Shown here: positions 1 to 64,000 of the stretch, one piece after another
How the letters are laid out: each line of letters opens with the position of its first letter
Position numbering within the stretch: position 1 is the first letter of the stretch
Assembly (NCBI GenBank): GCA_947493335.1
Contig: CANLQO010000001.1
Coordinates: forward strand, 496,001-560,000
From: an uncultured Paracoccaceae bacterium
GTDB taxonomy: Bacteria > Pseudomonadota > Alphaproteobacteria > Rhodobacterales > Rhodobacteraceae
Direction of reading: 5' to 3'
Length of the DNA stretch: 64,000 nucleotides
Position numbers and translations under genes: made by a program
The notes under the pieces: model-generated
Databases searched by the model: none
The model's input: only the letters and a program-made list of their open reading frames with translations
What the model was told of the DNA's origin: nothing

Positions 1-631
1 CCTCGTAGAACTGCGTCAGCGCCGCGGTCAGCAACGCATCTTTGATGCCGGGGTGATGCACCTCAACGATCTTGCGCAGCGTCTCCACCTCCGGAAATCG
101 GATGTAATGGAAGAAACAGCGCCGCAGAAAGGCGTCCGGCAGCTCTTTTTCATTGTTGGAGGTAATAATGACAATTGGACGTATTTTTGCGGCGACCGTC
201 TCACCGGTCTCGTAGACGTGAAATTCCATCTTATCGAGCTCTTGCAACAGATCGTTCGGAAACTCGATATCGGCCTTGTCGATCTCATCGATCAGCAACA
301 CCACTTTGCCGTCTGCCGCAAAGGCCTGCCAAAGCTTGCCGCGCTTGATGTAATTGGCGACGTCATGGACCTTTTCATCCCCCAACTGGCTGTCGCGCAA
401 CCGGCTGACGGCATCATATTCATATAGGCCCTGTTGGGCTTTGGTGGTCGATTTGATATGCCATTCGATCATCGGCAAACCAAGGGCAGTGCTGACCTGC
501 CGGGCGAGTTCGGTCTTGCCCGTGCCAGGCTCACCTTTGACGAGAAGGGGGCGCTCCAGCGTCACGGCGGCATTGACCGCCATGGTCAAGTCTTCGGTCG
601 CCACATAGGCCTCTGTGCCTTCGAATTTCAT
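1..631 (-). CDS. MoxR-family AAA+ ATPase, 3' end outside window
   Basis: The first 210 residues are visible, reading leftward from an ATG at 631; the C-terminus lies beyond the window. A Walker A motif GEPGTGKT sits at about residues 33-40 and a Walker B motif VVLLIDEID at about 110-118, followed by a sensor-1 region ITSNNEKELPDAFLRRC. This is the MoxR subfamily of AAA+ ATPases, chaperone-like enzymes that usually act with a VWA-domain partner to mature metal enzymes or remodel complexes; a partner gene would be expected further left. The frame is uninterrupted. The client cannot be told from what is visible. It is divergent from dksA. Confidence 0.9.
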   Translation of the reverse strand, partial: MKFEGTEAYVATEDLTMAVNAAVTLERPLLVKGEPGTGKTELARQVSTALGLPMIEWHIKSTTKAQQGLYEYDAVSRLRDSQLGDEKVHDVANYIKRGKLWQAFAADGKVVLLIDEIDKADIEFPNDLLQELDKMEFHVYETGETVAAKIRPIVIITSNNEKELPDAFLRRCFFHYIRFPEVETLRKIVEVHHPGIKDALLTAALTQFYE

Positions 632-817
632 GTCATTTCCCTGCTGTTCGCGGCGCAACTTACCAGCTTGGTCAATCCCTTCAACACATCGTTTTCAAGA
701 CGTTTTGGGGGTGACATGACGCACGCTTGGGGCTAAACGATGCCAAGTTTTGAGGGGAACCGTTGTATGTCAGGACAAGCCGAAGAAATGACAGGCAACA
801 CATTGAAAGGGGATGCA

Positions 818-1240
818 ATGAAAGCCGAGGTTTTCTTGCCTGACGATTACCGTCCTGCTGAGGACGAACCGTTTATGAACGACCGCCAGACCGAGTATTT
901 CCGTCGCAAGCTGCTGGATTGGAAATCAGATATCCTCGACGACAGCCGCGACACGGTTGCCAGCATGAAAGATCAGACCCGCAACATCCCCGATGTGGCT
1001 GATCGCGCCTCCGAAGAAACTGACCGCGCGCTGGAACTGCGGACACGTGACCGTGAACGCAAGCTTGTTGCCAAGATTGATGCCGCTCTGCGCCGCATCG
1101 ATGAGGGCGAATATGGCTATTGCTCGATCACAGGTGAGCCGATCAGCCTCAAGCGGCTGGATGCGCGTCCAATTGCTACCATGAGCCTTGAGGCGCAAGA
1201 GCGTCACGAGCGGGGCGAAAAGGTCCACCGCAAGGACTAA
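818..1240 (+). CDS. dksA: DksA/TraR-family RNA polymerase-binding regulator, single-cysteine type
   Basis: A 140-residue DksA-type protein that would enter the RNA polymerase secondary channel and work with ppGpp on stringent promoters. The coiled-coil tip motif DVADRA (59-64) fits the DxxDxA signature needed for activity. The C-terminal globular part keeps only one of the four zinc cysteines (Cys102); the other three positions read Thr, Ser and Ala, so the fold should be stable without zinc. The start at 818 follows an AAGGGG ribosome site; upstream in-frame ATGs from 740 lack this and would add an unconserved-looking tail. It ends one base before the next gene, so the two are probably cotranscribed. 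Confidence 0.88.
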   Translation: MKAEVFLPDDYRPAEDEPFMNDRQTEYFRRKLLDWKSDILDDSRDTVASMKDQTRNIPDVADRASEETDRALELRTRDRERKLVAKIDAALRRIDEGEYGYCSITGEPISLKRLDARPIATMSLEAQERHERGEKVHRKD

Positions 1241-1241
1241 A

Positions 1242-2330
1242 ATGACAGCTGCAAAAATCACGGTGGCCGGCGGCGGGATCGCCGGGCTTGCCGTGGCGGC
1301 GGCTTTGGCCCAACGCGGCGTCAGTGTCACACTCCATGAACGTGCAACGGCGTTGCGGACGCAGGGCGCCGGTTTGCAGATTTCGCCAAATGGCGCGCGG
1401 GTCTTGGCCGCATTGGGCCTTGGCGCGAAGCTGCGTGAAAATTCCATTCAATCTCAGGCGGTTGTGCCGACTGACGGGCTGACCGGCCGGGCTGTGACGC
1501 GATTTGATCTGTCGCGCCACCGCGAACCGGGGTTTGTGATGCTGCACCGCGGGGACCTGCTAGAGATGTTGGCAGGTGCCAGCCGCGACGCGGGCGTGGA
1601 CATGGTGACCGATAGTCCAATGACCCCAGAGACGGCCCCGGCAGAGGGGGCGTTGCTGGCGGCGGACGGGCTGCATTCGGCATTCCGCCCGCTTTTGAAC
1701 GGTCTGGGCAAACCCTTCTTTACAGGGCAGGTCGCGTGGCGCGCTGTCGTCGCAGGCGATGCGCCGCCAGAAGCTCGCATCTGGATGCTGCCCGGTCGAC
1801 ACGTCGTCAGCTACCCGTTGCCCGGCGGCAAAATCAACATCGTTGCTGTGCAAGAGCGAACCGAATGGGCGGATGAGGGTTGGTCACATGAGGACGAACC
1901 TCGCCACATGCAGGCGGCCTTTGCGGATGCGGCAGAACCGCTTAGGGCCCTGCTTTCAAAGGTCGAATCCGTGAACCTTTGGGGTCTTTTCCGGCACGAA
2001 GTGGCAGAGACCTGGGTCGAGGATGACATCTACCTTTTGGGCGATGCTGCCCACCCGACGCTGCCGTTTCTGGCACAGGGCGCAAATCTTGCGCTGGAAG
2101 ATGCCTGGGTGCTGGCCCGGTGTCTGACCGAAGGCGGGGATTATCAGGCAATACGTCAGCGCAGGGTTTCGCGCGCCATTGCGGCGGCCAATGCAAATGC
2201 GGTGAACTATCATCTTGGCGGCTTTCGGCGTGCCGCGTCACATGCGGCGCTGCGGGGCATTGGCCGATTTGCGCCAAATGCGTTTATGTCAAGGTTATCA
2301 TGGCTTTATGACCATGACGTCACCCGCTAG
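1242..2330 (+). CDS. FAD-dependent aromatic-type monooxygenase
   Basis: A 362-residue group A flavoprotein hydroxylase of the UbiH/salicylate-hydroxylase superfamily, expected to use NAD(P)H and O2 to hydroxylate a ring or similar substrate in the cytoplasm. The Rossmann motif GGGIAG is at 10-15, the DG motif appears as LLAADGLHSAF, and the second FAD motif GDAAHPTLPFLAQGAN lies near 266-282. The start is the ATG one base after the dksA stop; a longer frame from 1188 would overlap dksA by more than 50 bases. No pathway genes adjoin it, so the substrate is unknown. It converges on a small secreted-protein gene with an 11-bp overlap of the 3' ends. Confidence 0.85.
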   Translation: MTAAKITVAGGGIAGLAVAAALAQRGVSVTLHERATALRTQGAGLQISPNGARVLAALGLGAKLRENSIQSQAVVPTDGLTGRAVTRFDLSRHREPGFVMLHRGDLLEMLAGASRDAGVDMVTDSPMTPETAPAEGALLAADGLHSAFRPLLNGLGKPFFTGQVAWRAVVAGDAPPEARIWMLPGRHVVSYPLPGGKINIVAVQERTEWADEGWSHEDEPRHMQAAFADAAEPLRALLSKVESVNLWGLFRHEVAETWVEDDIYLLGDAAHPTLPFLAQGANLALEDAWVLARCLTEGGDYQAIRQRRVSRAIAAANANAVNYHLGGFRRAASHAALRGIGRFAPNAFMSRLSWLYDHDVTR

Positions 2331-2664
2331 GCCAATTTGCCCCGGCTTCTGATGTGGCGCGTTCCAGCACCTCCATCGTCTCAAAATCGACGCGGTAGAC
2401 GTCATCCTCTATCCGGAAATAGACCCAGCCGTCCTTTGCATCCGGCAAGCTGTACCAACGCGCGTTCAGGATCATCGAATACTTGCCACGTTCAAGTATT
2501 GTACCGATCTCGACAGGGGGAGGGCCAAGCTCTTTGGTGGTCTTGGGAACGCTGATGATCTTGGCAGTGGCACAGCCCGCGCCGGTGTTAGCGGTCAGGC
2601 ATTGCGCCTGCGCCATCATAGGCAGAAAAGCCAATGATATGAGTGTGTTCCGCAGCAGCATCAT
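2320..2664 (-). CDS. small secreted protein of unknown function, weakly RcnB-like
   Basis: A 114-residue protein with a likely signal peptide at residues 1-20 (hydrophobic core followed by AQA) and two cysteines at 22 and 31 just after the cleavage site that could form a disulfide. The rest has Trp/Tyr-rich strands (ARWYSLPDAKDGWVYFR) that loosely resemble periplasmic RcnB-type proteins, but the match is too weak for a function. The start at 2664 overlaps the upstream xthA stop as ATGA, which implies translational coupling; a frame opening at 2760 would run inside xthA. Confidence 0.6.
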   Translation of the reverse strand: MMLLRNTLISLAFLPMMAQAQCLTANTGAGCATAKIISVPKTTKELGPPPVEIGTILERGKYSMILNARWYSLPDAKDGWVYFRIEDDVYRVDFETMEVLERATSEAGANWPSG

Positions 2665-3467
2665 GCCGCCAGATCGACCCAGACAGGGACATGGTCCGAC
2701 GGTTTCTCGCGGCCCCTGACGGCGCTTTCGATCCAGCAGCTTTGGAGCAAATCGGCGCATTGCGGGGTCAGCAGGAAGTGGTCGATGCGAATGCCGTCGT
2801 TGCGATCCCAGGCACCGGCCTGATAATCCCAGAAGGAATAATGCCCGTCTCCGAAGGTCGTGGCCCGAAAAGCTTCTGTAAAACCAAGGTGTTGGATCCG
2901 GCGAAACGCTTCGCGGCTGGGCAGGCGGTGCAGCGCGTCGTTCACCCAGGCAACTGGCCGTTTGGCGTCTTCGGGTTGCGGAATGATGTTGTAATCCCCG
3001 GCCATCAGCGCAGGCATTTCATCTGCCATAAGTGCTTGAGCGCGTTGATACAATCTGTCCATCCAACCCATTTTGTAGGCGTATTTTCCACCCTCTTCTG
3101 GGCTTCCATCGGCGTTCAATTCGACCGGGTTGCCATTGGGCAGATAAAGGCCGCAGACGCGGACCGGCGTGTCGCCCATCACGGTCGCCTCAATCCAGCG
3201 GGCCTGTTCGTCGCTGTCGTCACCGGGCAGGCCGCGTGTCACATCCTCGAGCGGAATTTTCGACAGGATTGCGACCCCGTTGAAGCCCTTTTGTCCATGG
3301 GTTTCAACGATATAGCCCATATCCTCAAAATGGGTGCGGGGGAAATTTTCGTCCACCGACTTAATCTCTTGCAAAAGCGCGACATCGGGTTGGCTTTCGG
3401 TCAGCCAATCGGACAAGGCACCAATCCGGGCCTTGATGCCATTGATGTTGAACGTCGCAATCTTCAT
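2661..3467 (-). CDS. xthA: exodeoxyribonuclease III
   Basis: A 268-residue enzyme of the exonuclease III/AP endonuclease family, which cleaves at abasic sites and removes 3'-blocking groups during base excision repair. Family motifs are in order: FNINGIKAR near the N-terminus, LLQEIK with the metal-binding Glu34, YLPNGNP, GDYNIIP, and the C-terminal SDHVPVWVDL with the catalytic His. Length matches the family. It is followed by a small secreted-protein gene through a 4-bp ATGA overlap, an unusual partner for a repair enzyme. Confidence 0.95.
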   Translation of the reverse strand: MKIATFNINGIKARIGALSDWLTESQPDVALLQEIKSVDENFPRTHFEDMGYIVETHGQKGFNGVAILSKIPLEDVTRGLPGDDSDEQARWIEATVMGDTPVRVCGLYLPNGNPVELNADGSPEEGGKYAYKMGWMDRLYQRAQALMADEMPALMAGDYNIIPQPEDAKRPVAWVNDALHRLPSREAFRRIQHLGFTEAFRATTFGDGHYSFWDYQAGAWDRNDGIRIDHFLLTPQCADLLQSCWIESAVRGREKPSDHVPVWVDLAA

Positions 3468-3990
3468 GAAATCTTACCCCTGCGTTGCGCTGAATATCGA
3501 CGATGCACAGTCCGTACACAACCCGTCTGCATTGAATGCACACTTTGTGCAGATGGGTGTGTGAAGGGCCGTTAACCTTATCCAGGCCATCAACCGACCA
3601 GCGCACGCACTACTACGGATGTCAAAAAGGATGCCCTGACGATGCCAGACTGGGTATGTGTGTGGAGAGTGTCGGGCACCGTCAGGGCGGTATTCACGTG
3701 AAGTTCTTCGTGTGTGAACCAATGTGAGTAATGGTGTGATAGCTTCAATGTTTGGTGCAATGCAATCAGAAACTCCGGCAAATGACGGAAACGTATCAAT
3801 ATCACTTGTTTTAACGGAAAATGCCCGATTTCACGCCGAAATCCCTGTTTTGCCGTTGTGCGTCGTTCCCGCCATTCTAACGAAGAAATGATGCTTTTGT
3901 GTCAGAATTCCCCGCGAAAGCTATGTTCTCATGTGGTTCAAGTTGACGTCAGAGAAAGCAACACAGACCGCACTGACGTGGGGAGAAGGA
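3468..3990. other. 523-nt intergenic region with inverted repeats
   Basis: No convincing gene is seen here; short frames such as 3536-3727 and 3590-3805 have no recognisable product or codon bias. The stretch is rich in TGTG runs and less GC-rich than its surroundings, and holds a 14-nt inverted repeat (3633-3688) and a smaller palindrome TGCATTGAATGCA at 3528-3540. It must contain the promoters of xthA (leftward) and of the LacI-family gene (rightward). A small RNA or operator region is possible, but nothing in the sequence proves either. Confidence 0.5.
3633..3688. repeat. 14-nt inverted repeat in long intergenic gap
   Basis: Arms GCCCTGACGATGCC (3633-3646) and GGCACCGTCAGGGC (3675-3688) are complementary apart from one G-T type position, with a loop of 28 nt. 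This could be the stem of a structured RNA, a remnant of a mobile element end, or an operator. No T-run follows directly, so it is not a classical terminator. Confidence 0.5.
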
Positions 3991-5004
3991 ATGTCAGACA
4001 AAAAGGCGAGGATGGGAGACGTTGCCGCCCTCAGCGGTCTGTCACGGTCGACAGTCGATCGTGTGTTGAATGGTCGTTCCGGTGTGCGCGGCGAAACGGT
4101 GCGCCGGGTCGAAGAAGCGATGCGCGCGTTGGGCTATGCGCCGTCATCTTTATCAGCCCGCCGGATCGTTCAGGATCACACTGTCGCACTGATCATCCCT
4201 CAGGGCACAAACCCATTCTTCGAGGTCATCCATGAAGGCGTGATGAAAGCGACGACCGAAGAGGTTTTTTCCGGCACCGCCTTTCAGGTCTATCGCTACG
4301 ACACCTATGTGCCCGAGACGTTGATGCCTGTCCTTGCGCAGGTTGGTGACGATGTTGATGCGATTGTCCTAGTTGGCGTCGACAATGCCGAGGTGAATCG
4401 CGCCATTTCCGAACAGACGGCGGCGGGAAGACGGGTTGTCACGATGGTGTCGGATGCGCCGCAGTCGCAGCGGTTTGCCTATGTCGGTCAGAACAATTTC
4501 TCTGCTGGACGCACCGCCGCCCGCTTGATGGCGGCGATGGTGCCGCCGGGCGAAGGTGAGGTTGCGCTTTTGCTGGGACATCTGCAGTTCAGGCACCTGC
4601 TGGACCGAATGTCAGGCTTTCGTCAGGCGCTTGGCATGGCGCGCCCGGATTTGACGGTTATCCAGCCGCCCGCTTATGGCGGTGATCCTGAAATGGTACG
4701 TCGCGTGGTCCACGGTCTTGCCGCGCGGGGCGAGACGTTGCGCGGCGCTTATCTGTCGGGAGGTGGGCAGCCGAACCTGATTGATGCGCTGTCATCCTCT
4801 TGCACCCAACCGCTGACCGTGATCGGCCACGAGGTGACGCCCGCGACGCGCAGGGCACTGGATGAGGGGCGTTTTCAAGCGGTTCTGGCCCACGACATGG
4901 TCGATGTTGGGCGCCGCGCGATTGAGGTTGCACTTGGCGTGCGCTGTCCGGACGATGCGGATTGCGCGATCAATATCTACGTCCGGGACAATTTGCCGAC
5001 TTAG
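3991..5004 (+). CDS. LacI-family transcriptional regulator (orphan)
   Basis: A 337-residue repressor with the LacI helix-turn-helix at about residues 6-54 (MGDVAALSGLSRSTVDRVLN) and a periplasmic-binding-protein-like ligand domain after it. Start at 3991 is preceded by a strong GGGAGAAGGA ribosome site; the frame extends upstream to 3931 without such a site. LacI regulators normally sense sugars and control a nearby uptake or catabolic operon, but no transporter or sugar enzyme adjoins this gene, so its targets are unknown. Its stop overlaps the convergent CAP-domain gene by 4 bp. A second LacI gene lies at 61806 and is a better candidate for the sugar-like regulon there. Confidence 0.88.
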   Translation: MSDKKARMGDVAALSGLSRSTVDRVLNGRSGVRGETVRRVEEAMRALGYAPSSLSARRIVQDHTVALIIPQGTNPFFEVIHEGVMKATTEEVFSGTAFQVYRYDTYVPETLMPVLAQVGDDVDAIVLVGVDNAEVNRAISEQTAAGRRVVTMVSDAPQSQRFAYVGQNNFSAGRTAARLMAAMVPPGEGEVALLLGHLQFRHLLDRMSGFRQALGMARPDLTVIQPPAYGGDPEMVRRVVHGLAARGETLRGAYLSGGGQPNLIDALSSSCTQPLTVIGHEVTPATRRALDEGRFQAVLAHDMVDVGRRAIEVALGVRCPDDADCAINIYVRDNLPT

Positions 5005-5477
5005 CAGCCGCGCGCCACCACCAGCACCCAGTTGGGGCCTTTCGGGCCTTGCGTCACGGCCACGCCGAATTCGGCAGCACGGGGGTGCAGCATGTTGCTG
5101 CGGTGCCCGGCAGAGTTCATCCAGCCTGAAATGATCTGCTGCGAGTTCGGATAGCCCCATGCAAGGTTTTCGGCCACGAGGCAATCGCGATATCCAGCCT
5201 GACGCACCCGGGCCTGGCTGTTTGATCCGTCAGAGCCGCGATGCCCAAAGAAGCCATTCACCGACATGTCGCAGGCGTGTTTCATGGCCGCTTGCGACAG
5301 GCGGCGGTTGAAAGACAGGGCAGGCTGGCCATAGGCGCGGCGATTGGCGTTGACGCCGGCGGCAATCTCGGACGCCATGGCGTTGACGTTGCTTGGGGTT
5401 GTGCAGGCATTTGATGCGGCGGCTTGACCAGCGAAGAAGCACAGAACGCAAGCGGCAATCAGAGGGCGCAGGAACAT
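5001..5477 (-). CDS. secreted CAP/SCP-domain protein
   Basis: A 158-residue protein with a signal peptide (about 1-22) followed by a single CAP (SCP/PR-1-like, YkwD-type) domain. Hallmarks are HACDMSVNGFFGH, AENLAWG and WMNSAGHRSNML, which carry the conserved His/Glu cavity residues. Four cysteines, one at the extreme C-terminus, may form disulfides in the periplasm. Bacterial YkwD-like proteins are secreted and of poorly defined function. The gene is convergent with the LacI gene and separated from the znu operon by about 90 bp. Confidence 0.88.
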   Translation of the reverse strand: MFLRPLIAACVLCFFAGQAAASNACTTPSNVNAMASEIAAGVNANRRAYGQPALSFNRRLSQAAMKHACDMSVNGFFGHRGSDGSNSQARVRQAGYRDCLVAENLAWGYPNSQQIISGWMNSAGHRSNMLHPRAAEFGVAVTQGPKGPNWVLVVARGC

Positions 5478-5569
5478 AAGGCAGGCCTTTCAGCAGAAGC
5501 AGACTAGGCCTTAAAACTGACGCGCGAATCCGGCAATCCGATGGCAACGCAGGGTCAATCGCGCGGCAA

Positions 5570-6367
5570 TTAGCTGCCGTTTGCGATGAACTTTCGGCTG
5601 ATTGTCGCCACAGCAAAGAGCGTCACGGCGACGCAGACAATGGAGGGGCCAACAGGCGTATTGAACGCAATTGCTGCCCGTAGGCCGCCCAGTGCCGATA
5701 GTGCGCCCAATGCAACGGCGGCGGCTGCCATTGCCTCTGGCGTGCGGGTCAACCCACGGGCGGTGGCGGCGGGAATGATCAAAAGCGCGGTGATCAAAAG
5801 CGCGCCGACCACCTTGATCGCAACGGCGACAACAATCGCCAGCAACAGCGTCAGGATCAGCTGTTCACGGCGCGGATCAACGCCTGCGGCATAGGCCAGA
5901 TCGGGCGAAAGCGTCGCTGTCAGCAGCCCTTGCCAGTGTCGCCAGATCACGGCCGTCACAACCGCCGCGCCGCCCCAGATCAGAAAGACATCGCGCCGGG
6001 TCACGGTCAGCACATCACCAAACAGGTAGGCATCAAGGTCAATCCGCTGTCCCGGCAAAAGCGAGACGGCGACCAGACCAGCGGCCAGCGCCCCATGAGA
6101 CAGAACACCAAGCAGCGTATCCACCGCCTGACCCTGACCGCTGAGCCGGTGGATCAGCAAAGCCATCACGACGGCCACGGCCACGACCCCCCAGATGATC
6201 GACATGGAAAATGCCAGCGACAGCGCCACACCAAGGATCGCGGCATGGGCGGTGGCATCGCCAAAATACGCCATGCGCCGCCAGACCACAAAGCACCCCA
6301 AGAGCCCCGCAGCGGCGGCAGTGCCAACTGCGGCCAGTGCCGCGCGCACCAGAAAGTCATCCAGCAT
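5570..6367 (-). CDS. znuB: zinc ABC transporter permease
   Basis: A 265-residue polytopic membrane protein of the ABC-3 family, with about eight hydrophobic segments and no soluble domain. It is the channel subunit of a ZnuABC-type importer carrying Zn2+ from the periplasm. The assignment to zinc rather than manganese rests on its neighbours: znuC, a Zur-type repressor and a His-rich ZnuA. It is last in the zur-znuC-znuB operon, 69 bp after znuC, and should be co-repressed by Zur when zinc is plentiful. Confidence 0.92.
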   Translation of the reverse strand: MLDDFLVRAALAAVGTAAAAGLLGCFVVWRRMAYFGDATAHAAILGVALSLAFSMSIIWGVVAVAVVMALLIHRLSGQGQAVDTLLGVLSHGALAAGLVAVSLLPGQRIDLDAYLFGDVLTVTRRDVFLIWGGAAVVTAVIWRHWQGLLTATLSPDLAYAAGVDPRREQLILTLLLAIVVAVAIKVVGALLITALLIIPAATARGLTRTPEAMAAAAVALGALSALGGLRAAIAFNTPVGPSIVCVAVTLFAVATISRKFIANGS

Positions 6368-6436
6368 GGCGGCCTCTGTTCTGTGCGGGGAAGGTGCCGG
6401 ACCCGGCCCGGTGTTGGTCAGTCTTTGGGGGCATGA

Positions 6437-7168
6437 TCAGTGGTGTTCGTGCGGATGGGCGTGATCGTGGTGGTGGTCATGGTCATGGCGGTAAAGGGCA
6501 AGCGCGCCGCCGGTTCCACTGCCGAAGAGTTCGCGGTAGGCGGGGGCAGCCTCGACCACGTCGGGGGCACCTTCGCAACAGATATGCCCGTTCAAACAGA
6601 TCACCCGGTCAGAGGCCGACATGACCACGTGCAACTCGTGGCTGACCATCAGCACCGCGCAGCCAAGGTTCTGCCGGACTGCGTCGATCTGGCGGTAGAA
6701 GTTGGCTGACCCCGGCTGATCAAGGCCCTGTGTCGCCTCATCGAGGATTAGAAGGTTCGGGCGCGACAGGATCGCGCGGGCCAAGAGGACGCGCTGAAAT
6801 TGCCCGCCCGACAGCGAGGCCATCTGCTGGTGCGCCACTTGTGCGACACCGGCGGCACGCAAGGCATCGGCGGCGGCTGCATCCTTGACCCGGTGGGGCA
6901 GGTTCAGGAACCGGCGCACCGTCATCGGCAGGGTCGCATCAATGGCAAGCTTTTGCGGCACATAGCCGATGCGCAGGTCCGGGGCGCGGTCGACATGGCC
7001 GCTATCGGGGGTGATCGCGCCGATCAGCACGCGCAGAAGCGTCGATTTGCCAGAGCCGTTTGGCCCGACAATCGTCACGATCTCGCCTGCGTTCAGCGTC
7101 AGGCTGACGTTCTGAAGCGCAGAGAGGTGGCTGTGATGGACCGAGATATCCTTGGCCGAGATCAGCAT
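6437..7168 (-). CDS. znuC: zinc ABC transporter ATP-binding protein with His-rich tail
   Basis: A 243-residue ABC ATPase: Walker A GPNGSGKST at 35-43, signature LSGGQFQRVLLARA in the middle, Walker B LLILDEATQGLD, and switch His in MVSHELH. It powers the ZnuB channel. The last 17 or so residues are mostly His and Asp (HDHDHHHDHAHPHEHH), a probable cytoplasmic zinc-binding tail that could buffer incoming zinc or sense it. Its start overlaps the end of zur by 7 bp, so the two are translationally coupled. Confidence 0.94.
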   Translation of the reverse strand: MLISAKDISVHHSHLSALQNVSLTLNAGEIVTIVGPNGSGKSTLLRVLIGAITPDSGHVDRAPDLRIGYVPQKLAIDATLPMTVRRFLNLPHRVKDAAAADALRAAGVAQVAHQQMASLSGGQFQRVLLARAILSRPNLLILDEATQGLDQPGSANFYRQIDAVRQNLGCAVLMVSHELHVVMSASDRVICLNGHICCEGAPDVVEAAPAYRELFGSGTGGALALYRHDHDHHHDHAHPHEHH

Positions 7169-7638
7169 GGCGGATTGCCCTGACAGGCCGGGCAGAGCCC
7201 TTCGGCTTCGATCACCGTCTGTTCGATCTTGAAGCCCGAGGCGTCAGCGCCCTTTTGCAGGCGGTCGGGGCGGTCGAGGTCCTCTGCCACCTTGCGGCAC
7301 TTGCGGCAGATCATGAAGGCGGGGGCGTGGTGGGCACCTGGATGGGCACAGGCCACAAAGGCGTTCAAACGCTCGATCCGGTGCGCCAATCCATGATCGA
7401 CCAGAAAGCCAAGCGCGCGGTAGGCGACGGGCGGTTTGGCACCAAAGCCATCAGCATCAAGCCGCGCCAGCACATCATATGCCCCCATCGCCGCATGCGA
7501 TTCCAGCAGTATTTCGAGCGTCCGCCGCCGCACCGGCGTCAGTTGCACGCCCGCCTTTTCGCAGGTCGCAACGGCGGATTGCATCGCCGTCGCGATGCAG
7601 CTGGCATGGTTATGCGCGGAAAATCCCAGAGCGGTCAT
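7162..7638 (-). CDS. zur: Zur, zinc-responsive Fur-family repressor
   Basis: A 158-residue Fur-family protein: an N-terminal winged helix (PVRRRTLEILLESHAAMGAYDVLARL) and a C-terminal dimerisation/metal domain with two CxxC pairs, CRKC and CPAC, that form the structural zinc site. Zinc-loaded Zur blocks transcription of zinc-uptake genes. The identification as Zur rather than Fur follows from its operon with znuC and znuB and the zinc-type palindrome 12 bp upstream of its start codon, between it and znuA. It therefore probably represses itself together with both arms of the znu locus. Confidence 0.92.
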   Translation of the reverse strand: MTALGFSAHNHASCIATAMQSAVATCEKAGVQLTPVRRRTLEILLESHAAMGAYDVLARLDADGFGAKPPVAYRALGFLVDHGLAHRIERLNAFVACAHPGAHHAPAFMICRKCRKVAEDLDRPDRLQKGADASGFKIEQTVIEAEGLCPACQGNPPC

Positions 7639-7649
7639 TATGGGCCATT

Positions 7650-7667
7650 GTTATGTTATAACATACA
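7650..7667. promoter_or_regulatory. Zur box between zur and znuA
   Basis: The perfect palindrome ATGTTATAACAT at 7653-7664, extended on the left as GTTATGTTATAACAT, matches the known alphaproteobacterial Zur site. It lies 12 bp upstream of zur and about 44 bp upstream of znuA, placed to control both divergent transcripts. Confidence 0.88.
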
Positions 7668-7707
7668 AGATATCACACCGCCGATTGATAACGCAAGAGA
7701 CGCCCCG

Positions 7708-8712
7708 ATGATTCGCACAACAGCCATTTTGACGATTGCCGCAGCACCCGCTTTCGCGCAGGACCTGACCATCGTGACAGATATTGCACCGGTGCAGGCG
7801 CTGGTGCAGGGGATCGCGACACCGGGCGCTGACGTCGACGTGCTTCTGCCGCCGGGCGCATCACCACATGACTTTTCCATGCGGCCATCGGATGCCGCAG
7901 GGCTGTCAAAGGCGGATGCCGTGATTTGGGTTGGCGCGGGGCTGACGCCCTGGCTGGCGCGGCCGATTGACTCGCTGGCCGGTGGTGCGCTTGTGACGAG
8001 CTTGTTGGAGACCCCCGGCTGGGAGCCGCGCGAGAACGCCGCACACATGGGTGACGACGAAGACCACGAAGACCACGACGATCACGAAGGTGACCATGAC
8101 CATGATCACGACGATCATGCAGATGGAGGTCACGACAAGCACGATGACCATGCCGCCGAGGAGGGGCATGATGACGACGCCCACGCCCATGACCACGGAC
8201 CGATTGATCCGCATGCCTGGCTTGACCCTGTCGTCGCAGAGGCTTGGTCACTGGCCATTGCTGAGGCGCTGGCAACGGCTGACCCTGACGGGGCAGAGGG
8301 GTATCGTAACCGCGCTATCGCTCAAGCTGCGGAAATCGCAGCGCTGGCCGACGCGCTCGCGCCGCAAGTGGCCGATATCGGTGCGTACATCCTGCCGCAT
8401 GACGCCTATGGCTATTTCGAAGCGCGGTTTGGCCTGGACCATGCGGGGATCGTGCATGACGCCGACGACACCTCGCTCGGACCGGCGCATCTGGCCGGGT
8501 TGCGGGACATGGTTGTCACCGGGCAGGTGGCATGCATCTACCACGAGGTCGGCCCCGTGCCCGGCTGGGTCAACACGCTGGCAGAGGGCACAGATGTGCA
8601 GGTTCTGACGCTTGATCCGCTTGGTGTGGAGGTGGCAGAGGAGGCCGCGTTTTATCCCGCTCTATTGACCAATCTGGCGCAGAGCTTTGCCGCCTGCAAA
8701 GGGGCCTCTTGA
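7708..8712 (+). CDS. znuA: ZnuA, periplasmic zinc-binding protein
   Basis: A 334-residue cluster 9 (metal-specific) solute-binding protein. Residues 1-18 form a signal peptide ending AFAQ. It contains a long His/Asp-rich loop at about residues 114-171, typical of zinc-specific ZnuA proteins, followed by the ligand motif DPHAWLDP. It captures Zn2+ in the periplasm and hands it to ZnuB. The start is the ATG at 7708 after the Zur box; an open frame extends back to 7255 but runs through zur on the other strand and would bury the signal peptide. It ends 6 bp from the convergent dtd gene. Confidence 0.94.
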   Translation: MIRTTAILTIAAAPAFAQDLTIVTDIAPVQALVQGIATPGADVDVLLPPGASPHDFSMRPSDAAGLSKADAVIWVGAGLTPWLARPIDSLAGGALVTSLLETPGWEPRENAAHMGDDEDHEDHDDHEGDHDHDHDDHADGGHDKHDDHAAEEGHDDDAHAHDHGPIDPHAWLDPVVAEAWSLAIAEALATADPDGAEGYRNRAIAQAAEIAALADALAPQVADIGAYILPHDAYGYFEARFGLDHAGIVHDADDTSLGPAHLAGLRDMVVTGQVACIYHEVGPVPGWVNTLAEGTDVQVLTLDPLGVEVAEEAAFYPALLTNLAQSFAACKGAS

Positions 8713-8718
8713 CCGATG

Positions 8719-9180
8719 TCACGCGGCGGCGGTGTCGATCCAGATTGTCACCGGGCCATCGTTCGTCAGGCTGACGGCCATATCCCCGCCAAAGCGCCCC
8801 GTGGCAGTTTGAATGCCAAGCCCCTGCATGTCTGCGATGAACTGTTGATAAAGCGCCTCCCCCTGATCGGGTGGGGCGGCTTGTGAAAAGCCGGGACGGT
8901 TGCCCCGCGATGTGTCGGCCGCCAGTGTGAACTGGCTGACAATCAGGGCACTGCCGCCGGTTTGCACAAGGCTTTGGTTCATCTTGCCAGCTTCGTCCTT
9001 GAAGATACGCAGCTTGCTGATCTTGGCAGCGAGTTTGGCGGATGCCTCTGCGGTGTCGCCCTGCATGGCACACACCAGAATAAGGACGCCCGGTCCGATC
9101 TCGCCCACCACCTCATCCGCGATGGCGACAGAGGCGGAAGTGACGCGCTGGATCAGCGCCCTCACAGCTCTGACTGCCAC
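8719..9180 (-). CDS. dtd: D-aminoacyl-tRNA deacylase
   Basis: A 153-residue DTD-family protein that hydrolyses D-amino acids (and glycine mischarged on tRNA-Ala) from tRNAs, a proofreading role. The two diagnostic motifs are present: SQFTLAAD in the middle and [11 protein letters not shown] near the C-terminus. The start at 9180 overlaps the end of the upstream kinase gene by 19 bp; family members usually begin at the RALIQRV segment, so a slightly later start is possible. It is in an operon with the PfkB kinase. Confidence 0.93.
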
Positions 9181-10067
9181 GGCGGGTTGGCCCCCGCGCG
9201 GCTGACAGTGATCGCGGCGGCAGCGGCCCCCAGTTGGGCGGCCTTGACCAGATCGTCCATTGCCGCATCCGAAAGCGCGCCCTTGCTGAGATGTCCCGAC
9301 CGGGACAGCCCGGCAAGAAAACCGGCGTTGAAGGTATCGCCCGCGCCGACAGTATCAACGACCTGCGCCTTTTCAGCGGCGACATGGGCCTGCCCGTCAC
9401 GGGTGTGGATCGTCACGCCGTCAGCCCCACGCGTCAACAAGATCACCTTGGCCGCGGTGGCGGCAAACAACGCCGGTATGTCGTGCTGCCCGGTCAGCCA
9501 GTCAAGATCTTCATCGCTGGTCTTGATGATATCAGCGGCAGCCATCATCGCAGAGAGGCGCGCGCGGTACGTCGCCTCATCCTTGATGAAACCGGGGCGG
9601 ATGTTGGGATCAATCATCGTCAGCTTGCCGGGCGCCTCGCGCAGCATCAGCGCCTGATAGGCAGAGGCGCAGGGTTCGACCACCAATGAGATGCCGCCAA
9701 AAAACAAGGCATCCGCATCCACGTTGGGCAGGTCAGAGACGGTCAGCATCCGCCCGGCAGTGTTTTCGTCATAAAAGGCATATTCTGCATGGCCGTTAGT
9801 CAGTTTGACAAAGGCCAATGTGGTCGGGCGGTCGCTGACATGGGCCGGAGAGGCGTCAACCTTGCTGACGGCCAGTGTATCGCGCAGCACATCGCCAAAC
9901 AGGTCCGAAGACAGGCCGGTGAACATCTGCACCCGCTCGCCCAGACGCCCCAACGCAATAGCCGTGTTAAAGACCGCCCCGCCAGCATGAGGCGCAAAAG
10001 CGGGTTCTTCTGCCGCTGTCTGACGCGGCAACATGTCAATCAGGGCTTCGCCGCAGCACAGGATCAT
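9162..10067 (-). CDS. PfkB-family carbohydrate kinase (fructokinase-like)
   Basis: A 301-residue ribokinase/PfkB-fold sugar kinase. It has the N-terminal GEALIDMLP and [15 protein letters not shown] motifs for sugar binding and the C-terminal anion-hole/catalytic motif [18 protein letters not shown]. It phosphorylates a sugar with ATP; overall features fit fructokinase, but the exact sugar cannot be read from the sequence. The start at 10067 is where the family N-terminus ([13 protein letters not shown]) begins; a longer frame to 10118 overlaps the next gene. No sugar transporter adjoins it. Confidence 0.88.
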
Positions 10068-10086
10068 GACGTGACCTTTCGAGTGT

Positions 10087-11190
10087 TTATTGGCTGTTAG
10101 CGATAACAACGCCCGCAATCAAGGCGGCAATCACCGCAAGCAGGACGGCAAAGGCGATCTTCCACGCGGAATAGGGCCGCTCACCCTGGACCCGGCCGGT
10201 GCGGCCGTTCACGACAAAGCGAAACGTGCGGCCCCGGTATTTGTAGGCGGCAAGCCAGACCGGCAGTAACACATGCTTGAACGTGACATCCCGGATCGTG
10301 GTGTCGACATTGCTGACGCGCTGACGGTCACCGCCGATATCAAATTTGACGTCGCGCAGGATGCGGCGGTCCATATGCGCGCGCGCCTGCACAAAGCCAT
10401 CGGCCAGCTCGATCTGGTAGCCCTCAGCGCGGAAACCGGCGAGGTATTCGGGGTTGTAGGGCTCTAGCTCTGTCAGGTCCCAGGGTTCCAGCCCGTCGGT
10501 GTATTTCTTGGGCAGCGATTGCGAGGCCAGCACCAGCACATCATCGAAGAACCGCGCGACCCGACCCCGCGCGGCGCGCCAGCGGGTTTTGCGCACGCGC
10601 ACCTGTTGGCGCTTGCCATCACGGACGACGGTCTTGGTTTCATAATAGTCGTCGCCGCGCTGGCCGGTGTAGCTAGACTTTGTATCGGCATCAAAGGTCC
10701 AGTAGGGCACATAAATCCCGTTCATCGCGCGACCCTTGCGGGCGTAATCCTGCACGCCGCTTGGTGCAAACCAAAGGCTGCCCAGCCAACCGGTCAGCGC
10801 GGCCCGCGCCTGTCCTTCATCAAGCGCAAACGGCAAAAGCCCACGCGGCTTGATATGACGATGCGTGCCGGTGTCGGTGACCACGGGGGTGGCGCAAAAC
10901 GGGCATTCGGCGGCATGGGTGTCGGGGTCAAACTCTGTCGTGGCACTGCAGTTGGGGCAGGTGACGACGCGGGTTTCTTCAATCTCGCTTTCGGCAAGTG
11001 CGTTGCGGATGGCGGCGTTGAAATCAAGCTCGCGCAGGCCACCTGCTGCCACCCGGTCGGTCTCAATCGGCTGTGTGTTGCCACAATGGTCGCAAGTCAG
11101 CAGATCGGCGCCCGGATCAAAGCGCAGATCAGAGCCACAGGTGTGGCACGGAAAGCGGTGTTCCGTCACGGGGACGCTGTCTTGGGTCAT
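10087..11190 (-). CDS. double zinc-ribbon membrane-anchored protein (TFIIB-type zinc ribbon)
   Basis: A 367-residue protein that starts with two zinc ribbons (CHTCGSD with CDHCG, then CPNCSA with CPFCAT), has a conserved middle section with YVPYWTFDADT and LPVWLAAYKYRGRTF, and ends with one transmembrane helix (AFAVLLAVIAALIAGVVIA). Such proteins are often mislabelled as primosomal protein N' but lack helicase motifs. Homologues tend to occur with SPFH proteins, and an SPFH gene is 2 kb upstream here. The start overlaps the cytochrome b561 stop by 4 bp. Function is unknown; a role in membrane-associated stress response is inferred from context. Confidence 0.78.
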   Translation of the reverse strand: MTQDSVPVTEHRFPCHTCGSDLRFDPGADLLTCDHCGNTQPIETDRVAAGGLRELDFNAAIRNALAESEIEETRVVTCPNCSATTEFDPDTHAAECPFCATPVVTDTGTHRHIKPRGLLPFALDEGQARAALTGWLGSLWFAPSGVQDYARKGRAMNGIYVPYWTFDADTKSSYTGQRGDDYYETKTVVRDGKRQQVRVRKTRWRAARGRVARFFDDVLVLASQSLPKKYTDGLEPWDLTELEPYNPEYLAGFRAEGYQIELADGFVQARAHMDRRILRDVKFDIGGDRQRVSNVDTTIRDVTFKHVLLPVWLAAYKYRGRTFRFVVNGRTGRVQGERPYSAWKIAFAVLLAVIAALIAGVVIANSQ

Positions 11191-11663
11191 CCGTCTGCAC
11201 GCACCATGCGCATCAGCGTGCCGTCCTTTTTGACGACCTGATGAAAGATCGCCATCAGCGCGTGGCCCAGCGACAAAAGGATCAAACCGCGGCCTGCGTA
11301 TTTGTGCAGGGGTTCAAGCGCCTGAAGGCCGCCAAACCAATTGAGCGCGCCCAGGATCGGCACGATCACAAGCAGCGCATATAAGAGCCGGTGTCCCCAT
11401 TCAGCGGCCATCTGGTTGAAGGCAGCACCCTGCGGCGCGGGCGCGCCACGGCGGCGACGCAGCCAGAGCCGAATGAGAATGGCAAAGAAGGCCACCATGC
11501 CCGCGGCCGTATGCAAAGTGGGAAAGGGGGCCGTCCCGCTGTCGCGCGCGGCTGCGACCGCTGCAATCATCGCATCATGGGTCAGAAATGTGATGAGGAT
11601 CGCAATGGCCGTGATCCAGTGCAGGATGATCTGGGTGCGGGAGTAGCCAGCGGGATGGTCCAT
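11187..11663 (-). CDS. cytochrome b561-family membrane protein (first of three)
   Basis: A 158-residue protein with four transmembrane helices of the YceJ/CybB type. Candidate haem-ligand histidines occur in LHWITAIAI, LHTAAGMV, GHRLLYALL and LHKYAGRGLILLSLGHALMAIFH. It would carry electrons between a periplasmic donor or acceptor and the quinone pool. It overlaps the downstream zinc-ribbon gene by 4 bp and is followed upstream by two more, shorter b-type cytochrome genes. Confidence 0.85.
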   Translation of the reverse strand: MDHPAGYSRTQIILHWITAIAILITFLTHDAMIAAVAAARDSGTAPFPTLHTAAGMVAFFAILIRLWLRRRRGAPAPQGAAFNQMAAEWGHRLLYALLVIVPILGALNWFGGLQALEPLHKYAGRGLILLSLGHALMAIFHQVVKKDGTLMRMVRADG

Positions 11664-11694
11664 GGGTCTGTCCTTTGTCCAGGACCCCGGGGGT

Positions 11695-12246
11695 TCACAG
11701 ATACCGATGCAGCATCTTCGGGGCCATGATCCTTAAAGCATTATCGCGCAAGGCCAGATGACGCCAGATGTGAAACGCGGCGTGGCACGCGACGATCCCG
11801 CCGAGCAGGTAAAATTCATAGATGTGGAACGTCCCGATGATCTCGTTGGCTTGCGGCAGGCCAAGGGGCGGGGCGATGGGCAGAAAGCCGCCCGCTTTGA
11901 GCATCCTTTCGGACGTCAGGCCCAGCAGAAAGCCGGTGATCGCTACGCCAAAGAGCCCCCAGATGATTGCTGTGTTCAGCACCTTATGAACCCGTCGCGC
12001 GCGCGGCCCCAGCTTTGGCCCCGGACGGCCTGCAAGTCCGCGCCGGGTATAATCGGCCATCCAGATCAGCGAGAGCGTCACAAAGATCAGCGCAAGGATG
12101 GAATGGACCTGAAACGCCGCAGGGCCAAGTGGGACGACATCATCCGGCGTGACCACAATGAACCAGATCAGTAGCGGGATCATCGCACCATGTAGCGCCT
12201 TAAGCCACGTGCGGCGGTGGGGAATATATGCGGCCAGCCGATCCAT
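11695..12246 (-). CDS. cytochrome b561-domain membrane protein (second of three)
   Basis: A 183-residue protein with four predicted transmembrane segments and His residues in WLKALHGAMIP, VHSILALIF, VHKVLNTAIIWG and CHAAFHIWRH, consistent with a di-haem cytochrome b fold. The C-terminal ending (FHIWRHLALRDNALRIMAPKMLHRYL split over the last 30 residues) closely parallels that of the next gene, showing the two are tandem paralogues. Electron-transfer partners are not evident. Confidence 0.78.
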   Translation of the reverse strand: MDRLAAYIPHRRTWLKALHGAMIPLLIWFIVVTPDDVVPLGPAAFQVHSILALIFVTLSLIWMADYTRRGLAGRPGPKLGPRARRVHKVLNTAIIWGLFGVAITGFLLGLTSERMLKAGGFLPIAPPLGLPQANEIIGTFHIYEFYLLGGIVACHAAFHIWRHLALRDNALRIMAPKMLHRYL

Positions 12247-12278
12247 ATCCTATGCACGGGCAGAGCAGGCCAGAAGTT

Positions 12279-12716
12279 TCAAAGATGTTTGTGCATGGCT
12301 TTGGGGGTCATCATCCGCAGGGCCCCGTCGTTAAGCGCGGTATGCCGCCAAAGGTGGAAAATGGCGTGGAATGTGGCCGCGACGAGAAGCACCAGCAAGC
12401 TGTTCCAGGCCCAGACCTGCGGTGTCAGCGCCAAAAGCGCGGTGGCGTTCAGCACGACCGCGGCGGCCAAAAGCGCGTACATCGCCCAATGCATTGGGGC
12501 AAAGCTGCTGCGTGCCAGCCCGGTCAGCTTGGGCCCCGGACGGCCCAAAAGGCCACGCAGCACCGCCATGCCGACCCAGAGGCCGCCACCGGCCACAAAG
12601 GCCCACCGCAAGGGTTCTGCTGCGGTGCCGCCTTTGATCATTGCCAGAAGCATCAGGAACAGCGCCCAGTGCAGGGTGATCGTCAGCGCGCGGCGAGAGG
12701 AAGAGGTTGGTGCCAT
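12279..12716 (-). CDS. cytochrome b561-domain membrane protein (third of three)
   Basis: A 145-residue, four-helix membrane protein. His residues in LHWALFLML, MHWAMYALLAA and FHAIFHLWRH fit haem binding, and the tail (RMMTPKAMHKHL) matches its downstream neighbour, so a tandem duplication is likely. The sequence GRPGPKL, shared with the neighbour, marks the same cytoplasmic loop. It may work as a heterodimer with the neighbouring paralogue; this is inference. Confidence 0.75.
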   Translation of the reverse strand: MAPTSSSRRALTITLHWALFLMLLAMIKGGTAAEPLRWAFVAGGGLWVGMAVLRGLLGRPGPKLTGLARSSFAPMHWAMYALLAAAVVLNATALLALTPQVWAWNSLLVLLVAATFHAIFHLWRHTALNDGALRMMTPKAMHKHL

Positions 12717-12771
12717 GCCCCATAGCTAAACCGCCCAACGCAGCGGGCAAGTTCATTGCGTCGTGGACAGA

Positions 12772-13245
12772 TCACACATGTGGGCCGAGGGGCTTTTCCA
12801 GAACCACCTCGCCATCGTCGACCCGGCCGGTGTCAACAAATCCGTGCTTTTCATAAAACGGCAGCGCAGAGCCGGGGCCGGGCACCACGCTGGTCGCGAC
12901 CTGAACCCTGCCACGCTCTTTGGCGATCTGGTCAAAGAGGGTCAGCGCCGCTTCCCCATGGCCGCGCTTTTGATGCGCCTGATCAATCATGAACCGCCAG
13001 AGATAAAGGCTTTGGGCGATGTCGCCCTCTTCCAGCTCTGCGGCGGGGTGGGTCATGTCGATGAAGGCCATGAGGCCCACCGGAGTGGTGCCGTCATAGA
13101 TGCCGTAAATCTCTGCCGCGTCGTCAAACATCGCTTGCGCGATGGTGACGGCATTGGGTGCGACAAGGGTGTCCTGATCCGGCTTCACCGCCAGATCAAG
13201 CAGCGGAACAACGGTGTCCGCGTCGATCTTGCGCACTGTCGTCAT
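12772..13245 (-). CDS. GNAT-family N-acetyltransferase (diamine/spermidine type)
   Basis: A 157-residue GNAT protein. The acetyl-CoA-binding region reads SLYLWRFMIDQAHQKRGHGEAAL, which contains the Q/RxxGxG/A loop (QKRGHGEA), followed by the C-terminal ALPFYEKHGFVDTGR segment common in the BltD/SpeG-like group. It probably acetylates a small amine; the substrate is not known. It lies between the b561 genes and the SPFH gene on the same strand, with a 13-bp gap to the latter. Confidence 0.85.
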   Translation of the reverse strand: MTTVRKIDADTVVPLLDLAVKPDQDTLVAPNAVTIAQAMFDDAAEIYGIYDGTTPVGLMAFIDMTHPAAELEEGDIAQSLYLWRFMIDQAHQKRGHGEAALTLFDQIAKERGRVQVATSVVPGPGSALPFYEKHGFVDTGRVDDGEVVLEKPLGPHV

Positions 13246-13258
13246 GCGCGCGCGCCCA

Positions 13259-14347
13259 TCATGCGCCCGGCGGGGGTGGCGGCATCACAGTGAAAAGCTG
13301 TGCGAGTTCGGCCACATCCTCTGCCGCCATCCAGCCGTCTTGCCCTTGGGTCCAGACCATCGTGTCGCGTGAGAATTTACCATCCGTGACCATCCGGCCA
13401 AGGGCGGCCTTGGAAAATGGTCCGGTGACGGCGCCAGCTTCGGCGATGTGCCAGACATGTTCGACGGGCGGCGGCGGGGGCGGGGGTGCGGCAACCGGTG
13501 CGGCGCCCCATGGCCCCTGCGCCATCTGCATGCCCATGCCGGCACCCATGCCCATCCCCATGGCCTGCCCGGCGGCAGAGCCTTGCATGGTCATGGATTC
13601 CGCAGCTTTCCATTTCAGATGCTCATCGAGATTGCCCGCCAACCCGCGCGAGGTGCGGGCATCCAGCGCCTTTTCCACCGTCTCCGGCAGGCTGATGTTC
13701 TCGATATAAAGCTCCGGGATCGACAGGCCGTATTCGGCAATCGTGGCATCAATGGCCGACGCCACGTGTTTGCCCAGATCGGCCGTATTCGCGGCCATAT
13801 CCAGCACCGGAATGCCGGAGGACGCGATCACCCGCGAAAATTCCTGCACGATGATATTGCGGATCTGATAGCTGATCTCATCCATGGTGAATTCGCCGTC
13901 GGTGCCGACGATTTCGCGCAGGAAGACGGCGGGGTCACGGACCTTAACGGTATAGGTGCCAAAGGCGCGCAGGCGGGTGGGCCCGAATTCGGGGTCGCGG
14001 ATCATGATCGGGTTCTTGGTGCCCCATTTGAGGTCAGAGAACCGCGTGGTGTTGACGTAGTAGATTTCTGACTTGAACGGGCTTTTGAAGCCGTGATCCC
14101 AGTGCTGCAACGTCGTCAGTATCGGCATGTTGTTAGTTTCCAACATGTAAAGGCCGGGGCTGAAGACATCGGCCAGTTGTCCCTCGTGCACAAAGACGGC
14201 GGCCTGACCTTCGCGCACCGTCAGTTTGGCCCCATATTTGATTTCATGGCCTTCACGTTCAAATCGCCAGACCATGGTATCGCGGGTGTCGTCGGTCCAG
14301 TGAATGACGTCGATGAACTGGCCGGAAAGAAAATCTAAGATACCCAT
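13259..14347 (-). CDS. SPFH-domain protein with C-terminal GYF_2 domain
   Basis: A 362-residue protein. Residues of about 25-235 form an SPFH/prohibitin-like domain of the YdjI/virion-core type (VFVHEGQLADVFSPGLYML, FGTYTVKVRDPAVFL). A Gly/Met-rich stretch (MGMGMGAGMGMQMA) and a run of prolines then lead to a GYF_2 domain (HVWHIAEAGAVTGPF to WMAAEDVAELAQLF). GYF domains bind proline-rich or membrane-linked partners, so it may scaffold membrane proteins. It starts after a strong AAAGGAGACACCC site. It probably belongs with the TelA, XpaC and zinc-ribbon genes nearby. Confidence 0.88.
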   Translation of the reverse strand: MGILDFLSGQFIDVIHWTDDTRDTMVWRFEREGHEIKYGAKLTVREGQAAVFVHEGQLADVFSPGLYMLETNNMPILTTLQHWDHGFKSPFKSEIYYVNTTRFSDLKWGTKNPIMIRDPEFGPTRLRAFGTYTVKVRDPAVFLREIVGTDGEFTMDEISYQIRNIIVQEFSRVIASSGIPVLDMAANTADLGKHVASAIDATIAEYGLSIPELYIENISLPETVEKALDARTSRGLAGNLDEHLKWKAAESMTMQGSAAGQAMGMGMGAGMGMQMAQGPWGAAPVAAPPPPPPPVEHVWHIAEAGAVTGPFSKAALGRMVTDGKFSRDTMVWTQGQDGWMAAEDVAELAQLFTVMPPPPPGA

Positions 14348-14365
14348 GGGTGTCTCCTTTGGTCG

Positions 14366-15325
14366 TTAACTGGGGCCGCTGGCCATGATTTCACGCGCGA
14401 TCTGCCGGGCGATGGGGGCGGCCTCTGCGGGCGCCATGCCGGTGCGCAGACGCGGGTCGTAAAGCATCCGCAAGAGCAGCTCGTCATGGGTGGTCAGCAG
14501 GCCGAATTCCTCGTCATCGTTGAAGATCGAGGGTCGCGCTTGCGGGCTGTCATTGGCAAGGCCAAGGCCCTGGGCCAATTCTTCGTGGATGCAAGAGGTG
14601 CGCAGAAGCGGCGGATGCTCGCCCCGGATGACTGCAACGGCCTTTGAATAGCTGGCAGAACCGCCTTGGGAGAAGGCCACGACGATGCAGAGCTGATCGC
14701 GGGGCAGGCGCAGGATCGCATTCAGCGAACCGGTTGAAATACCTGGCACAATCTCGCGCAGGCGGTTGCCATAGGCGCGGCGGTCATCCTCATTGAGGAT
14801 CAGGACGTGGAAATTGGGCGCGCTGTCGCTGACGCGGATGGACTGGCCAGTGACCCGCCCCAGCCGCGCAGCATAGGACGCCACGCTCGCCTGATCGCGG
14901 GCGCGTTGGTCGGCAGGGACAGAGGGGCCGAATTCCACCGCCATCCGCACCGGCTGATCCCAGCGGCGCAGGCGTGACAGCGTGGCCTGCGGGCGCAGAA
15001 AGTCGCCGTCGGTTACATATTCATCAAAAAGCGCGATGCGCACGAAATTCCGCGCCAGCATCGTATCGGTAAAGGCGGTGTCGGCACCGCCGCCATCGCC
15101 GCGCAAAAGCCCCTGTGCCAGCAGATCGTTTTGCAGGCGGCGGTAGTAGATCGCAAGCGCCTCGCTTTCGGCGCTGGGGGCAGGTGTGACCACGGGTGGC
15201 GGCGCGACACGGGTTTGTGGCCGCGTCTCGGGCAGGGGCGCGTTGGGGATTTCCTCGGTGCATGCGGCAAGCGCGGTCAGGGCCACAAGACCCAGCGCCA
15301 CCCACCGCTTGCGCCATTGCATCAT
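14366..15325 (-). CDS. DUF2927 lipoprotein, possible metallopeptidase-like
   Basis: A 319-residue lipoprotein: signal peptide with lipobox LAAC at 19-22, a proline-rich spacer, then a DUF2927 domain. The sequence CIHEELAQGLGLANDSP holds an HExxxxG-like pattern reminiscent of metzincin zinc sites, though peptidase activity for this family is unproven as far as I know. It begins directly after the TelA stop codon (TGA followed by ATG), so it is coupled to telA, and it precedes the SPFH gene. Location is the inner or outer membrane facing the periplasm. Confidence 0.82.
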   Translation of the reverse strand: MMQWRKRWVALGLVALTALAACTEEIPNAPLPETRPQTRVAPPPVVTPAPSAESEALAIYYRRLQNDLLAQGLLRGDGGGADTAFTDTMLARNFVRIALFDEYVTDGDFLRPQATLSRLRRWDQPVRMAVEFGPSVPADQRARDQASVASYAARLGRVTGQSIRVSDSAPNFHVLILNEDDRRAYGNRLREIVPGISTGSLNAILRLPRDQLCIVVAFSQGGSASYSKAVAVIRGEHPPLLRTSCIHEELAQGLGLANDSPQARPSIFNDDEEFGLLTTHDELLLRMLYDPRLRTGMAPAEAAPIARQIAREIMASGPS

Positions 15326-16513
15326 TCAGCCAGCCGCCGTGCCGATGTTGTCGCCCGTGCCGGTCTTGAGCGCCTTGGCACTGGCGAGCGTGTCTTTCAA
15401 CTCCTGCTCCATCTTCTGCAGGTCGGCCTCTGCCTCGGCCCGTTTGCGCTTGCCTTCATCGGCAATCTCAAGGCTTTCGTTGATCGTGGCGATCAGATCG
15501 GCATTGGCCTGTTTGACGGCGTTGATGTCAAAGACGCCACGCTCCATTTCGGTGCGGATGACCTTGTTGGCGTCGCGCAGGTTCTTGGCGTTGGCGGTGA
15601 GCAATTCGTTGGTCAGATCATTGGCATCGCGCACGGCTTCTGCGGCTTCGGCGCTGCGCTGGATCGTGACGGCCTGCGCCAGTTGCGTTTCCCAAAGTGG
15701 CACGGTGTTGACCAGGGTCGAGTTGATCTTGGTCACCAGCGATTTGTCATTTTCCTGCACCAACCGGATCGAAGGCAGGGACTGCATCGTCACCTGTCGG
15801 GTCAGCTTCAGGTCATGCACCCGGCGTTCAAGGTCATCGCGGGCAGCGCGAATGTCGCGCAATTCCTGCGCCTTCATGACACCCTGTTCTTCGGGTGCGG
15901 CCTGCACCTCTGCCTCTTTGGCGGGGATCGTGTTGGCGTCCAGATCGGCCAGCTTGGCCTCGCCAGCGGCGATATAGAGCGCCAGTTCGTCGTAGAATTC
16001 CAGCGTCTTGTCATAAAGCACATCAAGGCTTTCGATGTCTTTCAGCAGCACATGTTCGTGGCGCAGCAAATCGTCGGTGATATTGTCGATCTGGCCCTGA
16101 ACATCCTCAAAACGCGCGACAAATTTTGCCATGGGCGCAGCACGTCCCAGCAGCTTTTCCCACCACGACCGCTTGCGGCGCACGTCAAGCTCACTGACGG
16201 AGAAGCCGCGAATGGTGCTGACGATGTTGCGCAGGCTGTCGCCTGCCGGGCCCACGTCCTTGTTGCGGACACCGGCAAGCATGGATTGGCTGATTTCCTG
16301 CAACTCGGCCTGTGCCGAAGACCCAAACGACACGATGGAGTTGGTGTCGGTCATGTCAATCTCGCCCATGCGGCGGGTAATCTCTTCTGACGTCGGCGCA
16401 TCCGCGGCCTCAAGGGTGATCAGGTCACCCTTGGGTTCGGCCAGCACAACGGCTGTCACTTTTTCAACTTCGGCAAGTGCGGCTTGCGCCTTGGCTTGGA
16501 TGGTCTCGGACAT
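15326..16513 (-). CDS. toxic anion resistance protein, TelA/KlaA family
   Basis: A 395-residue, largely alpha-helical and coiled-coil protein. Family hallmarks are SIVSFGSSAQAELQEIS and VRNKDVGPAGDSL in the first third, followed by long charged helices. TelA-family proteins are linked to tellurite and antimicrobial resistance and recur in Ter-type stress clusters, although their biochemical role is not settled. It sits between xpaC (15-bp gap) and the DUF2927 lipoprotein gene, in the standard xpaC-telA order. Confidence 0.92.
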   Translation of the reverse strand: MSETIQAKAQAALAEVEKVTAVVLAEPKGDLITLEAADAPTSEEITRRMGEIDMTDTNSIVSFGSSAQAELQEISQSMLAGVRNKDVGPAGDSLRNIVSTIRGFSVSELDVRRKRSWWEKLLGRAAPMAKFVARFEDVQGQIDNITDDLLRHEHVLLKDIESLDVLYDKTLEFYDELALYIAAGEAKLADLDANTIPAKEAEVQAAPEEQGVMKAQELRDIRAARDDLERRVHDLKLTRQVTMQSLPSIRLVQENDKSLVTKINSTLVNTVPLWETQLAQAVTIQRSAEAAEAVRDANDLTNELLTANAKNLRDANKVIRTEMERGVFDINAVKQANADLIATINESLEIADEGKRKRAEAEADLQKMEQELKDTLASAKALKTGTGDNIGTAAG

Positions 16514-16527
16514 GTGGGTCCCCCTTC

Positions 16528-17397
16528 TTATTTCAGGCTCACGCCCTCGCGCTGCAGCCTGTCGCGCAGCACCTTGATTTCAATATCCATGTCACTGCGG
16601 TCATCGCGTAACAGTTTTTCTGTCTTGGCGGCGAAATTCTGCTCAAGATCATCAAGCAGCGCCTCGTAAGATGTGCGGGCATCGGGGTCGGCCTTGCGCC
16701 GGGCGAGGTCTACGTATTTGACCGTCGCATCACGCGCACCCATCAGGTAGACGCCCAGAAATTTGCGCGCACCGGTCAGATCGCGGGGGTCTTCTTCGAC
16801 CGTGCGGATCATGCGGCGGGCTGCGGATTGAAAGCCTGCGACGCGGGTTTCCAGCTTGCGGTCGCCCAAGGTTTCGATCTGGCCTTTCATCACCTCAAGA
16901 TGTGCCTCTGCCTCTTCCACCACGCGGGCGACACGGTCCTGCTGGAACGTGTCGACGCCTTCCATGCGCTTGTCACGCAATGGGTCGATGCCAAAGGCCG
17001 CAACATGCAGCGCCAATGCAACAGCGCCATATAGCAAAGAACCGAAGAGCCCGCTGTCCCCGGCAAAGGCGGCCAACGTGACCCCGGCACCTGTCAGAAG
17101 GCTGGCCATCATCTTGCGTGGCACCGCGGGTTTGCGCGCGACTTTACGGGCGTCGTAAGCCGCCTCTGCCCGCAGGCCTTCGCGCAAGAGCCAGGCCGCC
17201 AGCGTCAACGCACCTGCCGCCACAAGCCCAAGTGCCAGCGTGACGGGGCCATTGCCAAAGGACATAAAGGCCACGACGACGCCGGGAATAAAGAGGATGT
17301 TTGCGCGCGCACCGGCCGCATCCACGCGGCGGTCATCGACCTGCTCGGGGTTTTGCCCCTGGCCGGGGCTGTATTTTCCGCCAAACTTTTTCGCCAT
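16528..17397 (-). CDS. XpaC-family membrane protein
   Basis: A 289-residue protein annotated in this family as 5-bromo-4-chloroindolyl phosphate hydrolysis protein (XpaC). It has two hydrophobic hairpins (about 32-72 and 95-135) and a long cytoplasmic helical domain at 145-289. XpaC and TelA genes are neighbours in many genomes and are thought to act together in envelope or oxyanion stress. The start overlaps the stop of the small membrane gene upstream as TAATG. Catalysis has never been clear for this family. Confidence 0.88.
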   Translation of the reverse strand: MAKKFGGKYSPGQGQNPEQVDDRRVDAAGARANILFIPGVVVAFMSFGNGPVTLALGLVAAGALTLAAWLLREGLRAEAAYDARKVARKPAVPRKMMASLLTGAGVTLAAFAGDSGLFGSLLYGAVALALHVAAFGIDPLRDKRMEGVDTFQQDRVARVVEEAEAHLEVMKGQIETLGDRKLETRVAGFQSAARRMIRTVEEDPRDLTGARKFLGVYLMGARDATVKYVDLARRKADPDARTSYEALLDDLEQNFAAKTEKLLRDDRSDMDIEIKVLRDRLQREGVSLK

Positions 17398-17603
17398 TAT
17401 GTCGCCCCCAGCCAGCCGGTTGCGACGCCGAACATCAGCACGATCAGCAACACATAGGCGATGGTCGAAAAGGTCTTTGGCATCGTGTCCCCTACGGCCC
17501 CCTTATGATCTGCCGACAAGCTGCGCAGCGCGACGCTGACCGCCGCAACCGCCATCGCGGTGGCCGCCACAAGCAAAACCAACAGGATCAAACGCGCCAT
17601 CAC
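17397..17603 (-). CDS. small two-helix membrane protein
   Basis: A 68-residue protein with two hydrophobic helices: residues 3-25 (ARLILLVLLVAATAMAVAAV) and about 45-66 (IAYVLLIVLMFGVATGWLGA). I do not recognise a family. Its TAATG overlap with xpaC and its place between terC and xpaC argue that it is a real gene and a small partner of the stress module. The start could be either of the first two Met codons (17603 or 17600). Confidence 0.7.
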   Translation of the reverse strand: MMARLILLVLLVAATAMAVAAVSVALRSLSADHKGAVGDTMPKTFSTIAYVLLIVLMFGVATGWLGAT

Positions 17604-17644
17604 GCCCCCTTTGTTGGATCACAGATATGTGTGCGGCCCCCATT

Positions 17645-18493
17645 TTACGAGTGTTTTTGCAAGGCGGCGCGTTCGGCATTCAGTTTGCGGGAATAGCCAG
17701 ACTGGATCACCTCGACCGCCACAAGCACCACAACAGAGAAGTAGAATGTGGATTTCGACATCGGCACGATTTCCTGCCCAAAGACATGCAGCGCGGCTTT
17801 CTTCGCTTCATCATGGGACATGCCCATGGCCTCAAGTCCATGCACAGCGGCCTGTCCGGCCTCACCCAGCAACACGACGCCTACAATCAGCAGGATGAAA
17901 AGTCCCAGAACCTCATACATCCGGTTGTTTTCGAGGAATTTCGTGACCCCGTCCGCAAGCAACAGCATGGCCGCACCCGAAAGCAGGATCGCGATGGCCA
18001 ATACCGGGAAGACATCGGTGATCGCAATTGCCGACAGCACGGAATCAAAAGAGAAAATGAGGTTCATGAAGACAATCAACAGAACGACCTGCGTGGCCGA
18101 TTTGGCCCCTTTGCCCTCAACGTCATGATCCAGATGGTCGAGCGAGAGCATATGCGCGATCTCTTTGACGGCTGTGTACATGATGAAGATACCGCCAAAG
18201 ACGAAAACACAGGTGGCAAAGTTAATCTGGCCAGTGATCACGCCGTCCCAAGTAAAGGTATAAAACGGCTCTGACAGGGCATCGATCAGGCGGATCATTG
18301 CAAACAGCAGGACGATCCTTAGGGCCACGGCGATGATGATCCCCCACATCCGCACGGATTTCTGTTGTGCGACGGGTGCGCGTTTACTCTCGATTGAAAT
18401 GTAGAGAAGGTTGTCAAAGCCCAGCACGGCTTGCAAAAAGCACAGCACAAGCAGGTTTAGCGCATTTTCCAGCGTCAGTAAGTCGGCCATCAT
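17645..18493 (-). CDS. TerC-family integral membrane protein
   Basis: A 282-residue membrane protein with about seven helices. The two acidic signature motifs of TerC, GFDNLLYIS near residue 25 and FSFDSVLSAIAITD in the middle, are both present and are proposed metal-binding sites within the membrane. TerC proteins are tied to tellurite resistance and, in recent work on relatives, to metal (manganese) efflux and protection of exported metalloproteins. It heads the run terC, small membrane protein, xpaC, telA on the minus strand. Confidence 0.92.
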   Translation of the reverse strand: MMADLLTLENALNLLVLCFLQAVLGFDNLLYISIESKRAPVAQQKSVRMWGIIIAVALRIVLLFAMIRLIDALSEPFYTFTWDGVITGQINFATCVFVFGGIFIMYTAVKEIAHMLSLDHLDHDVEGKGAKSATQVVLLIVFMNLIFSFDSVLSAIAITDVFPVLAIAILLSGAAMLLLADGVTKFLENNRMYEVLGLFILLIVGVVLLGEAGQAAVHGLEAMGMSHDEAKKAALHVFGQEIVPMSKSTFYFSVVVLVAVEVIQSGYSRKLNAERAALQKHS

Positions 18494-18551
18494 ATCAGTC
18501 CCAATTGGCGTTTCGCATTAACATGCCGAAGCGAGCGGGGCGGGGCAAGGT

Positions 18552-19343
18552 TCAACGGGCGCGCTTTTTCCCCGTTTGCGCGGGCTTGCGCCGGCGTGCC
18601 GGTTTGGCGCGGTCGTCCAGCCCCAGCTGATCCCGCACCACCCGGCGTTTGACCTCTTCGACCTCACCGGCCTTCAACTCACCCAATTGGAAGGGGCCAT
18701 AGCTGACGCGGATCAGGCGGTTGACGGTGGCGCCAATCGCCTCCATCGCGCGGCGGATTTCGCGGTTTTTGCCTTCGCGCAGGCTGATTGTCAGCCAGGC
18801 ATTGGCCCCGACCTGCCGGTCAAAGGTGACGATCATCGGCTGATAGGTCAGACCCTCTACTGTGATGCCGTTGCGCAACTGGTCCAGTTTGGCCTCTGAC
18901 GCGGTGCCCTTAATCCGGACCCGGTAGCGGCGCAGCCAACCGGTGGACGGCAGTTCCAGACGGCGCTTGACCTCGCCGTCGTTGGTCAAGAGCAACAGCC
19001 CTTCGGAATTGAGGTCAAGCCGCCCGACGGACATCACACGCGGCATATCCTCGGGCAGGGCCCCAAAGACGGTTGGGCGGTCCTTTTCGTCCCGTTCCGT
19101 CGTCACGAGGCCTGCGGGCTTGTGATAAAGCCAGATCCGTGGCGGCTCGGGTTCGCCCACAGGCTTGCCATCCACAGTGATCTTATCGGCGGAGGTGACG
19201 TTCAGGGCAGGGCTGTCGATGACCTTGCCATTCACGCTGATGCGGCCGTTCGCGATCATGCGTTCAGCCTCGCGCCGGGACGCGATGCCTGCGCGGGACA
19301 GGGTCTTGGCGATGCGGTCGCCCTTGGGGGTGTCAGTGGTCAT
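18552..19343 (-). CDS. rluB: 23S rRNA pseudouridine synthase, RluB/RsuA family
   Basis: A 263-residue enzyme: an N-terminal S4 RNA-binding domain (IAKTLSRAGIASRREAERMI), the catalytic motif GRLDLNSEGLLLLTNDG with the nucleophilic Asp, and a basic Lys/Arg tail. It isomerises a uridine in 23S rRNA (position 2605 in E. coli RluB). RsuA-like 16S enzymes share these features, so RluB is the best but not the only reading. The start MTTDTPKGDRIAKTL at 19343 is preferred over the ATG at 19382, which would reach tadA's start region on the other strand. Confidence 0.88.
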   Translation of the reverse strand: MTTDTPKGDRIAKTLSRAGIASRREAERMIANGRISVNGKVIDSPALNVTSADKITVDGKPVGEPEPPRIWLYHKPAGLVTTERDEKDRPTVFGALPEDMPRVMSVGRLDLNSEGLLLLTNDGEVKRRLELPSTGWLRRYRVRIKGTASEAKLDQLRNGITVEGLTYQPMIVTFDRQVGANAWLTISLREGKNREIRRAMEAIGATVNRLIRVSYGPFQLGELKAGEVEEVKRRVVRDQLGLDDRAKPARRRKPAQTGKKRAR

Positions 19344-19382
19344 GGGCTTGCCATACCCGGCATGGCTGTGCATGTGAAGCAT

Positions 19383-19829
19383 ATGTCGTTTCGCAGTTTC
19401 ATGGATGTGGCCCTGTCAGAGGCCAAGGCCGCCGCCGCGCGGGGCGAAGTGCCGGTCGGGGCCTGTCTGGTGCGGGACGGTGTGGTCATCGCCCAGGACG
19501 GGAACCGCACGCGCGAACGCCACGACCCCACCGCCCATGCAGAGGTGCAGGTGATCCGCGCCGCCTGCGCCGCGCTGGGGCAGGAAAGGCTGAACGGTTG
19601 CGATCTATATGTGACGCTGGAACCTTGCCCGATGTGTGCCGCCGCGATCAGCAACGCCCGCATTGCGCGACTTTATTATGGCGCGGCTGATCCGAAGTCC
19701 GGCGGGGTGGCACAGGGCGCGCGGGTCTTCAGCCATCCGCAATGCCACCACGCGCCAGAGGTCTATGACGGGCTGGCCGCGTCAGAAGCAGAGACGCTTT
19801 TGAGGGACTTCTTCGCCGCACGGCGCTGA
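19383..19829 (+). CDS. tadA: tRNA-specific adenosine deaminase
   Basis: A 148-residue zinc deaminase that converts A34 to inosine in tRNA-Arg(ACG). The zinc and proton-relay motifs are HAEVQVI (His and catalytic Glu) and PCPMCAAAI (two Cys). Length is typical. The start at 19383 gives the family N-terminus SFRSFMDVALSEA; a frame open to 19122 is inside rluB on the other strand. It is divergent from rluB with a 39-bp gap that must hold both promoters. A perfect AT-rich palindrome begins one base after the stop codon. Confidence 0.94.
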   Translation: MSFRSFMDVALSEAKAAAARGEVPVGACLVRDGVVIAQDGNRTRERHDPTAHAEVQVIRAACAALGQERLNGCDLYVTLEPCPMCAAAISNARIARLYYGAADPKSGGVAQGARVFSHPQCHHAPEVYDGLAASEAETLLRDFFAARR

Positions 19830-19880
19830 CGATTTTTTGCAAAAAATCGGTGGCAAATTCTTTGAAAGAATTTGGCGTCA
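19827..19880. repeat. twin AT-rich palindromes, terminator-like
   Basis: CGATTTTTTGCAAAAAATCG (19830-19849) is a perfect 20-bp palindrome. CAAATTCTTT and AAAGAATTTG (19854-19874) are 10-bp arms around one base. An outer pair TGACG (19827) and CGTCA (19876) brackets both. It lies between the convergent tadA and UPF0173 genes, so a bidirectional terminator role is likely. A similar twin element follows rnpB. Confidence 0.7.
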
Positions 19881-20549
19881 GAAGGAGAGCGGTTCCATCA
19901 CCTCTGGCGTTTTCACATCCACGCCGGGCAGCCCATCAATCAGTGGCTGCGCGTCCTGCGCCAAAAGCGGGAAGGTCTTGTAGTGGCAGGGGATCACGGT
20001 CATGAAGTTAAAGTATCGCTTGGCGGCATAGGCCGCGCCGTGCATCCCCATGGTGTAATGCCCGCCTGCGCACAGAATGCCGATATCAGGCTGATAAAAA
20101 TCCCCCATCCAGTCCATATCGGCCATGATGTCGGTGTCGCCTGAGACATAGATCATGTGCCCTTCGCCCCCGATCATGAACCCCGCCTCGGTGCCCGCAT
20201 AGCCTGCGCCAGTGCTTGACGAATGGGTCGCTTGCACCATCGACACTTTTGCCCCGGCAAGATCCACCGTTCCGCCTTTGTTGAAATCGATGGCCTCCAA
20301 GCCTTCGAATTGGCCGCACAACTCGGGGATACCCACAATCGGCGCGCTGGTTTCCGTCGCGATATCAGCCACTTCCGAGGCGTGATCAAAGTGACCATGT
20401 GTGAGCAGGATATGGGTCGTGCCAGCCAACACGTCCGCACGGCGGTCATCTGGAAAAGAGGGGTTCCCCGCCAACCAGGGGTCGATCAGCAAAACCGCAT
20501 CTTCAATTTCGATCCGAAAACTTGCATGACCTAACCAGATGATTTTCAT
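19878..20549 (-). CDS. UPF0173-family metallo-beta-lactamase-fold hydrolase
   Basis: A 223-residue metal-dependent hydrolase of the YtkL/UPF0173 type. It begins with the strand MKIIWLGHASFRI and carries the metal motif HGHFDH at 51-56, a second metal region GDTD and an invariant late His in PCHYKTF. These proteins are cytosolic and the substrate is unknown. The gene is convergent with tadA and divergent from the ceramidase-like gene. Confidence 0.9.
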   Translation of the reverse strand: MKIIWLGHASFRIEIEDAVLLIDPWLAGNPSFPDDRRADVLAGTTHILLTHGHFDHASEVADIATETSAPIVGIPELCGQFEGLEAIDFNKGGTVDLAGAKVSMVQATHSSSTGAGYAGTEAGFMIGGEGHMIYVSGDTDIMADMDWMGDFYQPDIGILCAGGHYTMGMHGAAYAAKRYFNFMTVIPCHYKTFPLLAQDAQPLIDGLPGVDVKTPEVMEPLSF

Positions 20550-20604
20550 GTCCGCGACTCCCTTTCACGTAGGGCAGTCTAAACAGCGTGACGCAAGGGG
20601 CAAG

Positions 20605-21261
20605 ATGAACTGGACCGATCAGATTGATGACTACTGCGAGCGGGTCGACCTGACGTTCTGGTCAGAGCCGGTTAATGCGATCACCAACCTCGCTTTCCTG
20701 ATCGCTGCGGTCTACATGTGGCGACGCACTTCCGGCGTCGTGCCTGCGCGGGCGCTGTGTGTGATCCTGTTTGCCATCGGGATCGGCAGCGGTCTCTTTC
20801 ACACCACTGCCACGCTTTGGGCGAGCCTTGCTGACACCGCCCCGATCGGCCTTTTCATCCTGTTCTATCTGTTTCTTGTGAACCGTGACGTGCTGCGCTT
20901 GCCCTTGTGGGGCGCGGCACTCGGCACCTTGATGTTTATACCCTACGCGGCGCTAATCTTGCCGGTGCTGGACCAGGTTCCTTTCGTGCGGATATCAAAT
21001 TTCTACTGGACCGTGCCAATCCTACTGGTGGTTTACGGCTTTGGCCTGCGCCGCACGCAGCCTGAGACCACCCGCGGGTTCTTCATCGGGGCGGCGATCC
21101 TGACGGTGTCGATCTGCCTGCGGTCGCTCGATGAAATCCTTTGCACGGCCTGGCCCATCGGCACCCATTTCGCCTGGCATATCCTGAATGCGGTCATGCT
21201 GGCCTATATGATCCACGTTTACACCGCACATGTCCTTGCAGGTCGCTGGGCACGGCGGTAA
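20605..21261 (+). CDS. ceramidase-family (alkaline ceramidase/CREST) membrane hydrolase
   Basis: A 218-residue seven-helix membrane protein of the CREST superfamily. Hallmarks are the N-terminal [12 protein letters not shown] and [14 protein letters not shown], the [20 protein letters not shown] segment supplying His, Ser and Asp of the membrane zinc site, and [10 protein letters not shown] near the C-terminus. Homologues hydrolyse lipid amides; in bacteria the substrate is unproven. Start at 20605 follows an AAGGGGCAAG site and gives the conserved N-terminus. Confidence 0.85.
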
Positions 21262-21293
21262 ACGCGAAGCCAGCACAAAACGACGAGGATCTC

Positions 21294-21581
21294 ATGTCGA
21301 TTGACACCGAAACCGCCCGCCGCGTGGCCAAGCTCGCCCGGATCAAGGTTGAAGATGACGCGCTGCCCGCATTGGCGCAGGAATTTGGCGCAATTCTGGG
21401 GTTCATCGAGCAACTGAATGAAGTGGATGTGGACGGGGTAGAGCCGATGACATCCGTCACCCCCCAGCGCCTGAAGCGGCGCGAGGATGTGGTCACAGAC
21501 GGTGATCAGCAGGCCGCCGTGCTGAAGAATGCGCCCGATGCGCGCGAAGGGTTCTTTGCCGTGCCGAAAGTGGTGGAGTAA
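21294..21581 (+). CDS. gatC: aspartyl/glutamyl-tRNA amidotransferase subunit C
   Basis: A 95-residue GatC with the family pattern of an N-terminal helix pair ([18 protein letters not shown]), the [17 protein letters not shown] core, and a C-terminal FFAVPKVVE. It wraps around GatA and GatB in the complex that turns Glu-tRNA-Gln and Asp-tRNA-Asn into the amide forms. It is two bases from gatA, so the genes are coupled. Open frame extends upstream to 21141, but the ATG at 21294 gives the correct family length. Confidence 0.95.
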
Positions 21582-21583
21582 TC

Positions 21584-23053
21584 ATGTCTGAGCTAAGCAA
21601 ACTGACCATCGCCGCGGCCCGTGACGCCATGCGCAAGGGCGATCTGACCTCTGCGGAACTGACCGGTGCCTGTCTGGCCGAGGCTGACGCATCAGGTGCG
21701 CTGAACGCATTTGTGCATCACACACCCGACCTTGCCATGGAGCAGGCCAAGGCGGCCGACGCACGCGCCGGCGCGGATGCACCGTCGCTCAACGGTATCC
21801 CATTGGGGATCAAGGACCTGTTCTGTACCAAGGGCGTGCCCTCGCAAGCGGCGTCAAGAATCCTTGAGGGGTTCAAGCCGGAATACGAATCCACCGTGAC
21901 CACGCAACTTTTTGATGCGGGCGCGGTGATGCTGGGCAAGCTTAACATGGACGAATTCGCCATGGGCTCGTCCAATGAGACCAGCGTCTATGGCAATGCG
22001 GTGAACCCGTGGAAGATCGACGCGGACCTGACCCCGGGCGGCTCGTCCGGCGGCTCTGCGGCGGCTGTCGCGGCTGACCTTTGCCTTGCGGCGACAGGTA
22101 CCGACACCGGCGGGTCGATCCGCCAGCCCGCTGCATTCACCGGCATCACCGGCATCAAGCCGACTTACGGTCGCGTCAGCCGTTGGGGCATTGTCGCCTT
22201 TGCGTCCTCGCTCGATCAGGCGGGTCCGATGACCAAGGACGTGCGGGACAGCGCGATCATGCTGCAGGCGATGTGCGGCCATGACCCGAAGGATTCGACC
22301 TCTGCCGATATCTCGGTGCCGGATTTTGAGGCCGCGCTGACCGGCGACATCAAGGGCAAAACCATCGGTATTCCAAAGGAGTATCGCATGGACGGGATGC
22401 CCGAAGAGATCGAAAAGCTCTGGTCAGACGGTACCGCGATGCTGAAGGATGCGGGCGCCAAGATCGTCGATATCACGCTGCCGCACACCAAATACGCGTT
22501 GCCTGCGTATTATGTGATTGCGCCTGCCGAGGCGTCATCAAACCTTGCGCGCTATGACGGCGTCCGCTTTGGCCACCGCGCCAAATTGGAGCAGGGCGAC
22601 GGCATCACCGAGATGTACGAAAAGACCCGCGCCGAGGGTTTCGGGGCCGAGGTGCAGCGCCGTGTCATGGTCGGGACATACGTGCTGTCGGCGGGTTTCT
22701 ATGACGCTTATTACAACCGCGCCCGCAAGGTCCGCGCGCTGATCAAACGCGACTTTGAAACGGTCTTTGCCGATGGCGTCGACGCGATCCTGACGCCTGC
22801 GACGCCGTCCGCAGCCTTTGAACTGGGCGCGAATTTCGACCCCATTCAGATGTACCTCAATGACGTTTTCACGGTGACGGTAAATCTTGCCGGTCTGCCG
22901 GGGATCGCCATTCCAGCAGGGCTTGACGCCAAGGGTCTGCCTTTGGGGCTGCAACTGATCGGCAAGCCATGGGAAGAGGCGGAATTGCTGAACGTCGCCT
23001 ATTCACTGGAACGTGCTGCGGGATTTGTAGCCAAGCCTGCAAAGTGGTGGTAA
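21584..23053 (+). CDS. gatA: aspartyl/glutamyl-tRNA amidotransferase subunit A
   Basis: A 489-residue amidase-signature enzyme that releases ammonia from glutamine for the tRNA-dependent amidotransferase. The Ser-cisSer-Lys triad is visible: Lys77 in [10 protein letters not shown], the GGSSGGS loop at 152-158, and the nucleophile Ser in [10 protein letters not shown] shortly after. Length matches GatA. GatB, the third subunit, is not in the window. Confidence 0.96.
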
Positions 23054-23084
23054 TCCCGTCAAAACGGTAAAATCGGGTGGCGTC

Positions 23085-23810
23085 TTGACCAAGGGTATCT
23101 CAATTCTGGCTTTGGCCGTGCTGGTTGCAGGCTGTACCGCGCCGGTACCGGAAAGCAACCGGGGCGTGGGCTTTGGCGATCCGATTGAATACGAACGTCA
23201 GCGGCTCGCTCGGGAACAGGCGCTGACCGGCTCTGGTTCCACCAATTTTGGCCCGCCAAGTGCCGTGCAAACGCAGGCGATCCCTTCGTCTGAACTTGCC
23301 GCTGCGGGGATCGGACAGGGCGGGCAGGTGGGCGCACCGCTTTCGGCACTTGATCCGAACCGGACACAAGATGTGCAGGCCAGCCCGACCAATGCGGCAC
23401 CGCAATTGCAAAGCAATCCAAGCATCTCGGATGAGCAGGATTTCAGCGCCGTCAGCAGCCGCGAATCCATCCAGTCCGACGCGCAGCGCCGTGCTGCACA
23501 GGCCGCGCAACGTGAGGTGATCGCGCCGACGGCCTTGCCCACGCGCCCTGCCAATACCGGACCCAATATTGTGGAATATGCGCTGAATGCGCCCAACCGG
23601 AAGGGGCAGGAGTGGTATTCGCGCAGCTTGTTGTCCGGGCAGGGGCGGTTCCAGCGCAATTGTGCCACCTATAATTCGCCCGATGCGGCACAGCGCGATT
23701 TTCTGGCCCGTGGCGGGCCGGAGCGTGACCCGCGCGGCATTGACCCCGATGGCGACGGCTTTGCCTGTGGCTGGGATCCGGCCCCCTTCCTGCTGGCGGC
23801 AGGCGGCTGA
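23085..23810 (+). CDS. lipoprotein with low-complexity middle and excalibur-like C-terminus
   Basis: A 241-residue lipoprotein with lipobox LVAGC at about 13-17. The central part (about 40-150) is Ala/Gln/Ser-rich and looks disordered. The C-terminus has NCATYNSPDAAQRDFLARGG and DPDGDGFACGWDP, a Cys-bearing calcium-loop pattern like the excalibur domain of surface proteins. Translation would start at a TTG (23085); no ATG is available in frame before the signal peptide. The function is unknown. The amidase gene follows immediately. Confidence 0.75.
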   Translation: MTKGISILALAVLVAGCTAPVPESNRGVGFGDPIEYERQRLAREQALTGSGSTNFGPPSAVQTQAIPSSELAAAGIGQGGQVGAPLSALDPNRTQDVQASPTNAAPQLQSNPSISDEQDFSAVSSRESIQSDAQRRAAQAAQREVIAPTALPTRPANTGPNIVEYALNAPNRKGQEWYSRSLLSGQGRFQRNCATYNSPDAAQRDFLARGGPERDPRGIDPDGDGFACGWDPAPFLLAAGG

Positions 23811-23812
23811 GG

Positions 23813-24490
23813 CTGACACGCCGCGATAGCCCCAATTTCGGGCCACGCCGGGATGGGGCGACGCCCGATCTGGTGGTGCTCCATTACACGGCGATGCGAT
23901 CCGCGCGCGCGGCCTGTGACACGCTCTGTAACCCCAAGACCGAGGTTTCGGCCCATTATCTGATTGCCGAAGATGGTGAGGTGATCAGCCTTGTGGATGA
24001 GGCAATGCGCGCCTGGCACGCCGGGGCGGGGCGCTGGGGGGCTGTGACGGATGTGAACAGCCGGTCCATTGGGATTGAGCTCGCCAATCCTGGCGATTGC
24101 CCCTTTGCCGCAGCACAGATGGACGCGTTGGAGGTGCTCTTGCGCGGCATCACACAGCGCTGGGCGATCCGGCCCGAGCGGGTCATCGGACATGCGGATA
24201 TGGCGCCGGGACGCAAGATCGACCCCGGTCTGCGATTTGATTGGCTGCGGCTGGCGCGGTCGGGGCTGTCAATCTGGCCCTCATCGGTTGCGGGCGCGCC
24301 TTCTTCGGACTTCGACGCGCTGGCCCGGCGGTTTGGCTATACGGCCGAGGTGGATGACGACACCCGCCTCGCCGCGTTTCGCCTGCGGTTTCGCCCTCGC
24401 GTCACCGGCCCTGTGGACGATACGGATCGTGCGATGATCGCCGATCTGGCGCAGCGCTTCCCCGTTGACGCGCAGGGCACGACCGCCTAA
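23813..24490 (+). CDS. N-acetylmuramoyl-L-alanine amidase (AmiD/AmpD type), start uncertain
   Basis: A peptidoglycan amidase of the Amidase_2 family that cuts the muramyl-alanine bond. Zinc-site features include LHYTAM, SAHYLIAEDGEV, HAGAGRWG, SIGIELANPG and GHADMAPGRKIDPG. The only standard start in frame is GTG at 23873, but the codons before it (SPNFGPRRDGATPDLV) look like genuine coding sequence supplying the first strand of the fold. I place the start at a CTG at 23813, just after the lipoprotein stop and a GAGG sequence; this is a judgement call. A C-terminal helical extension is present. Confidence 0.82.
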   Translation: MTRRDSPNFGPRRDGATPDLVVLHYTAMRSARAACDTLCNPKTEVSAHYLIAEDGEVISLVDEAMRAWHAGAGRWGAVTDVNSRSIGIELANPGDCPFAAAQMDALEVLLRGITQRWAIRPERVIGHADMAPGRKIDPGLRFDWLRLARSGLSIWPSSVAGAPSSDFDALARRFGYTAEVDDDTRLAAFRLRFRPRVTGPVDDTDRAMIADLAQRFPVDAQGTTA

Positions 24491-24498
24491 AGCCTGCA

Positions 24499-24878
24499 CC
24501 GCGCGGATGGCTGGATGATCGCGGGCGGGCAACTGTTCGAGGAAAGTCCGGACTCCAACAAAGCACGGTGCCGGGTAATGCCCGGCGGGGGCAACCCCAG
24601 GGATAGCGCCACAGAGAAGAGACAGTCCGGGCCCGCCCGGATTATGGTGAAACGGTGGGGTCAGGCCCACCGCGCGGCTGGCAACAGGCGCGGCACGGCA
24701 AGCCCCACCGGGAGCAATGCCAAATAGGGACCTCGTGCCGCAAGGCGGGGCGGCTTGTGCCCCAGACGGTCCGGGTTGGCAGCTAAAGGGGTGTTGGTAA
24801 CAGCACCTCCAGATGAATGATCATCCATCCGTGGCAACACGGGGGACAGAATCCGGCTTACAGGCCATCCGCGCGCAG
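24499..24878 (+). ncRNA. rnpB: RNase P RNA (type A)
   Basis: The catalytic RNA of RNase P, which trims the 5' ends of tRNA precursors. Two near-invariant regions are seen: GAGGAAAGTCCGGACTCC at about 24538-24556 and ACAGAATCCGGCTTACAGGC at about 24846-24864. The 5' stretch GCGCGGATGGC (24501) pairs with GGCCATCCGCGCG near 24864-24875 to form P1, which fixes the approximate ends. Size near 380 nt suits an alphaproteobacterial molecule. Small open frames across it on both strands are not real. Confidence 0.95.
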
Positions 24879-24881
24879 ACA

Positions 24882-24932
24882 CCGAATTTTCTAGAAAATT
24901 CGGCGGCCGACGATTATTCGCCGAATAATCGT
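24882..24932. repeat. twin AT-rich palindromes downstream of rnpB
   Basis: A perfect 22-bp palindrome (24882-24903, arms CCGAATTTTCT and AGAAAATTCGG) is followed after CGGCCG by a second palindrome (24910-24932, arms ACGATTATTCG and CGAATAATCGT around one base). It begins a few bases past the rnpB 3' end and may terminate or process that RNA. It has the same twin layout as 19827-19880 but different sequence. Confidence 0.7.
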
Positions 24933-25055
24933 ATTGCGCAGGCGCGCGTTCGGTTTTTCCCTGCCTTTGCGGTTGACTCGCAAGCCGCGCGGGGTAAAAG
25001 GCAGCTTCAATCAGATTCACGCCCGCGCCAGCCGCGGCGCAGCCGGAGAAGACAC

Positions 25056-25223
25056 ATGGCGAAGCCAACCACGATCAAGATCCGCCTGAACTCCACCGCG
25101 GGGACCGGGCATTTCTACGTCACCAAGAAAAACGCCCGTACCATGACCGAAAAGATGGTCGTGAAAAAGTACGACCCCGTTGTCCGCAAGCACGTGGAAT
25201 ATAAGGAAGGCAAGATCAAGTAA
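25056..25223 (+). CDS. rpmG: 50S ribosomal protein L33
   Basis: A 55-residue L33 ([18 protein letters not shown] to the C-terminal EGKIK), a small protein of the large ribosomal subunit near the E site. It lacks the CxxC zinc-ribbon pairs found in some L33 forms, so it is the zinc-free type; this is notable because zinc-free ribosomal paralogues are often Zur-regulated, but I see no Zur box in front of this gene. The start follows a CCGGAGAAGACAC site. A strong terminator follows. Confidence 0.95.
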
Positions 25224-25245
25224 GCTGATCTGCTTTGACGCTTTC

Positions 25246-25275
25246 AAAGGCCGCGCCATTAGGGCGCGGCCTTTT
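25246..25275. terminator. bidirectional rho-independent terminator
   Basis: Arms GGCCGCGCC (25249-25257) and GGCGCGGCC (25263-25271) around a 5-nt loop, with AAA before and TTTT after. It lies between the convergent rpmG and the 25284 gene and suits both. Confidence 0.9.
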
Positions 25276-25283
25276 GCGTTGGA

Positions 25284-25736
25284 TTATTCCTCGGCCTGGG
25301 GGTCTTTGTGTGCGACCGTACCAGCCAATGGCACAATCGCGCGGGCCAGCGCCTGAAGTTCCAATGCGCGCGGCGTATCGGGTTCGCGCGCCAGATAATC
25401 CCGGGTCATCTGCGGCGTCCACATGGTGATAACTTCAAGATCCGGCATATTGCCTTCGAATTCCAAGACGAACTTCTGACGTTCGTCGTCTTCGAAATAA
25501 AACCTCAACCCGTTGTCATGGGGAAAGGAATAAAAGCCCAGAAACGTCACAACTTCACCTTCTGACAGCCAGCCGGTGCCATTTGCGGTTACGGTTTCGC
25601 GCACCTTGTAGCGCACGCCGTAGTCTAAACGCTCCGCGGCATAATCTCGCATCGGAAAGCTGAGGAAGCTGATCCGGTTGGTATGGGTCAGCGTCGTCGC
25701 GATTGGGTTATCCGGCACGTCAAAGGCCGAAGCCAA
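25284..25736 (-). CDS. hypothetical protein
   Basis: A 150-residue soluble protein I do not recognise. The sequence is aromatic-rich with alternating strands (YGVRYKVRETVTANGTG, GEVVTFLGFYSFPHDNGLRFYF, KFVLEFEGNMPDL), suggesting a small beta-barrel or sheet in the first two thirds, followed by a C-terminal helix. No signal peptide or membrane segment is seen. It shares a bidirectional terminator with rpmG; the cupin gene lies upstream on the same strand with a 70-bp gap. Confidence 0.65.
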   Translation of the reverse strand: MASAFDVPDNPIATTLTHTNRISFLSFPMRDYAAERLDYGVRYKVRETVTANGTGWLSEGEVVTFLGFYSFPHDNGLRFYFEDDERQKFVLEFEGNMPDLEVITMWTPQMTRDYLAREPDTPRALELQALARAIVPLAGTVAHKDPQAEE

Positions 25737-25806
25737 GGCGTTGATTTCCGGCCGGTTCAGGTGGCTTTATGCATAGTCGCCATAAGGCTGGCGTCCGAGC
25801 ACGGTT

Positions 25807-26277
25807 CTATTCCTGATAGGGGTTGCTGGCGGGGTTGCCTGCGTGATCGGTCCAGCGCCGTGTCTTCTTGGTGCGGTCCCATTCCAGAATGCGATCATCA
25901 TCGGGATAGGTGACGATATCGCCCGCCGACCGCGTACCGATGACCAGATAGCGGGCGTCTTCATTGCTGGTGTTTTCCAGACAATGCCCCGCAGGGTCAC
26001 CTGCCTTAAAGGTCGCCACATCGCCGGGGTGCAATGGGGTGACCGTGTCGCCTTCGTGCAATTGCGCAACGCCTGCGATCATATAGACCATCTCATCCTC
26101 GCGGGCGTGCCAATGCTTGATCGAGGATTTCGAGCCCGGCGGCAGAACCTCAATGAAGGCACCGAACTGGGTCAGCTCACCGCTGTCGCTGTAAAGTTCG
26201 GCGCGGTATGGGCCGCAGGGATTGCCTGCGCCATCGCTGGCATCGGTCTTGACGGTCTTGGGGGTGAAAATCGGCAT
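25807..26277 (-). CDS. cupin-domain protein
   Basis: A 156-residue single-domain cupin. Motif 1 appears as SSIKHWHAREDEMVYMIAG, with the His and Glu metal ligands, and motif 2 as HPGDVATFKAGDPAGHCLEN. The C-terminus RYLVIGTRSAGDIVTYPDDD is shared with a group of uncharacterised proteobacterial cupins. It probably binds a metal and a small carboxylate or sugar. Start at 26277 has an AGGAGGT site; an earlier in-frame ATG at 26343 lies within the terminator region. Confidence 0.85.
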   Translation of the reverse strand: MPIFTPKTVKTDASDGAGNPCGPYRAELYSDSGELTQFGAFIEVLPPGSKSSIKHWHAREDEMVYMIAGVAQLHEGDTVTPLHPGDVATFKAGDPAGHCLENTSNEDARYLVIGTRSAGDIVTYPDDDRILEWDRTKKTRRWTDHAGNPASNPYQE

Positions 26278-26310
26278 GGGACCTCCTGTGTCAGGTGGCC
26301 AGCATAACAA

Positions 26311-26339
26311 AAAGGGCCGGTGTCTCCACCGGCCCTTTT
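26311..26339. terminator. rho-independent terminator after the Bax-inhibitor gene
   Basis: Arms AAGGGCCGGTG and CACCGGCCCTT with a short TCTC-type loop, flanked by an A-run on one side and a T-run on the other. It follows the 26359 gene on the minus strand and separates it from the cupin gene. Confidence 0.88.
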
Positions 26340-26358
26340 GCAATTCATGTGGCGCGAG

Positions 26359-27129
26359 TTACTCGCGGCTGCCCAGCAGGTTCAGCAACATGATGAACAG
26401 GTTGATGAAGTCCAGATAAAGCGCAAGAGCGCCATGGATTGCAGCCTTGCCCAGCCATTCGCTGTCACCGTGTGCGGCGTGTGCGATGTAGGTGGTCTTG
26501 ATCTTCTGGGTGTCATAGGCGGTCAGACCCGCAAAGATCAGCACGCCGATGGCCGAGATCGCAAACTCCATTGCAGAAGACTGCAGGAAGATGTTGATGA
26601 TCATCGCGGCGATCAGGCCGATCAAACCCATGATCAGGAACGAACCCCAGCCCGAAATGTCTTTCTTTGTGGTGTAACCCCACAGTGAAAGTCCGGCGAA
26701 GGCGATCGACGTGATCAGGAACACCTGCATGATTGAAAAGCCGGTGTAGACCAGGAAAATCGCGCTGAGCGATAGGCCAACGGCCGCCGCATAGGCGTAG
26801 AAATAGGTTTGCAATCCGGCTGCGGACGCGCGGTTGGAGACAGCGCCAAAGCCAAACACCATGCCCAGCGGCAGCAACATCACAACCCACTTCAGCGGGG
26901 TGGCATAAAGCGCATAACCGAGGCTGGTGAGGTATTCGTTCGCGCCGATCTGGTATTCGGTCGGTGTCGATGTGACCGCAAGCCCAGCAATGGCCCATGC
27001 GGCCAATGCGGTGATGATCATGCCCACGGACATCGTGCCGTAGACCTTGTTCATATGGGCGCGCAGGCCCTGATCGATCTCGGCCGTGCGAACGCCGCCA
27101 GCGGTCCGGATCGTTTGATATTCAGCCAT
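26359..27129 (-). CDS. Bax inhibitor-1/YccA-family membrane protein
   Basis: A 256-residue protein with seven hydrophobic segments after a hydrophilic N-terminus (AEYQTIRTAGGVRTAEIDQG). The conserved BI-1 features are NKVYGTMSVGM at the start of helix 1, and GLTAYDTQKIK with its pH-sensing Asp pair near the C-terminus, followed by ALALYLDFINLF. Bacterial members include YccA, an FtsH modulator, and the calcium-leak channel YetJ. Start at 27129 follows GGAGGTCACAC. Confidence 0.93.
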   Translation of the reverse strand: MAEYQTIRTAGGVRTAEIDQGLRAHMNKVYGTMSVGMIITALAAWAIAGLAVTSTPTEYQIGANEYLTSLGYALYATPLKWVVMLLPLGMVFGFGAVSNRASAAGLQTYFYAYAAAVGLSLSAIFLVYTGFSIMQVFLITSIAFAGLSLWGYTTKKDISGWGSFLIMGLIGLIAAMIINIFLQSSAMEFAISAIGVLIFAGLTAYDTQKIKTTYIAHAAHGDSEWLGKAAIHGALALYLDFINLFIMLLNLLGSRE

Positions 27130-27194
27130 GTGTGACCTCCAATTAGACAACAAACGGATTTGAAGCCCGCTTTGGAGGTGATATTGGCACAGGC

Positions 27195-27212
27195 CCCCTT
27201 ATTTTCAAGGGG
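27195..27212. terminator. possible weak stem-loop after a DUF1127 gene
   Basis: Arms CCCCTT (27195-27200) and AAGGGG (27207-27212) with a 6-nt loop lie downstream of the minus-strand DUF1127 gene. There is no T-run, so this may only be a 3' stabilising hairpin. Confidence 0.35.
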
Positions 27213-27284
27213 AACCTGAGGGTTTTGGATGGGTTTTCAGGCCACTTGTGCCGGAATGTCGCAGGCTGGCCTGCAACTCTGGAT

Positions 27285-27509
27285 TCAGGCCGCCCAATTG
27301 GCAGGCAGATCCCAGAACGGGCGGCTGGCTTCGATTTGGGCGTCGGCATAGCTCAACCCCAGATCCTGCAGTTGCGCATCGTCCATCTCGGCCAGTGCTT
27401 TGCGCTGCTTGTGCAGGGCGATCATCTTGCCGATCAGGGCAAAGATGCTCACCGACTTTGGTGCGGCGGCGGGTGTGGCGATGGTTGTGTAAGAGGCGGT
27501 CGTATACAT
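27285..27509 (-). CDS. DUF1127 small protein (paralogue 1)
   Basis: A 74-residue protein with the DUF1127 (YjiS-like) core in its second half: LHKQRKALAEMDDAQLQDLGLSY followed by DAQIEASRPFWDLP, an Arg-rich helix-turn-helix-like segment ending in the conserved FWD. DUF1127 proteins of alphaproteobacteria are small, often stress-induced, and one in Rhodobacter sphaeroides (CcaF1) is described as an RNA-binding regulator. The start MYTTASYTTIATP at 27509 is preferred to an upstream frame to 27599 that lacks a ribosome site. Confidence 0.85.
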   Translation of the reverse strand: MYTTASYTTIATPAAAPKSVSIFALIGKMIALHKQRKALAEMDDAQLQDLGLSYADAQIEASRPFWDLPANWAA

Positions 27510-27619
27510 GATGTCAGCTCCCAATATTCTGATTTCGTTACTGTTTTCGTGTCTTGCCATCTTGCTACCGGTCGCGGCGACCGGCCAACAGTCAGGCAAA
27601 CCTTACCTTTGGGGAAACC

Positions 27620-27670
27620 GGGGTCAGGATTTCCATAACTTTGCCGGAATGGGGTCAGGATATCCTGACC
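27620..27670. repeat. direct repeat and 18-bp palindrome upstream of a DUF1127 gene
   Basis: GGGGTCAGGAT occurs at 27620-27630 and again at 27651-27661, 31 bp apart (about three helical turns). The second copy is part of a perfect palindrome GGTCAGGATATCCTGACC at 27653-27670. The segment lies upstream of the DUF1127 gene at 27509 and after the stop of the other DUF1127 gene, so it could be a regulator-binding array or a terminator hairpin. Confidence 0.5.
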
Positions 27671-27684
27671 GACCCGACCCGTTC

Positions 27685-27900
27685 CTAAAGATGCCAGTGT
27701 TGCGGGGCGTCCCAGAAGGGGCGTTTCGCCTCTGTCTGGGCCTCGCCTTCGGTCACGCCGATATCCTCAAGCATGTGCGGCTCAAGCTGCGCCAGTTGCC
27801 GCCGCTGATGAAGCAGGGCAACACGCGCGAGCAGCCAATCCAAAAGACTGGCGCGGTGGCGATACGGGGCGGGGCGAACCTGTGTCACGATCCGGGGCAT
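27685..27900 (-). CDS. DUF1127 small protein (paralogue 2)
   Basis: A 71-residue protein with the same architecture as its neighbour: LLHQRRQLAQLEPHMLEDIGVT followed by EGEAQTEAKRPFWDAP. The ending PFWDxPxxW is shared by both, so they are diverged duplicates. It is divergent from a LysR gene across 114 bp, a pairing that suggests the LysR protein regulates it. Start at 27900 follows a GGAG site. Confidence 0.88.
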   Translation of the reverse strand: MPRIVTQVRPAPYRHRASLLDWLLARVALLHQRRQLAQLEPHMLEDIGVTEGEAQTEAKRPFWDAPQHWHL

Positions 27901-27981
27901 TGCATTCTCCTTCTTGATGCGATTGGCGTTTAGTATTTCGATGGTTGATATATGGCGCAGAGCGTGAAATAAGGAAAATGA

Positions 27982-28001
27982 ATGTTTGATAGATGAAACA
28001 T
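27982..28001. promoter_or_regulatory. candidate LysR-type binding site
   Basis: ATGTTT (27982-27987) and AAACAT (27996-28001) form an interrupted palindrome of the T-N11-A kind, immediately upstream of the ribosome site of the LysR gene and within the divergent region shared with a DUF1127 gene. Binding by that regulator is inference. Confidence 0.4.
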
Positions 28002-28014
28002 CAGGAGTTGTGAT

Positions 28015-28899
28015 GTGCCCCGTAACCTCGATCTCACAGCGCTGCGGTCTTTTGTGGCTGTGGCCGATTCCGGCGGCGTGACCCGCGCCGCAGGCTTTCT
28101 GAACCTCACGCAATCGGCAGTGTCGATGCAGCTTAAGCGGTTGGAGGAATCGATCGGTGTTGACCTGCTTGACCGGTCTGCCCGCACCATTGGCCTGACC
28201 GCATCGGGCGAACAACTGCTAAGCTATGCGCGCCGGATGCTGGACCTCAATGACGAGGTTTACGGCAAACTGACATCCGTCGAGTTTGAAGGAGAGATCA
28301 AGCTGGGCGTGCCGCATGACATCGTCTATCCGGCGATCCCGCAGGTGCTGCACCGGTTCAACGCCGCCTATCCGCGACTGCGGGTGCGGCTTTTGTCGTC
28401 AAACACGCTAGCGCTGAAGACCCAGTTCAATCGGGGCGAGGTTGATCTGATCCTGACGACAGAGCTTGAGGGCAGCGAGGGGCACCAGACACTGTGCACC
28501 CGCAGTCTTGTCTGGGTTGGGGCACCGGGGAGCACGGTCTGGCGCGCGCGGCCCTTGCCGCTTGCCTTTTGCCAAAGCTGCCTGTTCCGTCCGCGCGTCC
28601 AGCGTTCGCTGGATACTGCCGGAATTCCGTGGGAAATGGCTGTGGAGGGCGATGGCGACCGCGCGATCGAGGCGACCGTCAGCGCCGATTTGGCGGTGCA
28701 TGCGGTGCTGGAAGGAACAGAACCGTCCTACTTTGATCGGCTTCCCGCCAATGCGGGCCTGCCCAAGCTCGATAAGATGCAGGTGAACCTGTACCGTGGC
28801 GATCTGGCGACCGGTGCGGCGATGGACGATCTTGCTCGCATGCTCGAGAACGCCTTTCGTCCGGCGCCCGCCGTCCTGCCGCAGGTGGTTACGGCGTAA
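28015..28899 (+). CDS. LysR-family transcriptional regulator
   Basis: A 294-residue LysR regulator: N-terminal winged helix (LTALRSFVAVADSGGVTRAAG, NLTQSAVSMQLKRLEE) and a C-terminal substrate-binding domain. It starts with GTG at 28015 after an AGGAG site; a nearby ATG (28013) is out of frame. LysR genes of this subtype are often found divergent from DUF1127 genes in Rhodobacterales, as here. The effector is unknown. Its 3' end overlaps the convergent oxidoreductase gene by 11 bp. Confidence 0.9.
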   Translation: MPRNLDLTALRSFVAVADSGGVTRAAGFLNLTQSAVSMQLKRLEESIGVDLLDRSARTIGLTASGEQLLSYARRMLDLNDEVYGKLTSVEFEGEIKLGVPHDIVYPAIPQVLHRFNAAYPRLRVRLLSSNTLALKTQFNRGEVDLILTTELEGSEGHQTLCTRSLVWVGAPGSTVWRARPLPLAFCQSCLFRPRVQRSLDTAGIPWEMAVEGDGDRAIEATVSADLAVHAVLEGTEPSYFDRLPANAGLPKLDKMQVNLYRGDLATGAAMDDLARMLENAFRPAPAVLPQVVTA

Positions 28900-29851
28900 C
28901 CACCACCTTGCCAGTGGCCTTGCGGGTGGACAAAAGGTCCAGCGCGTCCTGTGCCTGTTCCAACGGCAGGGTGTGGCTGACATGCGGCTTCAGTTTGCCG
29001 TCCACGTACATCTGCATCAATTCGGCAAGGCTGTCGGTCAGCGCCGTTGGGTTAAACTTCAGATAACCGCCCCAGTAAAAGCCGATGACCGTGATGTTCT
29101 TGACCAAGATGATATTGGCCGGGATTTGCGGTACATCCCCGCTGGCAAAACCAATCGTCAGCACGCGGGCTTCGCGGTTACAGGCCCCAAGTGCAGCCTT
29201 GAAACCGTCGCCGCCCACGGGGTCATAGACCACGTCCGCCCCGCCAAGTTTTTTCACGGCGGCCTTCAAGTCGGTGTCAGTGCTGTCGATCAGATGGTCG
29301 GCACCGGCCGCCTTGGCGACGGCAAGCTTGTCGGCACCACGGGCCACGGCGATCACATTTGCGCCAAGTGCTTTTCCGATCTCAACCGCCGTCAGTCCGA
29401 CCCCGCCGGCCGCACCCAGAACAAGCAGCGTTTCGCCGGGCTGCAGATTGGCCCTGCGGGTCAGTGCAAGGTGCGATGTGCCATAGGCGACCTGAAACCC
29501 GGCTGCAACCGGGGCGGGCATCACATCGGGGACTTCACGACATAACGCGGCAGGGAAAACACCTTGCTCTGCAAGGCCGCCCTGACCACCAAAAACCGCG
29601 ACCCGGCTGCCAATAGCCGGGGTCGTAACATCAGGCCCATGGGCGATCACCGTGCCGCAAACCTCCATCCCCAAGGTGAAGGGGGGCGGCGGAGTATCCT
29701 GATAGGTGCCCTTGGCCATCAGCAGATCGGCGAAATTCAGCCCGCAGGCCCTTATTTCCAAAAGAACTTCTCCGCGACCGGGTTTTGGTGCTATGATCTC
29801 CGCAATCTTGGGGCGAGCAGAAAAATCTGTAACTTGAAACGCACGCGTCAT
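28889..29851 (-). CDS. NADPH:quinone oxidoreductase family (MDR, zinc-free)
   Basis: A 320-residue medium-chain dehydrogenase/reductase of the Qor type. It has the N-terminal catalytic fold with CGLNFADLLMAKG, lacks the zinc-ligand set of alcohol dehydrogenases, and carries the Rossmann motif LVLGAAGGVGLTAVEIGKALG and the segment DVVYDPVGGD. It would reduce quinones or enoyl compounds with NADPH. The start at 29851 (MTRAFQV) is followed by the usual AFQVTDF strand; the frame opens further upstream to 29893 without support. Confidence 0.9.
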   Translation of the reverse strand: MTRAFQVTDFSARPKIAEIIAPKPGRGEVLLEIRACGLNFADLLMAKGTYQDTPPPPFTLGMEVCGTVIAHGPDVTTPAIGSRVAVFGGQGGLAEQGVFPAALCREVPDVMPAPVAAGFQVAYGTSHLALTRRANLQPGETLLVLGAAGGVGLTAVEIGKALGANVIAVARGADKLAVAKAAGADHLIDSTDTDLKAAVKKLGGADVVYDPVGGDGFKAALGACNREARVLTIGFASGDVPQIPANIILVKNITVIGFYWGGYLKFNPTALTDSLAELMQMYVDGKLKPHVSHTLPLEQAQDALDLLSTRKATGKVVVTP

Positions 29852-30134
29852 GATCGGTCCTTTGGTTGCGAATTGGGGCGATGGTGACGTCAACGACCTG
29901 AAAGGTAAACCGCCCTTATTCTACAGGTGACGCCGCGTCTTATCTGACCAAACCTTGCGATAGAACAGGGAAATAGTGCCGTAACCTGTCCTTTAGTTAC
30001 CTTGACGACCTGCAACCGTTGCGTGTTTTAGTCCAGGCAAGCTAGCAACGTACCAAGCCTTATCGCTAGCCCGCGATTGCCCCTGCGTTTTTGGGGCGGC
30101 GCGCGGCTCAATGTAACGTAGTAAAGGATGTATC

Positions 30135-30506
30135 ATGAAACATGCAGTAGACGTTCACGTCGGGAAGCGTATCCGCCATCGCCGGTGGATGAACGGAACC
30201 ACGCAGCAACAACTGGCCGAGGCCGTTGGCATCAAGTTCCAGCAAATTCAGAAATATGAAACCGGCATGAACCGTGTCAGCGCATCGCGTCTGTGGGACA
30301 TCAGCCGGGTCCTCAACGTGCCGGTGTCCTTTTTCTTTGAAGGGCTGTCGGCGCAACCGCAGGACGACAAATCCAAGTCTGACCTGCCGGGTGACATTCT
30401 GACAGATAAAGAAGCGCTGGAGCTGCTGCGGTCCTACTATGCGATCCCGGAAAATCAGCGTCGTCGCTTGTTCGATCTGGCCCGGGTGCTGAGCGAGGCT
30501 GCTTGA
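30135..30506 (+). CDS. XRE-family regulator, PraR-like
   Basis: A 123-residue protein with an XRE helix-turn-helix at about 8-68 (VGKRIRHRRWMNG, TQQQLAEAVGIKFQQIQKYE) and the conserved RVSASRLWDISRVLNVPVSFFFE segment, which is diagnostic for the alphaproteobacterial PraR/SinR-like group. In rhizobia PraR controls biofilm formation and attachment genes. The second half is a helical extension ending RRRLFDLARVL. It is preceded by a 283-nt gap that should hold its promoter and is followed by hisN after 53 bp. Confidence 0.9.
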   Translation: MKHAVDVHVGKRIRHRRWMNGTTQQQLAEAVGIKFQQIQKYETGMNRVSASRLWDISRVLNVPVSFFFEGLSAQPQDDKSKSDLPGDILTDKEALELLRSYYAIPENQRRRLFDLARVLSEAA

Positions 30507-30559
30507 CCCCGATACGCTGCCCACGTTACCGCTAAAGGGCAGCAACTCCGGGACGAGGC

Positions 30560-31381
30560 ATGACAGGACAATCAGATCAGGCAACGCGAGACGAATTGGT
30601 TCGCGTTGCGCATCGTTTGGCCGACGCCGCGCGTCCTGAAACCCTTCGCCTGTTTCGTCAGGCCGGGCTTGTGGCCGACGACAAGACCCGCGACGATGCG
30701 GGCTTTGACCCTGTCACCGAAGCTGATCGCGCCGCAGAGCGCGTCATGCGCGATATCCTTGACAAGGAACGCCCAAGTGACGGGATTCTGGGTGAGGAAT
30801 ACGGCACCAAACCCGGATCAAGCGGCTTGTCCTGGACGCTTGATCCTATCGACGGGACACGCGGCTATATCAGCGGCACCCCGACCTGGGGTGTGCTGAT
30901 TTCAGTGGCGGATGCGTCTGGTCCGCTTTTCGGAATCATCGATCAACCCTTTATCGGCGAACGGTTTTGTGGTGGCTTTGGCATTGCAGAGGTCACCGGT
31001 CCGCAGGGTGTGCAACCCCTTGAAACCCGCAAGCGCCGCGCCTTTCCTGACGCGACATTGCTGACAACCTTCCCAGAGGTCGGCACCGCCAAAGAAGGCC
31101 GCGCCTTTCACAAGGTCGCCGAAAAGGTCAAATTGGTGCGCTACGGGATGGATTGCTATGGCTACGCGCTTTTGGCGGCCGGGCAGGTTGATCTGGTGAT
31201 CGAGGCCGGGCTGCAACCCTATGATATTCATGCGCCAATTGCCGTTGTGCAGGCTGCGGGCGGCGTGGTGTCGAACTGGCAGGGCGGGGCCGCTCACCAT
31301 GGTGGTCGCGTGATCGCGGCGGCCAATCGGGATGTACATGCCGTAGCCCTTGAAATGTTGCAGGACGCCATGGATGTCTGA
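30560..31381 (+). CDS. hisN: inositol-monophosphatase-family phosphatase, probably histidinol-phosphatase
   Basis: A 273-residue Mg2+-dependent phosphatase. The IMPase motifs are present: FDPVTEADRAAE, GILGEEYGTK with the metal Glu, LDPIDGTRGY, and GLQPYDIHAPIAVVQAAGG near the end. The spacing and the TRGYI/DIHA variants are those of the HisN type, which performs the penultimate step of histidine synthesis in actinobacteria and many alphaproteobacteria. Its stop overlaps the next start by 8 bp, so the deaminase is made from the same message. Confidence 0.85.
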   Translation: MTGQSDQATRDELVRVAHRLADAARPETLRLFRQAGLVADDKTRDDAGFDPVTEADRAAERVMRDILDKERPSDGILGEEYGTKPGSSGLSWTLDPIDGTRGYISGTPTWGVLISVADASGPLFGIIDQPFIGERFCGGFGIAEVTGPQGVQPLETRKRRAFPDATLLTTFPEVGTAKEGRAFHKVAEKVKLVRYGMDCYGYALLAAGQVDLVIEAGLQPYDIHAPIAVVQAAGGVVSNWQGGAAHHGGRVIAAANRDVHAVALEMLQDAMDV

Positions 31382-32711
31382 GACAGTGTTGCGTGGGGCC
31401 GATGTGATCCTGACCATGGATGACGCGGACCAGAAGCTGACCGGGCAGGACATTCTGATCCGCGACGGCGTGATTTCTGCCGTTGGGCCGGGGCTGACGA
31501 CGTCGGGTGAGATATTGAATGCGACCGGCTGCGTGGTGACACCGGGGCTGGTGAATACGCATCATCATCTCTACCAAACCTTAACCCGGGCCGTGCCGGG
31601 GGGGCAGGACGCGCTGCTGTTCGGCTGGCTGCAAACGCTCTACCCGATTTGGCAAGGCTTTGATCCCGAAGCGTTTTTTGTCTCTGCCCAGATCGGACTT
31701 GCAGAACTGGCGTTGTCAGGCTGCACCCTGACCAGCGATCATCTTTACCTTTATCCCGGTGGCGCGCGGCTGGATGACACAATTGCCGCAGCGGGTGAAA
31801 TCGGACTGCGGTTTCATCCCACGCGCGGGTCGATGAGCATCGGCGAAAGCGACGGCGGGTTGCCGCCCGATGCGTTGGTCGAGGATGAGGCCGCCATTCT
31901 TGAGGATTGCATCCGTGTGGTGGATGCCTTTCACGACCCGTCCGAGGGCGCGATGGTCCGGGTCGGGTTGGCGCCTTGTTCGCCTTTTTCGGTGTCGCAA
32001 AACCTGATGGCCGAGACTGCAAAGCTTGCCCGCGACAAGGGTGTGATGCTGCACACTCATCTGGCCGAAAACGACGAGGACATCGCCTATAGCCTTAAAA
32101 AATTCGGCTGCCGTCCGGGGCAATATGCCGAGGATCTGGGCTGGACCGGCGATGATGTCTGGCACGCCCATTGCGTGAAGCTGGACGGGCAAGAGATTGA
32201 TTTGTTTGCCAAAACACGCACCGGTGTTGCGCATTGTCCGTGCTCGAACTGCCGTCTGGGATCGGGCATCGCACCGGTCCGCGCGATGGTTGATGCGGGC
32301 GTCAAGGTTGGGCTAGGGGTTGATGGATCGGCCAGCAATGACGTCGGCAATCTGATCGGAGAAGCGCGGCAGGCGATGCTGCTTCAACGGGTCGCCAAGG
32401 GCGCTGATCAGATGTCAGCGCATGAGGCGCTGCGGATCGCGACACGCGGCGGGGCAGAGGTTTTGGGGCGGCACGATTGCGGGCAGATCGCCCCCGGCAA
32501 GCGGGCCGATCTTGCGATCTGGGATGTCAGCGGCATCGAAAGTGCTGGATCATGGGACCCTGCCGCGCTGCTTCTGGCTGGGCCAAGCAAGGTACGGGAC
32601 CTTTATGTTGAAGGCCGCCGGGTGGTCGCCGATGGGCAGATTGCAACGCTTGATTTGCCACGCGTCATCGCCGCGCAGAACCGGATTGTTAAGACCCTCA
32701 TGGACGCCTGA
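31374..32711 (+). CDS. 8-oxoguanine deaminase (amidohydrolase)
   Basis: A 445-residue amidohydrolase of the AtzB/8-oxoguanine deaminase group. Metal-site motifs in order: NTHHHLYQTLTRA, TSDHLYLYPGG, HTHLAENDED, HAHCVKL, and GLGVDGSASNDVGN; the sequence HCPCSNCRLGSGIAPV is typical of the 8-oxoguanine-specific enzymes. It converts 8-oxoguanine to urate, a salvage or detoxification step for oxidised purines. It overlaps hisN by 8 bp, an odd pairing. Relatives act on other aminopurines or triazines, so specificity is likely but not certain. Confidence 0.85.
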   Translation: MSETVLRGADVILTMDDADQKLTGQDILIRDGVISAVGPGLTTSGEILNATGCVVTPGLVNTHHHLYQTLTRAVPGGQDALLFGWLQTLYPIWQGFDPEAFFVSAQIGLAELALSGCTLTSDHLYLYPGGARLDDTIAAAGEIGLRFHPTRGSMSIGESDGGLPPDALVEDEAAILEDCIRVVDAFHDPSEGAMVRVGLAPCSPFSVSQNLMAETAKLARDKGVMLHTHLAENDEDIAYSLKKFGCRPGQYAEDLGWTGDDVWHAHCVKLDGQEIDLFAKTRTGVAHCPCSNCRLGSGIAPVRAMVDAGVKVGLGVDGSASNDVGNLIGEARQAMLLQRVAKGADQMSAHEALRIATRGGAEVLGRHDCGQIAPGKRADLAIWDVSGIESAGSWDPAALLLAGPSKVRDLYVEGRRVVADGQIATLDLPRVIAAQNRIVKTLMDA

Positions 32712-32729
32712 GCCACACGGCACAACCGG

Positions 32730-32762
32730 TACACAAAGCATGCACAAAGCATACACGAAGCG
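32730..32762. repeat. three 11-bp tandem repeats
   Basis: TACACAAAGCA (32730), TGCACAAAGCA (32741) and TACACGAAGCG (32752) follow each other without gaps, just after the deaminase stop and upstream of the metallophosphoesterase gene. The 11-bp period would place each unit on the same face of the helix. Confidence 0.6.
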
Positions 32763-32904
32763 TGCCGACGCGTTCGTTAAGCCGCATTAACGACCGTGCG
32801 CTGTTCATAGGTGTTGCGAAACAATGAACGCCGCAGCCGGTTGACCCCCGACGCGCGCAACAATTCTCTGGCAAATCACCCGCCCAAAGCCTAACACCGC
32901 GCTC

Positions 32905-33723
32905 ATGAAAATCTTGTTTCTGGGCGATGTGATGGGCCGGGCAGGCCGCACAGCGATTGCCGAACATCTGCCGAAACTGCGCGCCGACTGGCGGCTGGAT
33001 TTCGTCGTTGTGAACGGCGAAAACGCGACCTCTGGCATGGGGCTGTCGGGCGATCATGCCAAACTGATCCTGAACGCAGGCGCGGATGTCATCACGCTGG
33101 GCGATCATGCCTTTGACCAAAAGGACATGCTGTCCTTTATCGAGACAGAGCCGCGCATTATTCGCCCGCTGAACTTCTCCAAGGCCGCACCGGGGGCCGG
33201 AGCGCGCGTTTTCACCGATGCCCGCGGGCGCAAGATACTTGTGGCGCAGGCGCTGGGGCAGGTCTTTATGAAGCGGCCCTTTGATGATCCGTTCTCAGCC
33301 CTTGATGGGGTGTTGAAGCAGTACCCGATGGGAGGTGCTGTGCAGGCCTCGCTGGTCGATATCCATTGCGAGGCGACAAGCGAAAAGATGGCCGTGGGGC
33401 ATTACTGCGATGGTCGTGCCAGCATTGTGGTCGGCACGCATACCCATGTGCCGACGGCTGATGCGATGATCTTGCCCGGCGGCACCGCTTATCAGTCCGA
33501 TGCGGGCATGTGCGGCGATTACAATTCGGTCATCGGCATGGATAAGGCAGAGCCTTTGCGCCGGTTCATCACCGGCATGCCCAAGGCGCGGTTTTCCCCT
33601 GCCAATGAGCCCGCGACGCTGTCGGGGCTCTATGTCGAGACCGACGACAAGACCGGCCGTGCGGCCAAGGTCGCCATGGTGCGACAGGGCGGGCGTCTGG
33701 CGCAGGCTGGGCCGGATGCGTAG
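32905..33723 (+). CDS. YmdB-like metallophosphoesterase (TIGR00282 family)
   Basis: A 272-residue phosphodiesterase. Metal-binding motifs are LFLGDVMGRAGR at the N-terminus, VNGENATSGMGL, GDHAFDQKDM, and VGTHTHVPTADAMILPGGTAY. In Bacillus the homologue YmdB hydrolyses 2',3'-cyclic nucleotides and affects biofilm decisions; in proteobacteria the role is unclear. The transporter gene that follows starts inside its last codons, so the two are coupled. Confidence 0.92.
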   Translation: MKILFLGDVMGRAGRTAIAEHLPKLRADWRLDFVVVNGENATSGMGLSGDHAKLILNAGADVITLGDHAFDQKDMLSFIETEPRIIRPLNFSKAAPGAGARVFTDARGRKILVAQALGQVFMKRPFDDPFSALDGVLKQYPMGGAVQASLVDIHCEATSEKMAVGHYCDGRASIVVGTHTHVPTADAMILPGGTAYQSDAGMCGDYNSVIGMDKAEPLRRFITGMPKARFSPANEPATLSGLYVETDDKTGRAAKVAMVRQGGRLAQAGPDA

Positions 33724-34639
33724 CAATGAACGGCTGGTGCTGACGCTGATCCTGATCAGCCTTGGCGCAGGTTGGGGCATGTCCATTCCGCTGATCAAGA
33801 TCACCGTTGATGCAGGCTATGCCCCGTTTGGCATAGTCTTTTGGCAGTTTGTCATCGCCGCGCTTGTGCTGGGCGGTGTCCTGTGGCGGCGTGGCGGCTG
33901 GCCCCCGGTCGGGCGGGTGCCCGTCGCGGTGTGGCTGTTCATCGCGCTGATGGGCACGCTGATCCCCAATGCGACCAGTTACCGCGCAACGTTTCATTTA
34001 CCCGCAGGCGTGATGGCGATCATCATCGCCTCTGTGCCGATGTTTGCCTTGCCGATTGCGCTGATGCTCAAGGTGGATCGGCTTAGCCCCTTGCGTCTGC
34101 TGGGCCTGCTTGCGGGGTTGGCCGGTGTCGCGCTGATTGCGCTGCCCGAGGCGAGCTTGCCGGACCGGGCGATGGTCGCGTTTATCCCGCTCGCACTTGT
34201 GGCACCGATTTGCTACGCGATTGAGGCCAATGTCGTCGGCAAATGGGGGACCGGGCCGCTGGATCCGGTGCAGGTGCTGTTTGGCGGCAGTGCCTTGGGC
34301 GCGGTTATCGCGCTGCCGCTGGCGATGGGCACGGGACAAATGGTCTGGCCGCGCGCGCCGTTCCAGCTGGCCGATCTGACGCTGGTGCTGACGGCGGTGA
34401 TCCACGCGGTTGTCTATACATCCTACGTCTGGCTTGTCGGGCGGGCGGGCGCGGTTTTTGCCGGGCAGGTCGCCTATCTGGTCACCGGCTTTGGTGTGGT
34501 CTGGTCCATGCTGCTGCTGGGCGAGCGCTATTCCATATGGGTCTGGGCCGCCTTGATGTTGATGCTGGCGGGGCTTGCACTTGTCCAACCCAGGACAAGG
34601 GTTGAAAGCGACGCACCCGCAGGTGACACTGCGGTATGA
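33716..34639 (+). CDS. EamA/DMT-family transporter
   Basis: A 307-residue membrane protein with ten hydrophobic segments forming the two EamA repeats (first about 8-140, second about 160-295). It belongs to the drug/metabolite transporter superfamily, whose members export amino acids, nucleobases or other metabolites; the substrate cannot be deduced. The start at 33716 overlaps the upstream stop by 8 bp. Confidence 0.88.
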   Translation: MRSNERLVLTLILISLGAGWGMSIPLIKITVDAGYAPFGIVFWQFVIAALVLGGVLWRRGGWPPVGRVPVAVWLFIALMGTLIPNATSYRATFHLPAGVMAIIIASVPMFALPIALMLKVDRLSPLRLLGLLAGLAGVALIALPEASLPDRAMVAFIPLALVAPICYAIEANVVGKWGTGPLDPVQVLFGGSALGAVIALPLAMGTGQMVWPRAPFQLADLTLVLTAVIHAVVYTSYVWLVGRAGAVFAGQVAYLVTGFGVVWSMLLLGERYSIWVWAALMLMLAGLALVQPRTRVESDAPAGDTAV

Positions 34640-34660
34640 GCGGCACCCAAGGGGCGGAAA

Positions 34661-36442
34661 ATGAACGCCATTTTTGAACTCAGCCAGGCACAGGGGGCCT
34701 ATCTGACCATGGCCGTCGTGGCGGGCATGTTCGTGATGTTTCTGCGCGAGATCTACCCGACAGAGGTCGTGGCGATGATCGGGGTCAGCGTGCTGCTGGT
34801 GGCAGGCGTGCTGTCCTATGACGATGCGGTCGCGGTTTTTGCAAACCCCGCACCCTGGACCATTGCCGCGATGTTCGTGATCGTGGCGGCCTTGGTGCGC
34901 ACAGGTGCGTTGGATGCGCTGACCCAGGTGGTCGAGCGGCAGGCCAAACGCAACCCCGGGCTGGCGATTGGCGGGGCGCTGTTTTGTGTGGCGTTTGCCA
35001 GTGCGATCATGAACAACACGCCGCTTGTGGTGGTGATGATCCCGATCTTCATCCAATTGGCGGGCACATTGGGTACCAGCGCCTCCAAGCTGCTGATCCC
35101 GCTGAGTTATGCCGCCATCGTGGGTGGCACGCTGACGCTGATCGGCACCTCGACAAACCTGCTGGTCGATGGCGTGGCGCGGGCATCGGGCATGGAACCC
35201 TTTGGGTTGTTTGAGATTTTCCCGATTGGCCTGTGTGTCGTGGGCTGGACCTTTGCCTATTTGTACTTTGTCGCCCCGCGCCTGTTGCCGGACCGGATCA
35301 GTATGGGGGCGATGCTGTCGGACCGGTCCAAGATGCGGTTCTTTTCCGAGGCGGTGATCCCGCCCGAAAGCAACCTGATCGGCCGCGAGGTGCTGGATGT
35401 GCGGCTGTTCAAGCGCGACGGTGTGCGGCTGATTGACGTCATTCGCGGGGACGATTCCCTGCGGCGGAACCTCAAGGACGTGATCCTGCAAACCGGCGAC
35501 CGGATTGTGCTGCGCACCGCGATGACAGAGCTTTTGTCGTTGCAGGCGACCAAGGAATTGAAGCGCGTCGATCAGGTCTCTGCCGTGGAAACCACGACCG
35601 TTGAGGTGCTGATCACCCCTGATTGTCGCATGGTCGGGCGCAAGCTGGGCACGATGCGGTTGCGGCGGCGCTATGCGGTCTACACGCTGGCGGTGCATCG
35701 GCGCGATACCAATATCGGCACCGCGATCGACGATGTGACCGTCAAGGTCGGCGACACGTTGCTGCTGGAAGGCACGCCCGAGGATATCGCGCGGCTGTCG
35801 GCGGATATGAACCTTGGCGATGTCTCCAAACCCTCGGCCCGGGCCTACCGGCGCGAAAGGGCACCGATTGCGATTGCCGTGCTTTTGGGTGTTGTGGGGC
35901 TGGCGGCGCTGAATGTCGCGCCGATCCTGTTGTTGGCGATGGTTGGCGTGACCATTGTGCTGATGACCGGTTGCATCGACGCCGATGAGGCTTTCGCCAA
36001 CATCGACGGGCAATTGCTGGCGCTGATCTTTGCGATGCTGGGGGTCGGCGCGGCGCTGCAATCATCCGGCGCGGTTGAGATCGTGGCAGAAGCAGTGGCC
36101 CCGGTGATGACGGTGCTGCCGCCGTTTCTGGTGGTTTTGGCGGTCTATGCCATGGCCTCGACCCTCACCGAATTGGTCAGCAACAACGCCGTGGCGGTGG
36201 TGATGACGCCGGTGGCCATCGGGTTGGCGCAGGTGCTGGGGGTGGACCCGCGCCCGTTGGTCGTGGCGGTGATGATCGCGGCGAGTGCGAGTTTCGCCAC
36301 GCCCATCGGTTATCAGACCAACACGCTGGTCTATGGGCCGGGGGGCTACAAGTTTGGTGACTTCCTGCGCGTCGGCATCCCGCTCAACCTGACGTTGGCA
36401 CCCATCGTCAGCTTTGTGATCCCGTTCATCTGGCCGCTTTAG
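34661..36442 (+). CDS. SLC13/DASS-family permease with two TrkA-C (RCK_C) domains
   Basis: A 593-residue permease. Six or so N-terminal helices end at about residue 205 with the DASS motif IGTSTNLLVDG; two cytoplasmic RCK_C domains follow at about 225-290 (SNLIGREVLDVRLFKRDGV) and 315-385 (CRMVGRKLGTMRLRRRYAV); the remaining helices include SNNAVAVVMTPVAIGLAQ. This layout is common in bacterial anion transporters for sulfate, dicarboxylates or other anions. The RCK_C domains probably gate transport. Substrate unknown. It ends 6 bp from the convergent topA. Confidence 0.9.
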   Translation: MNAIFELSQAQGAYLTMAVVAGMFVMFLREIYPTEVVAMIGVSVLLVAGVLSYDDAVAVFANPAPWTIAAMFVIVAALVRTGALDALTQVVERQAKRNPGLAIGGALFCVAFASAIMNNTPLVVVMIPIFIQLAGTLGTSASKLLIPLSYAAIVGGTLTLIGTSTNLLVDGVARASGMEPFGLFEIFPIGLCVVGWTFAYLYFVAPRLLPDRISMGAMLSDRSKMRFFSEAVIPPESNLIGREVLDVRLFKRDGVRLIDVIRGDDSLRRNLKDVILQTGDRIVLRTAMTELLSLQATKELKRVDQVSAVETTTVEVLITPDCRMVGRKLGTMRLRRRYAVYTLAVHRRDTNIGTAIDDVTVKVGDTLLLEGTPEDIARLSADMNLGDVSKPSARAYRRERAPIAIAVLLGVVGLAALNVAPILLLAMVGVTIVLMTGCIDADEAFANIDGQLLALIFAMLGVGAALQSSGAVEIVAEAVAPVMTVLPPFLVVLAVYAMASTLTELVSNNAVAVVMTPVAIGLAQVLGVDPRPLVVAVMIAASASFATPIGYQTNTLVYGPGGYKFGDFLRVGIPLNLTLAPIVSFVIPFIWPL

Positions 36443-36448
36443 CCGCGG

Positions 36449-39019
36449 CTATTTCTTCGCCGCTGCCTTTTTCTTGGCCGCAGGTTTCTTTTTGGCGACC
36501 TTCTTGCCGGATTTCGCGGCGCGTTCTGCGATCAGGTCAACCGCCTGCGCCATGGTCAGATCGGCGTGTTCCACCGTGTCGGGGATTGTCGCGTTGATCT
36601 TGTCCCACTTCACGTAAGGCCCATATTTGCCGTCATAAATCGCGACCGGGCCGCCCGCCTCGGGGTGTTCACCCAACTCGCGCAGTGGCTTGGCAGCACG
36701 ACCGCGCCCACCCCGGCTGGCGACCTTTTCGGCCAAAAGCTGCACCGCGTGGTTCATGCCGACGGTCCAGACATCCTCGATCCCTTCAAGGTTGGCATTG
36801 GTGCCGCCCCGGTCAGAGGTCGTGTCCGCATGTTTGAGGTAGGGGCCGTAGCGCCCGATATTGGCCCAGACGTTCACGCCATCTTCGGGGTGCGGGCCCA
36901 AAAGGCGCGGCAATTCCAGCAGGCGCAAGGCTTCTGGCAGGCCGATCTCTTCCGGGTTCCAGGCCTGTGGCACACCCTGGCGCGGGGGCTTTTTGTTGTC
37001 TTCGGTCACCTCGCCGCGCTGGACATAAGGACCAAAGCGCCCCTTGAAGACGCGGATGTCGTCGCCTGCGTCCTGCCCCAAGAGCTTGCCCTCTGGCGGG
37101 ATCGCACTTGCCTCAGCCTCGGGGTTGGGCGGGCCGAAGGGGCGGGTATAGCGGCATTCGGGATAGTTCGAACAACCGATGAAAGCGCCGCCCGACCGCG
37201 CCGTGCGCATCGACAGCCGCCCGGCACCGCAATTGGGGCAGAGCCGCGGATCGCTGCCGTCTTCGGTCGGTGGGAACAGATGCGGCTCCAGCACCTCGTT
37301 GATCTTGTCCAGAACCTCGCCAATGCGCAGATCGGCGGTTTCGGCAATCGCGGCGGAAAAGTCGTTCCAGAACTGGCCCAGCACCTTCTTGTAGTCAGCA
37401 TCGCCCGCGCTGACCTGATCAAGCTGATCTTCGAGCCCAGCGGTAAAGTCATAGCCGACGTATTTGCGGAAATAGTTGATCAGGAACACAGTAACGAGGC
37501 GGCCCTTGTCCTGTGGAATCAGGCGGTTCTTTTCCTTTTCGACATAGCCCCGGTCCTGAATGGTGGTCACGATGCTGGCATAGGTCGACGGGCGTCCGAT
37601 GCCCAGTTCTTCCATCTTCTTGACCAGCGTCGCCTCGGTATAGCGGGGCGGGGGCTGGGTGAAATGCTGTTCAGGGGTTACGCCACGCTTTGTCGCGGCC
37701 TCGCCCTCGGCCAATTGCGGCAGGCGCTTGTCGTCCTCGTCCACCACGTCATCGTCACGGCCTTCCTCATAGACGCGCAGGAAGCCGTCAAACATCATCA
37801 CCTGACCGGTGGCGCGCAGCATGACTTGCCCATCGGCGCTGCCGATATCCGCCGTGGTGCGTTCCAGCCGGGCCGCCGCCATTTGCGAGGCAAGCGTGCG
37901 TTTCCAGATCAGGTCATAAAGCTTGCGCTGGTCGGCATCCGCGATCTTGGCCTCTTCTGCGCTGACGGCCATATCGGTGGGGCGCACGCATTCATGCGCC
38001 TCTTGCGCGTTCTTGGCCTTATTTTTGTAAACCCGCGCCTCTGACGGAACGTAAGTATCGCCATAGCGTTTGGTGATCGCGTCGCGCGCGGCGGTCACGG
38101 CCTCTGGCGCCATGTCGATGCCATCGGTTCGCATGTAGGTGATCAGCCCTGCCTCATAAAGCCGCTGGGCCACGGACATGGTTTGGCGCGCACCAAAGCC
38201 GAACTTGCGGCTCGCCTCTTGTTGCAGGGTTGAGGTCATGAAGGGGGGCGAAGGGTTGCGGGTGCCGGGTTTCGCCTCGACCCGCTGGATCGACAAGTCG
38301 CGGGATTGAATGGCCTGCACGGCCATTTCGGCCTGGGTGGCGTTTTGCAGGCTGAACTTGTCCAGCTTGTCGCCCGCCAGAACGGTCAGTCGCGCCTCAA
38401 ACTCTTGCCCGCGCGCGGAGGTCAGCTGCGCCTTGACGGACCAGTATTCCTGGGCGCGGAACGCCTCAATCTCCATCTCGCGTTCGACGATCAGGCGCAG
38501 GGTGACAGATTGCACGCGGCCCGCAGAGCGGGAGCCGGGCAGCTTGCGCCAGAGCACCGGCGACAGGTTGAAGCCCACCAGATAATCCAGCGCCCGGCGG
38601 GCAAGGTAGGCGTCCACCAGCGGCTGATCGACCTCGCGCGGGTTTTTCATCGCCTCGGTCACAGCCGATTTGGTGATCGCGTTGAAGACGACGCGATCGG
38701 CCTTGGTGATCTTGAGCCCCTTCTTCTTGGAAAGCTCTTCCCACAGGTGCCAAGAGATCGCCTCACCCTCGCGGTCGGGGTCGGTGGCGAGGATCAGTTC
38801 GGGGTCGTCTTTGAGGGCATCAACGATGGCCTTGATGTGCTTTTTGCTGTCGCTGGCGACCTGCCATGTCATCGCGAAATCGTCGTCAGGTTGCACCGAT
38901 CCGTCTTTGGGTGGCAGGTCCCGAACGTGGCCATAGGACGCCAAAACGGTATAGTCGGATCCCAGATATTTGTTGATTGTCTTAGCCTTAGCTGGGGATT
39001 CGACGACGACGACGGGCAT
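36449..39019 (-). CDS. topA: DNA topoisomerase I
   Basis: An 856-residue type IA topoisomerase that relaxes negative supercoils. The Toprim domain begins at the N-terminus (VVVVESPAKAKTI with Glu7) and carries DPDREGEA at 80-87; the active-site Tyr is at about 295 in GLITYMRTDG. A C4 zinc finger (CPNCGAG to CSNYPEC) is followed by three or more topo C-terminal repeats with the GPYV/GPYL signature and an Ala/Lys-rich tail (VAKKKPAAKKKAAAKK) that may bind DNA. Start at 39019; the open frame to 39064 has no ribosome site. Confidence 0.96.
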   Translation of the reverse strand: MPVVVVESPAKAKTINKYLGSDYTVLASYGHVRDLPPKDGSVQPDDDFAMTWQVASDSKKHIKAIVDALKDDPELILATDPDREGEAISWHLWEELSKKKGLKITKADRVVFNAITKSAVTEAMKNPREVDQPLVDAYLARRALDYLVGFNLSPVLWRKLPGSRSAGRVQSVTLRLIVEREMEIEAFRAQEYWSVKAQLTSARGQEFEARLTVLAGDKLDKFSLQNATQAEMAVQAIQSRDLSIQRVEAKPGTRNPSPPFMTSTLQQEASRKFGFGARQTMSVAQRLYEAGLITYMRTDGIDMAPEAVTAARDAITKRYGDTYVPSEARVYKNKAKNAQEAHECVRPTDMAVSAEEAKIADADQRKLYDLIWKRTLASQMAAARLERTTADIGSADGQVMLRATGQVMMFDGFLRVYEEGRDDDVVDEDDKRLPQLAEGEAATKRGVTPEQHFTQPPPRYTEATLVKKMEELGIGRPSTYASIVTTIQDRGYVEKEKNRLIPQDKGRLVTVFLINYFRKYVGYDFTAGLEDQLDQVSAGDADYKKVLGQFWNDFSAAIAETADLRIGEVLDKINEVLEPHLFPPTEDGSDPRLCPNCGAGRLSMRTARSGGAFIGCSNYPECRYTRPFGPPNPEAEASAIPPEGKLLGQDAGDDIRVFKGRFGPYVQRGEVTEDNKKPPRQGVPQAWNPEEIGLPEALRLLELPRLLGPHPEDGVNVWANIGRYGPYLKHADTTSDRGGTNANLEGIEDVWTVGMNHAVQLLAEKVASRGGRGRAAKPLRELGEHPEAGGPVAIYDGKYGPYVKWDKINATIPDTVEHADLTMAQAVDLIAERAAKSGKKVAKKKPAAKKKAAAKK

Positions 39020-39178
39020 GAGAATCTTTCGTGAGTTGCGGGGTAGTCTTAGGCCGCGCAACATGTGGGGTCGCTTGGCGACTTGTCAATGGAGGCATTT
39101 GTGTACTGCGCAGAAAGCTGATCTGGTGCGCAAATGCGCGGGGAATTTTCGCGCTTTACGCTCACATCGGACGCAGGT

Positions 39179-40300
39179 CTAGTTGATCCGCGCCAGAAGG
39201 CCACCGGCCTGTCGTGCGATCTTTCCCTGCAGTTCCAGATCGACCAGCGCAGGTGCCACCTGAGTAGAACCGGCGCCAAGATCCCGGATCAACTGATCCT
39301 CTGCCATGGGGGAGGGACCAAGCCGCGACAGGATCTGGTCGTGCAGCGCTGCGACCTCGCGCAGGGGGCGCGCGGGTGGCGGCGGCGGAGCGAGGGGGAG
39401 TTCCGGGGCAGCCGGGTCGCCCAAAGCCTCGATCACGTCGGCGGCAGACCGCACCAGCAGCGCGCCGTCACGGATCAGCATGTTGCAGCCTGCGGCGCGG
39501 GCATCAAAAGGGTGCCCCGGCACGGCAAGGACGTCGCGGTGCATGTCCAAAGCATTGCGCGCGGTGATCAGGCTGCCGGATTTCGCCGCCGCCTCGACCA
39601 CAACAACGGCACGGGACAGCCCGGCAATGATCCGGTTGCGGGTCGGAAAGTGGCGGGCCTGCGGTTGCAGCCCCATGGGCATTTCCGACAGGCGCAGGCC
39701 TTGTTTGGCGATATCATGGGCCAGATCGGTGTTTTCGGCCGGGTAAATCACATCGACCCCGCCCGCCTGCACCGCAATGGTGCCACCTTCCAGCGCGGCG
39801 GCATGGGCGGCGGCATCAACGCCGCGGGCCAGGCCCGAGACCACGACAAAACCCGCCTCTGCCAGTTCGGCGGCGAGTTTTTTAGTCATGCGCGTTCCAA
39901 GCGAAGAGGCATTGCGCGCGCCGACCAGCGCCACCATGGGCCGGGTGAAGAGGGAGGATTCACCCAGAACCCACAGCATCGGCGGTCGATCGTCAATCTG
40001 GCGCAGATCTGCCGGATAGGTCGCTTCGGTGTCGTGTATCAGCCGCGCGCCTGCGGCGCGGCCAGCCTTCAGTTCAGCGGCAACAACCCCTTCGGGGCAG
40101 GGCCGGTAGTCGGTCACGCCGGCCGCTTTTGCGACCTCCGGCAGGGCAGCGAGTGCGGCCCGGGCCGTGCCATGTTCGGCGATGAGCCTGCGAAAGGTCG
40201 CGGGCCCAACACGGCGTGAGCGCAACAGGCGAAGACGGTCAAAGCCATCGTCCTCCTGGGGGGGGGTGAGGGTGGGGTGAGCGGAAGTCTCTGGCGCCAC
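39179..40300 (-). CDS. dprA: DNA-processing protein DprA
   Basis: A 373-residue DprA/Smf protein that loads RecA on single-stranded DNA in natural transformation. An N-terminal helical SAM-like domain (about 20-100) precedes the Rossmann core: MVALVGARNASSLGTRM, VVSGLARGVDAAAHAAAL, RHFPTRNRIIAGLSRAVVVV and SGSLITARNALD. A proline-rich linker and a winged-helix DprA C-terminal domain end the protein. In Rhodobacterales DprA is also used for gene-transfer-agent DNA uptake. It is upstream of topA on the same strand, 159 bp apart. Confidence 0.95.
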   Translation of the reverse strand: MAPETSAHPTLTPPQEDDGFDRLRLLRSRRVGPATFRRLIAEHGTARAALAALPEVAKAAGVTDYRPCPEGVVAAELKAGRAAGARLIHDTEATYPADLRQIDDRPPMLWVLGESSLFTRPMVALVGARNASSLGTRMTKKLAAELAEAGFVVVSGLARGVDAAAHAAALEGGTIAVQAGGVDVIYPAENTDLAHDIAKQGLRLSEMPMGLQPQARHFPTRNRIIAGLSRAVVVVEAAAKSGSLITARNALDMHRDVLAVPGHPFDARAAGCNMLIRDGALLVRSAADVIEALGDPAAPELPLAPPPPPARPLREVAALHDQILSRLGPSPMAEDQLIRDLGAGSTQVAPALVDLELQGKIARQAGGLLARIN

Positions 40301-40432
40301 GTTAACCTCGTCCTCGTCCTGTTGCTTAAATTAAGTTAGAGCGGAAGTGGTTAATGAGGCGTGAATCACAACCCCGCTATTTTGGGGGGGGCAGAAGGAC
40401 CAGTTGCAACCTGTGGGTGATTGGGCCTTGGG

Positions 40433-40912
40433 CTAGCGCCCGTTCAGGGGTTTTTCGAATCGGATGCAGAGCAATTCGAACGGGCGGTCGGTGACTGGCG
40501 GGCCCATCACTTCGCGGCCCATGTCCTCCCACCCTTGGCGGGCATAGAATCGCGCGGCGGGATCGTTGCCGACCAGACAAAAGAGATGCGCGCGGGCCAC
40601 GCCAGCAGCGGCCAACCGCGCCTCTCCATCGCGCAAAAGCGCGCCAGCCGCGCCGGTCCCACGTACCGCGGGGGCCACGAACAATTGGTCGAGCTCTTCG
40701 CCTTCAATTGCGCAGAGGCCGATTGGGCTGCCCACCGGTCCGACCACACGGGTCCGCTCTGCCATGTCCCCCAGACGCGTGGTGAACCGTTCCAACGTCC
40801 GCTCCGCCGTGAGTGCGGCAGGCACATGGGCCGCGTGCGCCTCGTGCCAGCTATCGTGCCAGAGCCGGGCGAGGGTGGGGATTTCGGAGGGTTCGAAGCG
40901 GCGGGGGGTCAT
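40433..40912 (-). CDS. GNAT-family N-acetyltransferase
   Basis: A 159-residue acetyltransferase with the core LDQLFVAPAVRGTGAAGALLRDGEARLAAAG split over strand 4 and the pyrophosphate-binding loop (RGTGAA), followed by VGNDPAARFYARQGWEDMG. The substrate is not known. Start at 40912 overlaps the upstream membrane gene's stop as ATGA. It is the last gene of the tldD-membrane protein-GNAT run. Confidence 0.85.
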   Translation of the reverse strand: MTPRRFEPSEIPTLARLWHDSWHEAHAAHVPAALTAERTLERFTTRLGDMAERTRVVGPVGSPIGLCAIEGEELDQLFVAPAVRGTGAAGALLRDGEARLAAAGVARAHLFCLVGNDPAARFYARQGWEDMGREVMGPPVTDRPFELLCIRFEKPLNGR

Positions 40913-41367
40913 GTGCTTTCCTTTGGGTGCAGGGCGTCCGGCACAAAGGCCCAGATGCCAGCCCAATAGATCAGCCCCCATAGTGCGCCGCAAAGGCCGA
41001 AGGTCAGCACGGCCTCAAGGATGATTCCAGGTCTGTCGATCAGCATGTTGAATGTCAGCGCCAGGAAAAGCGCAGAGAGAATGGCCCCCAGACCAAAGCC
41101 CGCCAGTGCCGCCATGAGGGGCCCCGCAAAGCCCTTGGTCATCGCGCGAAGTGCCAAGAGCGACCCGATCGGGGCCAGCGGAAGGCTGAGGATCGGTGAA
41201 TAAAAGAGGACGAGCCCAATGAAGCCAGCAGTGGATGACGCGCCCTTGGGGGCGATGATCCAGACCGGCAAACCGACCAGAAACGGCAATAAGATCGCGA
41301 CGAGGCTTGCAAGAACAACGGCCCTGATCCGAAGCCGCCCGTTGCTGACCGGCACCGTGCGGATCAA
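40909..41367 (-). CDS. four-helix membrane protein of unknown function
   Basis: About 152 residues with four hydrophobic segments (AVVLASLVAILLPFLVG, FIGLVLFYSPILSLPL, AALAGFGLGAILSALFLALTF and AVLTFGLCGALWGLIYWAGI). I do not recognise the family. No ATG is suitable: I place the start at a TTG (41367) that overlaps the tldD stop as TTGA; a GTG at 41355 is the alternative. An ATG at 41436 would lie deep inside tldD. It is coupled at both ends to its neighbours. Confidence 0.68.
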   Translation of the reverse strand: MIRTVPVSNGRLRIRAVVLASLVAILLPFLVGLPVWIIAPKGASSTAGFIGLVLFYSPILSLPLAPIGSLLALRAMTKGFAGPLMAALAGFGLGAILSALFLALTFNMLIDRPGIILEAVLTFGLCGALWGLIYWAGIWAFVPDALHPKEST

Positions 41368-42785
41368 GCGGCGGCACCGCCCACGGTCAGACCACCGATC
41401 ATAAGGCTGGGCTGGCCCACGCCCACGGGCACCCATTGCCCGGCCTTGCCGCAGTTGCCGATGCCGGGATCAAGGGCCATGTCATTGCCGATGCCACGGA
41501 TGTGCTTGAGTGCGGTGGCCCCGTCGCCGATCAGGGTTGCGCCCTTGACCGGCGCGCCGACCTTGCCGTCTTTGACGCGATAGGCCTCGGTGCAGGAAAA
41601 GACGAATTTGCCATTGGTGATATCGACCTGTCCGCCGCCAAAGCCCACGGCATAGATCCCGTCCTTGAGGTCGGCCACAAGGCTTTCGGGGGCCGCATCC
41701 CCCGCCAGCATATAAGTATTCGTCATGCGCGGCATCGGCGCATGGGCAAAGCTTTCGCGGCGGCCATTGCCGGTGGGGGCCACGCCCATCAGCCGTGCGT
41801 TCTGGCGGTCCTGCATGTAGCCGACCAGCTTGCCATCCTCGATCAGCACGTTCTTGGCGCTTGGCGTGCCTTCGTCATCGACGGTGATCGACCCACGCCG
41901 GTCGGGGATGGTGCCGTCATCCAGCACGGTCACGCCCTTGGCCGCGATCTGTTCGCCCATGAGGCCTGCAAAGGCGCTTGATCCCTTGCGGTTGAAATCC
42001 CCTTCCAACCCGTGGCCGATAGCTTCATGCAGCAGGATGCCGGGCCATCCGTTACCAAGGACAACGTCCATGACGCCAGCGGGCGCGGGTTCTGCATCCA
42101 GATTGACCAGTGCGATGCGCAACGCCTCTCGTGCGACGCTTTCCCAGTTCTCGCGCGCAATCAGACCGATCAGACCCGCACGCCCGCCACCGCCGTAAGA
42201 CCCGCTTTCGCGGCGGCCGTTATCCTCGACAATGACCGAGATGTTGATCCGGCTCATCGGGCGGGTGTCGCTGACCAAAGTGCCTTCGGGGCGCAGGATC
42301 ACCACCTCTTGATGGCTGGCGGCGACCGAGGCGGTGACTTGGGTGACGCGCTTATCCAGCGCGCGGGTGAAGGCGTCGATCTCACCCAGCAGGTCGATCT
42401 TGGCCGGAAATGTCGCCTGCGCGATGGGGTCTTCGTCGGAATAAAGCTTGCGGTTGGTGCCAGCGGGCGCATCGGCCATGGTGCCGCCGCCATCGCCCAC
42501 GGCCAGACGGGCCGTGCCCACAGCACGGCGCAGGGCATGTTCGTCAATGGTGGTGGAATGGGCGTAGCCAGCGGTTTCACCGCGCACAGCGCGCAGCCCG
42601 AACCCTTCGGTGGCGTCAAAGCTGGCGGTTTTCACCCGGCCATCGTCAAAGACCAGTCCTTCCGAGCGTTTTCGCTCGATAAAAAGCTCTCCGTCATCAG
42701 CCCCGGCGGTCGCCTCTTGCAGCAGGGCAAGGGCTGCGTCCTGGTCCAAATGGGCCTCGAACGGGCGGAAGGGGGCGTCTGACAT
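41364..42785 (-). CDS. tldD: TldD metallopeptidase
   Basis: A 473-residue TldD/PmbA family protein. The zinc motif HEAIGHGLEGD lies in the middle, within the segment PGILLHEAIGH, and the C-terminal domain contains FGGGQVDITNGKFVFSCTEAY and the Cys-bearing GIGNCGKAGQWVPVGVGQP. With TldE it trims unfolded or leader peptides, as in microcin B17 maturation and antitoxin turnover. No tldE partner is in the window. Two small genes follow in operon-like overlap. Confidence 0.94.
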   Translation of the reverse strand: MSDAPFRPFEAHLDQDAALALLQEATAGADDGELFIERKRSEGLVFDDGRVKTASFDATEGFGLRAVRGETAGYAHSTTIDEHALRRAVGTARLAVGDGGGTMADAPAGTNRKLYSDEDPIAQATFPAKIDLLGEIDAFTRALDKRVTQVTASVAASHQEVVILRPEGTLVSDTRPMSRINISVIVEDNGRRESGSYGGGGRAGLIGLIARENWESVAREALRIALVNLDAEPAPAGVMDVVLGNGWPGILLHEAIGHGLEGDFNRKGSSAFAGLMGEQIAAKGVTVLDDGTIPDRRGSITVDDEGTPSAKNVLIEDGKLVGYMQDRQNARLMGVAPTGNGRRESFAHAPMPRMTNTYMLAGDAAPESLVADLKDGIYAVGFGGGQVDITNGKFVFSCTEAYRVKDGKVGAPVKGATLIGDGATALKHIRGIGNDMALDPGIGNCGKAGQWVPVGVGQPSLMIGGLTVGGAAA

Positions 42786-42959
42786 GAAGATTCCTTGCGG
42801 CTAAAACGGTCAAAAGCGCAAAAAGCGGCCCTTTGCCGCAACTGCGGTTCTTGAGTTGTTCATCAGGATATGGGACAGACGCGGCAGGATACAACGGGAT
42901 TCCGCCTTGCGAGTCCCGGGATGGCGCAGAGATGCGTACCAAGACAGACAGGAATGACT

Positions 42960-43787
42960 ATGCGACTGACCTCTTTTGCAACGGCGATATGGGCCTCGGC
43001 CGGGATGATGATGGCGGGGGCAGCCGCTGCCCAGGACATCAATCAGGAGCTTGAGGTGCTGGGCGCGCCGATCCCCGGCCAGACCGGGTTTCAGGCCCCT
43101 GCGACAGAGCTGATGCGCGATATCATCTGGCTGGATAACCTGCTTTTGGTGATCATCACGGCAATTTCGCTGTTCGTCACAGGCCTGCTGGCCTGGGTGG
43201 TGCTGAAATTTAACCGCAAGTCAAACCCGACGCCTGCCACGTTTACCCACAACTCACCGCTTGAGGTGGCATGGACCATCGTGCCGATTGTCATTCTGGT
43301 CTTTATCGGTGCCTTCTCACTGCCCGTGCTGTTCAAGCAGCAGGAAATCCCCGAGGGCGATCTGCACATCAAGGTGACCGGCTACCAGTGGTACTGGGGC
43401 TATGAATATGTCGATGATGGCGTGGCCTTTGAAAGCTTCATGATCGGTGAAGGCGAGTTGGAAGACTTTGGCTATGACGAGTCGCTTTATCGTCTGGCCA
43501 CCGACACCGCCGTGGTGATCCCCGTGGGCAAGACCGTGGTGATGACGGTGACGGCGGCTGACGTGATCCACTCCTGGACCATTCCCGCCTTTGGCGTGAA
43601 GCAGGACGGTGTGCCGGGGCGTCTGGCGCAACTGTGGTTCGCGGCTGAAAAAGAGGGCATCTATTTTGGCCAGTGTTCCGAGCTGTGCGGCAAGGACCAC
43701 GCTTATATGCCGATCACCGTCAAGGTCGTCAGCCAAGAGGCCTATGACGAATGGCTGATTGCGGCCAAGGAAGAGAACCCAGCGTAA
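42960..43787 (+). CDS. ctaC: cytochrome c oxidase subunit II
   Basis: A 275-residue aa3-type oxidase subunit II. It has a signal peptide (about 1-25), two transmembrane helices (near 60-80 and 98-118), and a periplasmic cupredoxin domain with the aromatic motif TGYQWYWGYEY and the CuA ligands in HSWTIPAF and GQCSELCGKDHAYM (two Cys, His, Met). It takes electrons from cytochrome c. Start at 42960 has an AGGA site at the right distance; the ATG at 42954 is too close. Subunit I (ctaD) is not adjacent, as usual in Rhodobacterales. Confidence 0.96.
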   Translation: MRLTSFATAIWASAGMMMAGAAAAQDINQELEVLGAPIPGQTGFQAPATELMRDIIWLDNLLLVIITAISLFVTGLLAWVVLKFNRKSNPTPATFTHNSPLEVAWTIVPIVILVFIGAFSLPVLFKQQEIPEGDLHIKVTGYQWYWGYEYVDDGVAFESFMIGEGELEDFGYDESLYRLATDTAVVIPVGKTVVMTVTAADVIHSWTIPAFGVKQDGVPGRLAQLWFAAEKEGIYFGQCSELCGKDHAYMPITVKVVSQEAYDEWLIAAKEENPA

Positions 43788-43823
43788 TTGAGGGTGGGCC
43801 GCGCGCCCACCGCCCGAGGGACC

Positions 43824-44750
43824 ATGACCGACGCAACCCTGCACGACACGAGTTATGAGGCCGGCATGGGCGATTATTTCGCCCTGCTGAAGCCGCGCGT
43901 GATGTCGCTGGTGGTGTTCACGGCCCTTGTGGGTCTGCTGGTGGCACCTGTGCCGGTGCATCCGTTCATCGGGTTTGTCGGCATCTTGTGCATCGCGGTG
44001 GGGGCAGGTGCCTCTGGCGCGCTGAACATGTGGTGGGACGCGGATATCGACGCCAAGATGAAGCGCACCGCCAAGCGCCCGATCCCCGATGGCCGGGTGC
44101 AACCCGGTGAAGCACTGGGCATTGGTCTGACGCTGTCGGGGTTTTCGGTGGTGCTCCTCGCTTTGGCTACGAACTTTGTCGCAGCGGCGCTCCTCGCCTT
44201 TACGATCTTCTTTTACGCCGTCGTTTATTCCATGTGGCTGAAGCGGGCGACGCCGCAAAACATCGTGATTGGCGGCGCGGCAGGGGCCTTTCCCCCGATG
44301 GTGGGCTGGGCTGTGGCCACAGGTGGGATTGCCGTGGAAAGCGTGCTGATGTTCGCACTGATCTTCATGTGGACGCCGCCGCATTTCTGGGCTTTGGCGT
44401 TGTTTGTGAAAACAGACTACGGCGATGCAGGCGTGCCGATGCTGACCGAGACGCATGGCCGTCGCAGCACCCGCAACCATATCCTGATCTATACGCTTTT
44501 GCTGGTGCCGGTCGCGCTCGCGCTTGGCTTTACGTCCATCGGCGGGCCGGTCTATCTGGCAACAGCCGTAGTGATGAATGCCTGGTTCTTGAAGGGGGCA
44601 TATGACATCTGGCGTCGCGATGATGCCGCGTCTGAGGCGGACAAGCACAAGGTGGAAATCAAGACCTTCAAGGTCTCGCTTTATTACCTATTCGCCCATT
44701 TCGTGGCCCTTTTGATCGACGCTGTGCTGCGCACCAGCGGGGTGGTGTAA
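43824..44750 (+). CDS. ctaB: haem O synthase (protohaem IX farnesyltransferase)
   Basis: A 308-residue UbiA-family prenyltransferase with eight or nine transmembrane helices. The first Asp-rich motif [15 protein letters not shown] is followed by the family sequence [12 protein letters not shown], and the second half contains [24 protein letters not shown]. It adds the farnesyl tail to haem B for the a-type haems of the oxidase encoded around it. The start at 43824 has a GAGGG site. The next small gene starts within its stop codon. Confidence 0.95.
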
Positions 44751-44950
44751 TGGCAATCAAGGTGGAACATGAACTGCACGAACGCCGCCGGGGCCGCAAT
44801 TCGGGCGTGGGCCTGTTGCTGGTGGGTTTCGTAGCGATTGTCTTTGGCCTGACGGTGGTGAAGGTGCTGCAACTGGGCGAGGCCAAGCAGTTCGAAAAGT
44901 TCGATCACGTGGCGCGGCCACAGATCATCCCGCAGGAGGGCGATCAATGA
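44750..44950 (+). CDS. small single-helix protein of the cytochrome oxidase cluster (CtaF-like)
   Basis: A 66-residue protein with a charged N-terminus (HELHERRRGRNSG) and one transmembrane helix (GVGLLLVGFVAIVFGLTVVKVL). A small protein of this kind sits between ctaB and ctaG in Rhodobacterales and Paracoccus and is often labelled cytochrome c oxidase assembly or hypothetical. It overlaps both neighbours (TAATG at its start, ATGA at its end), which makes a role in oxidase biogenesis likely. Confidence 0.82.
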   Translation: MAIKVEHELHERRRGRNSGVGLLLVGFVAIVFGLTVVKVLQLGEAKQFEKFDHVARPQIIPQEGDQ

Positions 44951-45540
44951 TCTTTCCAAACCTGCAAGGCCCCAAGCGCACCTTGGTGCAAACCCTCAGC
45001 GTTGTCTTCGTGATGGGCGCGCTCGCCTGGGCGTCGGTGCCGTTTTATGACTGGTTCTGCCGGGTCACAGGATTTGGCGGTGCGACCAATGTGGCAGAGG
45101 CCGGGTCGGACGTGATCCTGGACCAGACGATCAAGGTCCGGTTTGATGCGTCATTGGAACGCGGCATGCCCTGGACCTTCAGCCCCGAAGTGCGCGAGAT
45201 GGAGATCCGGATCGGTGAGACGGGACTGGCCTTTTATGAGGCGCACAACCCCACAGATGTGCCCGTAGCCGGGCAGGCGTCTTACAATGTGACGCCCTAT
45301 GAGGCCGGTGCCTTCTTCGACAAGATCGCCTGTTTCTGCTTTGAAGAGCAGGTGCTGCAGCCCGGTGAAACGGTGATGATGCCGGTCAGCTTCTTCGTTG
45401 ACCCCGCCATCGTGGACGACCGCGAAGGGCAATACGTCCACACCATCACGCTGTCTTACACATTCTACGAAATCGACCTGCCCGAGGATGAAATCGCGCA
45501 GGCCACTTTGACAACATCCACGCCAGTCGTCATAGACTGA
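44947..45540 (+). CDS. ctaG: cytochrome c oxidase assembly protein Cox11/CtaG
   Basis: A 197-residue copper chaperone that inserts CuB into subunit I. It has one N-terminal transmembrane helix ([21 protein letters not shown]), the conserved [11 protein letters not shown], and the copper-binding CFCFEEQVL motif in a periplasmic Ig-like domain. The start is inside the end of the preceding small gene. Confidence 0.96.
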
Positions 45541-45572
45541 CTTCAACGACCAAGCCGCAGGGAACAACGACC

Positions 45573-46373
45573 ATGGCCCACGAAAAGAACCACGATTATC
45601 ACATCCTGAACCCCTCTATCTGGCCGCTTGTGGGCGCGCTGGGCGGGTTTGCGATGCTGTTTGGCGCCGTGCTGTGGATGCATGGCTCTGGCCCTTACCT
45701 GTTCCTCGCCGGTCTGGCGGGTGTGCTTTACACCATGTACGCATGGTGGGCCGAGGTGGTGACCGAAAGCCAGGTGGGGGATCACACGCCCGTCGTGCGG
45801 ATCGGTCTGCGGTATGGCTTTATCTTCTTCATCATGTCCGAGGTGATGTTCTTTGCCGCCTGGTTCTGGAGCTTTTTCAAGCACGCCATGTATCCGATGG
45901 GTCCGCAGTCACCTGCCGTTGATGGTGTCTGGCCACCTGCAGGGATTGAGACGTTTGACCCTTGGCACCTGCCGCTGATCAACACACTGATCCTGCTGTG
46001 TTCGGGTGCGGCCGCCACATGGGCCCACCACGCGCTGGTGCATGAGAACAACCGCGAAGACATGAAGTGGGGCCTGATCCTTGCTGTGGCTTTGGGTGTG
46101 CTCTTCACCGTCTTTCAGGTCTATGAATATAGCCACGCGGCGTTCGGTTTCTCGGGCAACATCTATGGCGCCAACTTCTTCATGGCGACGGGCTTTCACG
46201 GCTTCCACGTGGTAATCGGCACGATCTTCCTGCTGGTCTGCCTGATCCGCGTCTACAAGGGGCATTTCACCCCCGAAAAGCACGTCGGTTTTGAGGCGGC
46301 GGCCTGGTACTGGCACTTCGTTGACGTGGTCTGGTTGTTCCTGTTCCTGGCTGTCTACATCTGGGGCGGCTGA
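45573..46373 (+). CDS. ctaE: cytochrome c oxidase subunit III
   Basis: A 266-residue, seven-helix subunit III (N-terminal [20 protein letters not shown]; conserved [41 protein letters not shown] and [15 protein letters not shown]). It stabilises the oxidase and proton uptake. A strong terminator follows at 46410, so the core oxidase transcript probably ends here. Confidence 0.97.
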
Positions 46374-46678
46374 GCCAGCCGGGGCAGAGGCCCATCCGGC
46401 ACGGTTTACAAAGGGCGGCCCAAGCGGGCCGCCCTTTTGGTTTAGTCGAGGGAATGGAACCGGCAAGACCAGCCACCGCCCGGGGGCGGTCGGGGGCCAG
46501 TCAACGCTGCCTCTCTTGTCAGTTGCGAGGGCATCGTAAAGGTTCAGCGGAAGGTGTCTGAGATGATCAAAATCCAGATGGGTCCCACACGCATTGTTTT
46601 CTCGCGCGCTGCGGCTCAAGGCGGGGTTCACCCCACGACGCATCAAGGCTATAGACCGGGCGAACGAAGGGGCGGAAC
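46374..46678. other. 305-nt gap between ctaE and the SURF1 gene
   Basis: Holds the ctaE terminator (46410-46438) and then about 240 nt without a convincing gene. In related genomes a short DUF983 gene often lies between ctaE and SURF1; I see no trace of it in any frame. The right half presumably carries the SURF1 promoter. A long open frame on the opposite strand (45909-46646) is mostly the shadow of ctaE. Confidence 0.5.
46410..46438 (+). terminator. rho-independent terminator after ctaE
   Basis: Arms AAGGGCGGCCC (46411-46421) and GGGCCGCCCTT (46426-46436) with a 4-nt loop, continuing into TTTT. It sits 37 bp beyond the ctaE stop. Confidence 0.92.
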
Positions 46679-47347
46679 TTGGGCAAGATCATCTTTCCAT
46701 TGCTGCTGACACTCGCGGGCTGCGCGGTGCTGATTGCGCTGGGCGTCTGGCAGGTGCAGCGGCTTGCCTGGAAAGAGGGTGTTCTGGCCGAGATTGACGC
46801 CCGCATGGCTGGCGCGCCGGTGGCATTGCCAGAGGCCCCAACAGAAGCGGCAGACGAATACCGCGCCGTCACCGCGCTTGGCATCGTCGGGGCAACGGAA
46901 CTACATGTGCTGACCTCGGGCACCGCCGCTGGCACCGGTTACCGCGTTATCACCGCGCTTGATATGGGCGGGCGGGTCGTGCTGCTGGACAAGGGGCTTT
47001 TGCCGCTTGAGGCCAAGGAGACGCCCGCGCCAGAAGGCGCCGTGACCGTCACTGGCAACCTGCTGTGGCCTGACGACGTCAATTCCTCCACGCCCGATCC
47101 CGATCTGGCCAAAAACATCTGGTTTGGTCGTGACGTGGCCGCAATGGCGGACGCGCTGGGGACAGAGCCGCTGATGATCGTCGCAGCACAGATGTCGCCC
47201 GCTGACGCGCGCACGACGCTTTTGCCGATAGACTCCAGCGGCATCAAAAACGATCACTTGGAATACGCGGTGACCTGGTTTGGTCTTGCCGCCGTCTGGG
47301 CGGTGATGGGGGCCTTTCTGATCCGCCGCACCCTGCAAAAGGACTGA
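46679..47347 (+). CDS. SURF1-family cytochrome oxidase assembly protein
   Basis: A 222-residue SURF1/Shy1 protein with two transmembrane helices bracketing a periplasmic domain: the N-terminal helix contains LGVWQVQRLAWKE and the C-terminal one YAVTWFGLAAVWAVMG, both family signatures. It helps haem a insertion into subunit I. Translation starts at a TTG (46679) after an AGGGGCGGAA site; no ATG or GTG fits. It is 4 bp from thrC. Confidence 0.92.
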   Translation: MGKIIFPLLLTLAGCAVLIALGVWQVQRLAWKEGVLAEIDARMAGAPVALPEAPTEAADEYRAVTALGIVGATELHVLTSGTAAGTGYRVITALDMGGRVVLLDKGLLPLEAKETPAPEGAVTVTGNLLWPDDVNSSTPDPDLAKNIWFGRDVAAMADALGTEPLMIVAAQMSPADARTTLLPIDSSGIKNDHLEYAVTWFGLAAVWAVMGAFLIRRTLQKD

Positions 47348-47351
47348 CGCG

Positions 47352-48737
47352 ATGCGTTATATCTCGACCCGTGGGCAAGCGCCCGCACTGACATTTGAAG
47401 AGGCAATGCTGACCGGCCTTGCGCGCGACGGCGGTCTTTACGTGCCAGAGACCGTGCCAACGCTGACCGCAGACCAGATCGCAGCGATGGCGGGGCAGTC
47501 ATACGAGGATGTGGCGTTCACCGTCATGCGGCCCTTTATCGGCGAGACGTTCACGGACGCGGAATTCAAGGGCCTGATCGCCAAGGCTTACGCTGGCTTC
47601 GGCCATGCTGCCCGCGCGCCGCTGGTGCAATTGGCCCCGAACCATTTCCTGCTGGAGCTGTTCCATGGGCCGACCTTGGCCTTCAAGGACTTTGCGATGC
47701 AGTTGATCGGTCAGATGTTTCAGGCCGCTTTGGGCCGGTCCGGCAAGCGTGTCACGATTGTGGGCGCGACCTCTGGCGACACCGGCTCTGCCGCGATTGA
47801 GGCGTTCCGGGGCCTGTCCAACGTCGATGTCTTCATCCTTTACCCGCATGGCCGCGTCAGCGAGGTGCAGCGCCGCCAGATGACTACGCCGGTTGAGGAC
47901 AACGTGCACGCGCTCGCGGTGGATGGCGACTTTGACGATTGTCAGGCCGCGGTCAAAGACATGTTCAATGACTTTGCCTTTCGTGAGGCCGTGTCGCTTT
48001 CGGGTGTGAATTCGATCAACTGGGGCCGGGTGCTGGCGCAGGTGGTTTACTACTTCACCTCTGCTGTGTCACTTGGTGCGCCGCATCGTCAGGTCTCTTT
48101 CACGGTGCCAACGGGCAATTTCGGCGACATCTTTGCGGGCTACATCGCCAAGCGCATGGGCCTGCCGATTGCGGATCTGGTGGTCGCAACCAACACCAAC
48201 GACATCCTGCATCGCACGCTGGAAACCGGCGCCTACACCAAGGAAGGTGTTTCGCCGACGATCAGCCCCTCGATGGATATTCAGGTGTCATCGAACTTTG
48301 AACGGGCTTTGTTCGATGCTTATGACCGCGATGGCGCGGCGGTGGCGGGCCAGATGGAAGACCTCAAATCGGGTGGCTTCCAGATCAGTCAGGGGGCCTA
48401 TCAGGCCCTGCGCGCCACCTACCGTTCGGGCCGCGCGTCAGAGGATGAAACAAGCGCCGCGATCCAGCGTTATCGCGCCGCGCATGGCGAGCTTTTGTGC
48501 CCGCACTCTGCTGTTGGTGTGCACGTTGCCGAGGCGCATCTGGGCACCACGCCGATGGTCACGCTGGCCACCGCGCACCCGGCCAAGTTCCCGGCGGCCG
48601 TGGAAGCGGCAACAGGTGTGCATCCCCCCTTGCCGCCGCGTATGGCGGACCTGTATGAGCGGTCAGAACGCGTGACCCGCGTTGCCAATGACCTTGCCGC
48701 CATTCAGGCCATCATCACGGAACGGACTGCCACTTGA
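47352..48737 (+). CDS. thrC: threonine synthase
   Basis: A 461-residue PLP enzyme that turns O-phosphohomoserine into threonine. The N-terminal YISTRGQAPALTFEEAML and the PLP-lysine motif GPTLAFKDFAMQ are typical of the long (yeast/E. coli-like) class, followed by GATSGDTGSAAIEAF and VPTGNFGDIFAGYIAKRMG for phosphate binding. The M16 peptidase gene starts inside its last codons. Confidence 0.96.
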   Translation: MRYISTRGQAPALTFEEAMLTGLARDGGLYVPETVPTLTADQIAAMAGQSYEDVAFTVMRPFIGETFTDAEFKGLIAKAYAGFGHAARAPLVQLAPNHFLLELFHGPTLAFKDFAMQLIGQMFQAALGRSGKRVTIVGATSGDTGSAAIEAFRGLSNVDVFILYPHGRVSEVQRRQMTTPVEDNVHALAVDGDFDDCQAAVKDMFNDFAFREAVSLSGVNSINWGRVLAQVVYYFTSAVSLGAPHRQVSFTVPTGNFGDIFAGYIAKRMGLPIADLVVATNTNDILHRTLETGAYTKEGVSPTISPSMDIQVSSNFERALFDAYDRDGAAVAGQMEDLKSGGFQISQGAYQALRATYRSGRASEDETSAAIQRYRAAHGELLCPHSAVGVHVAEAHLGTTPMVTLATAHPAKFPAAVEAATGVHPPLPPRMADLYERSERVTRVANDLAAIQAIITERTAT

Positions 48738-49999
48738 CGATTGAACTGCACACGCTGTCGAATGGTCTGCGGATCGTAACGGAACAAATGCCCGGGCTGC
48801 ATTCGGCCAGTATTGGCATCTGGGTGCAGGCAGGCGGACGCCATGAGCGGCCCGAACAGAACGGCATCGCGCATTTCCTAGAACATATGGCGTTCAAGGG
48901 CACGGGGTCCCGCAGCGCGCTGCAGATCGCCGAGGCGATCGAGGATGTGGGTGGCTATATCAACGCCTACACCAGCCGCGAAGCCACAGCCTATTACGCC
49001 CGCGTGTTGGAAAACGATGTGCCGCTGGCGCTGGATGTGCTGGCCGATATCCTGCTGGACCCGGTCATGGCGGATGCGGATGTGGAGATTGAGCGCGGCG
49101 TGATCCTGCAGGAAATCGGGATGACGCTGGATACGCCGGACGACATCATCTTCGACTGGCTGCAAGAGGTGGCCTATCCTGATCAGCCGCTGGGTCGCAG
49201 CATCCTTGGCCCACAGGAACGGGTTGCAGGTTTCACCGGTGACAACCTGCGCGGCTTCATGGGCGAGCATTACGGACCCGATCAGATGATCCTCGCCGCC
49301 GCTGGCGGCATCGATCACGATGCGATTGTGAAGCAGGCAGAGGCGCTTTTTGGTCATTTGCCCGCCTTGCAACGCCCGACCAATTTGCTGCAACCTGCGG
49401 CCTTTGGCGGTGGAGAGATCCGGCGCAACAAGGACCTTGAACAGGTGCATTTTGCGCTTGCGCTTGAGGGGCCAGACTACCGCGATCCGATGATCTATAC
49501 GGCGCAGATCTATGCCTCTGTCATGGGCGGCGGTGTATCCTCGCGCCTGTTTCAGGAAATCCGCGAAAAGCGGGGGCTCTGCTACACCGTCTTTGCGCAG
49601 GCCGGTGCCTATGAGGATACCGGCCTTGCCACGATCTATGCGGGCACCAGTGCTGCACAGATCGGCGAGCTGGCAGAGGTCACGATTGATGAGATGAAGC
49701 GCGCAGCTGATGATATGACAGCGGCCGAAGTGGCCCGCGCGCGGGCGCAGATGAAAGCGGGGCTGCTGATGGGGCTGGAAAGCCCATCGAACCGCGCCGA
49801 ACGTCTCGCGCGGCTTCTGTCGATCTGGGGGCGCATCCCGTCCATTGCCGAAACGGTTGAACATGTGGATGCAGTCACCACCGGCGACGTCAAGGCCTTT
49901 GCCGCCCAGATGGCACAGACCGGTGCCGCCATGGCGCTTTATGGACCGGCAGAAACCGCACCCACGCTGGAGGCATTGCAGGCAAGGCTTGCCGCCTGA
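48734..49999 (+). CDS. M16-family zinc peptidase (processing peptidase type)
   Basis: A 421-residue inverzincin with the motif HFLEH at 47-51 and the distal Glu region ADVEIERGVILQEI, like mitochondrial processing peptidase beta and Bacillus MlpA. It has no signal peptide and is likely cytosolic. The arrangement thrC-M16-GNAT is common in Rhodobacterales. It overlaps thrC by 4 bp and shares its final base with the next start. Confidence 0.93.
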   Translation: MTIELHTLSNGLRIVTEQMPGLHSASIGIWVQAGGRHERPEQNGIAHFLEHMAFKGTGSRSALQIAEAIEDVGGYINAYTSREATAYYARVLENDVPLALDVLADILLDPVMADADVEIERGVILQEIGMTLDTPDDIIFDWLQEVAYPDQPLGRSILGPQERVAGFTGDNLRGFMGEHYGPDQMILAAAGGIDHDAIVKQAEALFGHLPALQRPTNLLQPAAFGGGEIRRNKDLEQVHFALALEGPDYRDPMIYTAQIYASVMGGGVSSRLFQEIREKRGLCYTVFAQAGAYEDTGLATIYAGTSAAQIGELAEVTIDEMKRAADDMTAAEVARARAQMKAGLLMGLESPSNRAERLARLLSIWGRIPSIAETVEHVDAVTTGDVKAFAAQMAQTGAAMALYGPAETAPTLEALQARLAA

Positions 50000-50583
50000 T
50001 GCTGGGGCGCGGGCGAAAGCTGCGGATCGAAACCGACCGTATGACACTGCGCCCGCCGCAGCACAGTGACTTTCGCGCCTGGGCCGCGCTGCGCGACAAC
50101 AGCCGCGACTTTCTGACCCCATGGGAGCCGACCTGGGCTGCCGACCACCTGAGCCGCAAGGCCTTTACCAATCGGGTCTATTGGGCGCAGCGGTCGATCA
50201 CGAACGGCTCTGCCGTGCCGCTTTTTCTGATTCGGCGCAGTGATGATGTGCTGTTGGGTGCGATCACGCTGGACAATATTCGCCGGGGCCCCGCGCAGGC
50301 GGGCACAACGGGGTATTGGGTCGGGTCGGCCCATGCGCGGCAAGGCTACATGCGCGAGGCGATCCAGGCCGTGGTGCATTACGCCTTTGAGGTGCTGGAC
50401 CTCAGCCGGATCGAGGCAGGCTGCCTGCCCGAAAATACCGCCAGCCGCCGGTTGCTGGAGCTGTGCGGTTATAAATACGAAGGTGTCGCGCAAAGCTATT
50501 TGCAGATTAACGGGCGCTGGCGCAACCACGTGCTTTACGCCAACCTGCGCCACGACCGGCGCGGCAAAACCGACGCTGGCTGA
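49999..50583 (+). CDS. GNAT-family acetyltransferase, RimJ/RimL type
   Basis: A 194-residue acetyltransferase: IETDRMTLRPPQHSDFRAWAAL at the N-terminus, GYWVGSAHARQGYMREAIQAVV with the acetyl-CoA loop (HARQGYMREA), and SRRLLELCGYKYEGVAQ typical of RimJ, which acetylates ribosomal protein S5. Specificity within the RimJ/L group is uncertain. Its start overlaps the last base of the peptidase stop. Confidence 0.9.
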   Translation: MLGRGRKLRIETDRMTLRPPQHSDFRAWAALRDNSRDFLTPWEPTWAADHLSRKAFTNRVYWAQRSITNGSAVPLFLIRRSDDVLLGAITLDNIRRGPAQAGTTGYWVGSAHARQGYMREAIQAVVHYAFEVLDLSRIEAGCLPENTASRRLLELCGYKYEGVAQSYLQINGRWRNHVLYANLRHDRRGKTDAG

Positions 50584-50662
50584 CCTGTCGATTTGGACAG
50601 GGCCAGAAAATCCCCGTTTTGTGCTATGGTTCCCCATTGTTTTAAGAGGGGGAAATTCGATC

Positions 50663-50995
50663 ATGCCATTGTTTTGCACACATATGCGCTACACCGATGA
50701 CGCACTTGTCGCCATCATCAAGAAGAAAGAGGACCGGTCGGTCATCGCCAAACGGGCTATTGAATCGGCGGGGGGAACCTTTCACGGCATGTACGGCATG
50801 CTGGGGCAAAGCCACCATGTCATGGTGATCGCCGACATGCCGTCCATGCAGGAACACCTTGCTGTCGTGATGAAGGTGATGATGGGTGGCTCTGTCGCGG
50901 ATGTGAAGACGATCACGCTATATCAGGGGGCCGATGTGGCGGCTGCTGCCGCCTTGGCGCAGGGTGATACGGTGGACTATAGCCCAGTCGAGTAA
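50663..50995 (+). CDS. GYD-domain small protein
   Basis: A 110-residue protein of the GYD family, a small dimeric alpha/beta-barrel-like fold: FCTHMRYTDDALVAIIKK, the central AIESAGGTFHGMYGMLGQSHHVMVIADMP and a helical second half. These proteins are widespread and uncharacterised. A strong AGAGGGGGA site precedes the ATG at 50663; a longer frame from 50240 overlaps the acetyltransferase. Confidence 0.85.
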   Translation: MPLFCTHMRYTDDALVAIIKKKEDRSVIAKRAIESAGGTFHGMYGMLGQSHHVMVIADMPSMQEHLAVVMKVMMGGSVADVKTITLYQGADVAAAAALAQGDTVDYSPVE

Positions 50996-51046
50996 CACTT
51001 GCGCTATTCGGCTTGACCTTGTCTGACCATTGGGCAAATTCCGGCC

Positions 51047-51955
51047 ATGAGTTTCACGCGTCTGCTGACCCTGTTGTCCTGCCTGTGCCTTGCGGCCTGC
51101 GGCTATGTGCCGACGGCCAAGACCGGGGCGGATGATCCACTGTTGTTCAACCCCGCCGCGGTTGCGCGGGCGGATAAGATTGCGGTGTTCATCCCCGGTG
51201 CGTTGTCCTCTGTCGATGTGTTCGAGGGCAGCCGCCATTGGGAAGACGCAGGCTATGCCCGCGCGTTTTATCGCTATCCCGGCCTCGATGGGATGGCCGT
51301 TGACCATTATGTCGACCCACCCACTGCTGCGGCACGGATCACGGAATTTGCCAACGCCTATCCTGACAAGGACATCGCGCTGGTCGGCTATTCCACCGGC
51401 GGGCTGATCGCGCTCGAGGCCGCGGCAGACATGACCAAGGGCCGCGACGTGCATGTGGCGGCAATGTCGACCGCCGTGGAATATGGTGGCGGGGTCAGCA
51501 CCGTGGCGCGTGGCGCGCGGGATATCCTGCGTGCGGTTGTCGCCACTAAATCCATCCGCAAGGCCGATCTGTGGAAACGCTATTGGTCGGGGCTTTTGTT
51601 TGGGCCCGACGCGCTGGATGATCCGGCACTGGCCGAACCCTTGGCCGAAAAGATCACCGAGGGCGAAAAGATCTACGTCAAGCTTGACCCGCAAATCGCC
51701 ATTGCCCATGCGCTGGCGCTGCCGGGATGGGAGCTGCCGGATGATCTGGACCTGACCGGCGTTGAAACCGCGTTCTTTGTCGGTATGAACGATCCTGTTT
51801 TTTCCCTGCGTCAGACCACGACTTTTGCGACCCAGATCGGCGGCGTGCCGGTCTATGGCTATCCGGGGCAGGGGCACCTGTTGTTCTTTACCCGTCCGGA
51901 CGTCTTTGACGACATGCTGCAATTCGTCGAAGGTCAGGACCCGCTGACCCGATAG
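51047..51955 (+). CDS. alpha/beta-hydrolase lipoprotein
   Basis: A 302-residue lipoprotein with lipobox LAAC at 15-18 and an alpha/beta-hydrolase domain. The nucleophile elbow is VGYSTGGLIALEAA and a late His occurs in GYPGQGHLLFF. The N-terminal strand AVFIPGALSSVDVFEG gives the oxyanion hole. It probably works as a periplasmic esterase or lipase on an unknown substrate. A terminator begins 3 bp after its stop. Confidence 0.85.
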   Translation: MSFTRLLTLLSCLCLAACGYVPTAKTGADDPLLFNPAAVARADKIAVFIPGALSSVDVFEGSRHWEDAGYARAFYRYPGLDGMAVDHYVDPPTAAARITEFANAYPDKDIALVGYSTGGLIALEAAADMTKGRDVHVAAMSTAVEYGGGVSTVARGARDILRAVVATKSIRKADLWKRYWSGLLFGPDALDDPALAEPLAEKITEGEKIYVKLDPQIAIAHALALPGWELPDDLDLTGVETAFFVGMNDPVFSLRQTTTFATQIGGVPVYGYPGQGHLLFFTRPDVFDDMLQFVEGQDPLTR

Positions 51956-51957
51956 AG

Positions 51958-51992
51958 AAAAGACCGCCACGCACAAGGCGGGACGGTCTTTT
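51958..51992. terminator. bidirectional terminator
   Basis: Perfect 9-bp arms AAAAGACCG (51958-51966) and CGGTCTTTT (51984-51992) with an inner GC pairing, between the hydrolase gene and the convergent NTF2 gene. Confidence 0.82.
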
Positions 51993-52099
51993 GAGGCATC
52001 TCATGCGCAGGCTCGGCATGTAAATATCATCCAGTCTGTGAAGTCTGGCAGACAAGCCTCTGCCCAAGACATAGCACAGAATTGCACAAAAATCGCGCC

Positions 52100-53110
52100 C
52101 TAAGTTTGCAAGTCTTTCAAGCGGTTCAACACATTCAGCCCCTGCATGTCGAGAAAGTGCAGGATGTCGATGAAAATCCAGTTCTCGGCCAGTTTGTCAC
52201 CGTCGCGGCGGTAAATATCGACTACGCGCATATCCGCGGTCGGCCCTTTGGGAAGACCCATGTAGCCGCCTGTCGGCGTGACGCTCAGGTTGGCCCAGCC
52301 AAAAAAGCCGCCATAGTTTCCCTCGGCCAGTTTGGCCTGATGGCCATGAAAGACGCGGTCGGTCAGATGTGTGCGGAATGGTTGCTGGTGCTGGGTGATA
52401 TAGCGGTCAATCGTATAGGTCGCGCCGATCCCGTCAGGACCCCACCACAGCATGTCATCGTGCCAGCAGCGCGACAGTTCTTTTTGTGGCGTTTCGCGCG
52501 GGGTGGACCCCGGTCCGGTGTTGGAATTGGCGGCGATGTCGTCGATCATCCGGTCGATCAGGGCCAGCGTCGCCTCTCCGCCCGGTGTGTCGTCATAAAG
52601 CAGCCCGTCATGGGTCAGCGGCCCGGGCTGCACCAGATGCTGGCCGGTCTGGGGCGGCAATGGGCGCAGCCCCGCCTGATGCATCAGATGCACCAGATCA
52701 ATGAACAGCGCGGTTTCAACGATCTTGCCGTCCTTGACGCAGTTGAACTCTGCATAGCGCAGCATGGTGATCTTGCCCGTTGGCGGGATGCCCAGAAAGG
52801 GCGCATCAAAGAGCCCCATCAGATGGCCCATGGAGACGACCCATGTCCCGGGGCGGCCCGCGGCGACATTGGTGCCCGCAAAGAAGATATCGGGCCGCCG
52901 CTGCACCCGGCGCATGGCCGTCAGAAAGGGCGCCCAAAAGCTGGCAGCCACATCCGCCGCACCATATTGTTCATAAAAGGGATGCATCCCGCGCCAGTGC
53001 CAGTCGGCGCTTGTCCGTTCGGCCAGAATGCCTGCGACGGTCGCAGGGGTGGCACCTGCCAGCGCATCGTAATGCGCCAGCACAAGGGCCTTCGCGTCTT
53101 GAAAACTCAT
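52100..53110 (-). CDS. double NTF2-like (SnoaL-type) protein A
   Basis: A 336-residue soluble protein made of two NTF2-like modules. The first half ends GTFxGIPPTG-like (FLGIPPTGKITMLRYAEF, GKIVETALFIDLVHLMHQAG); the second ends with TGGYMGLPKGPTADMRVVDI and AENWIFIDILHFLDMQG. NTF2 folds act as isomerases, dehydratases or cyclases in polyketide and steroid pathways, or just bind ligands; no catalytic residues can be assigned by eye. It is the last gene of the leftward ABC operon, 3 bp after the permease stop. Two more NTF2-like genes lie in the divergent operon. Confidence 0.82.
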   Translation of the reverse strand: MSFQDAKALVLAHYDALAGATPATVAGILAERTSADWHWRGMHPFYEQYGAADVAASFWAPFLTAMRRVQRRPDIFFAGTNVAAGRPGTWVVSMGHLMGLFDAPFLGIPPTGKITMLRYAEFNCVKDGKIVETALFIDLVHLMHQAGLRPLPPQTGQHLVQPGPLTHDGLLYDDTPGGEATLALIDRMIDDIAANSNTGPGSTPRETPQKELSRCWHDDMLWWGPDGIGATYTIDRYITQHQQPFRTHLTDRVFHGHQAKLAEGNYGGFFGWANLSVTPTGGYMGLPKGPTADMRVVDIYRRDGDKLAENWIFIDILHFLDMQGLNVLNRLKDLQT

Positions 53111-53113
53111 TGG

Positions 53114-53995
53114 TTAGCCTTTGACCGCACCCGCTGTCAGGCCAGAGACAATCTGGCGCTGGAAGAACATGATCATCACAAAGAGCGGCGCGGTGATCGA
53201 CACCGCGGCGGCCACGGCGAACATCACGTTACCCTTGGTCTGCGTGGTGCCAAGGAAGCTGACGATCTTGGGCACCATGGTCTGGTTTTCCTTGGTCAGC
53301 AGCATGATGGTCACGGCAAAGTCGTTATACGCCAGCAAAAAGCTGAAGAGGCCCGTGGTGATCACCCCCGGCCACATGATCGGGATGATCACATGCCGGA
53401 AGGCCTGAAACCTGTTGCACCCGTCGACCATCGCGCTTTCGTCAAGATCGGCCGGGATGTTCTTGAAGAAGGAATGCAGCATCCACAACGTAAAGGGCTG
53501 GTTGATCGCCACCAGCACGATGATCGTGGTGTAAAGGTGACCCCAGAGGTTCCATTCAAAGAACGGCAAGAGGTAACCCGAGACCAGCGTAATCGGCGGC
53601 ATCGCCCGGAAGATCAGCGCGAAGAACAGAAACCAGAACGCATAGCGAAAGCCAGAGCGCGCCAGCGCGTAGCCGCCCAGCGTGCCACAAGTGAGCGAGA
53701 TCGAGACGACGCAAACACAAACGATCACGGTGTTCATTGCGGCGCGCCAAAACTCTTCCTGGACCCAAGCACCGTAGTAGCCCTGACCGGTAAAGGATGC
53801 ACCGGTCTCTGCCGTGGTCAGCGGGCCGATGATGGCATTCAGCCAGTTCGCCTTGGAAAAGAAATCGCCCTCGACCTTGAAGCTGCCCCAAGTTGTCCAC
53901 AGGAACGGGAAGGCCGCGATGACCAGCCACAGCAACAGAAAGACTGTTGCGATGACCATGACGGGCAGGGGTCGCTTGGTGGCTATGCTACTCAT
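53114..53995 (-). CDS. ABC sugar-type transporter permease (MalG-like)
   Basis: A 293-residue permease with six transmembrane helices. The cytoplasmic EAA loop, which docks on the ATPase, reads DESAMVDGCNRFQAFRHVIIPIMWPGV. It pairs with the 53997 permease. The start MSSIATKRP at 53995 is preferred; a frame open to 54064 runs into the neighbouring gene. It lies one base from its partner's stop. Confidence 0.92.
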   Translation of the reverse strand: MSSIATKRPLPVMVIATVFLLLWLVIAAFPFLWTTWGSFKVEGDFFSKANWLNAIIGPLTTAETGASFTGQGYYGAWVQEEFWRAAMNTVIVCVCVVSISLTCGTLGGYALARSGFRYAFWFLFFALIFRAMPPITLVSGYLLPFFEWNLWGHLYTTIIVLVAINQPFTLWMLHSFFKNIPADLDESAMVDGCNRFQAFRHVIIPIMWPGVITTGLFSFLLAYNDFAVTIMLLTKENQTMVPKIVSFLGTTQTKGNVMFAVAAAVSITAPLFVMIMFFQRQIVSGLTAGAVKG

Positions 53996-53996
53996 C

Positions 53997-55022
53997 TCAG
54001 GTCCTCGGGGTAAAGTCGCGGTAGGTGCGTACCAGCACCGGTGACAGCAGGATGGCGACGCCAATGATCGTCAAGACGGATGTGGCCGCGGCAGAAGACA
54101 ACAGACGCGTTTCGCCGCCCAGATCGCTGAAGATAAAGTAGGACAGCGATTGCGCGTGCGCCTGCGCCTGAAAACTCACCAAGGGTTCAAAGACCCGGAA
54201 GTTGTCCATCAACTGGATCAGGGCCACGAAGGTTGTCAGCGGCACCAGATGCGGGATGACCACGTAGCGGATACGCTCCCACCGGCTGGCGCCGTCGATG
54301 ATTGCGGCCTCGATTGTGTCCTGATTGACGGTCTGCAAGCCGGCGTAGAACACCACAAAGGCGAAGGGGGCAGAGTGCCAGACGCCATAGACCATCAGCA
54401 TGATCCACATCAGCGTGGTGTCCGCCTTGACCGATAGCGTCGGATCATCGGCCAGCCATTGTAATGCGCCGCCCAGAATACCGCGCGCATCCACCATCCA
54501 GAACAGGGCCAGGCCCCCGACAATGGGCGTGACGACCATGGGCAAGAGCGACAGGAAGATCGTCGGCCCCTTCAGCCATTGCGCCACCGTGTTGACCACC
54601 AGAGCGATCGCAAATCCTGCGATGATCGTTAGCGGTGTCACGATGAAGGTATAGGTCAGGGTGAAGGCCATCGCGCGGTAGAATGGCAGGTTCATAAGTG
54701 CCGCGCCAAAATCGGGCAGGCCTTCGGCCTCGCGCCATGCGCCGCCAACCTCGGCAAAGGCCAGATGATTGCGGTCCGTGTAAATATCGGTGCCGACGTA
54801 TTTGCCCAAGGGCTCTGCTTCGCGCAGCGCCTGCGTCGCTTCCTGGTCAATCGCGGTGGTTTGGGTGCAGCCGAAGGGGCCACAGTTTTCGACCGTCACG
54901 ACCACCTGTTCATGGGCCGCATAGACCGATTGTGTCACCACCGACACGATGGGCAGTGCGATGAAAAGCAGCATCAGGATGGCTGAGGGTAAAACGAACC
55001 AAAAGAACGTGCTGTGCTTCAT
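53997..55022 (-). CDS. ABC sugar-type transporter permease (MalF-like) with large periplasmic loop
   Basis: A 341-residue permease with six helices and the EAA loop EAAIIDGASRWERIRYVVIPHLVP. Between helix 1 (about 10-32) and helix 2 (about 110) is an enlarged periplasmic insertion holding Cys47 and Cys52 (CGPFGC), able to form a disulfide; similar MalF loops touch the binding protein. The end overlaps or abuts the second permease. A strong hairpin separates it from the binding-protein gene. Confidence 0.92.
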   Translation of the reverse strand: MKHSTFFWFVLPSAILMLLFIALPIVSVVTQSVYAAHEQVVVTVENCGPFGCTQTTAIDQEATQALREAEPLGKYVGTDIYTDRNHLAFAEVGGAWREAEGLPDFGAALMNLPFYRAMAFTLTYTFIVTPLTIIAGFAIALVVNTVAQWLKGPTIFLSLLPMVVTPIVGGLALFWMVDARGILGGALQWLADDPTLSVKADTTLMWIMLMVYGVWHSAPFAFVVFYAGLQTVNQDTIEAAIIDGASRWERIRYVVIPHLVPLTTFVALIQLMDNFRVFEPLVSFQAQAHAQSLSYFIFSDLGGETRLLSSAAATSVLTIIGVAILLSPVLVRTYRDFTPRT

Positions 55023-55044
55023 GACAATGCCCCAAAGTGAGTGG

Positions 55045-55069
55045 AGGAGGGGCGAAAACCGCCCCTCCT
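55045..55069. promoter_or_regulatory. stem-loop between binding-protein and permease genes
   Basis: GGAGGGGCG (55046-55054) and CGCCCCTCC (55060-55068) are perfect 9-bp arms, with an extra A-T pair outside and a 5-nt loop. It follows the binding-protein gene on the minus strand. There is no T-run, so a partial terminator or 3' mRNA-protecting hairpin that raises binding-protein levels over permeases is more likely than full termination. Confidence 0.65.
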
Positions 55070-55078
55070 GCAGACGTC

Positions 55079-56326
55079 TTACTGCAGGTAACCCTGCTCT
55101 TTTGCCGCAGCGGTATAGGCCGCTTCGACATCGGCCAGCGCCTGCTCTGCGCTTTCGTTGCCCTGCAGGTAGTCAGCCAGGTTGTCACCCAGTGCCGAGT
55201 GCAGCAGACCCATGAAGGGCAGCATCGGGTAGGGGTTTGCACCGGCGGCCACAGTGGCCAGCACGCCTTCGTTGACGGGCTCGGGCTCAAAGCCATCCAT
55301 CAGCCACACGGCCTGAGACATCGTCTCATCGTTCAGCAGTGCGGGCGAGGTTGCATGCGCCAGTGCCTGGAAGGTTGCCGCAGCTTCTTCATCGCTGATG
55401 TTCTTGGCCACGGTCCAGCCGTCCCACCACAGGGTTGATGCGGGCACACCGCTGTCACCCACTGTCAGCGGACCACCGGCAACCGTGTTGGAATAGACTT
55501 CCATGGCAGAGCCTTCGTCGTCCATCAAAACACCGGTCCGGCTGCCCCACATGTTCATCAGAGCCACGTTGCCAGCTTCCCATTCCGCGCTTGTGGCGTT
55601 GCTGTCATGGGTCAGGAAGTCGGGGTTCATGTATTCGGTCAGCGCCTTCATCATCTCCAGCGCGGCTACGCCCTGCGCATTGTTGATGCTGACGTTCGGA
55701 GTGCCGGGTTCAAAGAACGCGCCGCCCGCACCCAGATACATGTTCACGAATTCCTCGGCGAGGTTCCAGCCCGCAGCATAGGCACCGCCCACCGGATTTT
55801 CCATGATACCTTCGGCGCGAATTTTCTCGGCTGCCGCCAGCACTTCCTCATAAGATGTGGGCACATCCATGCCGATCTGCTCAAGCACGTCCTTGCGATA
55901 CACAAGGTGCTGGGCGTTCGCCATAAAGGCCACCGCCATGACTTTGCCGTCGATGGTGATCAACTGGCGGGCCGGGATGTCCTGACCGTATTCAGCGACC
56001 AGATCATCCAGCGGGCGGATCACGTCTTCGTTGATCAGTGCCACGATGGAAGAGTTCGCGATGATCGCGCTGGTGTATTCCGCAGGGTTGCCCTGCATGC
56101 CAGCCACGTTGATCGTCTGATGCTCGGACGTCAGGTTGCTTTCAGCGGTGATGCCGTCGGCACAGGCCAGCGCCGCGGCTGCGACGGATTGGATGGCAGG
56201 AAACTCGTTGCCGACGATGTTGATCCGGCCTTCGGTGACGGCGCACCCGTGGCCGCCAGCGAGGGCGGTGGTGCCAGTCAGGACGGCCATTGCCGTACCG
56301 AAGAGGGCTGTCTTCATCATGTTCAT
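55079..56326 (-). CDS. ABC transporter solute-binding protein (sugar/polyol type)
   Basis: A 415-residue periplasmic binding protein of family SBP_bac_1/8. Residues 1-23 form a signal peptide ending ALA. The mature part has the usual two-lobe pattern (INIVGNEFPAIQSVA, YRKDVLEQIGMDVPTSYEEVL, GNVALMNMWGSRTGVL). It contains a pair of cysteines early in the mature protein (GHGC and LACADG). The ligand cannot be predicted. Start at 56326 has a GGGAG site. It is the first gene of the leftward operon and is divergent from the ATPase gene. Confidence 0.92.
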   Translation of the reverse strand: MNMMKTALFGTAMAVLTGTTALAGGHGCAVTEGRINIVGNEFPAIQSVAAAALACADGITAESNLTSEHQTINVAGMQGNPAEYTSAIIANSSIVALINEDVIRPLDDLVAEYGQDIPARQLITIDGKVMAVAFMANAQHLVYRKDVLEQIGMDVPTSYEEVLAAAEKIRAEGIMENPVGGAYAAGWNLAEEFVNMYLGAGGAFFEPGTPNVSINNAQGVAALEMMKALTEYMNPDFLTHDSNATSAEWEAGNVALMNMWGSRTGVLMDDEGSAMEVYSNTVAGGPLTVGDSGVPASTLWWDGWTVAKNISDEEAAATFQALAHATSPALLNDETMSQAVWLMDGFEPEPVNEGVLATVAAGANPYPMLPFMGLLHSALGDNLADYLQGNESAEQALADVEAAYTAAAKEQGYLQ

Positions 56327-56435
56327 GTATAAACTCCCGGTTTGTCAGGTGCCGCCTTTGACGCGGCTTCATTTTCGCACGGCCACCATAGCCGCAGTGC
56401 ATAGACGATGATGCCGCGCGAATCGCTGCACCAAT

Positions 56436-56451
56436 TGCATACGCTTGCAAG
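56436..56451. promoter_or_regulatory. LacI-type operator, site 1
   Basis: TTGCATACGCTTGCAA; its reverse complement TTGCAAGCGTATGCAA differs from site 2 by one base. Central CG with TTGCA half-sites fits LacI-family operators. It lies 110 bp upstream of the binding-protein start. Confidence 0.78.
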
Positions 56452-56527
56452 TTAACCGCCTTGTGCACCGGTCACGCAAGAAAAATTCGGCCTGATGCAA
56501 AAAAATATTCTCATATTACTTTAGGGC

Positions 56528-56556
56528 TTGATTGGATTTGCGACTCGGGTCAAGAT
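56528..56556 (+). promoter_or_regulatory. possible promoter of the rightward operon
   Basis: A -35-like TTGATT (56528-56533) and a weak -10-like CAAGAT (56551-56556) are 17 bp apart and end one base before operator site 2, where bound repressor would block transcription. The -10 match is poor, so this is only a suggestion. Confidence 0.25.
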
Positions 56557-56572
56557 TTGCAAACGTATGCAA
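56557..56572. promoter_or_regulatory. LacI-type operator, site 2
   Basis: TTGCAAACGTATGCAA, a near-perfect palindrome around CG, 14 bp upstream of the ATPase start. The centre is 121 bp from that of site 1, so looping by one LacI tetramer or two dimers acting separately are both possible. Confidence 0.8.
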
Positions 56573-56586
56573 ATTTGGGGGCCGAG

Positions 56587-57630
56587 ATGGCGCAAATTGA
56601 GCTGCGCAATGTGACGAAACGATGGGGCAGCTTTATTGGCGTCCATGATTTCAATCTGACCATTGCGGATCAAGAGTTTCTGGTTTTGTTGGGCCCGTCG
56701 GGCTGCGGCAAGACGACGACAATGCGGATGATTGCCGGGTTGGAGGATGCGACAGGCGGCGACATTCTGGTCGATGGCAAACGCATCAACGACCTCGACC
56801 CGAAGGACCGGGACGTGGCGATGGTGTTTCAAAGCTACGCGCTTTACCCCAACATGAATGTCTATGAGAACATCCGCTTTCCGCTCAAAGTGCGCAAAGT
56901 GGGTGGCGATCACGACGCGATGGTCAAACGCGCCAGCGCGATGGTCGAACTGGACGAATTCCTGCACCGCAAACCGGCGGAATTGTCGGGCGGTCAGCGG
57001 CAGCGCGTGGCGCTGGCCCGCGCTGTGGTGCGCGAACCCAATGTGTTCCTGATGGATGAGCCGCTGTCGAACCTTGATGCAAAGCTGCGGGTGTCGACAC
57101 GGGCGCAGATCAAGAACCTCAGCCACGAGTTGAAGACCACCACAATCTACGTGACCCACGACCAGATCGAAGCGATGACGCTGGCGGACCGGGTTGTGGT
57201 CATGAACAAGGGCAAGGTTCAGCAGGTGGGCAGCCCGACGGACATCTATGACAACCCCGCCAATACCTTTGTGGCGGGTTTCATCGGCAGCCCGGCGATG
57301 AACCTGATGGACGGCACGCTGGAAAACGGCACCTTTACCACGGACAAGGTCAAGATCACGGGGCTGGATAGCAGCCACAACGGCCCTGTCACGCTGGGTT
57401 TCCGGGCCGAGGATGCGACCGTGGCCACCGGTGAAAGCGATGCCAATTCCAAGGTCTACTCGCTTGAGCTTTTGGGTGAGGCGACGATGGTCACAATGCG
57501 CGCTGGCGGCACGATCATCTCGGTCAAGTCCGGCAAGGAGTTCCGCACAGAGATTGGCGACCCGGTCAGCGCGTCGATCCCGGCCGAGATCTGCCATTTG
57601 TTTGACCGCGACACGGGCGAGCGTCTGTGA
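56587..57630 (+). CDS. ABC transporter ATP-binding protein (MalK/UgpC-like)
   Basis: A 347-residue ATPase of carbohydrate uptake ABC systems: Walker A GPSGCGKT at 36-43, signature LSGGQRQRVALARA near 134, Walker B FLMDEPLSNLDAKL, and a C-terminal TOBE/OB regulatory domain (GFRAEDATV, TIISVKSGKEF). It energises the two permeases encoded leftward. It starts the rightward operon; the ATG at 56587 follows a GGGGGCCGAG site. An open frame to 56461 crosses the operator and is not coding. Confidence 0.94.
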   Translation: MAQIELRNVTKRWGSFIGVHDFNLTIADQEFLVLLGPSGCGKTTTMRMIAGLEDATGGDILVDGKRINDLDPKDRDVAMVFQSYALYPNMNVYENIRFPLKVRKVGGDHDAMVKRASAMVELDEFLHRKPAELSGGQRQRVALARAVVREPNVFLMDEPLSNLDAKLRVSTRAQIKNLSHELKTTTIYVTHDQIEAMTLADRVVVMNKGKVQQVGSPTDIYDNPANTFVAGFIGSPAMNLMDGTLENGTFTTDKVKITGLDSSHNGPVTLGFRAEDATVATGESDANSKVYSLELLGEATMVTMRAGGTIISVKSGKEFRTEIGDPVSASIPAEICHLFDRDTGERL

Positions 57631-57633
57631 AGC

Positions 57634-59136
57634 ATGACAGCCGCACAGGCATATAACTTTCTGGTGATTGGCGCGGGTTCGGCGGGCTGTGCAGTGGCGG
57701 CAGGGCTGTCGCGAGACGGTGACAGCGTCGCCGTGATCGAGGCGGGACCGTCCGACAATCATCCGTTGGTCAAAATGCCGTTCGGCCTGATCTGGTTGAT
57801 GGGGTCAGCGCGCGACTGGCAGTTCAAATCCGCCCCCATGGCAGGGCTGAAGGGCCGCCAGATCAATATCCCGCGTGGCCGCATGGTGGGCGGATCTGGC
57901 TCGATCAATTCCATGGTGTGGTTTCGGGGCAGGGCCGCTGACTTTGACGACTGGGGTGTGCCGGGTTGGGGGTGGACGGATGTCGCCCCGGCGTTTGAGG
58001 CGGTCGAGGCGCAAACAACACCCGACACGCTCGACAATCCGCACCCGATGGTTGCCAAGCTGGGCGCGACCTTTGGGGCCAACCGGCCCGAAGCACCAAC
58101 CCCCGAGCGCGCCAGCGGCGGCGTCTTTCGCTATAATATGCGGCGCGGGCGGCGCTGGTCGGCGGCGGATGCATTCCTGCGTCCCGCGCGCGGCGTCACG
58201 GTCCTGACCGGACGGCAGGTGCAACGTTTGGTGACCGAACAATCCCGCGCAACCGGGGTGGAAATGTCGGATGGGCAGACCATCGCGGCGCGGCGCGGCG
58301 TGGTGCTGTCAGCCGGGTCAATCGGGTCCCCCGCGATCCTTTTGCAATCCGGCATCGGGCCTGCGGCTGATCTGGCCCGCGCGGGCATCCCGCTTGTGCG
58401 CGATGTGCCCGGCGTTGGTGCAAACCTGCACGATCACCCCGGCGTCGGCCTGCACTTTGCCGGGCCGCATTCCGGCTATGGTGTGTCATGGCGGCATGCG
58501 CTGGCCTGGGCCTCGGCGCCGCTGCGCTATGCGCTGGGCGGGCGCGGCATCTTCAATTCACCGACCGTCGAAGGTGGCATGTTCTTTGGGGCGGATGCAG
58601 ATGGTGCGCCGCAGTTCCAAAGCCATTTCATCCCCTTTTTCATGAACCCTGCCGGGTCGCGCTATACTCCGGGAGAGGGGTATTTTGCCGACGTCTGCCT
58701 GTGTCGGCCCACATCCCGCGGCGCGCTGCGGATGACGCCCGATGGCCTGTCTATCGACCTGGGGCTCTTCTCCGACCCGCGCGATCTGGATCAGATGGTC
58801 GCGGGCATCACCGAATTGCGCCGCCTGCTGGCCGCTACCCCGCTGGAGCCGCACCGCGCACCCGAGGTTAAGCCCGGACCGCATGTGGCCGGGGCCGATG
58901 AGTTGCGCGCTTTTGTGCAGGACAACGCAGGCACGGCCTATCACCCTGTTGGCACGCTGCGCATGGGCGCAGATGCCGCCGCGCCCGTTGACCCTCGTCT
59001 TGCGTTTCGCGGCATGGACGGGCTTTGGGTCGCGGATGCCTCGGTCATGCCTGCAATCACCTCTGCCAATACCAACGCGCCGTCGATGATGATTGGTCAT
59101 CGTGCGGGGCAAATGATCCGGGAAGATACACGATGA
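57634..59136 (+). CDS. GMC-family FAD oxidoreductase (choline-dehydrogenase-like)
   Basis: A 500-residue GMC flavoenzyme. FAD motif IGAGSAGCAVAAGLS at the N-terminus, GMC signature 1 PRGRMVGGSGSINSMVWFRG, signature 2 GSIGSPAILLQSGIG, and the C-terminal active site TAYHPVGTLRMG with the catalytic His, then a second His/Asn site in NTNAPSMMIG. It oxidises a primary or secondary alcohol, passing electrons to a carrier or O2. No choline or betaine genes adjoin, so the substrate is more likely the compound imported by the ABC system. It overlaps the next gene as ATGA. Confidence 0.92.
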   Translation: MTAAQAYNFLVIGAGSAGCAVAAGLSRDGDSVAVIEAGPSDNHPLVKMPFGLIWLMGSARDWQFKSAPMAGLKGRQINIPRGRMVGGSGSINSMVWFRGRAADFDDWGVPGWGWTDVAPAFEAVEAQTTPDTLDNPHPMVAKLGATFGANRPEAPTPERASGGVFRYNMRRGRRWSAADAFLRPARGVTVLTGRQVQRLVTEQSRATGVEMSDGQTIAARRGVVLSAGSIGSPAILLQSGIGPAADLARAGIPLVRDVPGVGANLHDHPGVGLHFAGPHSGYGVSWRHALAWASAPLRYALGGRGIFNSPTVEGGMFFGADADGAPQFQSHFIPFFMNPAGSRYTPGEGYFADVCLCRPTSRGALRMTPDGLSIDLGLFSDPRDLDQMVAGITELRRLLAATPLEPHRAPEVKPGPHVAGADELRAFVQDNAGTAYHPVGTLRMGADAAAPVDPRLAFRGMDGLWVADASVMPAITSANTNAPSMMIGHRAGQMIREDTR

Positions 59137-59639
59137 CGACAGACGACCACGCGGCCCTAAGCGCGGCGACCCTTGCTGCGGTCAAGCGGATGGAGGCAGG
59201 CCTTGCCAATGCCGAAGCCGATATGACTCCCTATTTCACGCCTGACTTTCTATGGCGTGGTAACCGGGGATGCGGCACCAAGACCGGCCTCGACGCGTTC
59301 CGCCGGAATTGGCAGCTGCCGCTGCGCGCCGCGTTTTCGGATCGCGCATACAAGACAGAAGAATTCCTGGCCGACGGTGAATGGGCCGCCTGTTTCGGAC
59401 ATATCGAAGCCACCCATACCGGCACCTTCATGGGGATCGCACCGACCGGCAAACGCATCCGCATTCCTTACATGGATTTCTGGCGGGTCGAAGATGGCCG
59501 CATCGCCGACAATCCGGTCTCGGTCGATTTTGCAGAAGTCATGCACCAGCTTGGCGTCGATGTTTTTGGCGGCGAAGGCTGGGAGGCATACGACAACGGG
59601 ACCAAGACACCAACCTTCCCGGAGGGGGAAACACCATGA
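59133..59639 (+). CDS. single NTF2-like (SnoaL-type) protein B
   Basis: A 168-residue protein with one NTF2-like domain: helical N-terminus ([20 protein letters not shown]), [57 protein letters not shown] and [14 protein letters not shown]. The PTGK turn and the DGRI-DN segment echo both halves of protein A at 52100. Function is unknown; this fold can isomerise or dehydrate small substrates. Start overlaps the GMC stop, and its own stop overlaps the next start. Confidence 0.85.
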
Positions 59640-60967
59640 CCATCCGTCATCTGAAAACCGCACGCTCTGCCGAAGCCCGCGCAGAGGATGATGCCAAGAC
59701 CCGTGCCGTGGTCGAGGCGACGCTGGCCGATATCGAGGCGCGCGGCGATGCCGCCGTGCACGAACTGGCGGTGAAGTTTGATGGCTATGATCGCGCCAGC
59801 TATCGCCTGACCGACGACGAGATTCAGTCAATCATCGCCAAGGTCTCTGACCGCGACATGGCCGATATCAAATTTGCACAGGAACAGGTGCGTAACTTTG
59901 CGCAGGCGCAAAGGGACAGCATGTTGGATATCGAGGTTGAGCCGATGCCCGGCGTCATCCTTGGCCACAAAAACATCCCCGTGCAATCGGTGGGCTGCTA
60001 TGTGCCCGGCGGCAAATTTCCCATGGTCGCATCGGCGCATATGTCGGTCGCCACCGCCTCTGTCGCCAAGGTGCCGCGCATTATCGCCTGCACGCCGCCC
60101 TTCAAGGGCGAACCGAACCCGGCGGTGATTGCCGCGATGCATCTGGGCGGCGCGCATGAGATTTACGTGCTTGGTGGCATTCAGGCCGTGGGCGCCATGG
60201 CCATCGGGACCGAAACGATTGACCCCGTGCATATGCTTGTCGGTCCCGGCAACGCCTTTGTGGCCGAAGCCAAACGCCAGTTGTTCGGCCGCGTCGGCAT
60301 CGACCTGTTCGCTGGCCCGACAGAGACGATGGTGATCGCGGATGAGGCGGGTGCCGACGCCGAACTTTGCGCCACGGACCTCTTAGGGCAGGCCGAACAT
60401 GGCTATAATTCACCCGCTGTGCTGCTGACGAACTCTGAAAAGCTGGCAAAAGACACCATGGCCGAGATTGAGCGTATCCTTGGCATCCTGCCCACCGCTG
60501 ACACCGCCCGTGTGTCGTGGGAAGACTATGGCGAGGTGATCGTCTGCGACACCTATGACGAGATGTTGCAGGTCGCTGACGATATCGCGTCAGAGCATGT
60601 GCAGGTGATGACCGACCGCGACGACTGGTTCCTTGAAAACATGACCTGCTATGGCGCGCTGTTTCTTGGGGCCCGCACCAATGTCTCGAACGGGGACAAG
60701 GTCATCGGCACCAACCACACGCTGCCCACAAAAAAGGCCGGGCGCTACACAGGCGGACTTTGGGTTGGTAAGTATCTGAAAACCCACAGCTATCAAAAGA
60801 TCACCACAGATGAGGCTGCGGCCGAGATTGGCGCTTATGGCTCTCGTCTGTGCCTGCTCGAAGGCTTTGTCGGCCATGCCGAGCAATGTAACGTTCGCGT
60901 GCGGCGCTACGGCGGGATCAACGTGCCATACGGCGGCCCGGCCCCTTACCGCGACGCGGCAGAGTAG
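59636..60967 (+). CDS. HisD-superfamily zinc dehydrogenase, HpsN-like
   Basis: A 443-residue NAD-dependent dehydrogenase. Zn and catalytic residues of HisD are conserved: [11 protein letters not shown] (Gln, His), SEHVQVM (Glu-His), [13 protein letters not shown] (Asp) and [10 protein letters not shown] (His). It is unlikely to be the histidine enzyme: the context is a catabolic operon with no other his genes, and the regions [13 protein letters not shown]-type and [10 protein letters not shown] look like HpsN (sulfopropanediol 3-dehydrogenase), which oxidises a terminal alcohol to a carboxylate in two NAD-dependent steps. DHPS as substrate is a hypothesis only. Confidence 0.88.
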
Positions 60968-60974
60968 GCGGCAG

Positions 60975-61046
60975 ATGCACGACCACCACGATTACGTTCC
61001 CAGTCTGACAGCGGCGCAAATCCTGCGGGCAAAGCGCGATGACTGA
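60975..61046 (+). CDS. possible 23-residue mini-ORF before the SDR gene
   Basis: ATG at 60975 reads MHDHHDYVPSLTAAQILRAK plus RDD and stops at 61046, overlapping the SDR start at 61039 by 8 bp. A weak GGCGG precedes it. The SDR gene's own ribosome region lies inside this frame, so it could couple translation of hisD-like and SDR genes, or be a small His/Asp-rich peptide. It may also be chance; conservation in relatives would decide. Confidence 0.4.
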   Translation: MHDHHDYVPSLTAAQILRAKRDD

Positions 61047-61806
61047 TCTGCCGCAAACCCCCTCGTTTCGCCTTGATGGGAAGCGCGCTTTGGTCGCGGG
61101 GGCCTCTTCGGGGATCGGGTTAGCCTGTGCCACGGCATTGGCGCAGGTCGGGGCCGAGGTGACGCTTGCCGCGCGGTCGGCGGGCAAGCTGCAGGCGGCG
61201 GTTGACGCGTTGAACGCCGCTGGGTTTTCGGCCTCTGCCATGACGCTGGATGTGGCCGACGTCCCGGCGATGCAGGCCGCGGTCGCGTCTGCAGGGCCGT
61301 TTGATGTGCTCTTGAACTCTGCCGGGTTGGCAATCCATTCCCCGGCGATTGAAACCAAACCCGATGATTTCGATGCGGTGAGTGACCTCAATTTCAAAGG
61401 GGCCTACTTCCTGACCACCGCCGTGGCCAAGGGGCTGTTGGACGCAGGTAAGCCGGGGTCGCTGATCAACATCACCAGCCAGATGGCCTTTGTCGGTGGC
61501 ATTGACCGCGCGGTCTATTGCGGCACCAAACATGCGGTTGAGGGCTTTACCAAAGCCATGGCGATCGAATGGGGCAAGGCGGGCATTCGGGTCAATACGA
61601 TCTGCCCGACATTCATTCGCACGCCCCTGACCGAACAGACCTTCAGCAACCCCGACCGGGTCGCCTGGATCATGGACAAGATCAAGCTCGACCGGATTGG
61701 CGAGGTCACGGATATCATGGGGCCCGTCGTTTATCTCGCCTCTGACGCAAGCGCGATGATGACCGGCACGCATCTGGTCATCGACGGCGGCTGGACGGCG
61801 GACTGA
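61039..61806 (+). CDS. short-chain dehydrogenase/reductase
   Basis: A 255-residue classical SDR: cofactor motif GASSGIG at 21-27, NSAGLAI, catalytic Ser in NITSQMAF, YCGTKHA (Tyr and Lys), and the C-terminal ending HLVIDGGWTAD. Preference for NAD or NADP is not clear: the residues after strand 2 read AARSAGK, which favours NADP. It probably oxidises or reduces an intermediate of the imported compound. It shares its last base with the LacI start. Confidence 0.92.
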   Translation: MTDLPQTPSFRLDGKRALVAGASSGIGLACATALAQVGAEVTLAARSAGKLQAAVDALNAAGFSASAMTLDVADVPAMQAAVASAGPFDVLLNSAGLAIHSPAIETKPDDFDAVSDLNFKGAYFLTTAVAKGLLDAGKPGSLINITSQMAFVGGIDRAVYCGTKHAVEGFTKAMAIEWGKAGIRVNTICPTFIRTPLTEQTFSNPDRVAWIMDKIKLDRIGEVTDIMGPVVYLASDASAMMTGTHLVIDGGWTAD

Positions 61807-62828
61807 TGGCATCCGACAAGATCACATCCCTCGAAGTTGCCAAACGCGCAGGCGTCAGCCAATCGGCGGTCAGCCGGGTCTTTACGCCCGGTGCCTCGGC
61901 CAGCGCCAAAACGGTGGAAAAGGTCAAGCGCGCGGCGGCTGAATTGGGCTATCGGCCCAACCGCATGGCCAGCGCGATGATCACCGGCAAGAGCCGCATC
62001 ATCGGCCTGATCGTGGCCTATCTGGACAACATGTTTTATCCGCTGGCACTTGAGCGGCTGTCGAATGCGCTACAGGCGCAGGGCTATCACATCCTTGTCT
62101 TCACCGCGTCCAATGCACAGGACCGCGTGGATGAGATCGTCTCAGAACTGATGGACTATCAGGTCGACGGGATCATCACTGCCTCAGTCTCCATGTCGGG
62201 TGATCTGACGGCAAAGTGCGCGGCCGCAGGCATCCCCGTTGTGATGTTCAACCGTGGTCAGGATGGTGTGGACCTCTCTGCCGTGACCTCTGCCAATCTG
62301 GCAGGCGGGCGCAAGGTGGCGGATTTCATGGCGGGCGCGGGGTACCGGACCATCGCCCATATCTCTGGCTGGCAAGGGTCCTCGACGGGCCGTGACCGCC
62401 AGCGTGGCTTTGTCGAACGCCTGGCAGAGCTGGGTCAACCCACACCGCAGATCATTGACGGCAAATATGACCGCGACACGGCGTCCGCTGCCGCCGTCAC
62501 CCTGATGCAATCAGACACGCCGCCCGATGCGATCTTTGTTGGTAACGACCATATGGCATTTGCGGTGATGGACACGCTGCGCGGCGAATTGGGGCTGCGG
62601 GTGCCGCAGGACGTGGCGATTGTCGGCTATGATGACGTGCCGACCGCCGCCTGGGCCGCCTATGACCTGACCACCGTGCGCCAGCCGGTCAACCAAATGG
62701 TCGAAGCGACCGTGGACCTGCTGATTGCCAACATCGCTGACCCCCATGCCCCGGTGCGCCGGGTCGAAATCGACGGCCCGCTGATTGTGCGCGGCTCTGC
62801 ACCTCAAACCCAAAGGACGACCCCATGA
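61806..62828 (+). CDS. LacI-family regulator of the divergent regulon
   Basis: A 340-residue LacI repressor: helix-turn-helix at about 6-53 (SLEVAKRAGVSQSAVSRVFT) with hinge NRMASAMITGKS, then a ligand domain (IIGLIVAYLDNMFYPLALE, DAIFVGNDHMAFAVMDTL). Located inside the operon that starts at 56587, it is the best candidate to bind the two operators at 56436 and 56557 and to sense the imported compound or an intermediate. Start overlaps the SDR stop and its own end overlaps the next gene. Confidence 0.92.
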   Translation: MASDKITSLEVAKRAGVSQSAVSRVFTPGASASAKTVEKVKRAAAELGYRPNRMASAMITGKSRIIGLIVAYLDNMFYPLALERLSNALQAQGYHILVFTASNAQDRVDEIVSELMDYQVDGIITASVSMSGDLTAKCAAAGIPVVMFNRGQDGVDLSAVTSANLAGGRKVADFMAGAGYRTIAHISGWQGSSTGRDRQRGFVERLAELGQPTPQIIDGKYDRDTASAAAVTLMQSDTPPDAIFVGNDHMAFAVMDTLRGELGLRVPQDVAIVGYDDVPTAAWAAYDLTTVRQPVNQMVEATVDLLIANIADPHAPVRRVEIDGPLIVRGSAPQTQRTTP

Positions 62829-63805
62829 AGGGCTTTTCGAACCGGTGGAAGGACTTCCCCGACTACATCATCGGCATCACCAAAGAGATCTGGGAAGATC
62901 GCGGCGTTGGCACGCTGAACCACTATTATGCCAAGGATATCCCGGTCCGCTCGCCCATGGGGATCGCGGTGGGCAACAAGGCGACGATGGCCGCGACCAT
63001 GGCCACGATTAACGAGTTCCCCGACCGTCAACTGTTTGGCGAAGACGTGATCTGGTCCGAACATGAAACCGGGCTTTTGTCCTCGCACCGGCTAAACACG
63101 GTGGCGACCCATGCCCATGACGGCGCTTTTGGCCCGGCGACGGGCAAGAAATGGAATATCCGCGTCATCGCCGATTGCGCGGCCAAGGAAGACACGATCT
63201 TTGATGAATGGCTGATCCGCGACTACGGCGGCATCGTCCGCCAGATCGGCAAGGACCCGCGTGAGTTCACGGCCCAGTTGATTGCCGATGAAGGCGGGCC
63301 AGAGACGGCCGCGATGCCCTTCCTGCCGGAAAACGATATTGAGGGCGATTACAAGGGCACAGGCAATGACAACGCATGGGGCCAGCGCTATGCCGATACG
63401 CTGACCCGGATCATGAACCATGATTTCAACCATGTGCTGGAAAGCTATGACCGCGCGGTGATCGGCGAATACGCAGGCGCGCAGATGCTGACGAGCGCGC
63501 AGGAATGCGTGAAGTTCTGGGTCGGCCTGAGGTCCTCATTCCCCTCGGCAGAGTTCAAGATCCACCATCAGATCGGCATGGATGCCGACATGCTCTCTCC
63601 TCGTGCCGCGATCCGCTGGTCGCTGGATGGCACACATGATGGCTGGGGCAGCTTTGGGCGGCCCACCGGCGCGCGGGTGCATGTCATGGGGATGAGCCAC
63701 GCCGAATTTGGCCCCTATGGTCCCGATGGCATCGGGCTTCGCCGGGAATTCGCGCTGTATGATGAAATCGCGATCTGGAAACAGATCCTTTTGGCGCAAG
63801 GGTAA
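62825..63805 (+). CDS. NTF2-like/ester-cyclase-type protein C, probably two modules
   Basis: A 326-residue soluble protein: N-terminal GFSNRWKDFPDYIIGITKEIWEDRG and an NTF2-type segment with THAHDGAFGPATGKKWNIRVIAD and DEWLIRDYGG, then a second helix-plus-sheet block ending FGRPTGARVHVMGMSHAEFGP and FALYDEIAIWKQILLAQG. It is related to the SnoaL-like polyketide cyclase/ester cyclase group and partly parallels protein A. No enzymatic residues are certain. It overlaps the LacI stop (ATGA) and the next start (TAATG). Confidence 0.82.
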   Translation: MKGFSNRWKDFPDYIIGITKEIWEDRGVGTLNHYYAKDIPVRSPMGIAVGNKATMAATMATINEFPDRQLFGEDVIWSEHETGLLSSHRLNTVATHAHDGAFGPATGKKWNIRVIADCAAKEDTIFDEWLIRDYGGIVRQIGKDPREFTAQLIADEGGPETAAMPFLPENDIEGDYKGTGNDNAWGQRYADTLTRIMNHDFNHVLESYDRAVIGEYAGAQMLTSAQECVKFWVGLRSSFPSAEFKIHHQIGMDADMLSPRAAIRWSLDGTHDGWGSFGRPTGARVHVMGMSHAEFGPYGPDGIGLRREFALYDEIAIWKQILLAQG

Positions 63806-64000
63806 TGGACAGCTACGGCGATCATCTTTTTACCGATGCGGTGCAGGCCCTGCAGGACAAGGCCGGGATGCGCGACCGTTACGCGGCGGTCTACAAAACC
63901 CGGCTGCGCGGCGGCCTTGGCCCGGATGAAACCGCCTTTTTGTCGGCGCGGACCTCATTCTATATCGCCTCGGTCGGGGCCAATGGCTGGCCTTACGTGC
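63805..64000 (+). CDS. pyridoxamine 5'-phosphate oxidase-like flavoprotein, 3' end outside window
   Basis: The first 65 residues are visible. They read like the N-terminus of a PNPOx-fold FMN or F420-binding protein (helix with ALQDKAGMRDRYAAVYK, then DETAFLSARTSFYIASVGANGWPYV). The TAATG overlap makes it part of the rightward operon. It may supply or use flavin electrons in the pathway; the rest of the gene is off the window. Confidence 0.8.
   Translation, partial: MDSYGDHLFTDAVQALQDKAGMRDRYAAVYKTRLRGGLGPDETAFLSARTSFYIASVGANGWPYV

Follow-up and report, generated by a model that had tools for sequence, protein, structure and literature searches.

The genes described here probably form a catabolic regulon under LacI control, which would take up a single polyhydroxylated compound (sugar- or polyol-like) and break it down as far as a retro-aldol cleavage (probability about 0.6). 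The regulon spans position 52100 to approximately 69466 of the window (the whole stretch of DNA analysed, 64,000 nucleotides long), and thus passes the window end at 64000. ORF coordinates place its genes in two divergent, tightly packed operons, in which adjacent genes mostly overlap by 1–4 bases or sit 3 bases apart, with four gaps of 54–88 bases. Two divergent, overlap-packed operons had already been proposed in a preliminary description of this DNA and are confirmed by the coordinates; every gene named there (importer, GMC, HisD-like, SDR, LacI, PNPOx-like and three NTF2 proteins) was recovered with Pfam. The range given there, up to 64000, is too short for the set: bicupin, MetE-like, hydrolase, RraA-like and GlcD-like genes run on to 69466. 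The features are listed below in window coordinates; the start of permease 2 was set by inspection at the ATG overlapping permease 1 (the open frame extends to 54064).

52100..53110, minus strand: SnoaL-A, two-domain SnoaL/NTF2 protein, 336 aa (Pfam SnoaL, 51.7 bits; SnoaL_2, two stretches)
53114..53998, minus strand: ABC permease 2 (Pfam BPD_transp_1)
53997..55022, minus strand: ABC permease 1, 341 aa (Pfam BPD_transp_1)
55079..56326, minus strand: periplasmic binding protein, 415 aa (Pfam SBP_bac_1)
56435..56450, no strand: candidate LacI operator O1, TTGCATACGCTTGCAA (palindrome, divergent promoter)
56557..56572, no strand: candidate LacI operator O2, TTGCAAACGTATGCAA (122 bases from O1)
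56587..57630, plus strand: ABC ATPase with MalK OB domain, 347 aa (Pfam ABC_tran, OB_MalK)
57634..59136, plus strand: GMC oxidoreductase, 500 aa, accessory (Pfam GMC_oxred_N/C)
59133..59639, plus strand: SnoaL-B, single-domain SnoaL protein, 168 aa (Pfam SnoaL, 79 bits)
59636..60967, plus strand: HisD-like dehydrogenase, GKFPM subfamily, 443 aa (Pfam Histidinol_dh, 434 bits; motif; tree)
61039..61806, plus strand: SDR oxidoreductase, 255 aa (Pfam adh_short_C2)
61806..62828, plus strand: LacI-family regulator, 340 aa (Pfam LacI and Peripla_BP_3)
62825..63805, plus strand: SnoaL-C, two-domain SnoaL protein, 326 aa (Pfam SnoaL, two stretches; model pLDDT 95.6)
63805..64452, plus strand: PNPOx-like flavoprotein, accessory, crossing the window end at 64000
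64449..65414, beyond the window: bicupin (Pfam)
65503..66630, beyond the window: MetE-like protein (Pfam)
66627..67313, beyond the window: alpha/beta hydrolase (scanned as 66621..67313; Pfam)
67310..68002, beyond the window: RraA-like protein (Pfam)
68057..69466, beyond the window: GlcD-like FAD oxidase (Pfam)

Importer, regulator and candidate operators

The importer has all parts of a CUT1 system (SBP_bac_1, two BPD_transp_1 and an ATPase with a MalK OB domain), each above its Pfam cut-off. Sequence matches of the binding protein in the PDB were weak and comprised 40 distinct sugar-type binding proteins, with MalE3 first and SmoF, a sulfoquinovosyl glycerol binder, second; binding protein and permeases scored under the equivalog cut-offs of the NCBIfam families that they matched. 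The earlier term 'polyol-like' was a reasonable choice, the substrate class itself being something that we infer.

Both the LacI HTH and the periplasmic-binding-like domain are present in the regulator (Pfam), and two palindromes lie within the divergent promoter. Across loci, 78 palindrome matches were intergenic (in 366 kb) versus 62 in 2.8 Mb called coding. The gene calls came from a home-made ORF caller, some of whose frames were over-long or antisense; by these calls, 114 of the 167 loci were without an intergenic match. O1 and O2 are candidate LacI operators on the strength of this enrichment between genes, which, together with the neighbourhoods described below, supports the LacI-controlled import and catabolism regulon put forward initially. 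Two more perfect operator matches occur in the same genome outside the cluster, beside cell-division/cell-wall-like genes and a permease-like gene that do not appear clearly related. Widening the regulon through these sites was rejected because the neighbours of both look unrelated; for the same reason, the motif may be common to further LacI regulators.

Conservation of the gene set

Co-conservation of the genes, a point raised in the preliminary description, was borne out by their neighbourhoods. The HisD-like, SnoaL-C and cupin genes were all found in 128 of 292 genomes of the order, some of them in 21 and none in 143 (E-limits of 1e-140 for HisD and 1e-60 for the other two; counts ignore relatedness). 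Sixty HisD-anchored loci were hand-picked, one per genome, from 145 genomes (HisD identity 74–94%); some stretches stop at a contig end. Six core genes (HisD, SnoaL-C, cupin, binding protein, SDR and LacI) occurred together in 41 of these loci, and at least one was missing in 19. Individual genes were recovered as follows: SDR in 53, cupin in 51, SnoaL-C and LacI in 49 each, ATPase in 46, permeases in 44 each, binding protein in 43, MetE in 42, RraA in 39 and hydrolase in 35. GMC (8/60) and PNPOx (5/60) are accessory. The stepwise alcohol oxidation envisaged earlier includes, in GMC, an enzyme that few of the related loci carry.

As a control, the same queries were run against eight blocks taken from other parts of this genome (125 kb in all). 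They gave 5 matches, four at 25–39% identity and a fifth that was the HpsN around which its block had been chosen. With so few matches, clustering exceeds what chance would give. The cluster is also present in the open-water strain HTCC2255.

Downstream enzymes

The MetE-like protein missed the methionine synthase equivalog cut-off (best 91.3 bits vs 406). The zinc site of cobalamin-independent methionine synthase consists of H-x-C, E and C; the corresponding residues H243, C245, E277 and C343 were invariant among 27 sequences, and a stricter zinc-site pattern was found in 129 of 149 ORFs. RraA-type aldolases such as LigK carry the motif G-X20-R-D-X2-E/D. Among the RraA-like proteins, R-D-X2-E/D followed G-X18..22 in 100 of 102, with a spacing of exactly X20 in one. 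The hydrolase resembles PcaD, the RraA-like protein LigK and the SDR KduD, all below cut-offs. Foldseek aligned the cupin with bicupins of many functions, quercetin and 3-hydroxyanthranilate dioxygenases included, so that the modelled fold does not fix a reaction. PDB sequence searches with the MetE-like, cupin and RraA-like proteins gave weak or unspecific matches.

These resemblances could also suit a pathway whose substrate is a methylated aromatic or is methoxylated; in it, the MetE-like protein would move a methyl group, the cupin would act as a ring dioxygenase, and hydrolase and RraA would be PcaD- and LigK-like. In Novosphingobium, genes for LigAB, an aminomethyltransferase and MTHFR adjoin MetE relatives of ~52% identity; in Sphingobium, a relative of 53% identity has an MTHFR gene and a glycine-cleavage-T-like gene nearby. 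We nevertheless consider this pathway unlikely: 18 of the 60 loci and an otherwise full Paracoccus set gave no MetE, importer and binding protein are of carbohydrate type, and no O-demethylase was seen among the proteins scanned. Five haloarchaeal MetE neighbourhoods were also examined. In Halobellus limi, five 'ester cyclase' genes (a SnoaL row) adjoin MetE, with ABC permease genes present; no SnoaL row was annotated in Halopiger, Halorussus, Halobaculum roseum or Halocatena, and three unnamed MetE-neighbour proteins of Halopiger and Halocatena gave no SnoaL match.

Variant gene sets in distant genomes

Four distant genomes kept HisD (63–68% identical to that of the window), cupin and SDR with a different importer. 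The replacements read as a TRAP binding protein (locus L268), an MFS-like protein (L269) and a sodium-symporter-like protein (L270). No SnoaL gene was seen in the L268 stretch, where the SDR was 27% identical; LacI, hydrolase and aldolase were not found within the 12 kb examined of L270. An HpcH/HpaI-type aldolase was present where RraA was not found in the stretch (L267, L268, L269 and L225), which points to an aldol-cleavage step. The predicted importer and aldolase are thus swapped in distant lineages, with HisD, cupin and SDR retained. A small set of HisD, SDR and HpcH with a LacI gene occurred in L080. Plasmids of Vibrio pelagius and Phaeobacter piscinae carry importer and SnoaL genes for which PLSDB, whose gene tables have gaps, shows no HisD nearby; a single linear path shared by SnoaL and HisD is thus not a necessity.

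A further variant, in Ensifer adhaerens NER9, combines relatives of four genes, SnoaL-C (52%), the cupin (43% over 210 residues), LacI (34%) and the hydrolase (27%), with OtnK (456 bits, cut-off 350), an OtnC-like protein (241, cut-off 250) and an aldolase of HpcH type; no HisD is annotated within 12 kb. This combination links the chemistry with that of a C4 sugar acid. The OtnK and OtnC-like genes, with the KduD-like SDR, could also indicate an already described route for a sugar (of the inositol, tetronate, apionate or ascorbate type) seen through divergent genes. Such a described route we judge improbable, as none of the proteins scanned against NCBIfam, all but the ATPase, passed an equivalog cut-off for a pathway of this kind and a literature search found no described pathway or locus with this gene set, in agreement with the preliminary description. 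The same search gave nothing relevant for a homarine idea. The main text of a LacI-regulon survey (PMC4052901) contains neither 'histidinol' nor 'SnoaL', and the accessible parts of PMC10203303 and PMC9870897 hold no such cluster. An 'ester cyclase' in the accessible text of a D. shibae paper proved to be a chlorophyll gene unrelated to the SnoaL set.

The HisD-like dehydrogenase

The window enzyme passes NCBIfam model TIGR00069 and, aligned to HpsN, keeps the zinc ligands Gln248, His251 and His411 and the catalytic Glu318/His319 and Asp352-Lys353. It is 47% identical to a separate GRYSH-type HpsN of the same genome (C1:395906-397222), two genes 3' of which we take to be sulfopyruvate decarboxylase-like, and ~39% identical to the genome's own biosynthetic HisD. 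According to the accessible part of PMC11382572, the sulfonate-recognising histidine of HpsN (His126) sits in the motif GRY(A/S)H, and biosynthetic HisD has GSAPL at the same site. At this position the window enzyme has GKFPM, as do 138 of the 149 ORFs of the family; some loci having been taken twice under two names, the distinct sequences number 137, of which 126 have the motif. In the tree, in which two genes are present twice, three GRYSH proteins formed their own clade (support 100/100) outside a 30-row GK(F/Y)P clade (92/99, slightly below the program's strong mark), and the window enzyme also fell outside biosynthetic HisD. Motif and tree show the predicted enzyme to be distinct from both HpsN and HisD.

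A DHPS or other sulfonate locus, with this enzyme as HpsN or acting on a sulfonated substrate, would fit the PDB sequence search, where the four nearest entries were DHPS dehydrogenases, all ranked over histidinol dehydrogenases. Motif, clade and the second HpsN led us to reject it, and no sulfo-lyase was present among the scanned proteins of 52100–69466. The SmoF match leans the other way and keeps the chance above zero, albeit very low; the earlier suggestion of a 'possibly sulfonated' compound finds no support in the dehydrogenase.

SnoaL proteins

All three NTF2 proteins exceed the Pfam cut-off for SnoaL or SnoaL_2, and those of 336 and 326 aa have two domains (two Pfam stretches each), which makes five NTF2 domains across three genes. 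For SnoaL-C, the one protein of the three modelled, the structure model also displays the two-domain build, and Foldseek confirmed the NTF2 fold. The number of SnoaL genes per locus in the 60 relatives was 0 in 9, 1 in 3, 2 in 6, 3 in 13, 4 in 23, 5 in 5 and 7 in 1; several per locus is the rule, and the three that had seemed unusual are not.

The best Foldseek matches of SnoaL-C were Lsd19 and MonBI/BII, which are polyether epoxide hydrolases, and IdmH, a cyclase. Full-length comparison with Lsd19/MonB gave TM of 0.31–0.34, rmsd of 16–18 Å and 10–12% identity, indicating that the domains are arranged differently; single domains matched IdmH with TM of ~0.78 by target length. A PDB sequence search gave weak or unspecific matches, and the modelled fold does not fix a reaction. 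These top matches might point to a cluster that makes or modifies a polyketide- or polyether-like metabolite with SnoaL cyclases, but such a role is most improbable given the low full-length similarity, the lack of a polyketide synthase among the proteins scanned, and a CUT1 importer with binding protein, a LacI regulator and an aldolase, which point to uptake and breakdown.

Proposed pathway and wider meaning

In the catabolic regulon that we favour, LacI, sitting on the two palindromes, would repress both operons as long as neither the substrate nor an early product is there, and the ABC importer would take up the substrate. HpsN and HisD oxidise in four-electron steps; the HisD-like enzyme would likewise convert a terminal CH2OH beside a CHOH to a carboxylate, and the SDR would oxidise a secondary alcohol. 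The SnoaL proteins may work by acid-base chemistry, whether to isomerise, to eliminate or to open a cyclic ether or lactone; a lactone may also be opened by the alpha/beta hydrolase, and the cupin may isomerise or oxygenate. The RraA-like enzyme would carry out retro-aldol cleavage of a hydroxy-oxo-acid, and the MetE-like zinc protein may add an optional step that acts on a thiol or a methyl group.

The marker counts (128 of 292 genomes) and the occurrence in HTCC2255, with no substrate assigned in the literature found, suggest a common plankton compound with an unrecognised breakdown route. To count hpsN transcripts in Tara Oceans data, one survey searched with the R. pomeroyi protein and set its BLAST cut-off at 167 bits, as stated in the accessible part of PMC11131964. 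Scored against this genome's own GRYSH HpsN rather than the R. pomeroyi query, the window enzyme reached 371 bits and biosynthetic HisD 258; a filter made up of the 167-bit cut-off alone would admit both as hpsN, and the GKFPM enzyme is readily mistaken for DHPS-degrading HpsN. More tentatively, this may be a plankton-metabolite pathway in which the tandem SnoaL proteins are a catabolic NTF2 class that opens a cyclic ether, epoxide or lactone (Lsd19/MonB-like chemistry) and feeds a third HisD-fold type, part of the surveyed hpsN then belonging to it.

Comparison with known systems

The importer shares its parts (binding protein, two permeases, MalK-type ATPase) with CUT1 carbohydrate ABC importers, although its binding protein and permeases stay below the equivalog cut-offs of the families that they match. 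Both genes of the OtnK/OtnC tetronate pathway adjoin relatives of SnoaL-C, cupin and hydrolase in Ensifer and are absent from the window's cluster. The NTF2 fold is common to SnoaL-C, Lsd19, MonBI/MonBII, IdmH and SnoaL2, and Lsd19 aligned across both SnoaL-C domains; compared with Lsd19/MonB, however, the two domains are set differently and the context here is catabolic. Histidinol dehydrogenase shares the family and TIGR00069 with the window enzyme and differs in motif and clade. HpsN ((R)-DHPS 3-dehydrogenase, PDB 8v35 and 8wwe) has the HisD fold family and the zinc and catalytic residues in common with it, whereas the His126 motif GRY(A/S)H is replaced by GKFPM, and the clade and gene neighbours are others.

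Gene content and regulation of the cluster

The LacI-controlled regulon is real and widespread, and it contains a HisD-fold subfamily that resembles the dihydroxypropanesulfonate (DHPS) 3-dehydrogenase HpsN. All genes listed in the preliminary description were borne out by reading frame and family, and are arranged as follows:

56326-52100, minus strand: operon of binding protein, two permeases and SnoaL-A
56435, divergent gap: candidate operator O1, TTGCATACGCTTGCAA
56557, divergent gap: candidate operator O2, TTGCAAACGTATGCAA
56587-64452, plus strand: operon of ATPase, GMC oxidoreductase, SnoaL-B, HisD-like dehydrogenase, SDR, LacI, SnoaL-C and PNPOx

The plus-strand operon is cut by the window end, beyond which bicupin, MetE-like, alpha/beta hydrolase, RraA-like and GlcD-like genes extend to 69466. 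Two of the three SnoaL proteins have a two-domain architecture. Directly upstream of the cluster lie a GYD-domain protein (50507-50995) and an alpha/beta hydrolase (51047-51955), the latter being placed outside the set because it was found in 0/60 related loci.

With up to two mismatches allowed, the operator palindrome produced 78 intergenic matches in 366 kb versus 62 in the 2.8 Mb called as coding, and 15 sites in the strain's own genome versus 3 for the reversed pattern. At least one match outside called genes was present in 53 of 167 loci, most commonly between the binding protein and ATPase genes; these per-locus counts are underestimates, since over-long frames mask some sites, O2 included. 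Two further perfect matches are located outside the cluster in that genome (C1:1763389 and C6:92263), and other regulators may therefore share the motif.

Co-conservation and distribution

The neighbourhood analysis proposed in the preliminary description, conducted on ~20 kb around the HisD-like anchor in 60 hand-chosen genomes out of 145 matching ones (74–94% identity), revealed a co-conserved gene set. Counting as present any match with at least 40% of the query covered and at least 40% identity, the most frequent genes were SDR (53 of 60 loci), cupin (51), SnoaL-C and LacI (49 each) and ATPase (46), followed by both permeases (44 each), binding protein (43), MetE (42), RraA (39), hydrolase (35), SnoaL-B (35) and SnoaL-A (30); GMC (8), PNPOx (5) and GlcD (4) were infrequent. 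HisD, SnoaL-C, cupin, binding protein, SDR and LacI occurred all together in 41 loci. In eight control blocks of the window's genome, 125 kb in total, five matches were seen; four of them had 25–39% identity, and the fifth was HpsN, the anchor of its own block.

Among 292 genomes, HisD-like, SnoaL-C and cupin genes were carried by 145, 135 and 133, respectively; 128 genomes had all three, 143 none and 21 some, as counted without correction for kinship. One genome had its HisD and cupin matches on separate contigs, so the association is not due to linkage alone. Literature searches on SnoaL with histidinol dehydrogenase, on SnoaL with Roseobacter and on catabolic clusters turned up no description of the gene set, which is weak evidence of absence because most subscription papers fall outside their scope.

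Of 289 genomes sampled from the class, 53, many of them distant, have MetE relatives (E up to 1e-40); carriers of close relatives among the best 80 of 585 matches include Ruegeria, Octadecabacter, Yoonia, Planktomarina, HTCC2255 and Roseibium. The annotated set is present on plasmids of Octadecabacter arcticus, Ruegeria sp. AD91A and, without MetE, Paracoccus alcaliphilus. At 1e-30 the cupin was found in 15 of 299 genomes from across the phylum; besides the window's own, these are nine of the same family and five more distant.

Four of these five more distant carriers (L267, L268, L269 and L270) were compared. In each, a HisD-like protein sharing 63–68% identity with that of the window is accompanied by a cupin and by an SDR (27% identity in L268, 38–51% in the others). 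LacI, hydrolase and an HpcH/HpaI-type aldolase are common to L267, L268 and L269, the aldolase being assigned by a Pfam HpcH_HpaI match in L269 and by scores below equivalog cut-offs in L267 and L268, as also in L080 and Ensifer. SnoaL genes were found in L267, L269 and L270, and none was seen in the L268 stretch. The gaps in L268 and L270 count against a pathway for an imported polyhydroxylated compound, our preferred reading.

Several other arrangements were observed. Importer genes accompany four SnoaL/NTF2 genes on a Vibrio pelagius plasmid (L279) and three on a Phaeobacter piscinae plasmid (L282), with no annotated HisD nearby in either. An archaeal plasmid of Halobellus limi (L235, 1-11140) carries five consecutive 'ester cyclase' genes and then a MetE-like gene, with genes for ABC permeases and an aldehyde dehydrogenase upstream. 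On Novosphingobium and Sphingobium plasmids (L234, L276), a short NTF2 gene and then an IclR gene come after a MetE-like gene, close to aminomethyltransferase-type and MTHFR genes. A SAM methyltransferase family occurs in 21 loci (e.g. L052:14829-15431), between cupin and MetE where mapped.

Predicted chemistry and the sulfonate alternative

The SnoaL-C model (pLDDT 95.6) consists of two NTF2-like halves. Foldseek matched it best to Lsd19, a two-domain polyether epoxide hydrolase, to MonBI/BII and to IdmH, a cyclase (10–20% identity), with good superposition for single domains only. In the bicupin (model pLDDT 92.1) the first domain aligns with H76, H78 and E82 kept, plus Arg120 at what we take to be the position of the expected fourth ligand His; functions of its fold neighbours are many and varied. 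The MetE-like protein has conserved zinc ligands and scores far under methionine synthase cut-offs.

In distant sets where RraA was not found, HpcH/HpaI-type aldolases take its place, and a plasmid of Ensifer adhaerens NER9 (L284, 12001-18937) combines OtnK and an OtnC-like gene with an HpcH-type aldolase and relatives of SnoaL-C, cupin, hydrolase and LacI. This exchange and the Ensifer set together support a retro-aldol cut, by which a hydroxylated carbon chain would be cleaved; the sequence of pathway steps is one that we infer. The second-best PDB match of the binding protein, the sulfosugar binder SmoF, speaks against such chemistry and for a locus acting on DHPS or another sulfonate, an explanation we regard as very improbable. 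A separate GRYSH-type HpsN gene lies elsewhere in the same genome (C1:395906-397222), followed by two genes which we take to resemble sulfopyruvate decarboxylase subunits; the strain therefore has its own DHPS-type locus.

Comparison with HpsN and HisD

The window's genome holds three family members: biosynthetic HisD, GRYSH HpsN and the window's HisD-like protein. Against the own HpsN, the HisD-like protein scored 371 bits and HisD 258 bits; a 167-bit cut-off was applied to HpsN transcripts in PMC11131964, and the window's subfamily can be taken for HpsN.

Phylogenetically, three GRYSH proteins formed one clade (100/100) and GK(F/Y)P proteins another (92/99), and HisD and the GRYPL proteins, a fourth clade (99/96), lie apart from both. 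GKFPM was found in 138 of 149 family ORFs (126 of 137 distinct sequences), the remainder being GRYPL (3), GRYSH (2), not matched (2) and four other single variants; distant members carry GKYPL. GRYPL-clade genes (L045:18298-19617, L088:12991-14280, L186:13839-15164) lie near an amidase family gene, with a long SnoaL gene also near in L045 and L088.

The nearest solved relatives of the HisD-like enzyme are HpsN. According to PMC11382572, HpsN is distinguished from HisD by GRY(A/S)H, the motif His binding the sulfonate; its zinc ligands are Gln248, His251 and His411, plus Asp352 in the closed form, and its catalytic residues Glu318 and His319. In our alignment, the zinc-binding and catalytic residues reported there are all retained in the window's protein, and the motif His is replaced by Met (GKFPM). 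Catalysis probably resembles that of HpsN and HisD, yet by the features tested the enzyme lies outside both.
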